Shown: positions 1 to 51,210 of the stretch, one piece after another
How positions within the stretch are numbered: position 1 is the first letter of the stretch
How the letters are laid out: each line of letters opens with the position of its first letter
NCBI GenBank assembly: GCA_903839035.1
Contig: CAIMAQ010000011.1
Coordinates: forward strand, 1-51,210
DNA from: an uncultured Opitutia bacterium
GTDB taxonomy: Bacteria; Verrucomicrobiota; Verrucomicrobiia; Opitutales; Opitutaceae
Direction: 5' to 3'
Length of the DNA: 51,210 nt
Position numbers and translations under genes: made by a program
The notes under the pieces: model-generated
What the model was told of the DNA's origin: nothing
Database searches by the model: none
What the model saw: only the letters and a program-made list of their open reading frames with translations

Positions 1-152
1 CTTTGGACATGGCTGAGGGGGGAGTTGAGGTTGCGATTAAAAGAGAAAACCAAGTTGGGCCGCACGCGAGGCGAGGCAAGCGCGGAGCGGCGATTCGCCG
101 TATGTTTTCCGAAAACTCCCCGCCGCCGCACGCCGCCGCGCTAGGAGGCCGG

Positions 153-524
153 TCAGGGGCCGCGGGGCGGGGTGCTGCCGGGCTTGAAGGCGGTGGCGAA
201 CCACAGGGCGAGGAGGATGAGAATGAAGCTCACGGCGTAGTTCCAGGTGAGCCGTTCCTTCAGCACGAGCCAGGCGAAGACCACGAAGACCGCCAAGGTG
301 ACGCATTCCTGGATGATCTTGAGCTGGTAGCCGCTGAAACCGCCGCCGAAATAGCCCGAGCGGTTGGCCGGCACCATCAGGCAGTACTCGAAGAAGGCAA
401 TGCCCCAGGAGGCGAGGATGACAAAGAGGAGCGACCGGCCCTCGAGCCACTTGAACTTCAGCTGCCCGTACCAGGCGAGGGTCATGAAGATGTTGGAGCC
501 GACGAGCAGGAGGATGGTTTTCAT
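153..524 (-). CDS. DUF486 / DMT-family small membrane protein
   Basis: A 123-residue, highly hydrophobic protein with four predicted membrane segments (about residues 1-17, 30-50, 68-86 and 94-111). It matches the DUF486 family of small DMT-like membrane proteins in size and in the start MKTILLLVGSNIFMTLAWYG. Family members have no proven substrate; resemblance to half-size drug/metabolite transporters suggests transport, which is inference. The ATG overlaps the end of the upstream epimerase by 4 bases, so the two are probably co-transcribed. The C-terminal tail is short and proline/glycine-rich. Confidence 0.85.
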   Translation of the reverse strand: MKTILLLVGSNIFMTLAWYGQLKFKWLEGRSLLFVILASWGIAFFEYCLMVPANRSGYFGGGFSGYQLKIIQECVTLAVFVVFAWLVLKERLTWNYAVSFILILLALWFATAFKPGSTPPRGP

Positions 525-1498
525 GCCGGCCGGTAATACGTTTTGAACCAGTCCGTGAAGTGGCGCAGCCCGACCTCGAGGGAAATTTTCGGCGTGAAGC
601 CGACGGCGGCCGAGAGGCGCTCGATGCTGGCGCAGGTTTCGATCATGTCGCCCGGCTGCGGCGGGAGCAGCTCGATCTGGGCGCTGCGGCCGAGGAGCTG
701 CTCGAGCATGCGCACGAAGAGCAGGACCTCCACGGGGCGGTTGTGGCCGATATTGAAGATCCGGAACGGCGGGACGGGCGGGGTGGCGGGCGGGTAGAGC
801 AGGACCTTCACGACGCCGTCCACGATGTCGTCCACATAGGTGAAATCACGCCGGCACTTGCCGTGGTTGAAGAGCTTGATCGGCCGGCCGTCGCAGATGG
901 CCTGTGAGAAGATCGTCGGCGCCATGTCCGGCCGGCTCCACGGGCCGTACACGGTGAAGAACCGCAGGCCGGTGATCATCAGGCCGTGCAGGTGCGCGTA
1001 GCTGTGCGCCATCAGCTCGTTGCTTTTCTTCGTCGCGCCGTAGAACGAGATCGGGTGGTCGGTGTTGGCGTCCTCGTGGAACGGCACCGTTGCCCCCGCA
1101 CCGTAGACGCTGCTGGACGAGGCAAACACGAGGTGCTTCGGCGGCAGCTTGCGGCAGGCCTCAAGGACATTAAGGAAGCCCGCGAGGTTGCTGTGCACGT
1201 AGGCTGAGGGGTTTTCCATGCTGTACCGCACGCCGGCCTGGGCGCCGAGGTGGATCACGTAGTCCGGCTTGAAATGGCTGTAGATTCCCTGAAACGCGGT
1301 TGCGTCGGCGAAATCGGCCTGCACGAAGCGGAAATCGTCCAGCGCGGCGAGCTCGGCCAGACGCGCGCGCTTGAGGTCGACGGAGTAGTAGTCGTTGAGG
1401 TTGTCCACCCCCAGGACCTCGCAGTGGTTGGTTCCCGCCAGCCGGCGGGCGACGTGGTAACCGATGAAGCCGGCGGCGCCGGTCACGAGGACTTTCAT
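521..1498 (-). CDS. NAD-dependent epimerase, UDP-glucuronate 4-epimerase-like
   Basis: An extended short-chain dehydrogenase of 325 residues. The N-terminal Rossmann motif GAAGFIG (residues 7-13) binds NAD. The active-site Ser lies in SSSSVYG and the Tyr/Lys pair in SFYGATKK. The following RFFTVYGPWSRPDMA stretch is typical of the UDP-glucuronate 4-epimerase (CapI) branch, so the likely reaction is C4 epimerisation of a UDP-uronic acid or UDP-hexose for surface polysaccharide. Length is normal for the family. The 4-base overlap with the downstream DUF486 gene suggests a two-gene operon. Exact sugar specificity cannot be read from sequence; related 4,6-dehydratases are the main alternative. 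Confidence 0.9.
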   Translation of the reverse strand: MKVLVTGAAGFIGYHVARRLAGTNHCEVLGVDNLNDYYSVDLKRARLAELAALDDFRFVQADFADATAFQGIYSHFKPDYVIHLGAQAGVRYSMENPSAYVHSNLAGFLNVLEACRKLPPKHLVFASSSSVYGAGATVPFHEDANTDHPISFYGATKKSNELMAHSYAHLHGLMITGLRFFTVYGPWSRPDMAPTIFSQAICDGRPIKLFNHGKCRRDFTYVDDIVDGVVKVLLYPPATPPVPPFRIFNIGHNRPVEVLLFVRMLEQLLGRSAQIELLPPQPGDMIETCASIERLSAAVGFTPKISLEVGLRHFTDWFKTYYRPA

Positions 1499-1566
1499 CC
1501 TGTGCGTGATAGGCGAGCCGGCGCGGCGCGGCTAGGAAATTGTAGGGCGCCCCCGCCCGGTCTTCC

Positions 1567-2433
1567 TCAGCACGTCACGTTCTTGCCCTCGCCGCCGAAG
1601 GCCTTGAGACGTTCCTCGGGCGTGCACTTCTTGGTGCCGGTGGGGAGATAGTGGAACTGCAGCGCGCGGCGGCGCTTGGGTGAGGAGTTGTGCGGCGTGC
1701 CGTGCGGCAGCATGCCGTCGAAGAACAGCATCCCGCCCGGTTGCAGCGGCACAGCGACGGACTTGGTGCCGAGAATGACCTTGTCGCAGATCTGCCAGTC
1801 ACGGCGTTGGAAATGCGGGATCGGGCCTTCCTGGTGCCGGCCGGGCAGGATCTGCATGCAGCCGTTGGCGACCGTGGCCTCGTCGAGCGCGATCCAGGTG
1901 CCGACGACGGGGGTGCCGAGCGGGTATTCGAAATAGGCCTTGTCCTGGTGCCACGGTTTTTCGCGGCCGAGCCGGGGCGGCTTGATCAGCGCCATGTCCT
2001 GGAACATCTCCGCCTTGGCGCCGCCGAGGAACTGTTCCAGGGCGTGCAACAGCGCCGGGTGGTGCGAGATGGCCTTCAGGCGCGCGTCGAAATCGATGAA
2101 CACCCCGAGCTTGCGCACGGCGTCCTGCCGCTGGTCCGGCCCGAGGGTGGAGAGGATTTCCTTCGCCTTGCCCTCGAAGTAGACGTGCTTGAAGTCGGGG
2201 CGTTTGCCCATGATGAGATCGACGAGCCCGTCAATGGCGCCCTGCACCTCGGCAGGCGTGAACGCCTGGCGCACCACGAGGTAACCGTGCTGGTGGTAAA
2301 ACGCGAGCTGCGCGGGCCCGATATCCTCGAAGTGCTCGACGCCCTCCGCGACCGCCTGCGGCTGGTACAGCTCCGGTGCGTGCATGTCGGCGACGACATC
2401 AAACAAAACTTCGGGGGCGGGGGAAGTGCTCAT
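1567..2433 (-). CDS. Phytanoyl-CoA dioxygenase (PhyH) family protein
   Basis: An Fe(II)/2-oxoglutarate oxygenase of 288 residues on a double-stranded beta-helix fold. The metal ligands are visible: His162 and Asp164 in WHQD, and the distal His244 in LPHGT, followed by an Arg-rich stretch able to bind 2-oxoglutarate. The frame is open further upstream to a possible start at 2613, but that extension is basic and low-complexity, and family similarity starts just after MSTSPAPEV, so the ATG at 2433 was chosen. The bacterial family hydroxylates diverse small molecules and the substrate here is unknown. A second, divergent PhyH protein is encoded at 15608-16519. It stands divergent from the glutaredoxin gene. 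Confidence 0.85.
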   Translation of the reverse strand: MSTSPAPEVLFDVVADMHAPELYQPQAVAEGVEHFEDIGPAQLAFYHQHGYLVVRQAFTPAEVQGAIDGLVDLIMGKRPDFKHVYFEGKAKEILSTLGPDQRQDAVRKLGVFIDFDARLKAISHHPALLHALEQFLGGAKAEMFQDMALIKPPRLGREKPWHQDKAYFEYPLGTPVVGTWIALDEATVANGCMQILPGRHQEGPIPHFQRRDWQICDKVILGTKSVAVPLQPGGMLFFDGMLPHGTPHNSSPKRRRALQFHYLPTGTKKCTPEERLKAFGGEGKNVTC

Positions 2434-2621
2434 GGGAAGGCCAGGGTGGGCGAAAATTCCGGGGAGGGCAAACGAGATTGGATTCCCGCGGAATTTTTTC
2501 CCGCGGCACACCGCGTGGCGCGGACCGCGGCCATATGCCAAAGATTTCCTAAAGTTCCGCTTGCCGGGAAAAAACCACGCCCTATAGCTTGCGACACTTT
2601 TGGTCCCGCGCACCCTGTTAC

Positions 2622-2957
2622 ATGAACATCAAAGCCTATCTTAAGCCGCAATGCGGTTGGTCCAATGGCGTACGCACCGTGCTGCGCAAGCACGGGCTCG
2701 CCTTTGAGGACATCGACATCATCAACAACCGCGCGAGCTACGCCGAGATGGTGCAGAAGTCCGGCCAGCCGCTCTCGCCCTGCGTCGAGATCGACGGCGT
2801 CATGCTAGCCGACATCTCCGGCGAAGAGGTCGAGAATTACCTGCTCAGCAACGACCTTGTGAAGCCCAGCGATGCCGCGGTGGACGCGCCCATCAACGCG
2901 GGCTGCTCGGACGCGGAACACGCCAAAATGGCCACTAAAACGATTCGCTTCTTCTGA
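2622..2957 (+). CDS. Glutaredoxin family protein
   Basis: 111 residues with a thioredoxin-like fold. The active-site motif CGWS (in LKPQCGWSNG) and the LSPCVEIDG segment with a cis-Pro-like environment identify a glutaredoxin. CxxS places it with monothiol-type or GSH-binding members, although the first Cys could also serve in dithiol chemistry with a later one. It contains further Cys residues near the C-terminus (GCSDAEH). The ATG at 2622 fits the family N-terminus; an in-frame TTG at 2589 would add 11 residues with no family similarity. It is monocistronic, bounded by the terminator at 2990-3026. Confidence 0.85.
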   Translation: MNIKAYLKPQCGWSNGVRTVLRKHGLAFEDIDIINNRASYAEMVQKSGQPLSPCVEIDGVMLADISGEEVENYLLSNDLVKPSDAAVDAPINAGCSDAEHAKMATKTIRFF

Positions 2958-2989
2958 CGCGAAAGCCGCATCGACGAATTAACCTTCCC

Positions 2990-3026
2990 GGGCCGGCTCT
3001 CGCAAAATGCGACCGGCCCTTTTTTT
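2990..3026 (+). terminator. Intrinsic terminator of the glutaredoxin gene
   Basis: GGGCCGG (2990-2996) pairs with CCGGCCC (3013-3019). The stem is extended by inner pairing of CGCA with TGCG, and a run of seven T follows at once. It lies 33 bases after the glutaredoxin stop and upstream of gltB, so it separates the two transcription units. Confidence 0.85.
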
Positions 3027-3089
3027 GCCCCCACGCCAACCCTTACCGCCTGATCCGGCACACTTCCCGCTCCCGTTTACCCCACTCTG

Positions 3090-7733
<4,644 letters not shown>

Positions 7734-7736
7734 ACC

Positions 7737-7838
7737 AAGTAAAAAGGAAGAAGTAAGAATGAAGAAACCAAGCCGCGATCCGCAGCCTGCCCGCATTCCG
7801 AAACCCACTTCTTAATTCTTCCTTCTTCCCTCCTACTT
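7737..7838. repeat. Purine-rich imperfect inverted repeat between gltB and gltD
   Basis: The arms 7737-7766 and 7809-7838 (30 bases each) are inverted copies with 25 of 30 positions matching, around a 42-base loop. The left arm is almost all purine (AAGTAAAAAGGAAGAAG...), the right almost all pyrimidine. It fills nearly the entire gltB-gltD spacer. In RNA it would form a long hairpin inside the operon, which could stabilise the gltB message or adjust gltD expression. It may instead simply be a copy of a dispersed repeat; copy number cannot be judged here. Confidence 0.7.
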
Positions 7839-7848
7839 TTATCACCCC

Positions 7849-9327
7849 ATGGGCAAGCCAACTGGATTCATCGAATATCTGCGGGAACTGCCCGTTGATC
7901 GTACCCCGATCGAGCGCGTGCGCGACTGGAAGGAGTTTCACCATCACATGGAGGAGAAGAAACTCCGCCACCAGGGTGCGCGCTGCATGGATTGTGGCGT
8001 GCCGTTCTGCCACACGGGCAAGCTCATCAGCGGCATGGCGTCGGGTTGCCCGATCAACAACCTGATTCCCGAGTGGAACGACCTCGTCTACCGCGGGCTC
8101 TGGCAGGAGGCGCTGCTGCGCCTGCACAAGACGAACAACTTTCCCGAGTTTACCGGCCGCGTCTGCCCCGCCCCGTGCGAGGGCTCGTGCGTGCTCGGCA
8201 TCAACAACCCGCCCGTCACAATCAAGAACATCGAGGCCGCGATCACGGACCGCGGCTGGGATGAGGGCTGGGTCATCCCCGAGGCGCCCAAGGTCCGCAC
8301 GGGCAAGAAGGTGGCCATCATCGGCTCCGGCCCGTCCGGCCTCGCTGCCGCCGCGCAGCTCAATCTCGCCGGCCACAGCGTCACCGTTTTCGAGCGCGCC
8401 GACCGCCCGGGCGGCCTGCTGATGTACGGCATTCCCAACATGAAGTTGGATAAGCAGGAGATCGTGCTCCGCCGCATCAAGCTGATGGAGCAGGAGGGCA
8501 TCAAATTCATCTGCAACGCGAATGTCGGCGACAACGTCGAGCCGCAGATCTTCCTCAAGGAATACGACGCCACCGTCATCTGCACCGGCGCCACGCAGCC
8601 GCGCGACCTCCCCATCGAGGGGCGCAACCTGAAGGGCGTGCACTTCGCGATGGAGTTTCTCAAGGCCAACACGCAGGCCGTCCTGGCGAAGGGCGAGACC
8701 CCGATCCACGGTGGCGGCAAGGATGTCGTCGTCATTGGCGGCGGTGACACCGGCACGGACTGCGTCGGCACGTCGATGCGCCACGGCTGCAAAAGCCTGC
8801 TGCAGATCGAGATTCTTCCCAAGCCGCCGATGGAGCGCACGGCGGACAACCCGTGGCCCGAGTGGCCGAAGGTTTACAAGATGGACTATGGCCAGGAAGA
8901 GGCCGCCGCGAAGTTTGGCGCTGATCCGCGTATCTACGTCACGACAGTGAAAAAGTTCATCGGCGACGCCGAAGGCCGCGTGAAGGAGCTCGTCACGGTC
9001 GAGATCAAGTGGGGCAAGAACGACAAGGGCCAGTTCGTGCCGCAGGAACTGCCGGGCACGGAAAAGACCCGCCCCGCCCAACTCGTGCTGCTCGCGATGG
9101 GCTTCCTTGGGCCGGAGCAGGCGTTGCTGAAGGAAATCGGGGTCGAGACCGACCCGCGCAGCAACATCAAGGCGGACTACGGCAAGTTTGGCACCAGCCT
9201 CCCCGGTGTGTTCGCCGCCGGTGACTGCCGCCGTGGCCAGAGTCTTGTGGTCTGGGCCATCAATGAAGGCCGCGCGGCCGCGCGCGAATGTGATCGCTAC
9301 CTGATGGGCTCGACCGACCTGCCTTAA
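7849..9327 (+). CDS. gltD: Glutamate synthase (NADPH) small subunit
   Basis: GOGAT beta subunit, 492 residues, normal length. It oxidises NADPH and passes electrons to GltB. The N-terminal Cys-rich region begins with CMDCGVPFC (from residue 46) and continues with CPAPCEGSC, supplying the 4Fe-4S ligands. The FAD motif GSGPSG is at residues 159-164 and the NADPH motif GGGDTGTDC near 297-305. A C-terminal [22 protein letters not shown] segment is present. It is downstream of gltB on the same strand, and the two are almost certainly one operon despite the inverted repeat between them. Confidence 0.97.
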
Positions 9328-9364
9328 TCAGGCGCGAGGCCAGGGGTGAGAGGCGTTGGGGGTG

Positions 9365-9386
9365 GGTTGCCCGTTCACGGGCAACC
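9365..9386. terminator. Stem-loop between convergent gltD and the regulator gene
   Basis: GGTTGCCCG (9365-9373), loop TTCA, CGGGCAACC (9378-9386): a perfect 9-bp stem lying exactly between two converging genes and touching the stop codon of the minus-strand gene. There is no T run on either side, so it is a weak terminator or a barrier to read-through rather than a classical intrinsic terminator. Confidence 0.5.
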
Positions 9387-9760
9387 TATAATTCGCCGCG
9401 CTGCGCGTGCCAGGTGAGGTCGGTGACTTTTTCCGGGACTGATTCGCGAACGGACACTGGCGGAGGCGAAGCGGCTGGCGCCCCTTGGCGCGGCACGAGC
9501 GCATAGATCAGATCGCAGTTCATCGCGTCGGCCGTGCGGCGCAGTGAGCCGAGTGTGATGCGGTCCTCAGCCTCGGCCTGTTCGAAGGAGCGGACCGCGG
9601 GCGGCGTCACCTTCAGCCGCTGAGCGACATCGGACAAAGTAAGTCCCAGTGCGTCTCGCACCGCCCTGATCCAGCCGCTCGCCGGCCGGCCCACAGCCCC
9701 GATCGGGCGCGAAGCCGGCGGAATATCGGACGAACCGTAAAGCTCAGGATCCTTAGACAT
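9386..9760 (-). CDS. Mobile mystery protein A (HTH regulator), orphan
   Basis: 124 residues with a central helix-turn-helix of XRE type (about residues 33-90). The pattern GWIRAVRDALGLTLSDVAQR, then a second helix VTPPAVRSFEQAEAEDRITL and then MNCDLIYALVPR, is that of the mobile mystery protein A family (TIGR02612). These proteins normally sit directly upstream of mobile mystery protein B, a Fic-domain protein, as a toxin-antitoxin-like pair. No Fic gene follows here; the next gene downstream is gltD, convergent. ATG at 9760 fits the family; an in-frame start at 9796 would fall inside the AT-rich promoter region. The extended proline-rich C-terminal tail is unusual. Confidence 0.75.
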   Translation of the reverse strand: MSKDPELYGSSDIPPASRPIGAVGRPASGWIRAVRDALGLTLSDVAQRLKVTPPAVRSFEQAEAEDRITLGSLRRTADAMNCDLIYALVPRQGAPAASPPPVSVRESVPEKVTDLTWHAQRGEL

Positions 9761-9830
9761 TGTATTTATATCTATAACTATATATTCAATGGTCAAATAT
9801 GAAGTTATAGCTACATAATCTACTTGAAAC
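9761..9830 (-). promoter_or_regulatory. AT-rich promoter/operator of the HTH regulator
   Basis: About 70 bases of markedly AT-rich DNA in otherwise GC-rich surroundings, directly upstream of the regulator ATG. It holds a perfect 8-bp inverted repeat, CTATAACT (9772-9779) and AGTTATAG (9803-9810), whose spacing of about three helical turns (31 bases centre to centre) would suit dimer binding and autoregulation. On the minus strand a TTGACC lies between the arms and several TATA-like hexamers follow. Exact -35/-10 assignment is uncertain. Confidence 0.45.
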
Positions 9831-9889
9831 CCGTTTTTCCAAAGCGTCGTCCGGACATTGCCTCGACGTGAGACCGCGTGCAGCCTGCT

Positions 9890-10508
9890 ATGGTACCGTC
9901 CGAGCTAACCAACCAGACGCCATTGCAGCCGACGTGGGGCGATCGGGTCAGCTGCATTTGGTCGGCGGGCTCATGCTGGTTCATAGCGGGGATGTTTGTC
10001 ACGGCGTGGTGGTGGCCGCGGACACTGGATGACGGGCGCTGGGTGAAACTGGGCGTCGGGGTGCTCGTGTTGGAGTTCATCCTGATTCATTCCGGTGCGT
10101 TCCTAAATTCCACCCTGACGCAAGGAGCCGGTTGGACGCGGGAGGGGAAGGTGATCGCGCTGGCCTTCCAGAGCTGGTGGATTTTTGGCTCGTTCACGCT
10201 GATCATGACGGGCCCTGTGGTTGGTGTTCGCCGGTCAGACCGACAGGGACCGGGCCGTCACGCAGCGCCGGGTAGTCGCGAGTGAGATGCTCTATCTCGT
10301 GCTCGTCTTTGCCACGCTCTTCCTGCCGGTGCCGCGGGGCGGGCTGAACGACACGCTCCTCCACGAAGTCTGGCCCACCCGGGGCCATGGAGCCTGGGAA
10401 CAGCGGCCGGAGATCGCCCTCGCCATGGGCACGGCGTATTTTCTCGTGTTGGGGCTGGTCGAGCTGCGTCCGCCGCGGAAACTGCCGCCGCCGTTCCGCG
10501 CGGCGTGA
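9890..10508 (+). pseudogene. Membrane protein gene with an apparent 1-base frameshift
   Basis: Two overlapping open frames together read as one integral membrane protein of about 205 residues. The first (ATG at 9890, stop at 10285) carries three hydrophobic segments, roughly GSCWFIAGMFVTAWWW, LGVGVLVLEFILIHSG and ALAFQSWWIFGSFTLIM. The second frame, open from 10209 to the stop at 10508, carries two more (YLVLVFATLFLPV and ALAMGTAYFLVLGLVEL). Dropping one G from the GGG at 10210-10212 fuses the frames as ...TLIMTALWLVFAGQTD..., continuous and hydrophobic. This is either a real frameshift or a homopolymer sequencing error. I do not recognise the family. Confidence 0.6.
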
Positions 10509-10620
10509 TTGCTACGCAATCTTTACCCGCCACCGGTGGCCGCAGGGTATGCGACGTGCCAGATTGTGCGCCTAGGGCGCACAAAAATATCGTGATGGAG
10601 CTGGCAAGAAGATCGCGCTG

Positions 10621-11091
10621 GTGGCGCCCGACCACAAGAAGCGCGACCTGATCGAGTGGGCGAAGTTCAACCGCGACCTGCTGGCGCACCACAAGGTCTA
10701 CGCGACCGGCACCACAGGCCAGATGCTCGAGGAGGAACTCGGCATCAGCATCACCAAGCTCCAGAGCGGCCCGCTGGGTGGCGACCAGCAGATCGGCGCC
10801 AAGATCGTGGACGGGGACATCGACTTTCTGATTTTCTTCTGGGACCCGCTGGAGCCGCAGCCGCACGACCCTGACGTAAAGGCGCTGCTGCGCATGGCGG
10901 TGGTCTGGAACATCCCGCTCGCGGGCGATCGCGCGGCGGCGGACTTCATGATTTCCTCACCGCTGATGGACAAGCGCTACCTCCGTCTCGTCCCGGACTA
11001 CGATGTTTATCGCGCCCGGGCGATTCCGGAGGGCGAAGGGACCAAGCCGGCGGCGCCGGAGCGTCCCGAGGTCAAGAAGACCGCGGCGTGA
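10621..11091 (+). CDS. mgsA: Methylglyoxal synthase, 5' end apparently missing one base
   Basis: Converts dihydroxyacetone phosphate to methylglyoxal and phosphate, a glycolytic overflow bypass. The family blocks are all present: [19 protein letters not shown] with the catalytic Asp (residue 55 from the GTG at 10621), [20 protein letters not shown] and [14 protein letters not shown]. The 3' part is longer than E. coli MgsA by a charged/proline tail. The first in-frame start is GTG at 10621, which cuts off the first beta strand. The frame is open back to 10576 and encodes [10 protein letters not shown] just upstream, as family members do, but without a start. An ATG at 10595 (MELA) is one base out of frame. 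One missing base near 10605 would restore a normal N-terminus. Confidence 0.85.
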
Positions 11092-11123
11092 GCCGGTTGG
11101 GGAGTGGCAAGACTCCTTGGTTT

Positions 11124-11212
11124 GTCATTCCGAGCGTAGCGAAGAATCCAGGGCGGCAGCGCTACCGGCTCCGATACCATCCAAGTGGATTCATTGCTAC
11201 GCGCAGAGTGAC
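11124..11212. repeat. 89-bp MITE-like element with 26-bp terminal inverted repeats
   Basis: The left end GTCATTCCGAGCGTAGCGAA... (11124-11149) is matched in inverted orientation by 11187-11212, with 21 of 26 positions identical. The left end translates to HSERSEESR in one frame, a signature seen in spurious small proteins of many bacterial genomes because this repeat is widespread. It has no coding capacity and no clear target-site duplication. It lies between mgsA and the DUF5069 gene. Confidence 0.75.
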
Positions 11213-11295
11213 CCCATGATCCTTAAGCCAGACCCCAAGGGCGGGGCTTCATGACAACGTTGCCTTGCGGCGGCGGGTGATTTGCATGGCGGCCC

Positions 11296-11769
11296 ATGCC
11301 TTCCCAACCCATCCCGGGCTCGTCCGGCGAGATCCTGACCGAGCTCCCCTCGGCCTACCTGCCGCATCCGGCGACCGGTCTGCTGCATCTGCCGCGGTTC
11401 CTGGCGAAGTGCGCATACGTCAAGCGCCATGGCGCCCTGCCGGCCAGCTACGCGAAAAACTACAAGCGCGGGATGGACCGGTTCCTCTGCCTGCACCTGG
11501 GCATTGATCCGGCGGCGGTGGAAAAGATCGTGCACGAGTGCCTCGATGCCGGGCAGGACGACGCGGAGCGCGACCGGCGCCTGCGGATGCTTTTTCCCGC
11601 GGAACTGCGCGTGACCCAGTGGAACCGGAGCTACGTGCAGAAGGGCATGACGCCCGCCGGCCGCGAGTTTCTCGCGGAGGCCCTGACCGCGATGGGGTGC
11701 GCCGACCGGATCGGGCAAATTGCCAGTGTGGTGGATCTGATCGAATTCGACGAGGGCCGGATCGAGTAG
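11296..11769 (+). CDS. DUF5069 domain-containing protein (paralogue 1)
   Basis: 157 residues. The segment HPATGLLHLPRFLAKCAYV followed by ASYAKNYKRGMDRFLCLHLGI aligns with the DUF5069 protein at 43987-44439 (SPYAKVGRIVYFGRMLDKIR and VADYVPNLGKGFDLRCCSFL), and both end in a V.D.IEFDE / YIDFDED motif. The family has no established function and is common in Verrucomicrobiota and Planctomycetota. The protein is soluble with no signal peptide. ATG at 11296 was chosen because the domain starts some 20 residues later. It stands alone between two repeat elements. Confidence 0.75.
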   Translation: MPSQPIPGSSGEILTELPSAYLPHPATGLLHLPRFLAKCAYVKRHGALPASYAKNYKRGMDRFLCLHLGIDPAAVEKIVHECLDAGQDDAERDRRLRMLFPAELRVTQWNRSYVQKGMTPAGREFLAEALTAMGCADRIGQIASVVDLIEFDEGRIE

Positions 11770-11772
11770 GAT

Positions 11773-11909
11773 CGACGGAGAACGGGCCTCCCGGCCCGTT
11801 ATTTCCGCGGGCAGAAATCGTGGCGCAGGCGTGCCGGCCTGGAGGCCAACCCGTGCAGGCGGGGACGCCTGCGTTAAAATCAACGGACCGGGAGGTCCGT
11901 TCCCCGCCG
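11773..11909. repeat. Composite palindromic element with inverted flanking hairpins
   Basis: Hairpin 1 is AACGGGCC-TCCC-GGCCCGTT (11781-11800). Hairpin 4 is AACGGACC-GGGA-GGTCCGTT (11882-11901). They are inverted copies of each other with 18 of 20 positions matching. Between them lie a GGCC-rich hairpin near 11836-11847 and GCAGGCG-GGGA-CGCCTGC (11855-11872). Tetraloops TCCC/GGGA recur. The arrangement resembles a REPIN or small MITE; no coding capacity is visible. Confidence 0.65.
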
Positions 11910-11922
11910 GACGCCCGAGCAC

Positions 11923-11954
11923 AAAAAAGAGCCGCTCCCAAAAAGGAGCGGCTC
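11923..11954 (-). terminator. Intrinsic terminator of the 15-codon gene
   Basis: Read on the minus strand: GAGCCGCTCC (11954-11945), a six-base loop, GGAGCGGCTC (11938-11929), then six T (11928-11923). It is a perfect 10-bp GC-rich stem with a U run, 25 bases after the stop of the tiny gene at 11979-12026. There is no T run in the plus direction, so it serves only the minus strand. Confidence 0.85.
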
Positions 11955-11978
11955 ATGGGTTGAGCGAAGTAAGCGACC

Positions 11979-12026
11979 TTACTTCTTCTTTTTCTTCGCC
12001 TTCTTCTTAACGACTTTTTTAGCCAT
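11979..12026 (-). CDS. 15-residue lysine-rich mini-protein
   Basis: ATG at 12026 opens a 15-codon frame encoding MAKKVVKKKAKKKKK and stops at TAA (11979-11981). Eleven of the 15 residues are Lys, encoded by AAG and AAA. A good Shine-Dalgarno sequence AAAGGA sits about 10 bases upstream. An intrinsic terminator follows (11923-11954). The combination of SD, AUG, stop and terminator is why I report such a short frame. The product would be strongly basic and could bind nucleic acid or ribosomes (inference). Alternatives: the transcript acts as a small RNA, or this is the relic of a longer lysine-rich gene. It is not a leader peptide for a downstream operon, because the next gene beyond the terminator is convergent. 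Confidence 0.6.
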   Translation of the reverse strand: MAKKVVKKKAKKKKK

Positions 12027-12059
12027 GATGTTTTGTTCCTTTGTTGGTTAAGACCCGGC

Positions 12060-12085
12060 CGCGTCATCTCCGAATGGGTGACGCG
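12060..12085 (-). other. Stem-loop in the leader of the 15-codon gene
   Basis: CGCGTCA (12060-12066) and TGACGCG (12079-12085) form a perfect 7-bp stem with a 12-base loop, 34 bases upstream of the mini-gene ATG. It could be a 5' stability element or a remnant of processing from the upstream 361-residue gene's message. No -10/-35 pair is convincing in this 148-base spacer. Confidence 0.35.
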
Positions 12086-12174
12086 CGCGCGAGCCAGTGT
12101 GAAACTCTCCCTCACTGCGCAGGCGCGCAACACAAATGCGCGGGGAAAATTTCCCCACTCCGGCGCCCCCGTGC

Positions 12175-13260
12175 CTAACAAACAAAATCGCCGGGCGGGC
12201 TGACGCGTCCCGGATGGCCGATGACGCGGCGGATGGACTCGAGATTTTCGCGGACGAGTTCGCCCATGGATTCGCAGCGCAAATATTCGGGCCGCGAGTA
12301 ATGCAACGCGAGGCTGGCGCGAAGCTCGTGCACCTTCTCGCGCGGGGCGATCGGGTCCGGCACCATTTCCGTCAGCAGCGCGTTCAGGCGCAGATGGGCC
12401 AGCTCCGCGCGCTGCAACATCAGGGTCTGCTCCTCACGCTGGTATTGCAGCGCGGTCTGCGCGTGCAGGTGCTTGGTGCAATAGGTGACGATCGGGGTGT
12501 TCTCCTTGAAGAACTGGGGCAGGTAGAAGTTTTTCCGGCCGTTGTAGGATTGCTGGTCGAAATCCATCGCGCGGATGCGCACCTGGGCGCCCTCAAAGTC
12601 GGGGGTGATGACCACGACGTAGTTGTACGAGCGCATGTCCCCAAGCAGGCGCACGAAGCACCGCTCGTTGAACTTCACCATCTCCTTGGCCACGCGCACC
12701 GGGCTGAGCTGCGGGTCGTTCAGCCAGTGGTTGATGAACGCGTCACCGGGAATGCCGGCAATGTGCTCCTCGACGAGGGTTTTGCCTGCGGTGAGGAAGT
12801 TGAGGCGGTTCGGGGACAGCAGGTGCTCGAGTTCCAGGCCATAGACGCGCGAGGCGTCCGCCTTTTTGACGTAAAAGTAGTCCTGGTTGTCATTGTAGGC
12901 GTTGACGACGCGGATGCGGAAGGGCGTGGAGTTGCCGAAGCTGCAGAAATCCACGCGGTCCACGTAAACGTGCTCCATGATGGAGTGGTCACCGTCGACC
13001 TTGAGCAGCGCGTAGACGCGCTTCAGGTCCTCGTACAGCGCGGACATCTCGTCGGCGCGGTAGATCACGCTGTCCCAGAGTGTCGGCTTGCCCGCGGCGT
13101 CGGTCAGCGGCATCGCCTCCTGGAAATCGTAAAGCCGTTCGTAGGTGACCGGCAGTTCGCGCTCGCGCTTGTAGCGCGCGAGGTAGCCGCGCAGGCCGTC
13201 GAGCACGGGGAAGCACGGTTTTTTCCGCGTCGGAGGAAAGGGAGTGGTCAGGGCCTCCAT
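12175..13260 (-). CDS. Conserved-looking protein of unknown function, 361 aa
   Basis: I do not recognise this protein. It is soluble, without a signal peptide or membrane segment. Its composition and codon use match neighbouring real genes. Conspicuous segments are YERLYDFQEAMPLTD near residue 40, an aromatic block NAYNDNQDYFYVKKADASR, and IRAMDFDQQSYNGRKNFYLP. The last faintly recalls the metal-binding D-F/W-D loop of kinase-like folds, a guess only. A C-terminal REEQTLMLQRAELAHLRLN stretch is helical. The frame is open to 13413, but the upstream part is Arg/Ala-rich; ATG at 13260 has AAGGGTGG seven bases upstream and was chosen. It may be co-transcribed with the 15-codon gene downstream. 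Confidence 0.7.
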   Translation of the reverse strand: MEALTTPFPPTRKKPCFPVLDGLRGYLARYKRERELPVTYERLYDFQEAMPLTDAAGKPTLWDSVIYRADEMSALYEDLKRVYALLKVDGDHSIMEHVYVDRVDFCSFGNSTPFRIRVVNAYNDNQDYFYVKKADASRVYGLELEHLLSPNRLNFLTAGKTLVEEHIAGIPGDAFINHWLNDPQLSPVRVAKEMVKFNERCFVRLLGDMRSYNYVVVITPDFEGAQVRIRAMDFDQQSYNGRKNFYLPQFFKENTPIVTYCTKHLHAQTALQYQREEQTLMLQRAELAHLRLNALLTEMVPDPIAPREKVHELRASLALHYSRPEYLRCESMGELVRENLESIRRVIGHPGRVSPPGDFVC

Positions 13261-13447
13261 GCCGCCACCCTTGGGCCCCGCGGGCTTGGTGGCGAGCCGG
13301 CTCTGGGTCGGCGCGCGGAAAATCCGCCGGCCCCGGCGGTGAAATAGCTTCGGCTCCGCGCCTGCAATGGACCCGTGCCTTGATGGGTTTGCTCGCCGTA
13401 GGGCGGCCGCCACCCTCGGTCCGGCCCGGTGCGACCAGCCTCACGCG

Positions 13448-14650
13448 CTAGGCGCGGAAGCGTCGGGCGAGGGCCAGGGAGATTTTGGGGACCGTACGCA
13501 GCGCACCGCCGGCGCGCAACGACTCCGTGGCCATGTAGCCGGTCGCGATGCTCTCGCGGGCGGCGAGGGGCGAGGTGTCCGTCTTTCCGCCGTGCCGTGC
13601 GAAGCCCAGGAATTCCTCCATAATTCGCGGGTCGGCGCCGCCGTGCGCGCCCTTGCTCACCGGAATCCGGTAGGTGCGGTCGCCGGATTCATCATAGCCC
13701 TGCTTGCGTCGGTTCCACACGCGCACACACGTGCCGGGCTCGCCGTTGCCGAAATTTTCCATCCGCCCCTCCGTGCCGATCACCATGTAATTGCGCCAGT
13801 AGTCCGGCGTGTAATGGCACTGTGCGTAGGTCGCGAGGACCCCGTTATCGAGCTGCATCTGCACGGTGCTGAGATCCTCGACATCAATGCGGTGGTTGAG
13901 GCCGCGGGCCCGGGTGGGCGGAAACGCGGTGAGCTGCATCTCGCCCGGGCGCAGGCGGCTGAGGCCCTGGGGGGCGGGTTTGCGGCCGGGCAGGTCGCCG
14001 TAGAGTGAGAGGGCGCCGAGCGCGTTGACCTTCCGGCTGTAGCCGCCGCAGAGCCAGTGGATGATATCGAGGTCGTGCGCCGCCTTCTGCAGGAGCATCC
14101 CGGTCGTGTAGCGGCGCTCGGCATGCCAGTCGCGGAAGTAAAAGTCGCCCCCATGACCGACAAAATGCCGCACCCAACAGGCCTTCACCGCGCCGATGGC
14201 GCCCGCATCGATCAGTGACTTCATCTTTCGCACGAACGGCATGTGCCGCATGTTATGCCCGACATAGAGCCGGGCGCGGGTCTGGGCGGCGGCCCGCAGG
14301 ATGCGGTCGCAGCCGGCGATGGTGAGCGCCATCGGTTTCTCCAGGTAAAGCGTGAGCCCGCGACGCAGCACCGCCACCGCCTGCGCTTCGTGCAGGAAGT
14401 CAGGCGTGGCGATGAGCACGGCGTCGAGCTTCCGGTCCAGCAGCGCCTGGTAATCACCCGTGGTGAAAATCCCGCCGCCATAGTCGGCGCGGTTGCGCGC
14501 GAGGGTCGTGGCACTCACATCGCAGCACGCGACGACGCGCGAGCCGCGCCCGGGGCGGTGCGCAAGCGAGCCGAGCAGCTGGCCGCGTCCGCCGGAGCCG
14601 ATGATGCCGATCTGCAGTTCAGAGTTTTTATTTTTCATGAGTCGGGACAT
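13448..14650 (-). CDS. Gfo/Idh/MocA family oxidoreductase
   Basis: About 400 residues. The N-terminal Rossmann motif GIIGSGGRGQLLG binds NAD(P), and the EKPMALT motif typical of the family carries the substrate-side Lys. The C-terminal alpha/beta domain follows, with HDLDIIHWLCGG giving a family-typical His/Asp pair. Members oxidise sugars, inositols or similar polyols; the substrate is unknown. Two nearby ATGs (14650 and 14638) are possible and neither has a clear SD; the longer was chosen. The frame is open much further upstream, but that region belongs to the AraC gene on the same strand. It lies 32 bases downstream of the AraC regulator, so they probably form an operon. Confidence 0.88.
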   Translation of the reverse strand: MSRLMKNKNSELQIGIIGSGGRGQLLGSLAHRPGRGSRVVACCDVSATTLARNRADYGGGIFTTGDYQALLDRKLDAVLIATPDFLHEAQAVAVLRRGLTLYLEKPMALTIAGCDRILRAAAQTRARLYVGHNMRHMPFVRKMKSLIDAGAIGAVKACWVRHFVGHGGDFYFRDWHAERRYTTGMLLQKAAHDLDIIHWLCGGYSRKVNALGALSLYGDLPGRKPAPQGLSRLRPGEMQLTAFPPTRARGLNHRIDVEDLSTVQMQLDNGVLATYAQCHYTPDYWRNYMVIGTEGRMENFGNGEPGTCVRVWNRRKQGYDESGDRTYRIPVSKGAHGGADPRIMEEFLGFARHGGKTDTSPLAARESIATGYMATESLRAGGALRTVPKISLALARRFRA

Positions 14651-14682
14651 GGGGCGGGTAGGAAAGGGAATGGGCGCGGATT

Positions 14683-15534
14683 TCAGGCCGGGGCAGGGAG
14701 GCGGTGTTTGCGCCGGTAGGCAAGCGGACGCTGCTGGCCGGCGTAAGTTTGAAACGCCTGGTAAAAGGGTGCGACCGAGGCGAAGCCGCTCTCGAGGGCG
14801 ACGTCGACCACCTTGGTGTCGGTGGTGATGAGCAGCCGCTGGGCGTGGGAAACGCGGAGGCGCGTGACGTATTCCCAGACGCTCACGCCGCACTGTTTCT
14901 TGAAGACGCGCATGAGATACTTCGGGTGCAGCCCTGCATCGGCGGCGATGGCGGGCACGGTGAGCGGATCGCGGTAGTGCTCGGCGATGTACCGGGTGAC
15001 GCGAGCGATCTGGCCGACACCCTCCGGGCCGGCGTGCAGGCGGTGGCGGGGCCGGGCGGTGGCGAGGGCCAGCCGGTGGAACCGCGCCTCCATCTCCAGC
15101 AGCAGCACGCGGCGGCGACCGGGGTGCCGGCTGTTGGCATCCTCCAGCCAGCGCTCCAGCAGCGGCCGGTCGGCGGCTTCCGGACGGGCGGAGACGATTT
15201 CGCCGCGGAGCAAACGGTCCTGCAGGCCGTGGGGGAGCTGCCACTGCAAAAACCACGCGAGCGGCAGGGTGATCCAGATGCCCGGGTCGACGATGCCCGG
15301 CGCGACCGTCTGGTGGGGCACGCCGCCCCAGAGCACGGTGAAGCGGCCGGCGGCCACGGGTGTGATCGCGCCGCCGTGCAAATACGAGAAACCACCCGAG
15401 AACAGGAAGTTCACCTCAATGTCAGGGTGGGTGTGCGGGGAGGCCATGAAGCCCACGTTGCGCAACCGCCAGATGCGGAAACCCAGTTCCGATTCATGCC
15501 GGGTGGCGGCACTGTGGGCGGAAGCAGGGGGCAT
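14683..15534 (-). CDS. AraC family transcriptional regulator
   Basis: 283 residues. The N-terminal cupin-type sensing domain contains HTHPDIEVNFLFSGG and GRFTVLWGGVPHQ. The C-terminal double helix-turn-helix is intact (VPAIAADAGLHPKYLMRVFK and VVDVALESGFASVAPFYQAF). The cupin His/Glu pattern suggests a sugar or carboxylate ligand. It lies directly upstream of the Gfo/Idh/MocA gene and divergent from a PhyH dioxygenase, so it probably controls both through the 73-base spacer. The position and partners fit local control of a sugar or polyol catabolic step, which is inference. Confidence 0.9.
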   Translation of the reverse strand: MPPASAHSAATRHESELGFRIWRLRNVGFMASPHTHPDIEVNFLFSGGFSYLHGGAITPVAAGRFTVLWGGVPHQTVAPGIVDPGIWITLPLAWFLQWQLPHGLQDRLLRGEIVSARPEAADRPLLERWLEDANSRHPGRRRVLLLEMEARFHRLALATARPRHRLHAGPEGVGQIARVTRYIAEHYRDPLTVPAIAADAGLHPKYLMRVFKKQCGVSVWEYVTRLRVSHAQRLLITTDTKVVDVALESGFASVAPFYQAFQTYAGQQRPLAYRRKHRLPAPA

Positions 15535-15607
15535 AAAGGTTACTTAACAAGAAAATGTTGGGAGTAAACGGAAAGAAGTTTCTGAATAGTTCGTTTATAG
15601 TGGCGCC
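15535..15607. promoter_or_regulatory. Divergent promoter region between AraC and PhyH genes
   Basis: 73 bases, AT-richer than the flanks. It contains an inverted pair TAAACG (15565-15570) and CGTTTA (15592-15597) and a smaller AACA...TGTT pair at 15546-15559. Either could be the AraC operator. No clear SD precedes the plus-strand ATG at 15608. Promoter hexamers cannot be assigned with confidence. Confidence 0.4.
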
Positions 15608-16519
15608 ATGGACCAACGCTTTCACGACCACCACACCCAGCCCCCCAAGATCGAGCGGACCGATGCGAAGGTCCCGAGCGAGCTCGACGAGTACCTCTTT
15701 GACCTGAACGGCTTTGTCATCATCCGCGGCGCGCTCTCGAAGGAGGAGGTCGCCGACTGCAACGCCCGCATCGACACCATCCCGCGTTCACTGCCGCGGC
15801 TCGGCTGGCATGGCTGGGTGCAGCGGGAGGACCATCCCGAGCACCGCGGCATTAGCTACCAGCAGGTGTACGAGCTGGGCGGGGCGTTTGAGCGGATGAT
15901 CGACCACCCGAACTACATCAACTACGTGCAGCGCTTCATCGGCGGGCAGGACACGTTTGATTACCACCACGGGCCGCTGTTCATCGACGAGAACTTCTTC
16001 ACGATCCGCGGACCCGGCGAGGCGATCACGCTGCATGCCGGCGGACACGACCGGTGCAAGCGCATGCAGTTTCGCTACCACAACGGCCGTTTCCACTGCG
16101 CGCAGATCAACGTGCTCATCGCCCACACCGACATCGGGCCGGGCGATGGCGCGACCATGGTCATCCCCGGCTCGCATAAGTCCAACCTCGTTCACCCGGA
16201 GTTCCTCAACCCGAAGCGCGGGGAGGAATGGATGGAAGGCAAGGGCGGCTCGGTGGATGGCGTGGCCGGGGCGCAGGAAGTCCACATGAAGGCGGGCGAT
16301 GCGATCGTCTTCGTGGACGCGACCTGCCACGGCTCGGCCAAGCGCGTGAATCCCGGCGAGCGCCGCATCACCGTCTACCGTTACGGCTCCTCCTGGAACC
16401 GCACGCGCTGGGGTTACCATGCCTCGCCCGAGCTGCTAGCGCGGGCGAACCCCTTTGCGAAGAAGCTGATTCACCCGCAGGAATACCTCCGCCCGCCCGG
16501 CACGCCGACGCGGTGGTAA
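15608..16519 (+). CDS. Phytanoyl-CoA dioxygenase (PhyH) family protein
   Basis: 303 residues, Fe(II)/2-oxoglutarate oxygenase fold. Metal ligands are His173 and Asp175 in IAHTDIG and the distal His241 in CHGSAKR, with a downstream Arg pair (GERRITVYRYG) for 2-oxoglutarate. It differs from the PhyH protein at 1567-2433 in length and motif context and is not a recent duplicate. It is transcribed divergently from the AraC/oxidoreductase pair. The three proteins together look like a small inducible catabolic or natural-product tailoring cluster. Confidence 0.88.
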   Translation: MDQRFHDHHTQPPKIERTDAKVPSELDEYLFDLNGFVIIRGALSKEEVADCNARIDTIPRSLPRLGWHGWVQREDHPEHRGISYQQVYELGGAFERMIDHPNYINYVQRFIGGQDTFDYHHGPLFIDENFFTIRGPGEAITLHAGGHDRCKRMQFRYHNGRFHCAQINVLIAHTDIGPGDGATMVIPGSHKSNLVHPEFLNPKRGEEWMEGKGGSVDGVAGAQEVHMKAGDAIVFVDATCHGSAKRVNPGERRITVYRYGSSWNRTRWGYHASPELLARANPFAKKLIHPQEYLRPPGTPTRW

Positions 16520-16678
16520 ATCATTCCGGCTGAGCGAGGTCCGGACGGCCCGGGCCGGGCGCCGGCTGTGATCCATTGCGCGGCCCAGTCCCCGGAGGGT
16601 TGGAGCTCCCACAAAATTTGCCTAACTCTCCGCAAAGAGTGCGCAGCAGAGCCGTGGCAAAGCGGGTAGTCTGCTGGC

Positions 16679-17125
16679 ATGAAAACCATCCTTGTGCCGG
16701 TGGATCTCTCCGCCGCCACGGCCCGGGTGTGCGCGGCTGCCTGTACCCTGGCCCGTCTGCTTCAGGCCCGCTTGGTGCTGCTGCACGTCGTACAGCCCCA
16801 GCCCCTTCTGCCGGGTGACCTTTACGCGTTTGATGCCGGCGCGGTGGCCGAGGCCATGGACGCTGAGGAAAAACTGGCTGCGCGGAAGCTCCGGGCGCTG
16901 GTCCGGCGCTGTGCCGGCAAGAAACTGCCGGCCCAGTCCGTGCAGACCACGGGCGTGCCGGCCGCGGAAATCCTCGCCCGGGCTGCTGTTCTCAAGGCGG
17001 ACTACATTGTCATTGGTTCGCATGGCCATGGGGTCGCTTATGACCTGCTGATTGGCAGTGCCGTCCAAGGCGTGCTTCGGAAGGCGCACTGCCCCGTGCT
17101 GGTCATTCCCATCAAGCAGCGTTGA
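16679..17125 (+). CDS. Universal stress protein (UspA family)
   Basis: 148 residues, one Usp domain. MKTILVPVDLS at the N-terminus and the ATP-binding motif GSHGHG-x(8)-GS near the C-terminus (GSHGHGVAYDLLIGS) mark the ATP-binding type. The end CPVLVIP is canonical. It is followed 22 bases later by a nitroreductase and then a quinone reductase on the same strand, suggesting a stress or redox operon. The 159-base upstream gap holds only GC-rich palindromic sequence and no recognisable promoter. Confidence 0.93.
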   Translation: MKTILVPVDLSAATARVCAAACTLARLLQARLVLLHVVQPQPLLPGDLYAFDAGAVAEAMDAEEKLAARKLRALVRRCAGKKLPAQSVQTTGVPAAEILARAAVLKADYIVIGSHGHGVAYDLLIGSAVQGVLRKAHCPVLVIPIKQR

Positions 17126-17147
17126 TCTTGGCTGTCCCCGGCCTGTC

Positions 17148-17717
17148 ATGGACGTCCTCAAGGCCATCTACCAGCGGCGGGCGACACGTCACTATTCCGA
17201 TGCGGAGGTGACCAAGTCCGCCGTCTTCGACCTGATCCGGGCCGCGGCCCAGGCCCCCAGCGCGCTGAACCAGCAGCCGTGGGCGTTCGCCATCCTGCAT
17301 GGCCGGGAGCGGCTGGTGAAATACTCCGAGCGGGCCAAGGCCCATTTGCTGCTGACGAGCGACCCCTCATTTGGGCTGGATCCGCGCGTCGACCAGTATG
17401 CCAGCGCGGAGGTCAATATTTTCCATGGCGCCGACACCTTGGTGCTCATCTGTGCCAAGCCCGGCCGGTTCTGGCCAATGCAGGACTGTTTTCTCGCGGC
17501 GGAAAACCTGATGCTGGCGGCGCAGGGCATGGGGCTCGGAAGTTGCCCCATCGGGTTTGCCCGGCCGTGGTTTCATCTGCCCGAGGTCAAGGCCGAGCTG
17601 GGAATACCGGCGAACCTGACTCCGGTGCTGCCGATCGTGGTCGGCTATGCCGCCCTGCCGCCGCCAGCCGTGGAGAAGCATGACGCGGAAATTATCTGCT
17701 GGCACTGGGATGAATGA
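17148..17717 (+). CDS. Nitroreductase family protein
   Basis: 189 residues, FMN-dependent NAD(P)H oxidoreductase. The N-terminal YQRRATRHYSD, the QAPSALNQQPWAF block and the C-terminal GMGLGSCPIGF are family signatures. It likely reduces nitro compounds, quinones or similar electrophiles; the physiological substrate is unknown. ATG at 17148 matches the family N-terminus. The frame extends upstream into the Usp gene, which cannot be coding there. It lies in a run with the Usp and quinone reductase genes. Confidence 0.92.
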   Translation: MDVLKAIYQRRATRHYSDAEVTKSAVFDLIRAAAQAPSALNQQPWAFAILHGRERLVKYSERAKAHLLLTSDPSFGLDPRVDQYASAEVNIFHGADTLVLICAKPGRFWPMQDCFLAAENLMLAAQGMGLGSCPIGFARPWFHLPEVKAELGIPANLTPVLPIVVGYAALPPPAVEKHDAEIICWHWDE

Positions 17718-17736
17718 CCCGCCGGACCCTCCATTT

Positions 17737-18321
17737 ATGGCCAAAAAAATCACCATCATCCAGGGACACCCTGATCCGGTTTCCCTCCACTTCGGCCATG
17801 CCCTCGCGGAGTCGTATGCCCGGGGGGCGCTGGCCGCCGGCCACGAGATCAAGCGCATTGAGGTCGCGCAGCTCGATTTCCCCCTGCTGCGCAGCCAGAC
17901 CGAATGGAATTCCGGCCGGGCGCCCGCCGCCTTACGCGACGCGCAGGCGGCCATCGCGTGGGCGGATCACCTGGTCCTGATTTTTCCCCTCTGGCTCGGC
18001 ACGATGCCGGCGATTTTGAAAGGCTTCCTGGAGCAGGTTTTCCGGCCGGGCTTTGCGCTGATTTACGAAGGACACCGGTTCCCGCAAAAGGGGCTGACCG
18101 GCAAATCCGCGCGGGTGGTCGTGACCATGGGTCTGCCGGCGTTTTGGTACCGGTTTTTCTTCCGTGCAGATGGCGTGCGCGGGCTCGAACGGAGCATCCT
18201 CGGATTTTGCGGGGTGAAGCCCGTGAATGAGACCCTGATCGGGCTGGTGGAGATCAAGGACGCCGCGGGGCGGGAAAAATGGCTGAAGAAGCTGTCGGCG
18301 TTCGGCAAGGTGGCGACCTGA
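17737..18321 (+). CDS. NAD(P)H dehydrogenase (quinone), flavodoxin-like fold
   Basis: 194 residues. KKITIIQGHPDP begins the flavodoxin-like FMN/FAD site. The segment LVLIFPLWLGTMPAILKGFLEQVF is diagnostic of the NQO1/MdaB/KefF-like family. It performs two-electron quinone reduction or serves as an ancillary factor of K+ efflux systems. An upstream ATG at 17710 overlaps the previous gene's stop and would add nine residues; 17737 fits the family better. It is the last gene of the Usp-nitroreductase-NQO run; the next gene is convergent, 24 bases away. Confidence 0.9.
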   Translation: MAKKITIIQGHPDPVSLHFGHALAESYARGALAAGHEIKRIEVAQLDFPLLRSQTEWNSGRAPAALRDAQAAIAWADHLVLIFPLWLGTMPAILKGFLEQVFRPGFALIYEGHRFPQKGLTGKSARVVVTMGLPAFWYRFFFRADGVRGLERSILGFCGVKPVNETLIGLVEIKDAAGREKWLKKLSAFGKVAT

Positions 18322-18345
18322 GGGCGGCCGCGCCCAGCCGGCGGG

Positions 18346-19035
18346 TTACAGGAGCCGCGTTGCGGGAACCTGCGCGTAAAACGCCCGGGCCTTGGCCAGC
18401 AGTTGCGCCGGTGTGGAATGATTTTCGTCCACGACGACAGCGCCGATGATCCGCACCGTCAGGGCCGGGCGGTGGAGGGTCGTCCAGGTGAGAAACTGAT
18501 TCATCTCGCCGCTGGTGCCTTGGCCGCAGCCGAAGACGAGAATTTTTCCCGTTTCGCCCAACGCGGTGGCGACAGACTCAAAGAACCCGGCGGGATCGAG
18601 CTTTTGCTGGCCGCGGGAAAACTCATGCGTGGTCCGGGGGTGCAGGGAATGGCCGTGGGCCGAATGGGGCTGGATTTTATGCGGGACGGTCCCGCGCAGC
18701 TCGGACTGGTAGAGGCGGGCCTCATGATGGTCGATCACCACCAGCCAGTGGGCGTCGCGGTCCGCCGCGGCGGAGGTTTCGGAGCGCTCGAGAAAATGGC
18801 GCAGCTCCATGAGCAGGGCCGGCGCGCCGACCTCCTTGGTGTGCGGCGCATGCACCGTCAGGGTGTGCCCGTTGCGGGAGATCTTCAGGTGGCCGTTGGT
18901 CGCCTCGGTCACCTGCCCGAGTTCGCCCAGGAGGGCACAGACATCGCGCCAGGCGAGGTTGTGCACCGCCGGATGGCGGAAAATTGCCTCATAGGTGCGG
19001 CGGTGGGAGCCAGTCAGGGAAGCGGAAGGATTCAT
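18346..19035 (-). CDS. Two-part protein, HicA-like N-terminus and baeRF-like C-terminus (tentative)
   Basis: 229 residues with no signal peptide. Residues about 10-80 (HPAVHNLAWRDVCALLGELG...) recall the small HicA-type RNA-binding fold: an lGxxxxxxxxHxxxxxxG arrangement, then HAPHTKEVG. Residues about 95-229 begin HWLVVIDHHEARLYQSEL and contain GKILVFGCGQGTSGEMNQFL, resembling the C-terminal domain of bacterial release-factor-like (baeRF) proteins. Both assignments are weak and made by eye. ATG at 19035 has GGAAGG-like purines nearby; longer starts fall in the divergent promoter region. It is transcribed divergently from the PocR-AraC regulator. Confidence 0.55.
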   Translation of the reverse strand: MNPSASLTGSHRRTYEAIFRHPAVHNLAWRDVCALLGELGQVTEATNGHLKISRNGHTLTVHAPHTKEVGAPALLMELRHFLERSETSAAADRDAHWLVVIDHHEARLYQSELRGTVPHKIQPHSAHGHSLHPRTTHEFSRGQQKLDPAGFFESVATALGETGKILVFGCGQGTSGEMNQFLTWTTLHRPALTVRIIGAVVVDENHSTPAQLLAKARAFYAQVPATRLL

Positions 19036-19217
19036 GGCCGAAGGAAGAAATCGACGGATTCCGGGGTGCGCGTATTTTGTCCCCCGAAATGCAGTGTAAC
19101 CGCTTGGTCGCTCGAACACTGGGCATTTCTTGCCCATTGTATTGCGCCGATTGCACGGGCCCCGCGCCGATTTTTACGAGTTGCCGGATAAGGTTTTGCG
19201 GCTACGGGTGTGCATCC

Positions 19218-20123
19218 GTGATCACTCCCGAAGATCGTTCCAAACGCAGCCGCGTCCTGGTCGAGCAGCTCCAGCGCTCGGACATTTTTCGTGATTACCA
19301 GAAGGCCTTCCAGGAGGCAACGGGCCTGCCTTTCAGCCTCCGGGCGATCGAGGCCTTCAATTTGCCCCATGCCGGTGACGCCAAGGGAAACCCTTTTTGC
19401 TCCCTGATGGCGCGGTCGAACCAGTCCTGCTCCGCCTGCCTGCAGCTGCAGCGCAAGGTCGAGGAAGAGGCGCAGATGGAGCCGAAGACCCTGAAATGCT
19501 TCGCCGGCCTCTGCGATTCCGCTGTGCCGGTGCGGGTGGGGGAAAACCTCGTGGCCTTCCTCCAGACCGGCCAGATCCTGCTGCACAAACCGAACCAGCG
19601 CGAATTCAAGAAGACCACCCGGGCGCTGATCAATTACGGGGTGCAAACCGACCTCAAGAGGTTGGAGGAGGCGTACTTCCAAACCCGCGTGCTCACGAAG
19701 AAACAATATGAGGCGGTGATCCGGCTACTCACCATCTTTGCCCAGCATCTCTCGATGCTGAGCAACCAGCTCATGGTGTCCGCCGAGCAGGTGGAATCGC
19801 CCATGGTGCAGCGGGCCAAACTCTTCATCACCGAGCACCAGGGCGAGGAGGTCTCGCTGAAGCAGGTGGCGTCCGCGGTGAACACGAGCGCGTTTTATTT
19901 CTGCAAGATGTTCAAGCAGGCGACGGGCCTGACTTTCACGGAGTACCTGGCGCGCACACGCATCGAAAAGGTGAAAAACCTCCTGCTTAACCCGCACAAG
20001 CGCATCAGCGAGGTCGCCTACGAAACGGGCTTCCAATCGCTGTCGCAGTTCAACCGGGTGTTCCGGCGTGTCACCGGCGAGGCGCCGACGGTGTGGCGGT
20101 CCAAGCTGCCGCAGACGGCCTAG
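19218..20123 (+). CDS. PocR-domain AraC family regulator
   Basis: About 301 residues. The N-terminal PocR ligand-binding domain shows its Cys pattern: NPFCSLM, NQSCSACLQLQRKV and KCFAGLCDSAVPV. The C-terminal AraC domain has two helix-turn-helix units (VSLKQVASAVNTSAFYFCKM and ISEVAYETGFQSLSQFNRVF). PocR domains occur in regulators responding to small hydrocarbon derivatives such as 1,2-propanediol, and their Cys cluster could bind a cofactor. The start is set at GTG 19218, where family similarity begins; upstream codons to 18984 are not family-like. Its 3' end overlaps ccoI by 4 bases (convergent). Confidence 0.87.
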   Translation: MITPEDRSKRSRVLVEQLQRSDIFRDYQKAFQEATGLPFSLRAIEAFNLPHAGDAKGNPFCSLMARSNQSCSACLQLQRKVEEEAQMEPKTLKCFAGLCDSAVPVRVGENLVAFLQTGQILLHKPNQREFKKTTRALINYGVQTDLKRLEEAYFQTRVLTKKQYEAVIRLLTIFAQHLSMLSNQLMVSAEQVESPMVQRAKLFITEHQGEEVSLKQVASAVNTSAFYFCKMFKQATGLTFTEYLARTRIEKVKNLLLNPHKRISEVAYETGFQSLSQFNRVFRRVTGEAPTVWRSKLPQTA

Positions 20124-22537
20124 GTCCGGAAGGCGCGCCGCATCCCGCCGGTCACGAGGGCGAGGGTCACCAGCGAGTTCAGCGGCATGAGGATGGCCGC
20201 GAGAAGCGGGTTCATGCGGCCGGTCACCGCCAGCCCGACGGCGAGCACGTTGTAGGCGATGGAGAAAATAAGGATGGTCCGCTGGGTGCGGCGGCGCACG
20301 GCGTTGACATCGAACAGGGCGCGCAGGCCGCCAATGCCGCGGCCGAGATAATAGAAATCCGCCTTTTGCGCGAGGTGGCCGCGATGGATCACCGGCGTGC
20401 CCCGGCAGAGCGCCTGGTCGAAGGCGAGGCTGTCATTTGCGCCGTCGCCGAGCATCAGCGACTCGCCGGCGCCGTGCCGCGTGAGCCAGTCGGCCTTGCC
20501 CTGCGGCGTGAGTTCCCCGAGCGCATGCACCGCTGGCAGTCCCAGTTCGGTGGCCAGCGTGGCAACCTTGGCGTGGTGGTCGCCGCTCAGGATATAGGTG
20601 GTGTAACCGAGCCGGCCCAGCTCTGCCAGTTCCGCCCGCGCGTCCGGCCGGGCCGTGTCCGCGAAGACAAAAAAAGCGAGCGTGACGCCATCGCAGCAGA
20701 AACACGTTCCGGTCGCCTCGGCTGGGAAGGGCAGGGTGGTGAGGTTCGGATCCTGGGCTAACCCGGCCCAACCCGGCCGGCCCAGCTGCCAGCGGTGGCC
20801 GGCAGCATTCAGCGTCACGCCCTGGCCCACGGTTTCCTCCACCACCCCGGCCAGGGCCTCGCCGGCGCCCTGGCCCAGCAGGTTTTCGAACAGGCACTGG
20901 CTGATGGGATGGGGATTGTCGCGCACCAGGGCGAGCAACGCGGCCCGCGCGATGGGATTCAGGCCGGGTAACGCCCCGGAATTTTGCAGCACGGGCGTCT
21001 CTAGGGTGAGCGTCCCGGTCTTGTCGAAAACGATCTGCCGCACGCGCGCCAGGCGCGGCCAGAGTTCAGCGTGGCGCACGAACACACTGCGCCGCCGCAG
21101 GGCCACGGTCGCCATTTCTTCCGAGAGCGGGTAGGCCAGCCCGATGGCGCAGGGACAGGAAACGACCAGTACGGCGACGACGACGGAACCGGTGCGCAGA
21201 CCGTCCCCGGTGAGCAGCCACCAGCCCAGGCCCGAGAGGAAGGCGACGCCGAGGATGCCAATGAGGTAGCCGCGGATGATTTTTTCCAGGCCGGCCGGTT
21301 GCGTGCCGGTGCGGGTCACGGGGGCGAGCAATTGGGCGAGCAGTGAGTCGCGCCACGGCTGGAGCGCCGTGAGCTGCGCCTCGGCCCGGCTGACATTGAG
21401 CGCGCCGGAAGGAACCCGCTGCCCCGGCTGGAAGACCCGGGGGCCGGCTTCGCCGTTGATGGAGGCGAGCGAGAATGCGGTCGCCGCGGACTCGAGCCGG
21501 GAGTCGACGGGCACGGTCTGGCCGGCCGCGGAAAAATACCCCTGGTCCGGGGCGAGCTGCTCGGGGGGCACGGCCCCGCCGGCGACGAGGCGCACCGAGG
21601 GCGGCTTGGGCTGCTCGTGCAGCAGCTGGCGCTGGTTGCGCTCGATCGCGGCCACCTGGGCCCAGCGCCCGGTGAGCATCAGCAGCGTAAACCCGGAGAC
21701 GAAGTCGAAGTAGATGAACTCCTCGCGACCGGCGAACCACCCGTAGAGCGAGCCGAGGTAGGCGCCGGCGATGCCGAGCGCGATGGGCAGGTCAATGTGG
21801 ATCGCGCCCGCGCGGATGGCCCGCACCGCGCGGTTGAAAAAATAACCGCCGCCCACCAGCACGCTGAGCGTGCCGAAGACGAGGGACAGCGTGCCGAACA
21901 GCCCGGCATACGTGAAGGTCCGCTCCATGCCGAAATACACCGGCAGCGTGAACAGCATGACATTCATCGCGAGGGCCGTGCACAGGCCGATACGGCGGAT
22001 GAGTCCGCGGGACTCCGATTCGGCCGGCCGCTCGCCGGCCGGGCCCACGAGGTAGCCGAAGGACTGCAGTTTCCGGCCGAGGTCGGCCGCGGAAAATTTC
22101 CCGGGGATCCAGCGCACGTGCATCTGCCCCAGCTGGGCGTTGGCCTCGATGTCTCGGGCACCCGGCTGGCGCGCAAATATCCGCTCAATCAGCCAGACGC
22201 AGCCGGCGCAGGAGATACCCTGGACGTCGAGGGTGAGCTCCGGCGGCCGGCCGCCCGCCGCCGCCTCGGCTTTCTGCTGAGCGGTCTCGAGCCAGGTGAA
22301 GTCGCGCGGCTGGAAGACGGCGGCGTCGGCCGGGGCGGTGACCTCATCCTTGAGGTGATAGTAGCCGGCGAGCCCGTGTTCCTGCACCAGGCGGAACACA
22401 TAGGAACAGCCGGCGCAGCAAAAGTCGGATGCCGGCTCACGGCCCGCAGTGAGCGACGCGCCGCAATGCCGGCACGCCCGCCGGGCCGGGGCGGGCGAAG
22501 GGACGGGCGCGGGGACAAGGGCGGCGGCGGTGCTCAC
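20120..22537 (-). CDS. ccoI: Heavy-metal P-type ATPase for cbb3 oxidase assembly
   Basis: 805 residues, a CcoI/FixI-type copper-exporting ATPase that supplies Cu to the cbb3 active site. The N-terminus has a Cys-rich metal-binding domain (CRHCGASL, FCCAGCSYVF) and an HMA domain with GISCAGCVWLIE. The membrane core carries the CPC motif at Cys461-Pro-Cys463. The phosphorylated Asp505 is in DKTGTLT, and the hinge GDGANDSLAF is intact. Eight transmembrane segments are expected. It starts with GTG. It is the last gene of the cco operon, one base downstream of the TauE/SafE-like gene. Confidence 0.95.
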   Translation of the reverse strand: MSTAAALVPAPVPSPAPARRACRHCGASLTAGREPASDFCCAGCSYVFRLVQEHGLAGYYHLKDEVTAPADAAVFQPRDFTWLETAQQKAEAAAGGRPPELTLDVQGISCAGCVWLIERIFARQPGARDIEANAQLGQMHVRWIPGKFSAADLGRKLQSFGYLVGPAGERPAESESRGLIRRIGLCTALAMNVMLFTLPVYFGMERTFTYAGLFGTLSLVFGTLSVLVGGGYFFNRAVRAIRAGAIHIDLPIALGIAGAYLGSLYGWFAGREEFIYFDFVSGFTLLMLTGRWAQVAAIERNQRQLLHEQPKPPSVRLVAGGAVPPEQLAPDQGYFSAAGQTVPVDSRLESAATAFSLASINGEAGPRVFQPGQRVPSGALNVSRAEAQLTALQPWRDSLLAQLLAPVTRTGTQPAGLEKIIRGYLIGILGVAFLSGLGWWLLTGDGLRTGSVVVAVLVVSCPCAIGLAYPLSEEMATVALRRRSVFVRHAELWPRLARVRQIVFDKTGTLTLETPVLQNSGALPGLNPIARAALLALVRDNPHPISQCLFENLLGQGAGEALAGVVEETVGQGVTLNAAGHRWQLGRPGWAGLAQDPNLTTLPFPAEATGTCFCCDGVTLAFFVFADTARPDARAELAELGRLGYTTYILSGDHHAKVATLATELGLPAVHALGELTPQGKADWLTRHGAGESLMLGDGANDSLAFDQALCRGTPVIHRGHLAQKADFYYLGRGIGGLRALFDVNAVRRRTQRTILIFSIAYNVLAVGLAVTGRMNPLLAAILMPLNSLVTLALVTGGMRRAFRT

Positions 22538-22538
22538 G

Positions 22539-23234
22539 TCAGAAGCAGAGCAGGGTGGACGGATCCGGCCCGGCGAAACCCAGGGTGGCGCGGAGTCGCC
22601 AGCTGATGACCACGGCGATCACGAGCGCCAGGCCGAGCCGCAGGCGGCCGAGCCAGAGAGGGTTGAGGCGGGCGCGGATCCAGGCGGACTGGGATTGCGC
22701 GAGCCACAGCAGCGGCACGGTGCCGAGGCCGAAGGCCAGCATGAACTCCGCGCCGCGGAGGGCCGAGCCGGACAGCAGGGCGAGGGTGAGGAGAAAATAC
22801 AGCGGCCCGCACGGCAGCAGTGGCGTCGCGAAACCGAGGGCTGCGGCGGCCTGCACGCGAGGCCGGCCACGGATCCAACGGCTGATCAGCAGGGAAAACC
22901 GGCCCAGGGCCACGGGCTTGGGGACAAAGCGATCCCACTGGAACGCCATCGCGGCAAAGTAGAACACCAGCACCCACGGCAGCCAGCGCAGGGCGGAACC
23001 GGTTACCCACGTGAGGGGCATGCGGCCCAGGCCGCCGGCCACGGCGCCGAGCACCATGTAGCCCGTGAGCCGCGTGACATGGTAGACCGTGCTGACGGTG
23101 TGGGGGTCGGAGCGGTCATGCTGCGCCGGCATGAGCGCGCAGGCGAGCGGGCCACACATGCCGGCGCAATGCAGGCTGGTGATGAGGCCGGCCACGAGGG
23201 CGGTGGCGGGGGAATTGACGGCGGCGAGTTCCAT
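22539..23234 (-). CDS. Sulfite exporter TauE/SafE-family protein of the cco operon
   Basis: 231 residues, six or seven hydrophobic segments. The N-terminal SLHCAGMCGPLACALM is the HCxGMCGP motif of the UreH/TauE-like group found in cbb3 maturation operons, where it is proposed to handle copper or other metals. A second motif, TPLLPCGPLYFLL, is also conserved. ATG at 23234 was chosen because the upstream in-frame sequence belongs to the preceding small gene. It is sandwiched between the 54-residue membrane protein (1-base gap) and ccoI (1-base gap), so translation is likely coupled. Confidence 0.9.
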   Translation of the reverse strand: MELAAVNSPATALVAGLITSLHCAGMCGPLACALMPAQHDRSDPHTVSTVYHVTRLTGYMVLGAVAGGLGRMPLTWVTGSALRWLPWVLVFYFAAMAFQWDRFVPKPVALGRFSLLISRWIRGRPRVQAAAALGFATPLLPCGPLYFLLTLALLSGSALRGAEFMLAFGLGTVPLLWLAQSQSAWIRARLNPLWLGRLRLGLALVIAVVISWRLRATLGFAGPDPSTLLCF

Positions 23235-23235
23235 G

Positions 23236-23383
23236 TCAGCGGCGCGGAGCGGTGGCGAGCGGGACCTCCTCCACGGGGTGGTGGGAGGCGACGATGAACC
23301 AGGCGGTCCACGCCGCAAGTTGCAACACGAAGGCCGCGACAAACACCCACCACAGGTAGCTTCGGCCGGCCGGCGGCGAGCTC

Positions 23384-23400
<17 letters not shown>
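23236..23400 (-). CDS. 54-residue single-span membrane protein in the ccoH position
   Basis: The frame MKPATESSPPAGRSYLWWVF... has one clear membrane segment (about residues 15-38, rich in W, F, A, V) and a short polar tail. It overlaps the 3' end of ccoG by 17 bases and ends one base before the TauE/SafE-like gene. CcoH (FixH) normally occupies this slot but is about 150 residues, with a periplasmic domain after its membrane span. This one is either a minimal CcoH-like anchor or an unrelated small subunit; sequence alone cannot decide. Operon position and tight overlaps are the main support. Confidence 0.65.
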
Positions 23401-24817
<1,417 letters not shown>

Positions 24818-24820
24818 GCT

Positions 24821-25405
24821 TCATTTCGGCGGGGGGGGGACCCACGCGGCCTGAACCTCGATGGGTTCGCCTTCCTGATGGTAGCTGAGAATGTAGGCCA
24901 CCGCCTCGGAAATTTTCTTCGGGCCCAGCACGGGGCCCCACGGTGGCATGCCCTTGGCGAGCACGCCCTGGGTGACGGTGGTGTAGATTTCCGTCGGACG
25001 CCCGCCGTGGATCCAGAGATGGTCCACGAGATTGGGCCCGATCGCACCCGTGAGCTCCTTGGTGTGGCAGCTGACGCAGGTGGTTTCGAAGGAGGCGCGG
25101 CCCGCGTCCACGAAGACCGGGTTGCGGCTCATTTTCCAGAGGCTGGCGTCGTCCACGGTCGGTGCGTTGGCGAGGCGGGTGGCCTCGATGACGGCGAGCT
25201 GCTGCTCGACGATTTGAGCGTTGGTATGCCCGATGTGGGCGCGCTCGTAGTAGAACCAGTAGCCGGCCCAGAAGACGACGGCGCCGAAGAGCGTCATCAG
25301 CCACCAGTTGGGCAGGCGCTTGTCGTATTCCTGGATGCCGTCGAAGGAGTGCGGCCGGAGAGGCTCGTTCTCGTCAGGCAGGGGCGGTTTAGGCGTGGGG
25401 GTCAT
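24821..25405 (-). CDS. ccoP: cbb3 oxidase subunit III (CcoP), single-haem form
   Basis: 194 residues: a short N-terminal cytosolic part, one membrane span near 33-52 (NWWLMTLFGAVVFWAGYWFYY), then a periplasmic cytochrome c domain. Only one CxxCH motif is present (Cys110, Cys113, His114), with a distal Met in GMPPWGPVL. Classical CcoP has about 300 residues and two haems. A shorter one-haem version is known from some lineages with fused CcoNO. It overlaps ccoQ by 17 bases. It donates electrons to CcoO and CcoN. Confidence 0.92.
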   Translation of the reverse strand: MTPTPKPPLPDENEPLRPHSFDGIQEYDKRLPNWWLMTLFGAVVFWAGYWFYYERAHIGHTNAQIVEQQLAVIEATRLANAPTVDDASLWKMSRNPVFVDAGRASFETTCVSCHTKELTGAIGPNLVDHLWIHGGRPTEIYTTVTQGVLAKGMPPWGPVLGPKKISEAVAYILSYHQEGEPIEVQAAWVPPPPK

Positions 25406-25574
25406 GGCGTTCGTTGGCGTCAGTGGTGAAGGGCAGATGGGCGAATTTATCGGCCTCGGCTCGCGGCATGCGCAGGGCGCGCCACGCGATGGTCAGGAAG
25501 ATCGTCGCGGCGGTGACAAAGGCCGTGATGATGTACCAGATCGAGGAATCCTCGAGGATAAGGCGTTTGAACAT
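25389..25574 (-). CDS. ccoQ: cbb3 oxidase small subunit CcoQ
   Basis: 61 residues with one membrane span (SIWYIITAFVTAATIFLTIAW), then a charged cytoplasmic tail. Size, topology and location between ccoNO and ccoP fit CcoQ, a small subunit that stabilises the oxidase. It starts 6 bases after ccoNO ends and overlaps ccoP by 17 bases. Confidence 0.85.
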   Translation of the reverse strand: MFKRLILEDSSIWYIITAFVTAATIFLTIAWRALRMPRAEADKFAHLPFTTDANERHDPHA

Positions 25575-25580
25575 GGCGGG

Positions 25581-27887
25581 TCAGCGGGGGGCCGACTTGG
25601 TGATGACCGGCAGGGACTTGCCGAGCGTCTGCAGGTAGGAGATCAGCGCGACGATCTCCTTGTCGGAATCGACGTAGGCGCCGGCGGTGCGGAGGTCCTT
25701 GGCGATGCCCTTGGCCTGCTCATCCATGGAGTCGAAGATCTGTTGCGCGGTGCGCGGGCCGTACGGCACGCCGAGCAGGCGTTGGACCTTGATCTTCGCG
25801 GGCATCACGGAGGCGTCGAGGGCGTGGCTGAAGAGCCACGGGTAGGTGGGCATATTGGAGCCTGGCGAGACCGCGCGGGGGTTTTCCATGTGGCGGAAAT
25901 GCCAGACATTGGGATATTTGACGCCGACGCGGGCGAGGTCGGGGCCGGTGCGCTTCGAGCCCCATTGGAAGGGATGGTCGTAGATCGACTCGCCGAGGCG
26001 GGAGTAATCGCCATAGCGGAGGATGTCCGGCACCAGGGTGCGGATCATCTGCGAGTGGCAAAGGTAGCAACCCTCGCGGATGTAGATATCGCGGCCCGCC
26101 AGCTCGAGCGGCGTGTAGGGCGTCTGGATGCGGTCCTCGACGTTCTTCGCCTTTTGCACGAGGACGGTCGGGATGATCTGGATCAGCCCGCCGGCGACGA
26201 CGGCGAAGAAAACCAGCAGGGTGAACGGCAGGGCGTTGAGCAGCAGTTTTTCGTACCAGCCGCCCCAGGCCTGGCTCCGGGACGGGACGAGGGCGAAGGC
26301 GGCGATCAGGCAGGCGACGGCGCCGACGATGCCGGCGGTGCTGACGAGGTCGGTGCCGAACATCCACATTGAGCTGAAGCCGACAGCGAGGAACCAGAAG
26401 AGGGTCGGGGCGCTGAAGAACGTCCCGGCCAGGCTGAGCTTGGCGTCCGGCGCGGGCGCCTCGTCGTAAACCTCGATGGTGCCGTTGACCGGCGCCGCGC
26501 CCTTCACGGTGCGGTAGAAGTTGTAGACGAGGAGGAACCAGCCGGCGAGATAGAGCCCGCCGCCGATGACCCGCATCAGCATCATCGGCCGGATGGTGTT
26601 GAGCGTGTCGAGGAAGTTGGGGTACGCGAGGACAGTGCCGTGCTCGGTGGTGGCGTTGAGCATCAGGCCCTGTGTGATGCCGCTGGTCCACATGGCGGCG
26701 ACGTAGAGGAGGATGCCGACGGTCCCGATCCAGAAGTGGAGGTTGGCGAGGGCGGTCGAGTACAGCGGCTTGTTCCAGAGGCGCGGGAGCAGCCAGTAGA
26801 TCAAACCGGCGGCCATGAAGCCGTTCCAGCCCAGGGTGCCGGCATGGACGTGGCCGATGATCCAGTCGGTGTAATGCGCGAGGGCGTTGACCGACTTGAT
26901 GGAAAGGAGCGGGCCCTCGAAGGTCGCCATGCCGTAGAACGTGACGGCAGCGGCGTAGAACTTAAGGACGGGATCGGTGCGGAGCTTGTGCCAGGCACCG
27001 CGGAGGGTGAGGAGGCCGTTGAGCATGCCGCCCCACGACGGGGCCCAGAGCATGAGGGAGAACGTCATGCCGAGGTTCTGCAGCCAGCCGGGCAGGGCGG
27101 TGTTAAGCAGATGGTGCGGGCCGGCCCAGATGTAGACGAAGACGAGGGACCAGAAATGCACGACCGACAGCCGGTAGCTGTACACCGGGCGTTCCGCCGC
27201 TTTCGGCAGGAAGTAGTACATAATGCCGAGGATCGGCGTGGTGAGGAAGAACGCCACGGCGTTGTGCCCGTACCACCACTGGACCAGCGCGTCCTGCACG
27301 CCGCTGAACACCGGGTAGCTGTGCAGCAGGCTGGTCGGGATCGAAAGGTGGTTGACGATGTAGAGCATCGCAATGGTCACGATGGTCGAGATGTAGAACC
27401 AGATCGCGACGTAGAGCGCGGGTTCGCGGCGGCGGGCGAGCGTCCAGAAGAAGTTCACCGCAAAGACGACCCAGATGAGCACCACCATCAGGTTGATGGG
27501 CCAGATCAGCTCGGCGTATTCCTTGCCGCGGGTGAGGCCGAGCGGGAGGGTGACGGCGGCGCAGACGATGATGAACTGCCAGCCCCAGAAGTGCAGCGAG
27601 GAGAGGAAATCGCTCGCCAGCCGGGCTTTGACCAGCCGCTGGGTGGAGTAGTAGATGCCGGCGAACATCATGTTGCCGACGAAGGCGAAGATGACGGCGT
27701 TGGTGTGCAACGGGCGCAGGCGGCCGAACGTCAGCCACGGCGTGGCGAAGTTCAGCTGCCAGAAGTTGAGTTGGGCCGCGATGAGGACACCCACCAGCAT
27801 CCCGACCGCGCCCCAGATGACGGTGGCGAGGAGGAACTGGCGGACGACGCGGTCGTTATATTCGATCGTGATTTTTTGGCCGGACAT
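25581..27887 (-). CDS. ccoNO: Fused cbb3 oxidase subunits I and II (CcoN-CcoO)
   Basis: 768 residues. The first part (to about residue 470) is the CcoN catalytic subunit, with 12 or more membrane spans, haem ligands in LHTNAVIFAFVGN and the binuclear centre region WWYGHNAVAFFL and YIWAGPHHLLNTA. A further two spans link to a membrane-anchored cytochrome c, CcoO, with CYLCH at Cys607-Cys610-His611 and a distal Met in GSNMPTYPW. Separate ccoN and ccoO genes are usual in Proteobacteria; the fusion is typical of Bacteroidota and Verrucomicrobiota. Start ATG 27887 matches CcoN; an upstream ATG at 27977 adds no family sequence. High-affinity terminal oxidase for low oxygen. Confidence 0.96.
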   Translation of the reverse strand: MSGQKITIEYNDRVVRQFLLATVIWGAVGMLVGVLIAAQLNFWQLNFATPWLTFGRLRPLHTNAVIFAFVGNMMFAGIYYSTQRLVKARLASDFLSSLHFWGWQFIIVCAAVTLPLGLTRGKEYAELIWPINLMVVLIWVVFAVNFFWTLARRREPALYVAIWFYISTIVTIAMLYIVNHLSIPTSLLHSYPVFSGVQDALVQWWYGHNAVAFFLTTPILGIMYYFLPKAAERPVYSYRLSVVHFWSLVFVYIWAGPHHLLNTALPGWLQNLGMTFSLMLWAPSWGGMLNGLLTLRGAWHKLRTDPVLKFYAAAVTFYGMATFEGPLLSIKSVNALAHYTDWIIGHVHAGTLGWNGFMAAGLIYWLLPRLWNKPLYSTALANLHFWIGTVGILLYVAAMWTSGITQGLMLNATTEHGTVLAYPNFLDTLNTIRPMMLMRVIGGGLYLAGWFLLVYNFYRTVKGAAPVNGTIEVYDEAPAPDAKLSLAGTFFSAPTLFWFLAVGFSSMWMFGTDLVSTAGIVGAVACLIAAFALVPSRSQAWGGWYEKLLLNALPFTLLVFFAVVAGGLIQIIPTVLVQKAKNVEDRIQTPYTPLELAGRDIYIREGCYLCHSQMIRTLVPDILRYGDYSRLGESIYDHPFQWGSKRTGPDLARVGVKYPNVWHFRHMENPRAVSPGSNMPTYPWLFSHALDASVMPAKIKVQRLLGVPYGPRTAQQIFDSMDEQAKGIAKDLRTAGAYVDSDKEIVALISYLQTLGKSLPVITKSAPR

Positions 27888-27898
27888 GGGGGAAGGGA

Positions 27899-28180
27899 TC
27901 AGGTGGAGGAGGAGGTCGAAGTGGAGCGCGTCCGGCAACCGTGGCAGGGGACATTCCGGCCGGAGCGGCAGCTGCAATCTTTGCCATGGGACCCGTGATC
28001 ATGGTCATGCGCCGTGGCCGCCAAGCGCGGGGTTTCCTCGGCCAGGGGAAGCAGGGATTCACGCTCGGCGTTGCTGAACCGGCGCGAATGCTCGCGCAGG
28101 AAGAAGACGACGAAGGTGAAGACGAGGCAGAGGCTGACGGTGATGGTGAGCGGGATGACGGGCAGGGAGAGGTCGTTCAT
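27899..28180 (-). CDS. CcoS-like small membrane protein with His/Cys-rich tail
   Basis: 93 residues. One N-terminal membrane span (LPVIPLTITVSLCLVFTFVVFFL) is followed by a charged region, as in CcoS, the cbb3 maturation protein needed for cofactor insertion. The tail HDHDHGSHGKDCSC suggests metal binding, which standard CcoS lacks. The final Ser/Thr/Arg-rich residues look like poorly constrained sequence. It is the second gene of the operon, overlapping DUF2934 by 4 bases and ending 11 bases before ccoNO. Confidence 0.65.
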   Translation of the reverse strand: MNDLSLPVIPLTITVSLCLVFTFVVFFLREHSRRFSNAERESLLPLAEETPRLAATAHDHDHGSHGKDCSCRSGRNVPCHGCRTRSTSTSSST

Positions 28181-28401
28181 GATTTGGGTTTGGCCGGGTC
28201 GAAGGGGACGGGGTGAGTACCGCGCGCGGCATGCCCGTGAGCATGGCCTTGACGGTGGTTAAGTAACTCTTTTGCAGCAAGCCAGTTATCGACTTCCACG
28301 CCCTCCAGGCAACCGCCGTCGATCCAGAGGTGATAAGCCTGCCTTTGGATCTCTGCCTCGGAGGGATCATGGGCGCGGGGGAGGGAAGGCTGGGTTTTCA
28401 T
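28177..28401 (-). CDS. DUF2934 domain-containing protein
   Basis: 74 residues. SEAEIQRQAYHLWIDGGCLEG and VDNWLAAKELL match the DUF2934 pattern (I..rAY.lWe..G.p.g....hWl.AE). The function of the family is unknown. It is small, soluble and acidic to neutral, with a His-rich tail (HGHAHGHAARGTH-like). SD AAGGTG lies 5 bases before the ATG. It opens the cco operon. Confidence 0.8.
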   Translation of the reverse strand: MKTQPSLPRAHDPSEAEIQRQAYHLWIDGGCLEGVEVDNWLAAKELLNHRQGHAHGHAARGTHPVPFDPAKPKS

Positions 28402-28738
28402 GGGAACACCTTGTGGGGTTGCGGTACCATACTATCCGCCCTTGGCCGGACCGGCTGCGCGCGGGTTGCTGAGGCCTGCGCATTTCTTGCCGTTTTGGCT
28501 TGGGCGGGGGGCTTCGGCGAGGGGATTTTTTTTCACCGCGAAGAGCGCAAAGATCACGAAGCTGAAGCCAGACCGATGGCAGATTTAACTGGGGAAGCCA
28601 TGAAACCAGTAGTTTAATCAAGGGAACCAGCGATGAGAGGGTCAGGACGGTGTTCTGGGTTCCTCGCGTCCCGCTTAAATTCCGAGGCCTGATGGCCCGA
28701 TCTTCGCGGGCTTTGCGGCAAATCTCGACGGTCGAAAT
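28402..28738. other. 337-bp spacer upstream of the cco operon, repeat arm inside
   Basis: No gene. A TAGTAT hexamer on the minus strand (near 28428-28434) is the best -10 candidate for the cco operon, without a convincing -35. At 28530-28562 lies one arm of a dispersed repeat (CACCGCGAAGAGCGCAAAG...), preceded by eight T. A related sequence occurs at 31324-31346 and as a full inverted pair at 40988-41060. An FNR site was sought; only a half-site was found. Confidence 0.5.
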
Positions 28739-29635
28739 TCAGGCAACCAACAACCGGGCGCAGAGTGCGATCAGGCGCTCGCGCAGCGGTTCACCCCGGG
28801 TGGTGAAGGCGCGCTGGCGGCGTTCGTACTCTGCCCGGCCGGCGGAAGTCTCGATGGCGATCGGCTCGAAGCCGAGGGCGCGGAGGTCGTAGGGGCTCGC
28901 CCGCATGTCCACCTCGCGGATGTCGCGGGCGAGCTCAAAGCTGTCGGCCAACAGCTCGCCGGACGTAAACGGAGCGAGTTTGAAGGCCCATTTATAGAGG
29001 TCCATGTTGGCGTGCAGGCAGCCACGCTGCTCGTGCTCCGGCGCGTTGCCCCGGGTGGGTTGTACGCGGTTCAGTGGGCGCGCCGCGGGTGTGAAGAAAC
29101 GAAACGCGTCGAAATGCGTGCAGCAGACCGGCTGGGACTCGACAATTTGGGCGAGTTTCTCCCGCGAAAACCGCAGCGGCCACGCCTGGTGGCGGATTTC
29201 GTCGGGCGTCTGCCGGTACACCATCGCCCACTCGTGCAGCCCGAAGCAGCCGAAGAAAGGCGGCCGCTCGCGCATCACGACCAGCAGGTCGCGCAGCCAG
29301 GCGACAAACACCCGGCGCGACGGGCGCAGCGCCGCGGGATCGAGCCGGATGCCGTCGCTGGTCTCCCGGTATTCCGGGCGGCGGAGGAATTCCCGCGCCG
29401 CCTCGCCCGCGAGCGCGACATCCGGGCCCGGTTGCCAGCGCCGCAGCCACGCCGGGCGAAACGCGTAGTAACTGAACAGGAAATCATAGACCGGGTGCTT
29501 TTCCCCGCGCGCCGCCCGTGTCTGGTGCGGCCCGAGCCAGGCCTGCACGCGGGTTTCATGCGCGGTCCGGCGGGCTTGCCACTCGGGCGCGGAGAGCACC
29601 TGCAGGCCGGGCCCGACGGTCGGCGGCACGTTCAT
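28739..29635 (-). CDS. Putative 3-methyladenine DNA glycosylase-annotated protein
   Basis: 298 residues. The C-terminal block GCLHANMDLYKWAFKLAPF, DMRASPYDLRALGFEPIAIET and the GRAEYERRQ end are conserved in proteins widely annotated as 3-methyladenine DNA glycosylase. They have no clear helix-hairpin-helix or AAG fold, so the functional name is uncertain. It is soluble, Arg-rich and without a signal peptide. It begins 3 bases after the BadF kinase gene and is probably last in a three-gene operon with it and the SIS protein. A nucleoside or DNA-repair role would not fit that context well. Confidence 0.6.
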   Translation of the reverse strand: MNVPPTVGPGLQVLSAPEWQARRTAHETRVQAWLGPHQTRAARGEKHPVYDFLFSYYAFRPAWLRRWQPGPDVALAGEAAREFLRRPEYRETSDGIRLDPAALRPSRRVFVAWLRDLLVVMRERPPFFGCFGLHEWAMVYRQTPDEIRHQAWPLRFSREKLAQIVESQPVCCTHFDAFRFFTPAARPLNRVQPTRGNAPEHEQRGCLHANMDLYKWAFKLAPFTSGELLADSFELARDIREVDMRASPYDLRALGFEPIAIETSAGRAEYERRQRAFTTRGEPLRERLIALCARLLVA

Positions 29636-29638
29636 GAC

Positions 29639-30568
29639 TCAAAGCCGCGTCAGCAGCTGGCGGACACCCTCGATGGGGGTGTCGGTGATGGCGGCGAGCG
29701 GCAGGGGCGAGCGGGCCGCGAGGGCTTTCATCACGAGCGGATGCGTCAGGATCGGGCCGCTCAGGCCGGCGGGGATGGTTTCAAGCCGGGCCGAGGGAAA
29801 CAATTTGGTCGCGACGGTGACCGCAAGGTCGAGCAGTTCGCCGGTGGACGCGGTCACGATCTGTTGGGCCGCCTCGTCGCCCTCCGTGGCGAGCGAGAGC
29901 ACGGCGGGGGACAGCGCGGCAATGTGGCGGGTGGCGTCGGCGTGCGCATAAAAATGGCGCGTGACGGTGCTGGTCCCCGTGCCGGGGGTGACACCCGCGT
30001 GCGCACACACGGCGGGGCCGAGGCGCGATGGGGGTGCCCAGCCCTGAAGTTCGAGCAGCGCGCGGGCGATGGCGCGGGCGCCGAGATCGTAGCCGCTGCC
30101 GGAGTCGCCGAACCGCCAGCCGCGTCCACCGGCGTAATGCACGGAATTGTCCGGGGTGAGCGCGGCGACGAACGAGCCGGTGCCGGCGTGCAGCGCGAGG
30201 CCGGGGCGCCCGTGCGTGGCGAGTTCGAGGATCGGCCGGGAATCATCCATGGCCTGGACGCGACCGAAACCGGCGAGCCCCGCGGCGAATTCCGTCCAGA
30301 ATCCGCTGCTGCCGGCCATGCAGAGCAAAGTATCGGTGATGACGAGCTGGGCCTGGGGCGGCCGGGTCTGGAGTTCGGCGAGATGCGTCACGGCCTGCGC
30401 GCGGAGGGAATCCAGGGCGGCGACCAGAATGGAAGCGGCGGCCTCGGGGCCGACGACGCTCGGGTTGCAGCCGGTGCCGACGTGGCAGGCGACCATGAGC
30501 CCGGTGGAATCGATGAGAATGCACTCGGTCTTGGTGCCGCCGCCGTCCACGCCGATTTTGTATTTCAT
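29639..30568 (-). CDS. BadF/BadG/BcrA-type ATPase, N-acetylglucosamine kinase-like
   Basis: 309 residues, ASKHA fold. Phosphate motif 1 is GVDGGGTKTECIL; later motifs are CMAGSSGFW, LHAGTGSFVAA and GGRGWRFGDSGSGYDLG. The last is typical of GlcNAc/MurNAc-type kinases rather than benzoyl-CoA reductase activators, which carry Cys ligands absent here. It likely phosphorylates an amino sugar. The next gene upstream encodes a SIS-domain protein 12 bases away, consistent with cell-wall amino-sugar recycling. Confidence 0.85.
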   Translation of the reverse strand: MKYKIGVDGGGTKTECILIDSTGLMVACHVGTGCNPSVVGPEAAASILVAALDSLRAQAVTHLAELQTRPPQAQLVITDTLLCMAGSSGFWTEFAAGLAGFGRVQAMDDSRPILELATHGRPGLALHAGTGSFVAALTPDNSVHYAGGRGWRFGDSGSGYDLGARAIARALLELQGWAPPSRLGPAVCAHAGVTPGTGTSTVTRHFYAHADATRHIAALSPAVLSLATEGDEAAQQIVTASTGELLDLAVTVATKLFPSARLETIPAGLSGPILTHPLVMKALAARSPLPLAAITDTPIEGVRQLLTRL

Positions 30569-30580
30569 GGCCGGAACGGT

Positions 30581-31309
30581 TCAGGCCAGTTGGCGGCTGA
30601 GGCGGCCCTGGTATTTTCCCCCGACGGTGCGGTTGAACTCGATGGCGCCGGGGAGGTTCTGGCTGCGCAGCACGGGAATGGGGTGGCCGTTGGCTTTCAA
30701 CCAGTCGATCACGGAGAGCATCAGCAGGTTGAGCAGCATCGCGCCGACGAGGGTGGAGGTGGGGCCGGAGAAGACGCCGGGCGTGACCTCGATGAGCGTG
30801 TCACCAGGCACGCCGCAGTTGTCCAACGTCTCGGCGGCGATCGCGTGGAGGTTTTTGCCGCCGGGATGCACGGTCTTCGCCGTGGTGGACATCGCGAGGG
30901 CGGTGAGGCCGACGACGTGCAGGCCCTTTTGCTGGGCGTAGAGCGCGACCTCGAGCGGCGCGCTGTTTTTGCCGGAGTTGGAAATGACGATGATGGTCTC
31001 GCCGGGCAGCAGCTGGTACTGGCGGTCGTAGCGCTCGATGAGCGAAGTGCCGTAGCCGACGTGGTTCTCGATGAACCCGGCGGTGGGGTCGATGACGCCG
31101 CTGACGCAGACGAGACCGCCGGCGCGGCCGATGATCTCGCGGGCGATACAATCGCTGTGCCCGCTGCCGAAGGCGTGGATGACGCCGCCGCGGGCGACGC
31201 TGGCGCCGATGACCGGGGCGAGGCGGGCGATGGTGGCGGCGTTTTTCTTCTCCGCGTGAATCAGGAGTTCATGGACGCGGGCGGAATACGTTTCGGGAAG
31301 CGAAGGCAT
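30581..31309 (-). CDS. SIS domain-containing sugar-phosphate protein (UPF0309-like)
   Basis: 242 residues. The SIS fold is seen in VIHAFGSGHSDCIAREIIGR and ETIIVISNSGKNSAPLEVAL; SGHS and SNSGKN contact the phosphosugar. Family relatives pair with GlcNAc kinases and PTS genes. The likely role is isomerisation or etherase-like handling of an amino-sugar phosphate (inference). The frame runs upstream to 31759, but that extension is repeat-derived; ATG 31309 opens the family sequence. First gene of the SIS-kinase-glycosylase run. Confidence 0.85.
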   Translation of the reverse strand: MPSLPETYSARVHELLIHAEKKNAATIARLAPVIGASVARGGVIHAFGSGHSDCIAREIIGRAGGLVCVSGVIDPTAGFIENHVGYGTSLIERYDRQYQLLPGETIIVISNSGKNSAPLEVALYAQQKGLHVVGLTALAMSTTAKTVHPGGKNLHAIAAETLDNCGVPGDTLIEVTPGVFSGPTSTLVGAMLLNLLMLSVIDWLKANGHPIPVLRSQNLPGAIEFNRTVGGKYQGRLSRQLA

Positions 31310-31323
31310 GGCGGGGAGGGTTT

Positions 31324-31468
31324 TGACCACGAAAGACACGAAAAACCCGAAAGTCGAACCTCCCGGATTTGGCCCGCGAATCACGCGAAAGCACGCGAAT
31401 GGGGGTTCAGACTTGGTCAGCTGGATCGAGATCGGAAACTTCGCGCTGATTCGCGTGATGCGCGGGCC
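31324..31468. repeat. Dispersed repeat cluster upstream of the S9 peptidase
   Basis: The first part (31324-31346, GACCACGAAAGACACGAAAA) is one arm of the repeat family found as a full inverted pair at 40988-41060. The second part is an inverted pair: 31371-31389 GGCCCGCGAATCACGCGAA and 31450-31468, identical in 18 of 19 positions when inverted, around a 60-base loop. The similarity extends about 11 bases further inward. This occupies most of the 274-base gap between two divergent genes; no protein is encoded. Confidence 0.7.
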
Positions 31469-31583
31469 CATGGATGGAAGCCGGCCGGGCGCGGCGGGCG
31501 CAAAAGCCGACAAAAAAGCTTCCGTGCCGGCGCGCACACTGGAAGGCTCGGTCCGAGTTTCGGGAGTTGCCCGCTTTCCCCCC

Positions 31584-33557
31584 ATGAATTCGAAAATCCG
31601 CCAGATCCTGGTGTTGAGTGCGTTGTGTATCTCGTCGGCCTGGGCTGCGACCCCGGCGACTCCCGCCGCCACCAGCGGGCCGGTCCAGGTGCCGATGGAG
31701 AGCTTCGCGCGGTTGCCGGTGATCCGCAACGTGCGGATTTCCCGGGACGGCAAGATCATCGCCTACTCGGTCGTGGCGGACCTGCAGGAGGCCTTCGCCT
31801 TCAAGAATCTGGAGACCGGTAAGATCAACGCCGTGGAGGGCGGCGTGGGAATTCCTGCGGTGAATCCCATGTGGGTCTCCAACAACCGGGTGGTTTACGG
31901 TTACCTCTCCGGGATTGATCGCGACGGGAGCCATTACACCGGGCTGCTGGGTTATGCGCGGCAGGTGGACAAACGGGACCAGAACCGGCTGTTGGTCACC
32001 GGCATCATGGCCACCCGGTTAAACGGTGAAAACGAGGGGCACGTCCTCCTGCTGGAGAACGATTATCCCACCGGTTACGGGAAGCGCCAGTTGGTGCGTT
32101 TGAATCACCCGAACGTGATCAACATGGATTCCCGCACCGGCAATTACAACCGGGTGGTCGACAACCCCGGCAAGGTCACCTTCTGGATGGCCGATGCGCA
32201 GGGCTTGGTCCGCGTTGGGGTCGAGGAGGACAAGGCCCTGAGCCGGGTTATTTACCGCGCGAGCGAAAAGGCTCCCTGGCACGTGCTGGCCGGCATGGAC
32301 TACGCCAAGCGCAAGATCGGCCTCCAGGGGCTGAGTGCGGACGGAGCCACGCTTTACCTGTCGCTCGTCACTCCGGAGGGCACCTGGGGGATATATTCGT
32401 ATGACCTGATCAAGGAGCAGGTGGGGCAGCTGATCCTCAGCCATGAGCGTTTTGATATCCTACCGTGGGGTTATGGCAGCGACTACGATGCCATCCGGTT
32501 TGCCCCAAACACGCGGGAAATTCTCGGCATCCAATATGAGACTGACACGCCCCAGGTGGTCTGGTTTGACCCGACGATGGCGGCGATCCAGGGGGCGCTG
32601 GACAACGGATTGAAGGACCGGGTCAACACGATCACGGACATGAGCGACGACATGAAGGTGCTCGTGGTGTATTCCTGGTCGGCGAAGGACCCGGGCACCT
32701 ATTACATTTTTGATCTGAACAAGAAGTCGCTCAAGCCGCTGTTCCCGGCCAGCCCCTGGATCAAGCCGGACCAGATGGGGGAGGTTTACCCGATCAACTA
32801 CAAGTCGCGGGATGGCCTTGTCATCCACGGCTACCTGACGGTTCCCGCGGGCAAGGAACCCAAGAATCTGCCCCTCGTCGTGTTTCCCCATGGCGGTCCC
32901 TTTGCGCGCGACTCATGGGAGTTCAACCGCGACGTGCAGTTTTTCGCCAGCCGCGGCTATGCGGTCCTGCAGATGAATTACCGCGGCTCGCCCGGCTACG
33001 GGGAGAGCTTCTTTGAGAAAGGCCACCGGCACATTGGCCGGGAACTGCAGGATGACATCACGGATGGCACCCGCTGGGCGATCGCACAGGGCATCGCCGA
33101 TCCGCACCGCATCGCGATCGCCGGCTGGAGCTTCGGCGGCTATTCGGCGCTCATGGGACTGATCCGCGAGCCAGACCTGTACCGCTGCGGCATCGACCTC
33201 TCGGGGGTGACGGATTGGAAGGCACTCATCAAGTACGACCTGGATATTTCCAAGGACGACCAGGAGGAAATGGCCGACCTGATTGGAGACCCCGAGAAGG
33301 ATGCGGTGGATTTGGACGCAATCTCCCCGGTCACCCAGGCCGACAGGATCAAGGCGCCGCTGCTGATGGTCTACAGCAAGGACGACAAAGTCGTCCCCTA
33401 TGAACAGGCCCGGCTCATGCGGGATGCGATGGACAAGGCGCACAAACCCTTCGAGCTCGTCACCAAGGTCAACGAGGGCCACGGCTTCTACACCCACGAC
33501 CACCGGCTCGCACTTTATAAGAAGATCGACGAGTTTCTCGCGGCGAACATGAAGTGA
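31584..33557 (+). CDS. S9 family (prolyl oligopeptidase-type) serine peptidase, secreted
   Basis: 657 residues. The signal peptide MNSKIRQILVLSALCISSAWA is followed by a beta-propeller-like N-terminal domain and a C-terminal alpha/beta hydrolase domain. Catalytic Ser516 is in GWSFGGYS, Asp601 in KDDKVVP and His633 in EGHGFY. VFPHGGPFARDSW is the oxyanion-side motif. The likely role is cleavage of short peptides in the periplasm, of the acylaminoacyl/dipeptidyl peptidase type. ATG 31584 starts the signal peptide; the upstream frame is repeat sequence. Length is normal for S9 enzymes with a signal peptide. Confidence 0.93.
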   Translation: MNSKIRQILVLSALCISSAWAATPATPAATSGPVQVPMESFARLPVIRNVRISRDGKIIAYSVVADLQEAFAFKNLETGKINAVEGGVGIPAVNPMWVSNNRVVYGYLSGIDRDGSHYTGLLGYARQVDKRDQNRLLVTGIMATRLNGENEGHVLLLENDYPTGYGKRQLVRLNHPNVINMDSRTGNYNRVVDNPGKVTFWMADAQGLVRVGVEEDKALSRVIYRASEKAPWHVLAGMDYAKRKIGLQGLSADGATLYLSLVTPEGTWGIYSYDLIKEQVGQLILSHERFDILPWGYGSDYDAIRFAPNTREILGIQYETDTPQVVWFDPTMAAIQGALDNGLKDRVNTITDMSDDMKVLVVYSWSAKDPGTYYIFDLNKKSLKPLFPASPWIKPDQMGEVYPINYKSRDGLVIHGYLTVPAGKEPKNLPLVVFPHGGPFARDSWEFNRDVQFFASRGYAVLQMNYRGSPGYGESFFEKGHRHIGRELQDDITDGTRWAIAQGIADPHRIAIAGWSFGGYSALMGLIREPDLYRCGIDLSGVTDWKALIKYDLDISKDDQEEMADLIGDPEKDAVDLDAISPVTQADRIKAPLLMVYSKDDKVVPYEQARLMRDAMDKAHKPFELVTKVNEGHGFYTHDHRLALYKKIDEFLAANMK

Positions 33558-33559
33558 CG

Positions 33560-33637
33560 CGGCGGCCGCGTCGGGGTCATGGGTGGCTGGCAAAAACCCA
33601 GCACCCATCGCCTATCACCTATGACCAGCGGCCGCCG
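33560..33637. repeat. Nested inverted repeats between convergent genes
   Basis: CGGCGGCCGC (33560-33569) pairs perfectly with GCGGCCGCCG (33628-33637). Inside, GGTCATGGGT (33575-33584) pairs with ACCTATGACC (33617-33626) at 9 of 10 positions. A further GGGTG...CACCC pairing closes the loop. It fills the gap between the peptidase stop and the methyltransferase stop and could end transcription from both sides, though it has no T run. Confidence 0.55.
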
Positions 33638-33642
33638 GCCAC

Positions 33643-34545
33643 TCACGCCTCCCAGCGTCCGTAGATGCCGCAGGGGAGGACCTTGCCGTCGGCCTGGATC
33701 GGCAGGCCGACTTCGCCGGCGGTGATGCGGCCGCCGCGGCCGGCGAGCAGCTCGGCGAGCAGGTTCGCGACGACGGTGGGCGAGAGGCGGGCGGTGTACG
33801 CGTTGATCAGGAAGAACAGCGGCGCGTCGGTCAGCAGCGCGCGGCACTCGGTGAGCAGTTCCCAGAGGTGATCCTCGAGCTTCCACATCTCGCCAGTGCT
33901 GCCGCGGCCGTAGGTCGGCGGGTCCATGATGATGGCGTCATACTTGCGGCCGCGCTTGATCTCGCGGCGCACAAACTTGAGGCAGTCGTCCGCGATGTAG
34001 CGGACAGGCGCGTCGGCCAGGCCGCTGAGCGCGGCGTTTTCGCGGCACCATTTCACCATGCCCTCGGCGGCGTCCACGTGGCACACGGTCGCGCCGGCGG
34101 CCGCGGCGGCGACAGTGGCGGCGCCGGTGTAGCCGAAGAGGTTGAGCACCGAGACCTCGCGGCCGGCGGCGCGGGCGGCCTTGATCTTCGCGCCGAACCA
34201 ATCCCAGTTCACCGCCTGCTCGGGGAAGAGGCCGGTGTGCTTGAACGAGGTGGGGTGGATCTTGAAGGTGAGCGCGCCGTAGCTGATTTTCCAGTGGTCG
34301 GGCAGGGGCCGCCGGAATTCCCAGCGGCCGCCGCCCTGTTCGCTGCGGTGATAAAAGCCGTCCCAGCTGGCCCACGCGGCGCCGGGTTTCTGGCCGGACC
34401 GCGGCCAGATGACCTGCGGGTCCGGGCGGACGAGGGTGAATTCGCCCCAGCGCTCGCGCTTCATGCCGTCGCCGCATTCGAGCAGCTCGTAGTCGCGCCA
34501 GTGGTCGGCGACAATGAGGGCGGGGCGTTGGACGGGCGCGGACAT
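33643..34545 (-). CDS. Class I SAM-dependent methyltransferase, RlmK/RlmI-like
   Basis: 300 residues. The SAM site is VLNLFGYTGAATVAAAAAGA, then HVDAAEGMVKWCRENA. The catalytic loop IIMDPPTYGRG resembles rRNA methyltransferases of the RlmI/RlmK group, which modify 23S rRNA. No PUA domain precedes it, so it is the short form. ATG 34545 is chosen over a start at 34644, whose extra N-terminus lacks family similarity. Confidence 0.85.
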   Translation of the reverse strand: MSAPVQRPALIVADHWRDYELLECGDGMKRERWGEFTLVRPDPQVIWPRSGQKPGAAWASWDGFYHRSEQGGGRWEFRRPLPDHWKISYGALTFKIHPTSFKHTGLFPEQAVNWDWFGAKIKAARAAGREVSVLNLFGYTGAATVAAAAAGATVCHVDAAEGMVKWCRENAALSGLADAPVRYIADDCLKFVRREIKRGRKYDAIIMDPPTYGRGSTGEMWKLEDHLWELLTECRALLTDAPLFFLINAYTARLSPTVVANLLAELLAGRGGRITAGEVGLPIQADGKVLPCGIYGRWEA

Positions 34546-34687
34546 GAGCGGGGACGGTCGAAACAAGGCGCGGCGGCGGGCGTTGTCGAGCAGCGGCGTG
34601 CTGAATTTGTTAAAAACGGGGCAATCCTGCTGTTTTATTGACAAGGCAGGCGCCCGTGCGGTTTTTTAGCCTCCTTTTTCACCCGCC

Positions 34688-35749
34688 ATGAACCTGTCCC
34701 AGACCCTCCGCACTGTCCTGTTTTTAACCAGCGTCGCGCTCTTCGCGTCGACCGCTTCGGCCGACGTGGTCGAGACCAAGAATGGCGCCCGCATCGTGGG
34801 CAAGGTCACCAAAATCGAGGGCGGCAAGATCTATGTCACCACCGACTACGCGGGCGACCTGACGCTCAAGCAGTCCGAGGTCACCGGCCTGACGACCGAT
34901 GCCCCCGTGGTCGTGCGCCTGGCCAGCGGGACCACGCTGCAGGGCACGGTGTCCGCCGAGGGTGCCGCGCTCAAGATCACGGGCGCCGACGGCCAGCTGG
35001 CCACCTCGGTCGAGAAGGTTGCCGCCACGTGGGCGCCAGGCGGCGAGGATCCGCAGGTGACGGCCATGAAGAAGGACCTCGCCGAGCGGGAGCACCATTG
35101 GAGCTACGAGGCGACGCTGGACATGACCGGCAAGACCGGCAATTCCGAGCAGCTGGGCACCTCCAGCGCGTTCCGCGCCACGCTCAAGACGCCGAATGAC
35201 ACCCTGCAATTCTACACCGGCTACAACCGCCAGATCTCGGATGGCGCCAAGTCAGCCGACCAGTTCCGGGCCGGCATTGATTACGCGGACAATTTCTCGG
35301 GCCGGACCTCGTGGTACGTCCGCGATGAAGGCGGATTTGACCGTGTCAAGGGCATCGACCTCTACAACACGGCCGCGGCGGGCTTTGGCTACGATTTCCT
35401 CAAGGAGCCGAAGCAACTCCTCACGCTCCGCGCCGGTCTCTCGTTCCGCTACGAGGGCTACACCAATGCCGCGCACCAAAGCCTCAAGAGCACCGGCCTG
35501 GACTTCGGCCTCAACCACGAGTGGGAGTTCACCCGCTCCAAGCTGGTGGATCGCCTCACCTACACGCCGGCGTTCGAGGACTTCAGCAATTTCCACTTCA
35601 CGCACGAGTCGTTCTACGAGATTCCGCTGGCCGACCCGGCCTGGAAGTTCCGCCTCGGCGTCAGCAACGACTACAACAGCAAGCCTGGCACCGGCGTGGA
35701 GCGGCTCGACACGAGCTATTTCACCCGGATGGTGCTGAACTGGAAGTGA
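34688..35749 (+). CDS. DUF481 domain outer-membrane protein
   Basis: 353 residues. Signal peptide MNLSQTLRTVLFLTSVALFA...ASA. Residues about 25-120 form a small beta domain (VVETKNGARIVGKVTKIEGG and a second similar repeat SGTTLQGTVSAEG). From about 140 on is the DUF481 domain (YdiY-like), with alternating aromatic and polar residues ending in YFTRMVLNWK, an outer-membrane beta-barrel C-terminus. Function is unknown; YdiY-like proteins are acid-inducible in some bacteria. Confidence 0.9.
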   Translation: MNLSQTLRTVLFLTSVALFASTASADVVETKNGARIVGKVTKIEGGKIYVTTDYAGDLTLKQSEVTGLTTDAPVVVRLASGTTLQGTVSAEGAALKITGADGQLATSVEKVAATWAPGGEDPQVTAMKKDLAEREHHWSYEATLDMTGKTGNSEQLGTSSAFRATLKTPNDTLQFYTGYNRQISDGAKSADQFRAGIDYADNFSGRTSWYVRDEGGFDRVKGIDLYNTAAAGFGYDFLKEPKQLLTLRAGLSFRYEGYTNAAHQSLKSTGLDFGLNHEWEFTRSKLVDRLTYTPAFEDFSNFHFTHESFYEIPLADPAWKFRLGVSNDYNSKPGTGVERLDTSYFTRMVLNWK

Positions 35750-35779
35750 TCCGCCCGGCGCGGTCGCCGGATGTTTCAT

Positions 35780-35959
35780 TTGTAGGGCGGGGTCTCCTGA
35801 CCCCACCTTTTTTATCGGTGGCCGCCGATGTCCCCATCGGCGAATGCGGCGAAGGGGACATTGCTGCACACCTCGGGATTGTCGGGGTTGAATGGGGATG
35901 CGGCGAGGGCGCCGCGGCTCCACCTCAAGTCAGGCGGGCCAGCGCCCCCGCCCCTACAA
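35780..35959. repeat. 180-bp MITE-like element with short terminal inverted repeats
   Basis: The left end TTGTAGGGCGGGG (35780-35792) is matched inverted by the right end CCCCGCCCCTACAA (35946-35959). The interior has no convincing coding frame and is rich in GATGTCCCC and CGGCG motifs. A lone TTGTAGGGCG-like end also occurs around 1540-1550 in this window, so the repeat may be dispersed. It fills most of the DUF481-DUF1223 gap. Confidence 0.55.
35789..35813 (+). terminator. Terminator-like hairpin after the DUF481 gene
   Basis: GGGGTC (35789-35794), loop TCCT, GACCCC (35799-35804), ACC, then six T. It lies 40 bases after the stop. Here the end of the repeat element seems to provide the transcription stop. 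Confidence 0.6.
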
Positions 35960-35999
35960 TCGGGTGGAATAAAGCATCCCGTCCCGGTCTCCTGTCCCC

Positions 36000-36710
36000 A
36001 TGAGGCCGTATTTGCTCCTTGGGTTGGCGTTGTGGGCGGGCATTTGCCGCGGGGCCGCACCCGCGCAGTTTGCCAGCGGGCCGAACCGGGTGGCGCTCAT
36101 CGAGCTCTTCACCAGCGAGGGTTGCAGCAGCTGTCCCCCGATGGAGCGCTGGCTGGCGACGTTGCGCGACGAACCGGGTCTGTGGCGTGACTTCGTGCCG
36201 GTGGCCTTCCACGTCGATTATTGGAACCGGCTCGGCTGGCCGGACCGTTTCTCCACGCGGGAGTTCACCCAGCGCGAATACGACTATGCCGCCGCGTGGG
36301 CGAGCCCGAGCGTCTACACCCCATGCGTGGTGCGCGACGGTGCCGAGTGGACCGGCTCGCGTTCACTCGCGCCGTCCGGTCCGGCCACCGGCAAACTCAC
36401 GGTCGCCTACGATGGGACCACGCTGCAGGTCGGTTTTTCACCCGCGGTGCCGTCGGCGGGCGACCGGTTTGAGATTCATGCGGTCATTTTGGGCGGCGGC
36501 ATCACTTCCCCGGTCAGCGCGGGTGAAAACCGCGGCGAGACGCTGCACTATGAATTTATCGCGCTGAAAATGGCCCACGCCCCGCTCGGGCGGGAACTCG
36601 CGTTGCCTGTGCCGATAGTGTCCGGCGTGACCCGTCATGCGCTGGCGGTCTGGGTTACGCGCCCCGGCCAACTCACCCCGGTGCAGGCGACCGGTGGCTG
36701 GCTGGACTGA
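36000..36710 (+). CDS. DUF1223 domain protein, secreted thioredoxin-like
   Basis: 236 residues. A signal peptide (MRPYLLLGLALWAGICRGAA) precedes LIELFTSEGCSSCPPMERWL. The CSSCPP motif is the hallmark of DUF1223, which has a thioredoxin-like fold. AFHVDYWNRLGWPDRFSTREF and YTPCVVRDG are further family blocks. Probably a periplasmic redox or copper-related protein; the function is not established. Confidence 0.88.
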   Translation: MRPYLLLGLALWAGICRGAAPAQFASGPNRVALIELFTSEGCSSCPPMERWLATLRDEPGLWRDFVPVAFHVDYWNRLGWPDRFSTREFTQREYDYAAAWASPSVYTPCVVRDGAEWTGSRSLAPSGPATGKLTVAYDGTTLQVGFSPAVPSAGDRFEIHAVILGGGITSPVSAGENRGETLHYEFIALKMAHAPLGRELALPVPIVSGVTRHALAVWVTRPGQLTPVQATGGWLD

Positions 36711-36716
36711 ACGATG

Positions 36717-36747
36717 GCGTGGCCCAGGGCTCCGCCCCATGCCACGC
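36717..36747. other. Stem-loop after the DUF1223 gene
   Basis: GCGTGGC (36717-36723) and GCCACGC (36741-36747), with an inner GGGC/GCCC pair. A strong hairpin without a T run, 7 bases after the DUF1223 stop; possibly another dispersed hairpin. Confidence 0.4.
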
Positions 36748-36822
36748 GATCACCCCTCATCAATCCATGCGCATGCGGCAGGCTCGCCACGCACGGGCCC
36801 GGGCTTCTAGTTTGGCGATCCG

Positions 36823-39762
36823 ATGCCCGCGCCCACTTCTGCTGATTTTGCCCGTCTCGCCGATCTGCTCCAAGGCGAGCTTTCCACCGGGCGGGCGTTG
36901 CGGCTGCTTTATGCGACGGATGCCTCGGAGTACCAGGAATTGCCCGCGGCGGTCGCGCTGCCGCGGAGCGAGGCGGATGTGAAGGCGCTGCTGGCCTTCG
37001 CGCGCGAGCACCAGATCGGACTGATTCCCCGGGCCGCCGGCACCTCGCTCGCCGGCCAGGTCGTGGGCAACGGCATCGTCGTGGACCTCGGTCGCCACCT
37101 GAACCGCATCCTCACGATCGACGCGGCGTGCCGCCGCGTGCGCGTGCAGCCGGGCGTGGTGCGCAACGAGCTGAACCTCGCCCTCCAGCCCCACGGCCTG
37201 CTCTATGGCCCCGAGACGTCCACCGCCAACCGCGCGATGATGGGCGGCATGGTCGGCAACAATTCCTGCGGCTCCAACTCCCTCGTCTATGGGTCCACGC
37301 GCGACCACCTGGTCTCGGCCCGCGGTTTTCTGAGCGACGGCTCGGAGGTCACGTTTGGGCCGCTGACGGCCCCTGAGTTCGACGCGAAATGCGCCGGTGC
37401 CGACTCGCTGGAAACGCGCATTTACCGCACGGTGCGCGATCTCCTCGGCCACGCGGCCAACCGCGCGCTCATCCGCGAGCATTTTCCCAAGGCCACGGTC
37501 ACGCGGCGCAACACCGGCTACGCGCTTGACCAGCTGATGGATTGCGCGGTCTTCGATCCGGCGTCGGCCCAGCCCTTCAACCTCTGCCGGCTGCTCGCCG
37601 GCTCGGAAGGCACGCTGTTCCTCGGGGTGGAGTTTGAGTTTAATTGCGAGCCGCTCCCGCCCCCCGGTGCGCTGATGTGCGTGCATTTCGGCTCGGTGGG
37701 GGAGGCGCTGCAGGGTGTGCTCATCGCGCTGCACCAGAAGCCGAGCGGCGTGGAGCTGATCGACCGCCACATCCTCGAATGCACGCGCACCAACCTCGAG
37801 CAGGCGAAGAACCGCTTTTTTGTGCAGGGCGACCCCGGCGCGATCCTGGTGGTTGAAATCCGCCGCGAACAGCGGGCGGAACTCGAGGCGGGGATGCGCG
37901 CGCTGGAGGCGGAGTTGCGCGGGGCCGGGCTGGGCTACGCGTTTCCCATCCTGTGGGGCGACGAGGGCAACCGGGTCTGGGACCTCCGCCGCGCGGGTCA
38001 GGGCCTGATGAGCAATGTCGTCGGCGACGCGAAGCCGCGCGAAGTGGTCGAGGATACCGCCGTGGCGGTCGAGGACCTGCCGGCCTACATCGGCGAGTTC
38101 GACGCGCTCATGCGGGAGAAATACGGCATCGCCTGCGTGTATTACGCCCATGCCGGGGCGGGCGAGCTGCACACGCGTCCGCTGTTCAACCTCAAGACGG
38201 CGGAGGGGCTGAAAATGTTTCGCGGCATCGCGACGGACGTCGCGGCGCTGGTGAAAAAATATCGCGGCTCGCTGAGCGGCGAGCACGGCGACGGCCGGCT
38301 GCGCGGCGAGTTCATCCGCTTCATGGTCGGCGACGAGTGCTACGCGATGATGCGGCGCGTGAAGGACACCTTTGATCCGTTGGGCCTGCTGAATCCCGGC
38401 AAGATCATCGACACGCCGCCGATGGACACCTCACTGCGGCACGGACCGGGCCATGCGACGCCGGATTACCCGACGATCTTCAACTTCAGCGCCACCCAGG
38501 GCATCCTGCGGGCGGCCGAGAAGTGCAACGGCTCCGGCGACTGCCGGAAAACCGCGCTCATGGGCGGGACGATGTGCCCCAGCTACATGGCCACGCGCAA
38601 CGAGCAGGACACGACCCGCGCCCGCGCGAACATGCTGCGGCACATGCTCACGCACCCGCACGACGCCGCCCGGCCGTTCGACAGCGAGGAGATCGCCAGC
38701 GTGATGTCGCTCTGCCTCTCCTGCAAAGGGTGCAAGTCCGAGTGCCCGTCCAACGTGGACATCGCGCGGCTCAAGGCCGAGTGGCAGCAGCATTACCACG
38801 ACGCGCACGGCGTGCCGCTGCGCTCGCGGCTGGTGGGCAGCTTTTCTCAAGCCATGGCCTTGGCGTCGATTGTGCCGGGCGTGTTTAATTGGGCGGTGAC
38901 GAACCAGGTGACGAGCCGGCTGATCAAGAAATTCGCCAAGTTCTCGCCCTTGCGCAGCATCCCCAAGCTGCAAGCCACGACGCTGCGACGCTGGCATGCG
39001 CGGCATGCCAACCAAGGCGGTCCGTGGACGAACGGCCGCGTGTTTCTCTTCTGCGACGAGTTCACCAACTACAACGACAGCGACGTCGGCATCAAGGCGG
39101 TGCAGCTGCTCAACCGGCTGGGCTACGAGGTCATCATCCCGGAGCACGTGGACAGCGGGCGCGCGCAGTTTTCGAAGGGGCTCGTGCGCTGGGCGCAAAA
39201 ACTCGCGATCCGGAATGTTGAGCTGCTCGCGCCGCTGATCACGGCCGAGACGCCGCTGATCGGCATCGAGCCCTCGGCGATCCTGGGTTTTCGCGACGAG
39301 TATCCCGACCTCGTGCCGCCGGCGCTGGTGGAGGCGGCGGGGCGGTTGAAGCAACACGCGCTGCTGTTCGAGGAGTTCATCGCCCGCGAGGCGGATCGCG
39401 GAAAGATCAAACGCGAGTCGTTCACGACGGCGCCGCGCGCGATCAAGCTGCACGGTCACTGCCACCAGAAGGCGCTCTCGTCCCTCTCGCCGGCGGTGAA
39501 GGCGCTCGAACTGCCGCTGAATTACAAGGTGGCGATCATCCCCAGCGGCTGCTGCGGCATGGCGGGTTCCTTTGGCTACGAGGCGGAGCATTTCGCCGTT
39601 TCACAGCAGATCGGTGAGCTCGTGCTGTTCCCTGTCGTCCGGGCGATGCCGGCAGACTCAATCCTCGCCGCCGCCGGCACGAGTTGCCGCCACCAGGTCA
39701 AGGACGCCACCGGCCGCCGCGGCCAGCATCCGGCCGAGATTCTCCACGACGCGCTGGTTTAA
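36823..39762 (+). CDS. FAD-linked oxidase with Fe-S/CCG domains, D-lactate dehydrogenase-like
   Basis: 979 residues, a long single-chain GlcD-GlpC-type fusion. Residues about 20-500 are the FAD-binding PCMH domain (IPRAAGTSLAGQVVGNG; GNNSCGSNSLVYGSTRDHLV) and FAD-linked C-terminal oxidase domain (GEHGDGRLRGEF). Then come a Cys-rich ferredoxin part with CNGSGDCRK and CLSCKGCKSECPSN, and two CCG-type domains (HGHCHQKAL; GCCGMAGSFGYEAEHF). It likely oxidises D-lactate or another 2-hydroxy acid and passes electrons to quinone. The 3' end overlaps the convergent methyltransferase gene by 4 bases. Confidence 0.92.
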   Translation: MPAPTSADFARLADLLQGELSTGRALRLLYATDASEYQELPAAVALPRSEADVKALLAFAREHQIGLIPRAAGTSLAGQVVGNGIVVDLGRHLNRILTIDAACRRVRVQPGVVRNELNLALQPHGLLYGPETSTANRAMMGGMVGNNSCGSNSLVYGSTRDHLVSARGFLSDGSEVTFGPLTAPEFDAKCAGADSLETRIYRTVRDLLGHAANRALIREHFPKATVTRRNTGYALDQLMDCAVFDPASAQPFNLCRLLAGSEGTLFLGVEFEFNCEPLPPPGALMCVHFGSVGEALQGVLIALHQKPSGVELIDRHILECTRTNLEQAKNRFFVQGDPGAILVVEIRREQRAELEAGMRALEAELRGAGLGYAFPILWGDEGNRVWDLRRAGQGLMSNVVGDAKPREVVEDTAVAVEDLPAYIGEFDALMREKYGIACVYYAHAGAGELHTRPLFNLKTAEGLKMFRGIATDVAALVKKYRGSLSGEHGDGRLRGEFIRFMVGDECYAMMRRVKDTFDPLGLLNPGKIIDTPPMDTSLRHGPGHATPDYPTIFNFSATQGILRAAEKCNGSGDCRKTALMGGTMCPSYMATRNEQDTTRARANMLRHMLTHPHDAARPFDSEEIASVMSLCLSCKGCKSECPSNVDIARLKAEWQQHYHDAHGVPLRSRLVGSFSQAMALASIVPGVFNWAVTNQVTSRLIKKFAKFSPLRSIPKLQATTLRRWHARHANQGGPWTNGRVFLFCDEFTNYNDSDVGIKAVQLLNRLGYEVIIPEHVDSGRAQFSKGLVRWAQKLAIRNVELLAPLITAETPLIGIEPSAILGFRDEYPDLVPPALVEAAGRLKQHALLFEEFIAREADRGKIKRESFTTAPRAIKLHGHCHQKALSSLSPAVKALELPLNYKVAIIPSGCCGMAGSFGYEAEHFAVSQQIGELVLFPVVRAMPADSILAAAGTSCRHQVKDATGRRGQHPAEILHDALV

Positions 39763-40316
39763 AACACGCCCGGGATCAGCCGCTTCGTTGAGCGGGCGTA
39801 GGCGTGGTAGGTCTCGCCGAAGGTGTGCTCCAGGGCGATTTCCTCGATGTAGATGCGGTAGGCGAGGGCGAGGGCGATGGGCAGCAGAATCGTGACGATG
39901 GACAGCCAGTTTTGAAACGTCGCGGCGAGGGCCAGGAAGGCGAGCATCATGCCGCTGTAGGACGGATGCCGCATCATGTGGTAGGGGCCGCGGATGATGA
40001 GTTCGTGGTCCTCGGCGATGGCGACGTCGACGGTGAAGAATTTCCCGAGGGAGAGAATCGCCCACCAGCGCAGCACAAGTCCGCCGGCGAACAGCGGGCC
40101 AAGGATCTGGGCGACGGCGCGGGGCAGCGGATAATGGAACGCCGGAAGCAGGTACGCCACGAGGACCCCGCCGATCATCGCCGCGGTGATCGTGACCCAG
40201 AGGATCACGAGGGAGCCGCTGTCGCGGCGCCTCGATTTCTGACCGGAGCGCTTGAGGTAACTCAGGGCCATTTCCGAGACGACGTAGATCAGGCCAAGCT
40301 TGGCGGGAAGATTCAT
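39759..40316 (-). CDS. Isoprenylcysteine carboxyl methyltransferase-family membrane protein
   Basis: 185 residues, four or five membrane spans. The C-terminal HELIIRGPYHMMRHPSYSG and EIALEHTFGETYHAY are the ICMT/PEMT SAM-binding signatures. Bacterial members methylate lipids or small molecules; the substrate is unknown. The gene starts 6 bases after upp ends on the same strand. Confidence 0.88.
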   Translation of the reverse strand: MNLPAKLGLIYVVSEMALSYLKRSGQKSRRRDSGSLVILWVTITAAMIGGVLVAYLLPAFHYPLPRAVAQILGPLFAGGLVLRWWAILSLGKFFTVDVAIAEDHELIIRGPYHMMRHPSYSGMMLAFLALAATFQNWLSIVTILLPIALALAYRIYIEEIALEHTFGETYHAYARSTKRLIPGVF

Positions 40317-40322
40317 GGGGAT

Positions 40323-40940
40323 TCAGGTGCCGTAGAGCCGGTCGCCGAAATCACCGAGGCCGGGCATGATGTATTTTTTTGCGTTCAGGCCGCGGTCGAG
40401 CGCGGCGGTGAAGATTGGGAGCTTGGGGTAATGGCTCTGCACTTCGGCCACGCCCTCGGGCGAGCTCACGATGCTGACGAGCGTGATGTCGGCGCCGCCG
40501 GCGTCACGCACGACGTCAATCGCCTTCACCGCGGAGCCGCCGGTGGCGAGCATCGGGTCCACGAGCACCACGCGGCGGTTGGTGACGACCGGCAGCTTGC
40601 AGTAATAGCTGCGGGCGATGGCGGTCTGGTGGTCGCGCTCGAGGCCGATGTAGCCGACGCTCACGTCGGGAAAAATATCCAGGAACGGCTGCACCATGCC
40701 GAGGCCCGCGCGCAGGATGGGGACGACGACGAGGGGTTCGTGAGCCAGCACGCGGCCCGTCATCGGCTCCAGCGGCGTCTCGATGGCCTTGGGCTCGGTC
40801 GCGAGAGTGCGCGTGGCCTCGACGGCGAGCAGCAGGCTGATCTGGTAGCAGAGCGTGCGAAACGTGGCAGGCTTGGTCGTCTTGTCCCGCAGGTGGGTGA
40901 TGACGTGGGCCGCGAGCGGGTGGTCAAGAACGTGCAGCAT
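40323..40940 (-). CDS. upp: Uracil phosphoribosyltransferase
   Basis: 205 residues, normal length. Converts uracil and PRPP to UMP (pyrimidine salvage). PRPP site VVLVDPMLATGGSAVKAID, uracil site near the C-terminus (YIMPGLGDFGDRLYGT), and the flexible loop ILRAGLGM are all present. It lies upstream of the ICMT-like gene on the same strand. Confidence 0.95.
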   Translation of the reverse strand: MLHVLDHPLAAHVITHLRDKTTKPATFRTLCYQISLLLAVEATRTLATEPKAIETPLEPMTGRVLAHEPLVVVPILRAGLGMVQPFLDIFPDVSVGYIGLERDHQTAIARSYYCKLPVVTNRRVVLVDPMLATGGSAVKAIDVVRDAGGADITLVSIVSSPEGVAEVQSHYPKLPIFTAALDRGLNAKKYIMPGLGDFGDRLYGT

Positions 40941-40987
40941 GGGCGGAGGCTGGGGCGCGGCCGGCTAAAATTCAATCCCGGCCATTT

Positions 40988-41060
40988 TTAACTACGAAGG
41001 GCACGAAGCCCAAGCCCTGAAGGATCCAATCTTGCTGCGCTTCGTGTCCTTCGTGGTTAA
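40988..41060. repeat. Inverted repeat supplying the stop of the acylase gene
   Basis: TTAACTACGAAGGGCACGAAGC (40988-41009 left arm, written here in 22-base extent only by position) is mirrored by 41039-41060, with 20 of 22 positions matching. The loop is 29 bases. The right arm contains the TAA of the penicillin acylase gene (41057-41059), so the element forms the gene's 3' end. Related single arms occur at 28530-28562 and 31324-31346. Confidence 0.75.
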
Positions 41061-43492
41061 TCGCCACGCGTCCACGGCTTAAGCACCAGCGTATGCACTG
41101 CGGGGCCCGGCAGCAGCGGGCCGGGGGTGCCGTGCACCCAGTTGGCGTGGCCGGCGCGATAATACGGTGAGAGCGGGTGGCCGCTCTGGCCGCCGGACAT
41201 CTGAAACAGGCCCTCGGCTTCGCGGCCCGGTGAGACGGCGAGGCGCATGCTGGGACCGAACATCGGCGTCTGGACGCGCGGCATGTTGGTGTCACCGGCC
41301 AGCGGATCCGCCGGCATGTTCAGCCAGCCGCCGAGCCACGCCGGCAGCATGCGGCCGAACGGGTGCATGATGTGCGCGGTGTTGCGGCGGCCCCAGGTGG
41401 CCGACGCGAGGGGAATCCCCGCCTTGTCGAGGTCGGCGATGGTGGCATCGGCGGCGGCGAGCAGGAGCGCATCCCACGAGGAATATTTCGGGTCGAGCAG
41501 GTGCGCGGGCTTTTCCTGCAGCATCGCCCACAGGGCGTCCTCGGTGTGGAACCGGGCTGATTCAAATCCCGGCATCTGCTCCACGCATGAGGCAAAGATG
41601 GGCGTGAGCGCCAGGTCGGTTGCATGCAGGCGGAAGCCCCGCACGAGCCGGTAGCCGGCGGAATCGATGCTGGCGACGGCGCCCCAGTGCTCGGCGACCT
41701 GCCGGAGCTCGGCGCGTTTCGGGCGGCCTGCGACGGCTTCGGGCGTGAGCACGGTGAGCAGCAGTTGCTGCCAGCGCTCGAGGAACAGCGCCCGGTCGTC
41801 GAGCTGGATGCCGAGGAGGTCGTGCGGCGTGGCTTTTTCGAGCGCGGCGAGATCGTCGCGAATCTGGGCGGCGCGCGGCGGCGTGGCGTAGCCGCCGTCG
41901 CCGACCAGCGCGAGCGCGGCCCCGCCCACGACGCGATTGTTGGCGGTCCAGACGCGGCCGTCGGCCGGCCCGAACACGGCCGGCACGTCGTCCGGCGGCA
42001 GCAGACCCGCCCAGCGCCGGTCGCCAAACGACCAGGAGGTGGGCAGGCGGCCGTCGAAACCGACGCGGTGCGGAAGTTTGCCAATGATGGTCCACGCCAC
42101 GGCGCCGGCCGAATCGGCGACGACAAAATTGTGCGCCGGCATGCCGGAACGGTGCGCGATCGCGACGGCCTCGACGGTGGTTTGCGCCGTCTCCAGCCGG
42201 AAGAATTCAAAATTGGTGGCCGCCGGATCGTAGGCGACCCAGTGGAACGCGAGCGGGCGGCCTTTGCCATCCGTGGCGATGATGGGCCCCCAGGCGGTCC
42301 ATGGGTATTCGACCGACACGGGGTCGCCGCCCTTGACGCGGATGACGTCGGTGCGCTTTTCGATTTCCAGCAGGTCCGTCCGGCCGGGAAGCTTGTAGAG
42401 CGAATGATCGATGGCGTTGACGTCGATGGTGACGAGATCGCTGGTGTCGGCGTAGGCATCGGTCAGGCCCCACGCGATATGGCCGTTGCTGCCGATGACG
42501 ACAAACGGCAGCCCGGGCAAAGTGACTCCCGTGATGCGACCGGCGACCGGGCCCTGCCATTCGAGCGAGGCGCGGTACCAGATGTTGGGCACGCCAAGAT
42601 CGAGATGCGGGTCGTTGGCCAGCAGTGCGGCGCCGGTGGCCGTGTGCGCGCCAGAGAGGGCAAAATTGTTGCTGCCGGGCAGCAGGTCGGGCTCGCGGGG
42701 ATTGTCGGTGGCGAAGAACTGCGCCGAGTGCAGCGGCGCGACCCGCGACACCTTGGCCGGGGTGCGCAGGTCAATGATCGAGGCCGGGGGAATCGGCGCG
42801 AGCGGGGCGGTCGTGCCGTCGAGGGCGGCGTCCCCGGGCGTGCTGACCGGCGCGAAAAACGCCACGCCGGCGGTGCCAAGCTGGTCGCGCAGGGTGGCGA
42901 GCGAGAGTTCGTAGGAGCCGTTGGAGTCCTGCAGGTCGAGCGTCATCGCATAGATGATGAGCAGGCTGTCCTCCGGCTTCCACGGCTCGGGCGCGAGGCG
43001 CAGCACGTAGTATTCGAAGGGTTTCTTTTTCAGCGCGCCGAGGCCGGCGTTGACGCCGGCGACATAGCCGGTGAGCAGGTCGCGGTCGGCCGGGGCGAGG
43101 CCGGCGAGGACTTTTTGGGCAAGGGCCCGGAAGCCATGGCGGCGCGAGGCGCGGTCGAGGGGGAGGGCGAGCTTGCCGAAGAGCTCGGAAAGTTCGCCGG
43201 CGCCCCGGCGCCGCAGCAGGTCCATCTGGAAAAACCGGTCCTGGGCGTGGAGGTAACCCAGGGCGCGGGCGACATCGCTGCGGGTGGCGGCCTTGATCAG
43301 GGGCACGCCGAGGGCGTCGCGCGCGACGGTCACGGGCGCACCGAGGCCGGCGAGGGCGGAGGAGCCATCGAGCTGCGGCAGACTGGCGCGCAGCTGGGCA
43401 TAGAACCAGGTGAAGGCCAGGCCCGCGAGCAGCACCAGCACGCTGAGCACGCTGCCGAGGAGGCGAAGGCGTTTGCCGGCGGGGGAGGTCAT
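41057..43492 (-). CDS. Penicillin acylase family protein (Ntn hydrolase)
   Basis: 811 residues. An N-terminal hydrophobic segment (LLGSVLSVLVLLAGLAFTWF) directs export. An alpha-chain region follows; the nucleophile Ser274 is in LPGSNNFALSG, where self-cleavage creates the beta chain. GRITGVTLPGLPFVVIGSN and IAWGLTDAYADTSDL are beta-chain landmarks. The family cleaves amide bonds of beta-lactams or acyl-homoserine lactones; the substrate here is unknown. It overlaps gntK by 4 bases. The C-terminus runs into a dispersed repeat. Confidence 0.92.
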   Translation of the reverse strand: MTSPAGKRLRLLGSVLSVLVLLAGLAFTWFYAQLRASLPQLDGSSALAGLGAPVTVARDALGVPLIKAATRSDVARALGYLHAQDRFFQMDLLRRRGAGELSELFGKLALPLDRASRRHGFRALAQKVLAGLAPADRDLLTGYVAGVNAGLGALKKKPFEYYVLRLAPEPWKPEDSLLIIYAMTLDLQDSNGSYELSLATLRDQLGTAGVAFFAPVSTPGDAALDGTTAPLAPIPPASIIDLRTPAKVSRVAPLHSAQFFATDNPREPDLLPGSNNFALSGAHTATGAALLANDPHLDLGVPNIWYRASLEWQGPVAGRITGVTLPGLPFVVIGSNGHIAWGLTDAYADTSDLVTIDVNAIDHSLYKLPGRTDLLEIEKRTDVIRVKGGDPVSVEYPWTAWGPIIATDGKGRPLAFHWVAYDPAATNFEFFRLETAQTTVEAVAIAHRSGMPAHNFVVADSAGAVAWTIIGKLPHRVGFDGRLPTSWSFGDRRWAGLLPPDDVPAVFGPADGRVWTANNRVVGGAALALVGDGGYATPPRAAQIRDDLAALEKATPHDLLGIQLDDRALFLERWQQLLLTVLTPEAVAGRPKRAELRQVAEHWGAVASIDSAGYRLVRGFRLHATDLALTPIFASCVEQMPGFESARFHTEDALWAMLQEKPAHLLDPKYSSWDALLLAAADATIADLDKAGIPLASATWGRRNTAHIMHPFGRMLPAWLGGWLNMPADPLAGDTNMPRVQTPMFGPSMRLAVSPGREAEGLFQMSGGQSGHPLSPYYRAGHANWVHGTPGPLLPGPAVHTLVLKPWTRGD

Positions 43493-43974
43493 GCGGCGAG
43501 GGCCGAGCGGAGGCCGGCGATGATTTCAGCGGGGGACTGCGCGATATCCACCACGAGGGCGCCGGTCGGCTCCTCGAGCGTGGCCAGCTGGCTGTCGAGC
43601 ATCGCGGGTTTCATGAAGTGGCCCTGCCGGCCGCTGATCCGGGACCAGAGCAGCTCGCGGGTGCCGCGGAGATAAACCAATTTCACGGGCTCGGCGTTGC
43701 GCAGGAGGCCGGCGCGGTATTTTTCCGTGAGGGCCGAGCAGGTGACGACGGCGCTTTCATTTTTTTCCAGCCGCGCATCGATGTAGAGGCGGGTGGCCGC
43801 GAGCCAGGGGGCGCGGTCCGTGTCGTTCAGCGGCGTGCCGGCGCTCATCTTGGCGACATTGGCGGGGGGATGAAACTGGTCGGCGTCGGCAAATTTCCAG
43901 CCGAGCTCCTCCGCCAGCTGGCGGCCGATGGTGGTCTTGCCACTGCCTGCGACACCCATGAGGAGCACGACCAT
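43489..43974 (-). CDS. gntK: Gluconokinase
   Basis: 161 residues, normal length. The P-loop GVAGSGKTT is at residues 7-15. FADADQFHPPANVAKMSAGTPLND and the WLAATRLYIDARL region are typical of the GntK family. Phosphorylates gluconate to 6-phosphogluconate. No gluconate transporter or regulator is seen nearby, so the gene may serve an intracellular source of gluconate. Confidence 0.93.
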   Translation of the reverse strand: MVVLLMGVAGSGKTTIGRQLAEELGWKFADADQFHPPANVAKMSAGTPLNDTDRAPWLAATRLYIDARLEKNESAVVTCSALTEKYRAGLLRNAEPVKLVYLRGTRELLWSRISGRQGHFMKPAMLDSQLATLEEPTGALVVDIAQSPAEIIAGLRSALAA

Positions 43975-43986
43975 GGCAAGCAGGCC

Positions 43987-44439
43987 TCAGGTCATCCAGG
44001 ATTTGCCGGTGACGGGGTCGCGATCCTCGTCGAAGTCGATGTAGTCAAACATCGTGAGGACGGTCTGAAGCTCGAGATGGCTTTCGGCGATGCGCTTGGC
44101 GAGCGTCTCGGCGCCGGCGTCGCGCCAGCCGCGTTTCATCATGAAGCCGTTCCAGATCTCGCACTCCTCGTCGGTGCGGGCGCCGCCGCGTTCGTGGGCC
44201 CAGGCGAGCAGCTGCGCCTCGGTCGCGCTGCCGGCGAGCACGCGGGCCTTGAGCTCGTCGTACGCGACGCGAAGGAAGCTGCAGCAGCGCAGGTCGAAAC
44301 CCTTGCCGAGATTGGGGACATAGTCGGCGACGGGCAGGGTGCCGGCGGCGTGCAGGCGGATTTTGTCGAGCATGCGGCCGAAGTAGACGATGCGGCCGAC
44401 CTTGGCGTAGGGACTGCGGAGTCCGGGAACAGTAGGCAT
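43987..44439 (-). CDS. DUF5069 domain-containing protein (paralogue 2)
   Basis: 150 residues. SPYAKVGRIVYFGRMLDKIRLH near the start and the C-terminal VLTMFDYIDFDEDRD are typical of DUF5069. The family function is unknown. ATG 44439 was chosen over a TTG at 44451. It shares the family fold with the gene at 11296-11769. It lies 12 bases upstream of gntK on the same strand and may belong to the gntK/acylase operon. Confidence 0.8.
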   Translation of the reverse strand: MPTVPGLRSPYAKVGRIVYFGRMLDKIRLHAAGTLPVADYVPNLGKGFDLRCCSFLRVAYDELKARVLAGSATEAQLLAWAHERGGARTDEECEIWNGFMMKRGWRDAGAETLAKRIAESHLELQTVLTMFDYIDFDEDRDPVTGKSWMT

Positions 44440-44484
44440 CCCCGCAGCCAATAGAAAAGTCCGCGGGAGAAAATCCCAAACTGG

Positions 44485-44757
44485 TCAATCCCGCCAGAAA
44501 TACACCGCGGTGCACAGCAGCGCGGAGATCACGGTCGGCCCGATGATCCAGCCGGCATGGAAGTTCAGGTGGTATTTGCCGACCAGCCAGACCACGAGGA
44601 AGCTCTTGATGACGATCAGCACCCAACCGGCCGCGATGGCCTGCTCGATGCGGGGATTGCGGGGGGAGCGCTGCTTGACGCGAAGCTCTTGCACGAAGCT
44701 GCGCTCGTAGTCGGGCGGCGGCCGGCGGGTGATGAGCTGCAGGAGGTTGGCGAACAT
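44485..44757 (-). CDS. Small membrane protein, unknown function
   Basis: 90 residues. An N-terminal basic amphipathic part (LLQLITRRPPPDYERSF) is followed by two membrane spans, roughly AIAAGWVLIVIKSFLVVWLV and HAGWIIGPTVISALLCTAVYF. No family is recognised. It precedes the DUF5069 gene on the same strand and is the first gene after the divergent formate dehydrogenase operon. Confidence 0.65.
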   Translation of the reverse strand: MFANLLQLITRRPPPDYERSFVQELRVKQRSPRNPRIEQAIAAGWVLIVIKSFLVVWLVGKYHLNFHAGWIIGPTVISALLCTAVYFWRD

Positions 44758-44939
44758 GGGGATTCTCTGGTCAGCACCCTAGCCCAATTGCAAAGAATTG
44801 AAAGTGCCGTGTCCCCATCCGTTCGCGTCGGCCCGGCAAAAAGCCGGCGTACGACATGGTCTGTGATTGAATTCGTCGATCCCGCCGCTCAGAACGTGCG
44901 CGGTGGAACCTCTTCTCGCAACCCGGCTGCAATGTTGAC

Positions 44940-46448
44940 ATGAATCACGCCCCGCAACCGATCCAGGCCAACGGCAAGTCCGGCCAGCACCCCTTGCGCC
45001 CGGATGTTGAGTCATTTTACCACCTCGCGCACGGCGGTTTTGAGGGCAAGGCCTGCCAGGGCACGGCCTGCTTCGCCGCCCGCCACCTCAACCCCCCGCG
45101 CTGGGCCGAGGCGATGGAAAACAACCCCCGGGTTTACTGTCTCGGCGAGTGTTTTGCCGCGCCAGCGAAGGGCCAGACGAAGCCGCGTCCGCCCGTAAAG
45201 GTCTGCTCGCGCGAGGGCATTGTCCTCGGCCGCATTGCAAAAGGCGGGGCCCGCACGCTCGCCGCCTATCAATCACAGGGTGGGTACGCCGCGCTGGCCA
45301 AGGCGTTGGCGCAGCCCCCGGAAGCGGTTCTGGCCGCGGTCGACAAATCCAATCTCCGCGGTCGTGGCGGCGCGGGCTTCCCGACCGGCCGCAAGTGGCG
45401 CTCGGTCGCGTCCCAGCCTCCCGGCTTGAAGTATGTCGTCGCCAACGCCGACGAAGGGGACTCTGGGGCGTACATTGACCGCTACCTGATGGAGGACGAC
45501 CCGCACAGCCTGATCGAGGGCATGATCCTCGCGGCCTACGCGGTGGGGGCGACGAAGGGCTACATTTACGTGCGCGCCGAGTATCCGCTCGCCGACACCG
45601 TGCTGCGCACCGCTCTCGCTGACGCCCGGGCGGCGGGCTGGCTCGGGGCGCGCGTGGGGGGCACGGCTTTCAGCTTCGAGCTCGAGGTCTATTCCGGCCA
45701 CGGCAGCTACGTGTGTGGCGAGGAGACGTCGCTGTTGCGTTCCATCGAGGGTAACCGCCCCGAGGTCATGGCGCGTCCGCCGTACCCGACCGAGCGCGGC
45801 CTGTTTGGCCGGCCGACGCTGCTCAACAACGTCGAGACGCTCGTCAACATCCCCTGGATCGTCTCGCACGGCGCCGAGGCTTATGCGGCGTTCGGTTTCT
45901 CCAAGAGCCGCGGCACGAAGGTGCTTTCGCTCAACTCCCTGTTCAACCGGCCCGGCCTCTACGAGGTCGAGTTTGGCGTCACGGTGCGGCACATCGTCGA
46001 GGAACTCGGCGGCGGCCTGCGCAAGGGCGGCCAATTGAAGGGTGTGATCATCGGCGGCCCGATCATCGGCATGATCCCGCCGCACCTGCTCGACACGCCC
46101 CTCGGTTTCGAGGAACTCGCCGCCATCGGCGCGGGCGTCGGCCACGGCGGCGTGGTGGCGTTCGATGAGCACACGTCCATTCCCGACCTCGTGGAGCACG
46201 TGTTTTCGTTCGGCGCCTACGAGTCGTGCGGCAAGTGCACGCCCTGCCGCAGCGGCAGCGGGCGCATCGAGGAGATTTTCACCCACGCCCTCGCGGGTGA
46301 TGCCACCAAGGCCGACCTGCAGGAGTGCCGCGACCTCGTCACGGCGCTCAAGCTCGCCAGCCTGTGCGGCCACGGCACGGGCCTGGCCCGCTTCGCCGAG
46401 TCCATCCTGCGCTATTACCCCACGGAGATTGAGCCATGCTTCAAGTAA
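44940..46448 (+). CDS. fdsB: NAD-linked formate dehydrogenase beta subunit (NuoF-like with NuoE-like N-terminus)
   Basis: 502 residues. The N-terminal thioredoxin-like [2Fe-2S] domain has CQGTAC and CLGEC, a C-x4-C / C-x3-C set like NuoE or FdsG. The NuoF-type part follows, with NADH-binding RGRGGAGFPTGRKW, FMN-binding ANADEGDSGAYIDRYLM and the 4Fe-4S ligands ESCGKCTPCRSGSGR plus a later Cys. It transfers electrons from the molybdenum subunit to NAD. It overlaps the alpha subunit gene by 13 bases. The start ATG is preceded by TTGAC, which is not an SD. Confidence 0.9.
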   Translation: MNHAPQPIQANGKSGQHPLRPDVESFYHLAHGGFEGKACQGTACFAARHLNPPRWAEAMENNPRVYCLGECFAAPAKGQTKPRPPVKVCSREGIVLGRIAKGGARTLAAYQSQGGYAALAKALAQPPEAVLAAVDKSNLRGRGGAGFPTGRKWRSVASQPPGLKYVVANADEGDSGAYIDRYLMEDDPHSLIEGMILAAYAVGATKGYIYVRAEYPLADTVLRTALADARAAGWLGARVGGTAFSFELEVYSGHGSYVCGEETSLLRSIEGNRPEVMARPPYPTERGLFGRPTLLNNVETLVNIPWIVSHGAEAYAAFGFSKSRGTKVLSLNSLFNRPGLYEVEFGVTVRHIVEELGGGLRKGGQLKGVIIGGPIIGMIPPHLLDTPLGFEELAAIGAGVGHGGVVAFDEHTSIPDLVEHVFSFGAYESCGKCTPCRSGSGRIEEIFTHALAGDATKADLQECRDLVTALKLASLCGHGTGLARFAESILRYYPTEIEPCFK

Positions 46449-49135
46449 CCATCAACGGCCAGTCCCACCAGCTGATGGAGGGCCTCACGATCAACGAGGC
46501 GCTGCGTTCGCTCGGCATCGAGATCCCGACGCTGTGCCACGACGACCGGGTTGACCCGTACGGTTCGTGCCGCACCTGCGCCGTCGAGGTGAAGGGCATC
46601 AACGCGCTCGTCACCGCCTGCAACACGCAGCTCCGCGACGGCATGGAGATTTCGACCCATTCGCCTGCGGTCGAAGGCGTGCGCAAGACCCTCTTCGGGC
46701 TCCTCGCCAAGGATTATCCCGCCGAGGCCGTCGCGGCGTTTCCCGACAAGCAGTTTCACCGCTACCTCAACCAGTATGGCGTGAAGGCCGGCGGCTCGCG
46801 CACCGCGCCGCCGCCCGACGTGCCGTTCATGCAGGATGCGTCGCACCCGTACATCAACGTGGACATGTCGCAGTGCGTGACGTGCTACCGCTGCGTGCGC
46901 ATCTGCGAGGAGGTCCAGGGCCAGTTTGTGTGGAAGGCGTGGAACCGCGGCGACGAAACCCGCATCCTGCCCGCCCGCGGCGAGACGATGCTCGACGGCG
47001 GCTGTGTCAGTTGCGGCGCGTGCGTGGACACGTGCCCGTCCGGCGCCCTGGAGGATCTCACCGTCCTCGCCCGCGGCGTCCCCACCGAATGGACCAAGAC
47101 CATCTGCTCCTACTGCGGTACCGGCTGCGAGGTGAACGTCGGCACCCGCGACGGCAAGATCACCACGATCCGCCCGTCGGAGGGCCCGAGCAACCACGGC
47201 CACACCTGCGTGAAGGGCCGCTACGCGTTTGACTACGTCTATGCCGAGGAACGCATCACCTCGCCGATGATCCGCCGGGAAGGCCAGTGGGTGGATGTCA
47301 GCTGGGACGAGGTCATCAGCTACATTTCCACCCGGCTCAAGGCTATCATCGCGAAGGACGGCCCGGATTCCATCGGCGTGCTGAGCTCCGCGCGCGGCAC
47401 CAACGAGGAGAATTTCGTCGCGCAGAAATTTGCGCGCGTCGTCCTGGGCACGAACAACATCGATTGCTGCGCCCGCGTCTGCCATTCGCCCACCGCGGCG
47501 GCGATGAAGATGACCCTCGGCACCGGCGCGGCCACGAACTCGCTCGACGAGATCGCGATCGCGAAGACCCTGCTCGTCTGTGGCGCGAATCCGACGGAAG
47601 GCCATCCCGTGACCGGCGCGCGCCTCAAGCAGGCCGCCCGCCACGGCGCCAACCTCATCGTCATCGACCCGCGCGTCATTGAGCTGTGTGAATTTGCCAC
47701 GCTCCACCTCCAGCTGCACCCCGGCACGAATGTCGTGCTCTTCAACGCGATGGGAGCGGCGATCGTGGAGGAGGGCCTCGTGGACGAGGAATTCCTCCGC
47801 ACCCGCATCACCGAGTTCGAGGAGTACAAGAAGTTCATCGCGGATTTCGCCCCGGAAAAGGCCGAGCTGATCTGCGGTGTGCCGGCGGCGAAGATCCGGG
47901 CGGCGGCGCGCATGTACGCGACCGCCAAGCCCGCGCTGAGCGTCCACGGCCTCGGCATGACCGAGCACATCCAGGGCACCGAGGGCATCATGGCGCTGGT
48001 GAATTTGGCGCTGCTTACGGGCAACATTGGCAAGCCCGGCACGGGCATCAACCCGCTGCGGGGCCAGAACAACGTGCAGGGCGCCCCGCACATGGGCTGC
48101 GAACCCAAGCTGCTCGCCGGCTACATCCCGATCGAGGAGGCCCGCGCGCAGGTGGAGTCGATGTGGCATGTGCCCATCCCGACGCACCCCGGCCTCAACA
48201 TGATCGACATGCTGGCCGCCGCGACCGAGGGGAAGCTGAAGGCGATGTGGGCGATCGGCTACGACATCGTGATGACGAACCCCAATACCCATGAAACGCG
48301 GCGCGCCATGGACCAGCTGGACCTCGTCATCGTGCAGGATCTTTTCCTCAACGCGACCGCGCGGGAGTTTGGTGACGTGTTCCTGCCCGCCGCCTCGTCG
48401 TTCGAGAAGGACGGCACGTTCATGAACGGCGAGCGCCGCATCCAGCGCGTCCGCGGCGCCGCGAAACCGCAGGGCTTGGCCCGCTCCGACTGGGAAATTG
48501 TCTGCGACGTCGCCAAGGCGATGGGCCATGGGGGAAATTTCTCCTATCGGACCGCGGAGGAAATCTGGAACGAGGTGCGTTCGCTCTGGCCGGAAGGCTC
48601 CGGCATCAGCTATGCCCGGCTCGATGCCGTGGGCGGATTGCAGTGGCCCTGCTTCGAGGAGGGCGCCCCCGGCACCCCCATCCTGCACGTGGACGAGTTC
48701 ACCCATGGCAAGACCACGGCGCTGCGCCGGATCGAGTTCGTGCCGCCGCCCCACCTGCTCTCCAAGGAGTTCCCCTTTCTCCTCACGACGGGGCGCAACC
48801 TCTATCAGTATAACGCGGCGACGCAGACCTCCCGCACGCCGAACAACGGCCTGTACCGCACTGATTTCCTGCAGATTTGCCCGGTGGACGCCGCCCGCCT
48901 CGGGTTGGAGGCCGGTGAAATCGTGCGCTTGAGCAGCGAGCAGGGCTCGGCCGATCTGCCGGTGCAGATCAGCGACCACGTGCAACCCGGCGAGGTGTAC
49001 ACCACCTTCCACAACACGCGGGTTTTTCTGAACCAGATCACGACGTCGCAGCGCGATCGCTACACCAAGACCCCGGAGTACAAGGTGACCGCGGTGAATA
49101 TCGCCAAACTCTCCCTCCAGCCGGCGCCGGCTTGA
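46436..49135 (+). CDS. fdsA: Formate dehydrogenase alpha (molybdopterin) subunit
   Basis: 899 residues. The N-terminus has a [2Fe-2S] ferredoxin-type domain (CHDDRVDPYGSCRTC), then two 4Fe-4S pairs (CVTCYRCVRIC; CVSCGACVDTCPSG). The FDH catalytic domain begins with CSYCGTGCEVNVG. The active-site ligand is Cys349 in CARVCHSPT, followed by the conserved His, so it is a Cys enzyme without selenocysteine. Mo/W-bis-MGD-binding segments are present to the C-terminus. The pair with FdsB indicates an NAD-dependent soluble formate dehydrogenase. No FdhD, FdsC or FdsD gene lies in the window. Confidence 0.93.
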   Translation: MLQVTINGQSHQLMEGLTINEALRSLGIEIPTLCHDDRVDPYGSCRTCAVEVKGINALVTACNTQLRDGMEISTHSPAVEGVRKTLFGLLAKDYPAEAVAAFPDKQFHRYLNQYGVKAGGSRTAPPPDVPFMQDASHPYINVDMSQCVTCYRCVRICEEVQGQFVWKAWNRGDETRILPARGETMLDGGCVSCGACVDTCPSGALEDLTVLARGVPTEWTKTICSYCGTGCEVNVGTRDGKITTIRPSEGPSNHGHTCVKGRYAFDYVYAEERITSPMIRREGQWVDVSWDEVISYISTRLKAIIAKDGPDSIGVLSSARGTNEENFVAQKFARVVLGTNNIDCCARVCHSPTAAAMKMTLGTGAATNSLDEIAIAKTLLVCGANPTEGHPVTGARLKQAARHGANLIVIDPRVIELCEFATLHLQLHPGTNVVLFNAMGAAIVEEGLVDEEFLRTRITEFEEYKKFIADFAPEKAELICGVPAAKIRAAARMYATAKPALSVHGLGMTEHIQGTEGIMALVNLALLTGNIGKPGTGINPLRGQNNVQGAPHMGCEPKLLAGYIPIEEARAQVESMWHVPIPTHPGLNMIDMLAAATEGKLKAMWAIGYDIVMTNPNTHETRRAMDQLDLVIVQDLFLNATAREFGDVFLPAASSFEKDGTFMNGERRIQRVRGAAKPQGLARSDWEIVCDVAKAMGHGGNFSYRTAEEIWNEVRSLWPEGSGISYARLDAVGGLQWPCFEEGAPGTPILHVDEFTHGKTTALRRIEFVPPPHLLSKEFPFLLTTGRNLYQYNAATQTSRTPNNGLYRTDFLQICPVDAARLGLEAGEIVRLSSEQGSADLPVQISDHVQPGEVYTTFHNTRVFLNQITTSQRDRYTKTPEYKVTAVNIAKLSLQPAPA

Positions 49136-49157
49136 TCAGAACTTCGGCTAATGCCCG

Positions 49158-49181
49158 GCCCCGGGCGGAATACCCCGGGGC
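49158..49181. terminator. GC-rich hairpin after the formate dehydrogenase operon
   Basis: GCCCCGGG (49158-49165) and CCCGGGGC (49174-49181) form a perfect 8-bp stem 22 bases after the alpha-subunit stop. No T run follows, so its strength as a terminator is uncertain. Confidence 0.5.
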
Positions 49182-49197
49182 TGTTGCCAAGCAAGAT

Positions 49198-49210
49198 ATT
49201 GTCAGACAAT
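49198..49210. promoter_or_regulatory. 13-bp palindrome, GntR/FadR-type operator candidate
   Basis: ATTGTCAGACAAT is a perfect palindrome around a central A. The core TTGTC-N-GACAA is like operators bound by FadR-subfamily GntR regulators. It is 95 bases upstream of the DUF3016 gene and 63 bases after the formate dehydrogenase stop. No such regulator is encoded in this window. Confidence 0.4.
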
Positions 49211-49304
49211 TGTTTCCCATGCCCGGCTTCCCTATCGGCCGAGCCTCGACCGCGGCAAACTCGGCCGGGAACTAATTTCGCCCAAACAGCGTCTCATCCC
49301 TGCT

Positions 49305-49844
49305 ATGAAACCCCACCCCCTGATACTTGGCGCTCTCGCCGGCCTGGCCGGCCTAGCCGCGATCAGCACCGCGCTGGCGGCCGAAGCGCCGGCCAAGACT
49401 GATGCCCGCGTGGAAGTCACTTTCTCCTCACCCGATAAATTCGCCGATGTCCGCGATGCCTATACCTCCTCCGATCGGGGCCGGGACGGCATCCTCAGCC
49501 AGATCCGCGACTACCTGGTCAGCCGGGCCGATACCTATGTGTCCCCGGGGCAGAAACTCACGGTGACCTTCACCGACATCGATCTCGCCGGCGATTTTGA
49601 GCCGTGGCGCGGTTCCGAGGGCATGGACATCCGCATCGTGAAAGACATCTATCCGCCGAAGATGGACCTCGAGTTCAAGCTGACCGGCGCCGACGGCGCC
49701 GTCCTCAAGGAAGGCAAGCGCCAGCTGCGCGACCTCGCCTTCATGGCGAAGCTTTCCATCAACCGGAATGACATGCTCCGCTTCGAAAAAGCCCTGCTGG
49801 ACGACTGGCTGAAGGAAGATTTCCCGCGGGCCAAGTCCGGCTGA
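49305..49844 (+). CDS. DUF3016 domain secreted protein
   Basis: 179 residues. A signal peptide (MKPHPLILGALAGLAGLAAISTALA) precedes VEVTFSSPDKFADVRDAY and LTVTFTDIDLAGDFEPW, the DUF3016 core. The protein is probably periplasmic; function is unknown. A strong terminator at 49873 ends its transcript. Confidence 0.87.
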   Translation: MKPHPLILGALAGLAGLAAISTALAAEAPAKTDARVEVTFSSPDKFADVRDAYTSSDRGRDGILSQIRDYLVSRADTYVSPGQKLTVTFTDIDLAGDFEPWRGSEGMDIRIVKDIYPPKMDLEFKLTGADGAVLKEGKRQLRDLAFMAKLSINRNDMLRFEKALLDDWLKEDFPRAKSG

Positions 49845-49872
49845 GCCCCACCGGGCTCCCGTTATTTTCCGA

Positions 49873-49901
49873 CCGCGCGTCTGCCCGACGCGCGGTTTTT
49901 T
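49873..49901 (+). terminator. Intrinsic terminator of the DUF3016 gene
   Basis: CCGCGCGTC (49873-49881), loop TGCCC, GACGCGCGG (49887-49895), six T. Perfect 9-bp stem, 28 bases after the stop. Confidence 0.9.
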
Positions 49902-50008
49902 GTGCCCGGTCCCGATGGAGGGCTTGCGGTTGGGCGGCGGGGCCGCAAACGTGGGTTACGTCAGTCAGGTTTCTCCCCAACCCTCATTGTCCGGGATCAT
50001 TCCGCCCC

Positions 50009-50755
50009 ATGAAACTGTCAGTCTCCTCCCTCCGCCGCGGTCTGTGTCTGACCGCGTTTGCCCTGATCACCTGCATCGCGGTTTCCGCCGCCGAGTCCTT
50101 TGAGGGCCGCATCCATATGGAGATGACCTCCGGCAAGAAGAAGGAAAAGATGGGCATCGATTACTCGATGAAGGACGGGAAATTGCGCATGGATCCCAAG
50201 ATGCCGGAAGGCCAGGGCCACGAGGGTGGCATGGGCATGATCATGGATATGCCAGCCCACGAGATGATCATCCTCATGGATATGGAAGGACGGAAGATGT
50301 TCATGCGCCGTCCGATCCCGCAGCCGACCGCCGAACAGACCAGCAAGGCGCGCGATACCCACAAGATGTCCCCGCCTGAGGCCACCGGCCGGACGGAGAT
50401 GATCGCCGGCTACAAGGCGACGGAGTACCGCATGACCGGGGAAAAGGGCGAGATCATCGAACTGTGGCTCGCGAAGGGCCTCGGGCCGTTCATGTCCTAC
50501 TCGGGGGGCAACCCGATGATGGGTGGCCGCAGCGCGCCCCCGGCGGGCTGGGAAAATTTCGCCCGCGACGGCAATGCTTTCCCGATGCGGGTGGTGACCC
50601 ACGGCAAGGATGGCGGGGATACCATGCGGATGGAGGTGACGAGCGTCGAAAAGACCTCGCTCCCGGACTCGCTCTTCTCGACCGACGGCTACAGCGAATT
50701 CTCCATCCCGGGTCTTGGCGGCGGTGGCGGTTTCAACCCGTTCAAGCGGGATTGA
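50009..50755 (+). CDS. DUF4412 domain secreted protein, Met-rich
   Basis: 248 residues with a signal peptide (MKLSVSSLRRGLCLTAFALITCIAVSAA). The DUF4412 core begins FEGRIHMEMTSGKKKEKMGIDYSMKDGKLRM. A Met/Gly/His-rich stretch (GHEGGMGMIMDMPAHEMIIL) could bind copper, which is inference. The C-terminus ends in a Gly/Phe-rich segment. Function unknown. Confidence 0.8.
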   Translation: MKLSVSSLRRGLCLTAFALITCIAVSAAESFEGRIHMEMTSGKKKEKMGIDYSMKDGKLRMDPKMPEGQGHEGGMGMIMDMPAHEMIILMDMEGRKMFMRRPIPQPTAEQTSKARDTHKMSPPEATGRTEMIAGYKATEYRMTGEKGEIIELWLAKGLGPFMSYSGGNPMMGGRSAPPAGWENFARDGNAFPMRVVTHGKDGGDTMRMEVTSVEKTSLPDSLFSTDGYSEFSIPGLGGGGGFNPFKRD

Positions 50756-50765
50756 TCCTTTTGGT

Positions 50766-51134
50766 GTGACCGCCCGGCTCGACAAATGGTTGTGGGCCGT
50801 GCGGCTGTTCAAGACCCGCGGGCTGGCCGCCGAGGCGATCCGCGCCGGCAGCGTCGAGATCAATGCGCGCCCAGCCAAGCCCGCCCGCATGGTGCACGCG
50901 GGTGAAACTGTGACCGTGCAGCAGGGACTCGTGTTGCGCACGCTGCAGGTCGTCGGAACGCCGGTTTCGCGCGTGGGGGCGAAACTCGTGCCGGACTATT
51001 GCACCGATCTCACGCCGGAATCGGAGTTTGAAAAAATGCGCCTGCAGCGGATGCAGCACGTGCTGGCGCGGGCGAAGGGCAGCGGCCGGCCCACGAAGCG
51101 CGAACGCCGGAAAGTTGACCGGCTGTTTGAATGA
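50766..51134 (+). CDS. S4-domain RNA-binding protein, Hsp15-like
   Basis: 122 residues from GTG 50766. The S4 domain is RLDKWLWAVRLFKTRGLAAEAIRAGSVEINARPAKPARMV, followed by a basic C-terminal tail ending TKRERRKVDRLFE, as in Hsp15 (HslR), a heat-shock protein that binds stalled 50S subunits. Another start at 50715 would extend into the previous gene. No SD is visible. Confidence 0.85.
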   Translation: MTARLDKWLWAVRLFKTRGLAAEAIRAGSVEINARPAKPARMVHAGETVTVQQGLVLRTLQVVGTPVSRVGAKLVPDYCTDLTPESEFEKMRLQRMQHVLARAKGSGRPTKRERRKVDRLFE

Positions 51135-51153
51135 CCGGCCGCCCCATCCAGCC

Positions 51154-51210
51154 ATGAATGTGTATTCCAAGTTTGAAACCGAGCTCGCAGTCCGGCCGGA
51201 CGACATCGAC
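51154..51210 (+). CDS. Partial CDS, probable acyl-CoA thioesterase
   Basis: ATG at 51154 opens a frame that runs off the window after 19 codons (MNVYSKFETELAVRPDDID). The VRPDDID segment is the start of the hotdog-fold thioesterase signature RxxDxDxxxHVNN. The 3' end lies outside the window. The assignment rests on a short stretch. Confidence 0.5.
   Translation, partial: MNVYSKFETELAVRPDDID

What the first reader, a model, noticed from the sequence alone, without database searches (positions are those of the whole stretch)
11923..12085. 15-codon lysine-rich mini-gene with SD, leader hairpin and its own terminator
Eleven of 15 residues are Lys (MAKKVVKKKAKKKKK). The unit has a leader hairpin (12060-12085), an AAAGGA SD, ATG, TAA and a strong minus-strand terminator. 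It stands between an unknown gene and a convergent one, so it is not an attenuator leader for a downstream operon. Such peptides are missed by gene finders. It could be a DNA/RNA- or ribosome-binding peptide, a dual-function small RNA or a stress-linked small protein. The function is inferred, not known.
Basis: partly seen in the sequence, partly recalled or inferred. Interest (0 to 1): 0.75.

Follow-up and report, generated by a model that had tools for sequence, protein, structure and literature searches.

The report
Tiny lysine-rich histone-tail-like gene
A real gene of only 15 codons makes a peptide that is two-thirds lysine; related bacteria keep it in the same place, some in longer histone-H1-like versions, so it is probably a minimal DNA- or RNA-coating protein.

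Summary
It is a real gene. The unit (upstream motif, leader, SD, ATG, Lys-rich frame, stop, terminator) sits at the same locus in 25 of 28 genomes of four genera of one family (Opitutaceae by record titles). In 20 members picked by the upstream motif, codons 2-4 differ only at third positions (172 of 570 pairwise comparisons; 0 of 1140 at first and second). Two genus-mates lack the whole unit. In one related genus the syntenic gene has 19 to 113 codons; the 113-residue form passes Pfam's cut-off for HC2, histone H1-like nucleoprotein (53.1 bits, cut-off 40; 0 of 6 composition shuffles match), the shorter forms tested do not. A second set of 12-22 residue Lys-rich genes lies mostly between malQ and yebC in other genera. 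Best reading: a minimal, composition-driven H1/Hc2-like polycation on DNA, RNA or polyphosphate; this function is inferred. The leader hairpin shows no covariation in the window's genus, but a hairpin at the matching place does in two related genera. Attenuator and chance-frame readings are rejected.

The parts
11979..12026 (-). 15-codon frame MAKKVVKKKAKKKKK plus TAA
   Evidence: Lys-rich frame at the same locus in 25 of 28 genomes of four genera
12037..12042 (-). Shine-Dalgarno AAAGGA, 10 nt before ATG
   Evidence: GGA before the ATG in 20 of 20 motif-picked members (frames had been listed only if an SD-like letter run preceded them, so this count is not independent)
11923..11954 (-). intrinsic terminator: GAGCCGCTCC...GGAGCGGCTC stem and T6
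   Evidence: GAGCCGC...GCGGCTC in 22 of 24 members, 20-37 nt after the stop; of the other two, G154 runs off its contig and G074 has another stem, as has G031, the 25th carrier
12060..12085 (-). predicted leader hairpin (CGCGTCA/TGACGCG)
   Evidence: predicted; no covariation excess in 9 genus members; hairpin at the matching place in two related genera supported
12125..12138 (-). upstream motif CATTTRTRTTGCGC, probable promoter element (inferred)
   Evidence: 25 of 252 family genomes, once each (reversed-pattern control: 9 hits); 20 of the 25 begin 111-128 nt before a MAKK frame. No sigma-70 consensus found
12175..13413 (-). upstream neighbour, unknown protein (frame of 412 aa), marker of the locus
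   Evidence: no Pfam or NCBIfam match; found in 227 of 252 family genomes and beside 23 of 25 mini-genes
11296..11769 (+). convergent neighbour, DUF5069 protein (157 aa)
   Evidence: Pfam PF16798, 41.2 bits, cut-off 27; convergent beside 24 of 25 mini-genes (the 25th, G154, ends at its contig end)

Best explanation
The unit is a gene for a 15-residue, +10 peptide with its own terminator. It is the shortest form of a Lys/Ala(/Pro/Val)-rich, probably disordered protein of the bacterial histone H1/Hc2-like kind. Shown: it is kept as a coding frame with its own start, stop and terminator, and the same locus in related genomes carries 17-34 residue and 89-113 residue versions, one of which passes the Pfam HC2 cut-off. 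Inferred: the peptide acts by charge and composition, not by fold, as a protamine- or polyamine-like counter-ion on DNA, RNA or polyphosphate, and its length can vary because the binding is non-specific. Inferred: it is transcribed from its own promoter at the conserved upstream motif.
For: Same locus in 25 of 28 genomes of four genera: 9 of 12 in the window's genus, 5 of 5, 9 of 9 and 2 of 2; DUF5069 convergent beside 24 of 25, the upstream gene beside 23 of 25. Third-position-only change in codons 2-4 of 20 motif-picked members. Frame kept through lengths of 15 to 113 codons. G055 syntenic protein 53.1 bits to HC2, cut-off 40, the best HC2 match in 252 family genomes; 0 of 6 exact composition shuffles match. 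Known H1-like proteins vary in length through Lys-rich repeats and bind DNA (passages of PMC2848022 and PMC9239181). A second, unrelated locus carries 12-22 residue Lys-rich frames in 30 of 30 fetched loci.
Against: No expression, binding or phenotype data. The HC2 cut-off is met by one long orthologue only: 89, 101 and 34 residue forms score 21.3, 14.9 and 14.0 bits, and 32 and 20 residue forms do not match; NCBIfam cut-offs are not met. The HC2 model also rings, below cut-off, in 1 of 14 control genomes. Lys/Ala-rich sequence arises easily, so likeness of composition is weak proof of shared function: the N-terminus MAKKxxKKK also begins many unrelated longer proteins. Two genus-mates lack the gene, so it is not needed everywhere. 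Five of 25 motif hits lie elsewhere.
Confidence: 0.6

Rival explanations
1. The peptide is a ribosome-associated or ribosomal micro-protein, like the very small basic proteins bTHX and bL37 (recalled), and helps rRNA folding or translation.
For: Size and charge fit; one copy per carrier genome in the searches made.
Against: Length varies from 15 to 113 residues at one locus, other genera have a similar gene elsewhere, and it is missing in G009 and G010, which is unlike a ribosomal protein. The three neighbouring proteins scanned are not ribosomal.
Confidence: 0.15
2. A dual-function RNA: the structured leader or the conserved terminator acts as a small RNA, and the peptide is secondary.
For: Leader hairpin with covariation in two related genera; terminator 5' arm GAGCCGCTCC in 19 of 22 members with that stem; the leader is better kept than DNA further upstream (71% against 47%).
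Against: The frame is the best kept part (86%) with a coding pattern. The leader model finds only the 14 loci it was built from in 252 genomes and misses the window's genus (run with strict filters). No Rfam family reaches its gathering score. No covariation in the window's genus.
Confidence: 0.12
3. A leader peptide with Lys codons plus terminator, that is, a lysine attenuator.
For: Run of Lys codons followed by a terminator.
Against: The next gene beyond the terminator is convergent (DUF5069) in 24 of 25 carriers, so there is nothing to attenuate; the terminator starts 20-37 nt after the stop codon and frame length varies freely.
Confidence: 0.03
4. A remnant of a longer H1-like gene, decaying and without function.
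For: Longer forms exist at the same locus.
Against: Long forms sit among short ones in the tree of the neighbour protein, and the short frame is kept with start, stop and third-position-only change.
Confidence: 0.05

Closest known systems
Hc2 (HctB) and Hc2-like histone H1-like proteins (Pfam PF07382)
   Same: Lys/Ala-rich with Val, Thr, Pro; length varies; one syntenic orthologue passes the Pfam cut-off. PMC2848022, passages: Hc2 of 165-237 aa binds DNA and varies by repeat number.
   Different: 15 residues against 165-237; no room for a repeat array; the window peptide is too short for the model.
AlgP / PhaF C-terminal KPAA repeat domain
   Same: Disordered Lys/Ala/Pro-rich tail; AlgP associates with polyphosphate granules and fragments of the tail bind DNA (PMC9239181, passages).
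   Different: There it is a tail on another domain; here there is no other domain.
BpH1 of Bordetella pertussis
   Same: Lys-rich H1 homologue with size variation; the knock-out grows like wild type (PMC2848022, passages).
   Different: Longer and with pentamer repeats.
Very small basic ribosomal proteins bTHX and bL37 (recalled)
   Same: Very short and highly basic.
   Different: Fixed length and sequence; recalled, compared in no call.

Membership tests
Hc2-like histone H1-like protein (PF07382) | Profile match at or above the gathering score (40 bits) | tested here: inconclusive
   Met by the syntenic 113-aa G055 protein (53.1 bits); not met by 89, 101, 34, 32 and 20 aa orthologues. The 15-aa window peptide is below the tool's 20-residue minimum and was not scanned.
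Hc2-like histone H1-like protein (PF07382) | Lys/Ala-rich composition and high net positive charge | tested here: met
   +10 on 15 residues; +9 to +48 over 24 members
Hc2-like histone H1-like protein (PF07382) | Tandem Lys-rich repeats with length variation | tested here: inconclusive
   Length varies 15-113 at one locus, but the window form is too short to hold a repeat array
Hc2-like histone H1-like protein (PF07382) | Binds and condenses DNA | not testable with these tools
   needs purified peptide
Attenuator leader peptide | Operon downstream on the same strand | tested here: not met
   convergent DUF5069 gene in the window and beside 24 of 25 carriers
Attenuator leader peptide | Alternative antiterminator pairing across the frame | not tested
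   -
Known Rfam RNA | Match at gathering score | tested here: not met
   0 matches in the window and in 4 relatives' loci; only four sub-threshold matches, E 0.11-0.51
Ribosomal micro-protein | Presence in ribosomes | not testable with these tools
   needs ribosome purification

The most novel reading that the evidence does not exclude
Bacteria of this family make stand-alone 12-34 residue 'histone tails' as complete proteins, from at least two unrelated loci, and full Hc2-like histone H1 homologues arose in place from such a seed by repeat expansion. The long forms sit inside a clade of short ones, so the micro-protein would be the older, functional state and the histone-like protein the derived one.
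Probability: 0.35. Interest if true: 0.75.

Novelty: new variant of a known kind. Interest (0 to 1): 0.55.

Why it matters
If translated and nucleic-acid binding, it would be a very small stand-alone chromatin-type protein. It would show that the charge composition of an H1 tail can be a whole gene, give a natural length series (12 to 113 residues) for testing how length sets nucleoid binding, and offer a case of how a histone-like protein may be born.

Tried and rejected
Attenuator: rejected, the next gene is convergent. Non-coding RNA with a chance frame: rejected by codon pattern and frame-keeping length changes. Known RNA family: none at gathering score. Sigma-70 consensus promoter: none found. 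First leader helix P1 in the related genera: not above shuffles. Covariation in the window's genus: none above shuffles. Terminator stem as a repeat: the two other copies of its 10-mer in the window have no second arm or T run beside them. A second copy at the malQ locus of the window's genus: none in 12 of 12. Literature: eight paper searches ran; no listed title or abstract start describes these mini-genes, and passages of the sORFdb paper (PMC11796252) do not either. The codon count (19 members) is circular, since most members were found with a pattern that fixes first and second positions; the motif-picked set replaces it. The DNA alignment mixed strands and was used for no count; the genus loci were instead read by script.

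Full report
Observation. The minus strand carries SD AAAGGA (12042-12037), ATG (12026-12024), a 15-codon frame MAKKVVKKKAKKKKK, TAA (11981-11979) and a terminator (stem 11954-11929, then six T). Lysines are 10 of 15, not 11. Among frames read from the first ATG after a stop, it is the only one in the window with at least 10 codons and 40% Lys. The upstream gene (12175-13413, same strand) has no Pfam or NCBIfam match; the next gene beyond the terminator is DUF5069 and convergent.

Where it comes from. The window is G000:C11.

It is a gene. A DNA search of 141 relatives gave 22 with a match; 8 of these are of the window's genus, own genome included, and cover most of the unit. A codon pattern matched 20 of 252 family genomes, with 1 hit of the reversed control; one of the 20, G295, is a long unrelated protein. 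Reading the locus next to the conserved upstream gene (found in 227 of 252 genomes) gave carriers the pattern had missed. In all, 25 of 28 genomes of four genera carry it: g1 9 of 12, g39 5 of 5, g45 9 of 9, g21 2 of 2. DUF5069 is convergent beside 24 of the 25 (G154 ends at its contig end) and the upstream gene lies beside 23 of 25, not G011 and G031. In G009 and G010 the two neighbours nearly abut and the unit is missing; the locus of G005 was not read. Of 41 loci read in other genera (7 of the 30 loci, 34 of the 36 stretches), none has a Lys-rich ATG frame there; several of these stretches are short because the contig ends (down to 199 bases).

Coding test on a set not picked by the frame. 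The motif CATTTRTRTTGCGC occurs once each in 25 of 252 genomes, against 9 hits of the reversed pattern. In 20 of 25 it begins 111-128 nt upstream of a frame that starts MAKK; the other 5 do not have one. Over these 20, codons 2-4 differ at third positions in 172 of 570 pairwise comparisons and at first and second positions in 0 of 570 each; the members are related, so these are not independent events. Within eight genus members the frame is 86% identical, the leader 71%, the 3' region 71% and the DNA further upstream 47%.

Length series. Peptides have 15-16 residues in eight g1 members and 20 in G007, 17-21 in g39, 21 in both g21 members, and 19, 26, 31, 32, 32, 34, 89, 113 and at least 101 in g45 (the last runs off its contig). 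The 113-residue form matches Pfam HC2 at 53.1 bits (cut-off 40); 89, 101 and 34 residue forms match below it; 32 and 20 residue forms do not match. None of 6 exact composition shuffles match, nor did 3 hand scrambles. HC2 is matched at E 0.001 in 30 of 252 family genomes, over the cut-off in 8, in 0 of 12 of the window's genus, and below cut-off in 1 of 14 control genomes. In a tree of the upstream neighbour protein (32 rows; G011 and G031 have none) the long forms sit within g45 among short ones; the root is a midpoint, several forks are weak and G154 is a long branch, so the direction (short to long) is likely, not proven.

Leader RNA. In g39 and g45 (14 sequences) a 12-pair hairpin before the SD is paired in 95.2% of cells; percentage paired, covariation score and cells with two-sided change exceed all 500 shuffles, while pairs with two-sided change (26 of 500 shuffles reach it) and further pair types (126 of 500) are weaker; the slid versions score lower on pairing and covariation, though two of them show as many pairs with two-sided change. 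As the tool warns, related sequences can exceed shuffles. A first helix is not supported. A covariance model of the g39/g45 leader finds those 14 loci only among 252 genomes, with filters that lose weak matches. So the leader seems to belong to this gene; a regulatory role is open.

A second locus. A DNA search with a similar mini-gene from G080 matched 56 of 252 genomes; 5 of these, in the window's genus, are the window's own gene, and some weak matches cover the terminator only. All 30 loci fetched (the query locus among them; the other matches were not read) hold a 12-22 residue Lys-rich frame, two of them with an in-frame ATG further upstream, and by eye most have a strong GCCGGC terminator. 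In 27 of 30 both malQ and yebC homologues are near, in one only malQ, in two neither. No such frame is near malQ in 12 of 12 genomes of the window's genus. By eye these frames lack a clear SD close to the ATG.

Interpretation. The pattern is that of a small basic protein whose composition, not its fold or length, is under selection. The nearest described proteins are Hc2/BpH1-type histone H1-like proteins and the KPAA tail of AlgP (passages seen: PMC2848022, PMC9239181). I file the window peptide as working like these, not as a tested member: the family profile cannot be applied to 15 residues, and its medium-length orthologues do not reach the cut-off. Whether the target is DNA, RNA, ribosomes or polyphosphate is not settled by sequence.

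Noticed in passing
L271-L300: Second set of 12-22 residue Lys-rich mini-genes, mostly between malQ and convergent yebC in other genera, with a GTGCA-type element upstream and by eye no clear SD: possibly leaderless or unusually initiated.
   Followed up: partly
L143 5076-5102 (-), L180 3122-3148 (+): 21-residue Lys-rich frames MAKKAAKKKTAKKAKRATKRK and MAKKTAKKKAAKKAKRATKRK in two planctomycete records, with similar upstream sequence: perhaps another micro-protein of this kind in another phylum.
   Followed up: no
window 12175-13413: Upstream neighbour protein is found in 227 of 252 family genomes but has no Pfam or NCBIfam match: a conserved protein of unknown function.
   Followed up: no
L269 (G011), L268 (G031): The mini-gene and its convergent DUF5069 partner remain although the upstream neighbour gene is not on the fetched stretch.
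   Followed up: partly
L266 (G154): The neighbour gene beside the long (at least 101-residue) form has an internal TAA in this genome.
   Followed up: no
L010 (G126), L013 (G029): Long Lys/Ala-rich proteins whose ends (KKVAKKKAAKKKKK) resemble the mini-peptide.
   Followed up: partly
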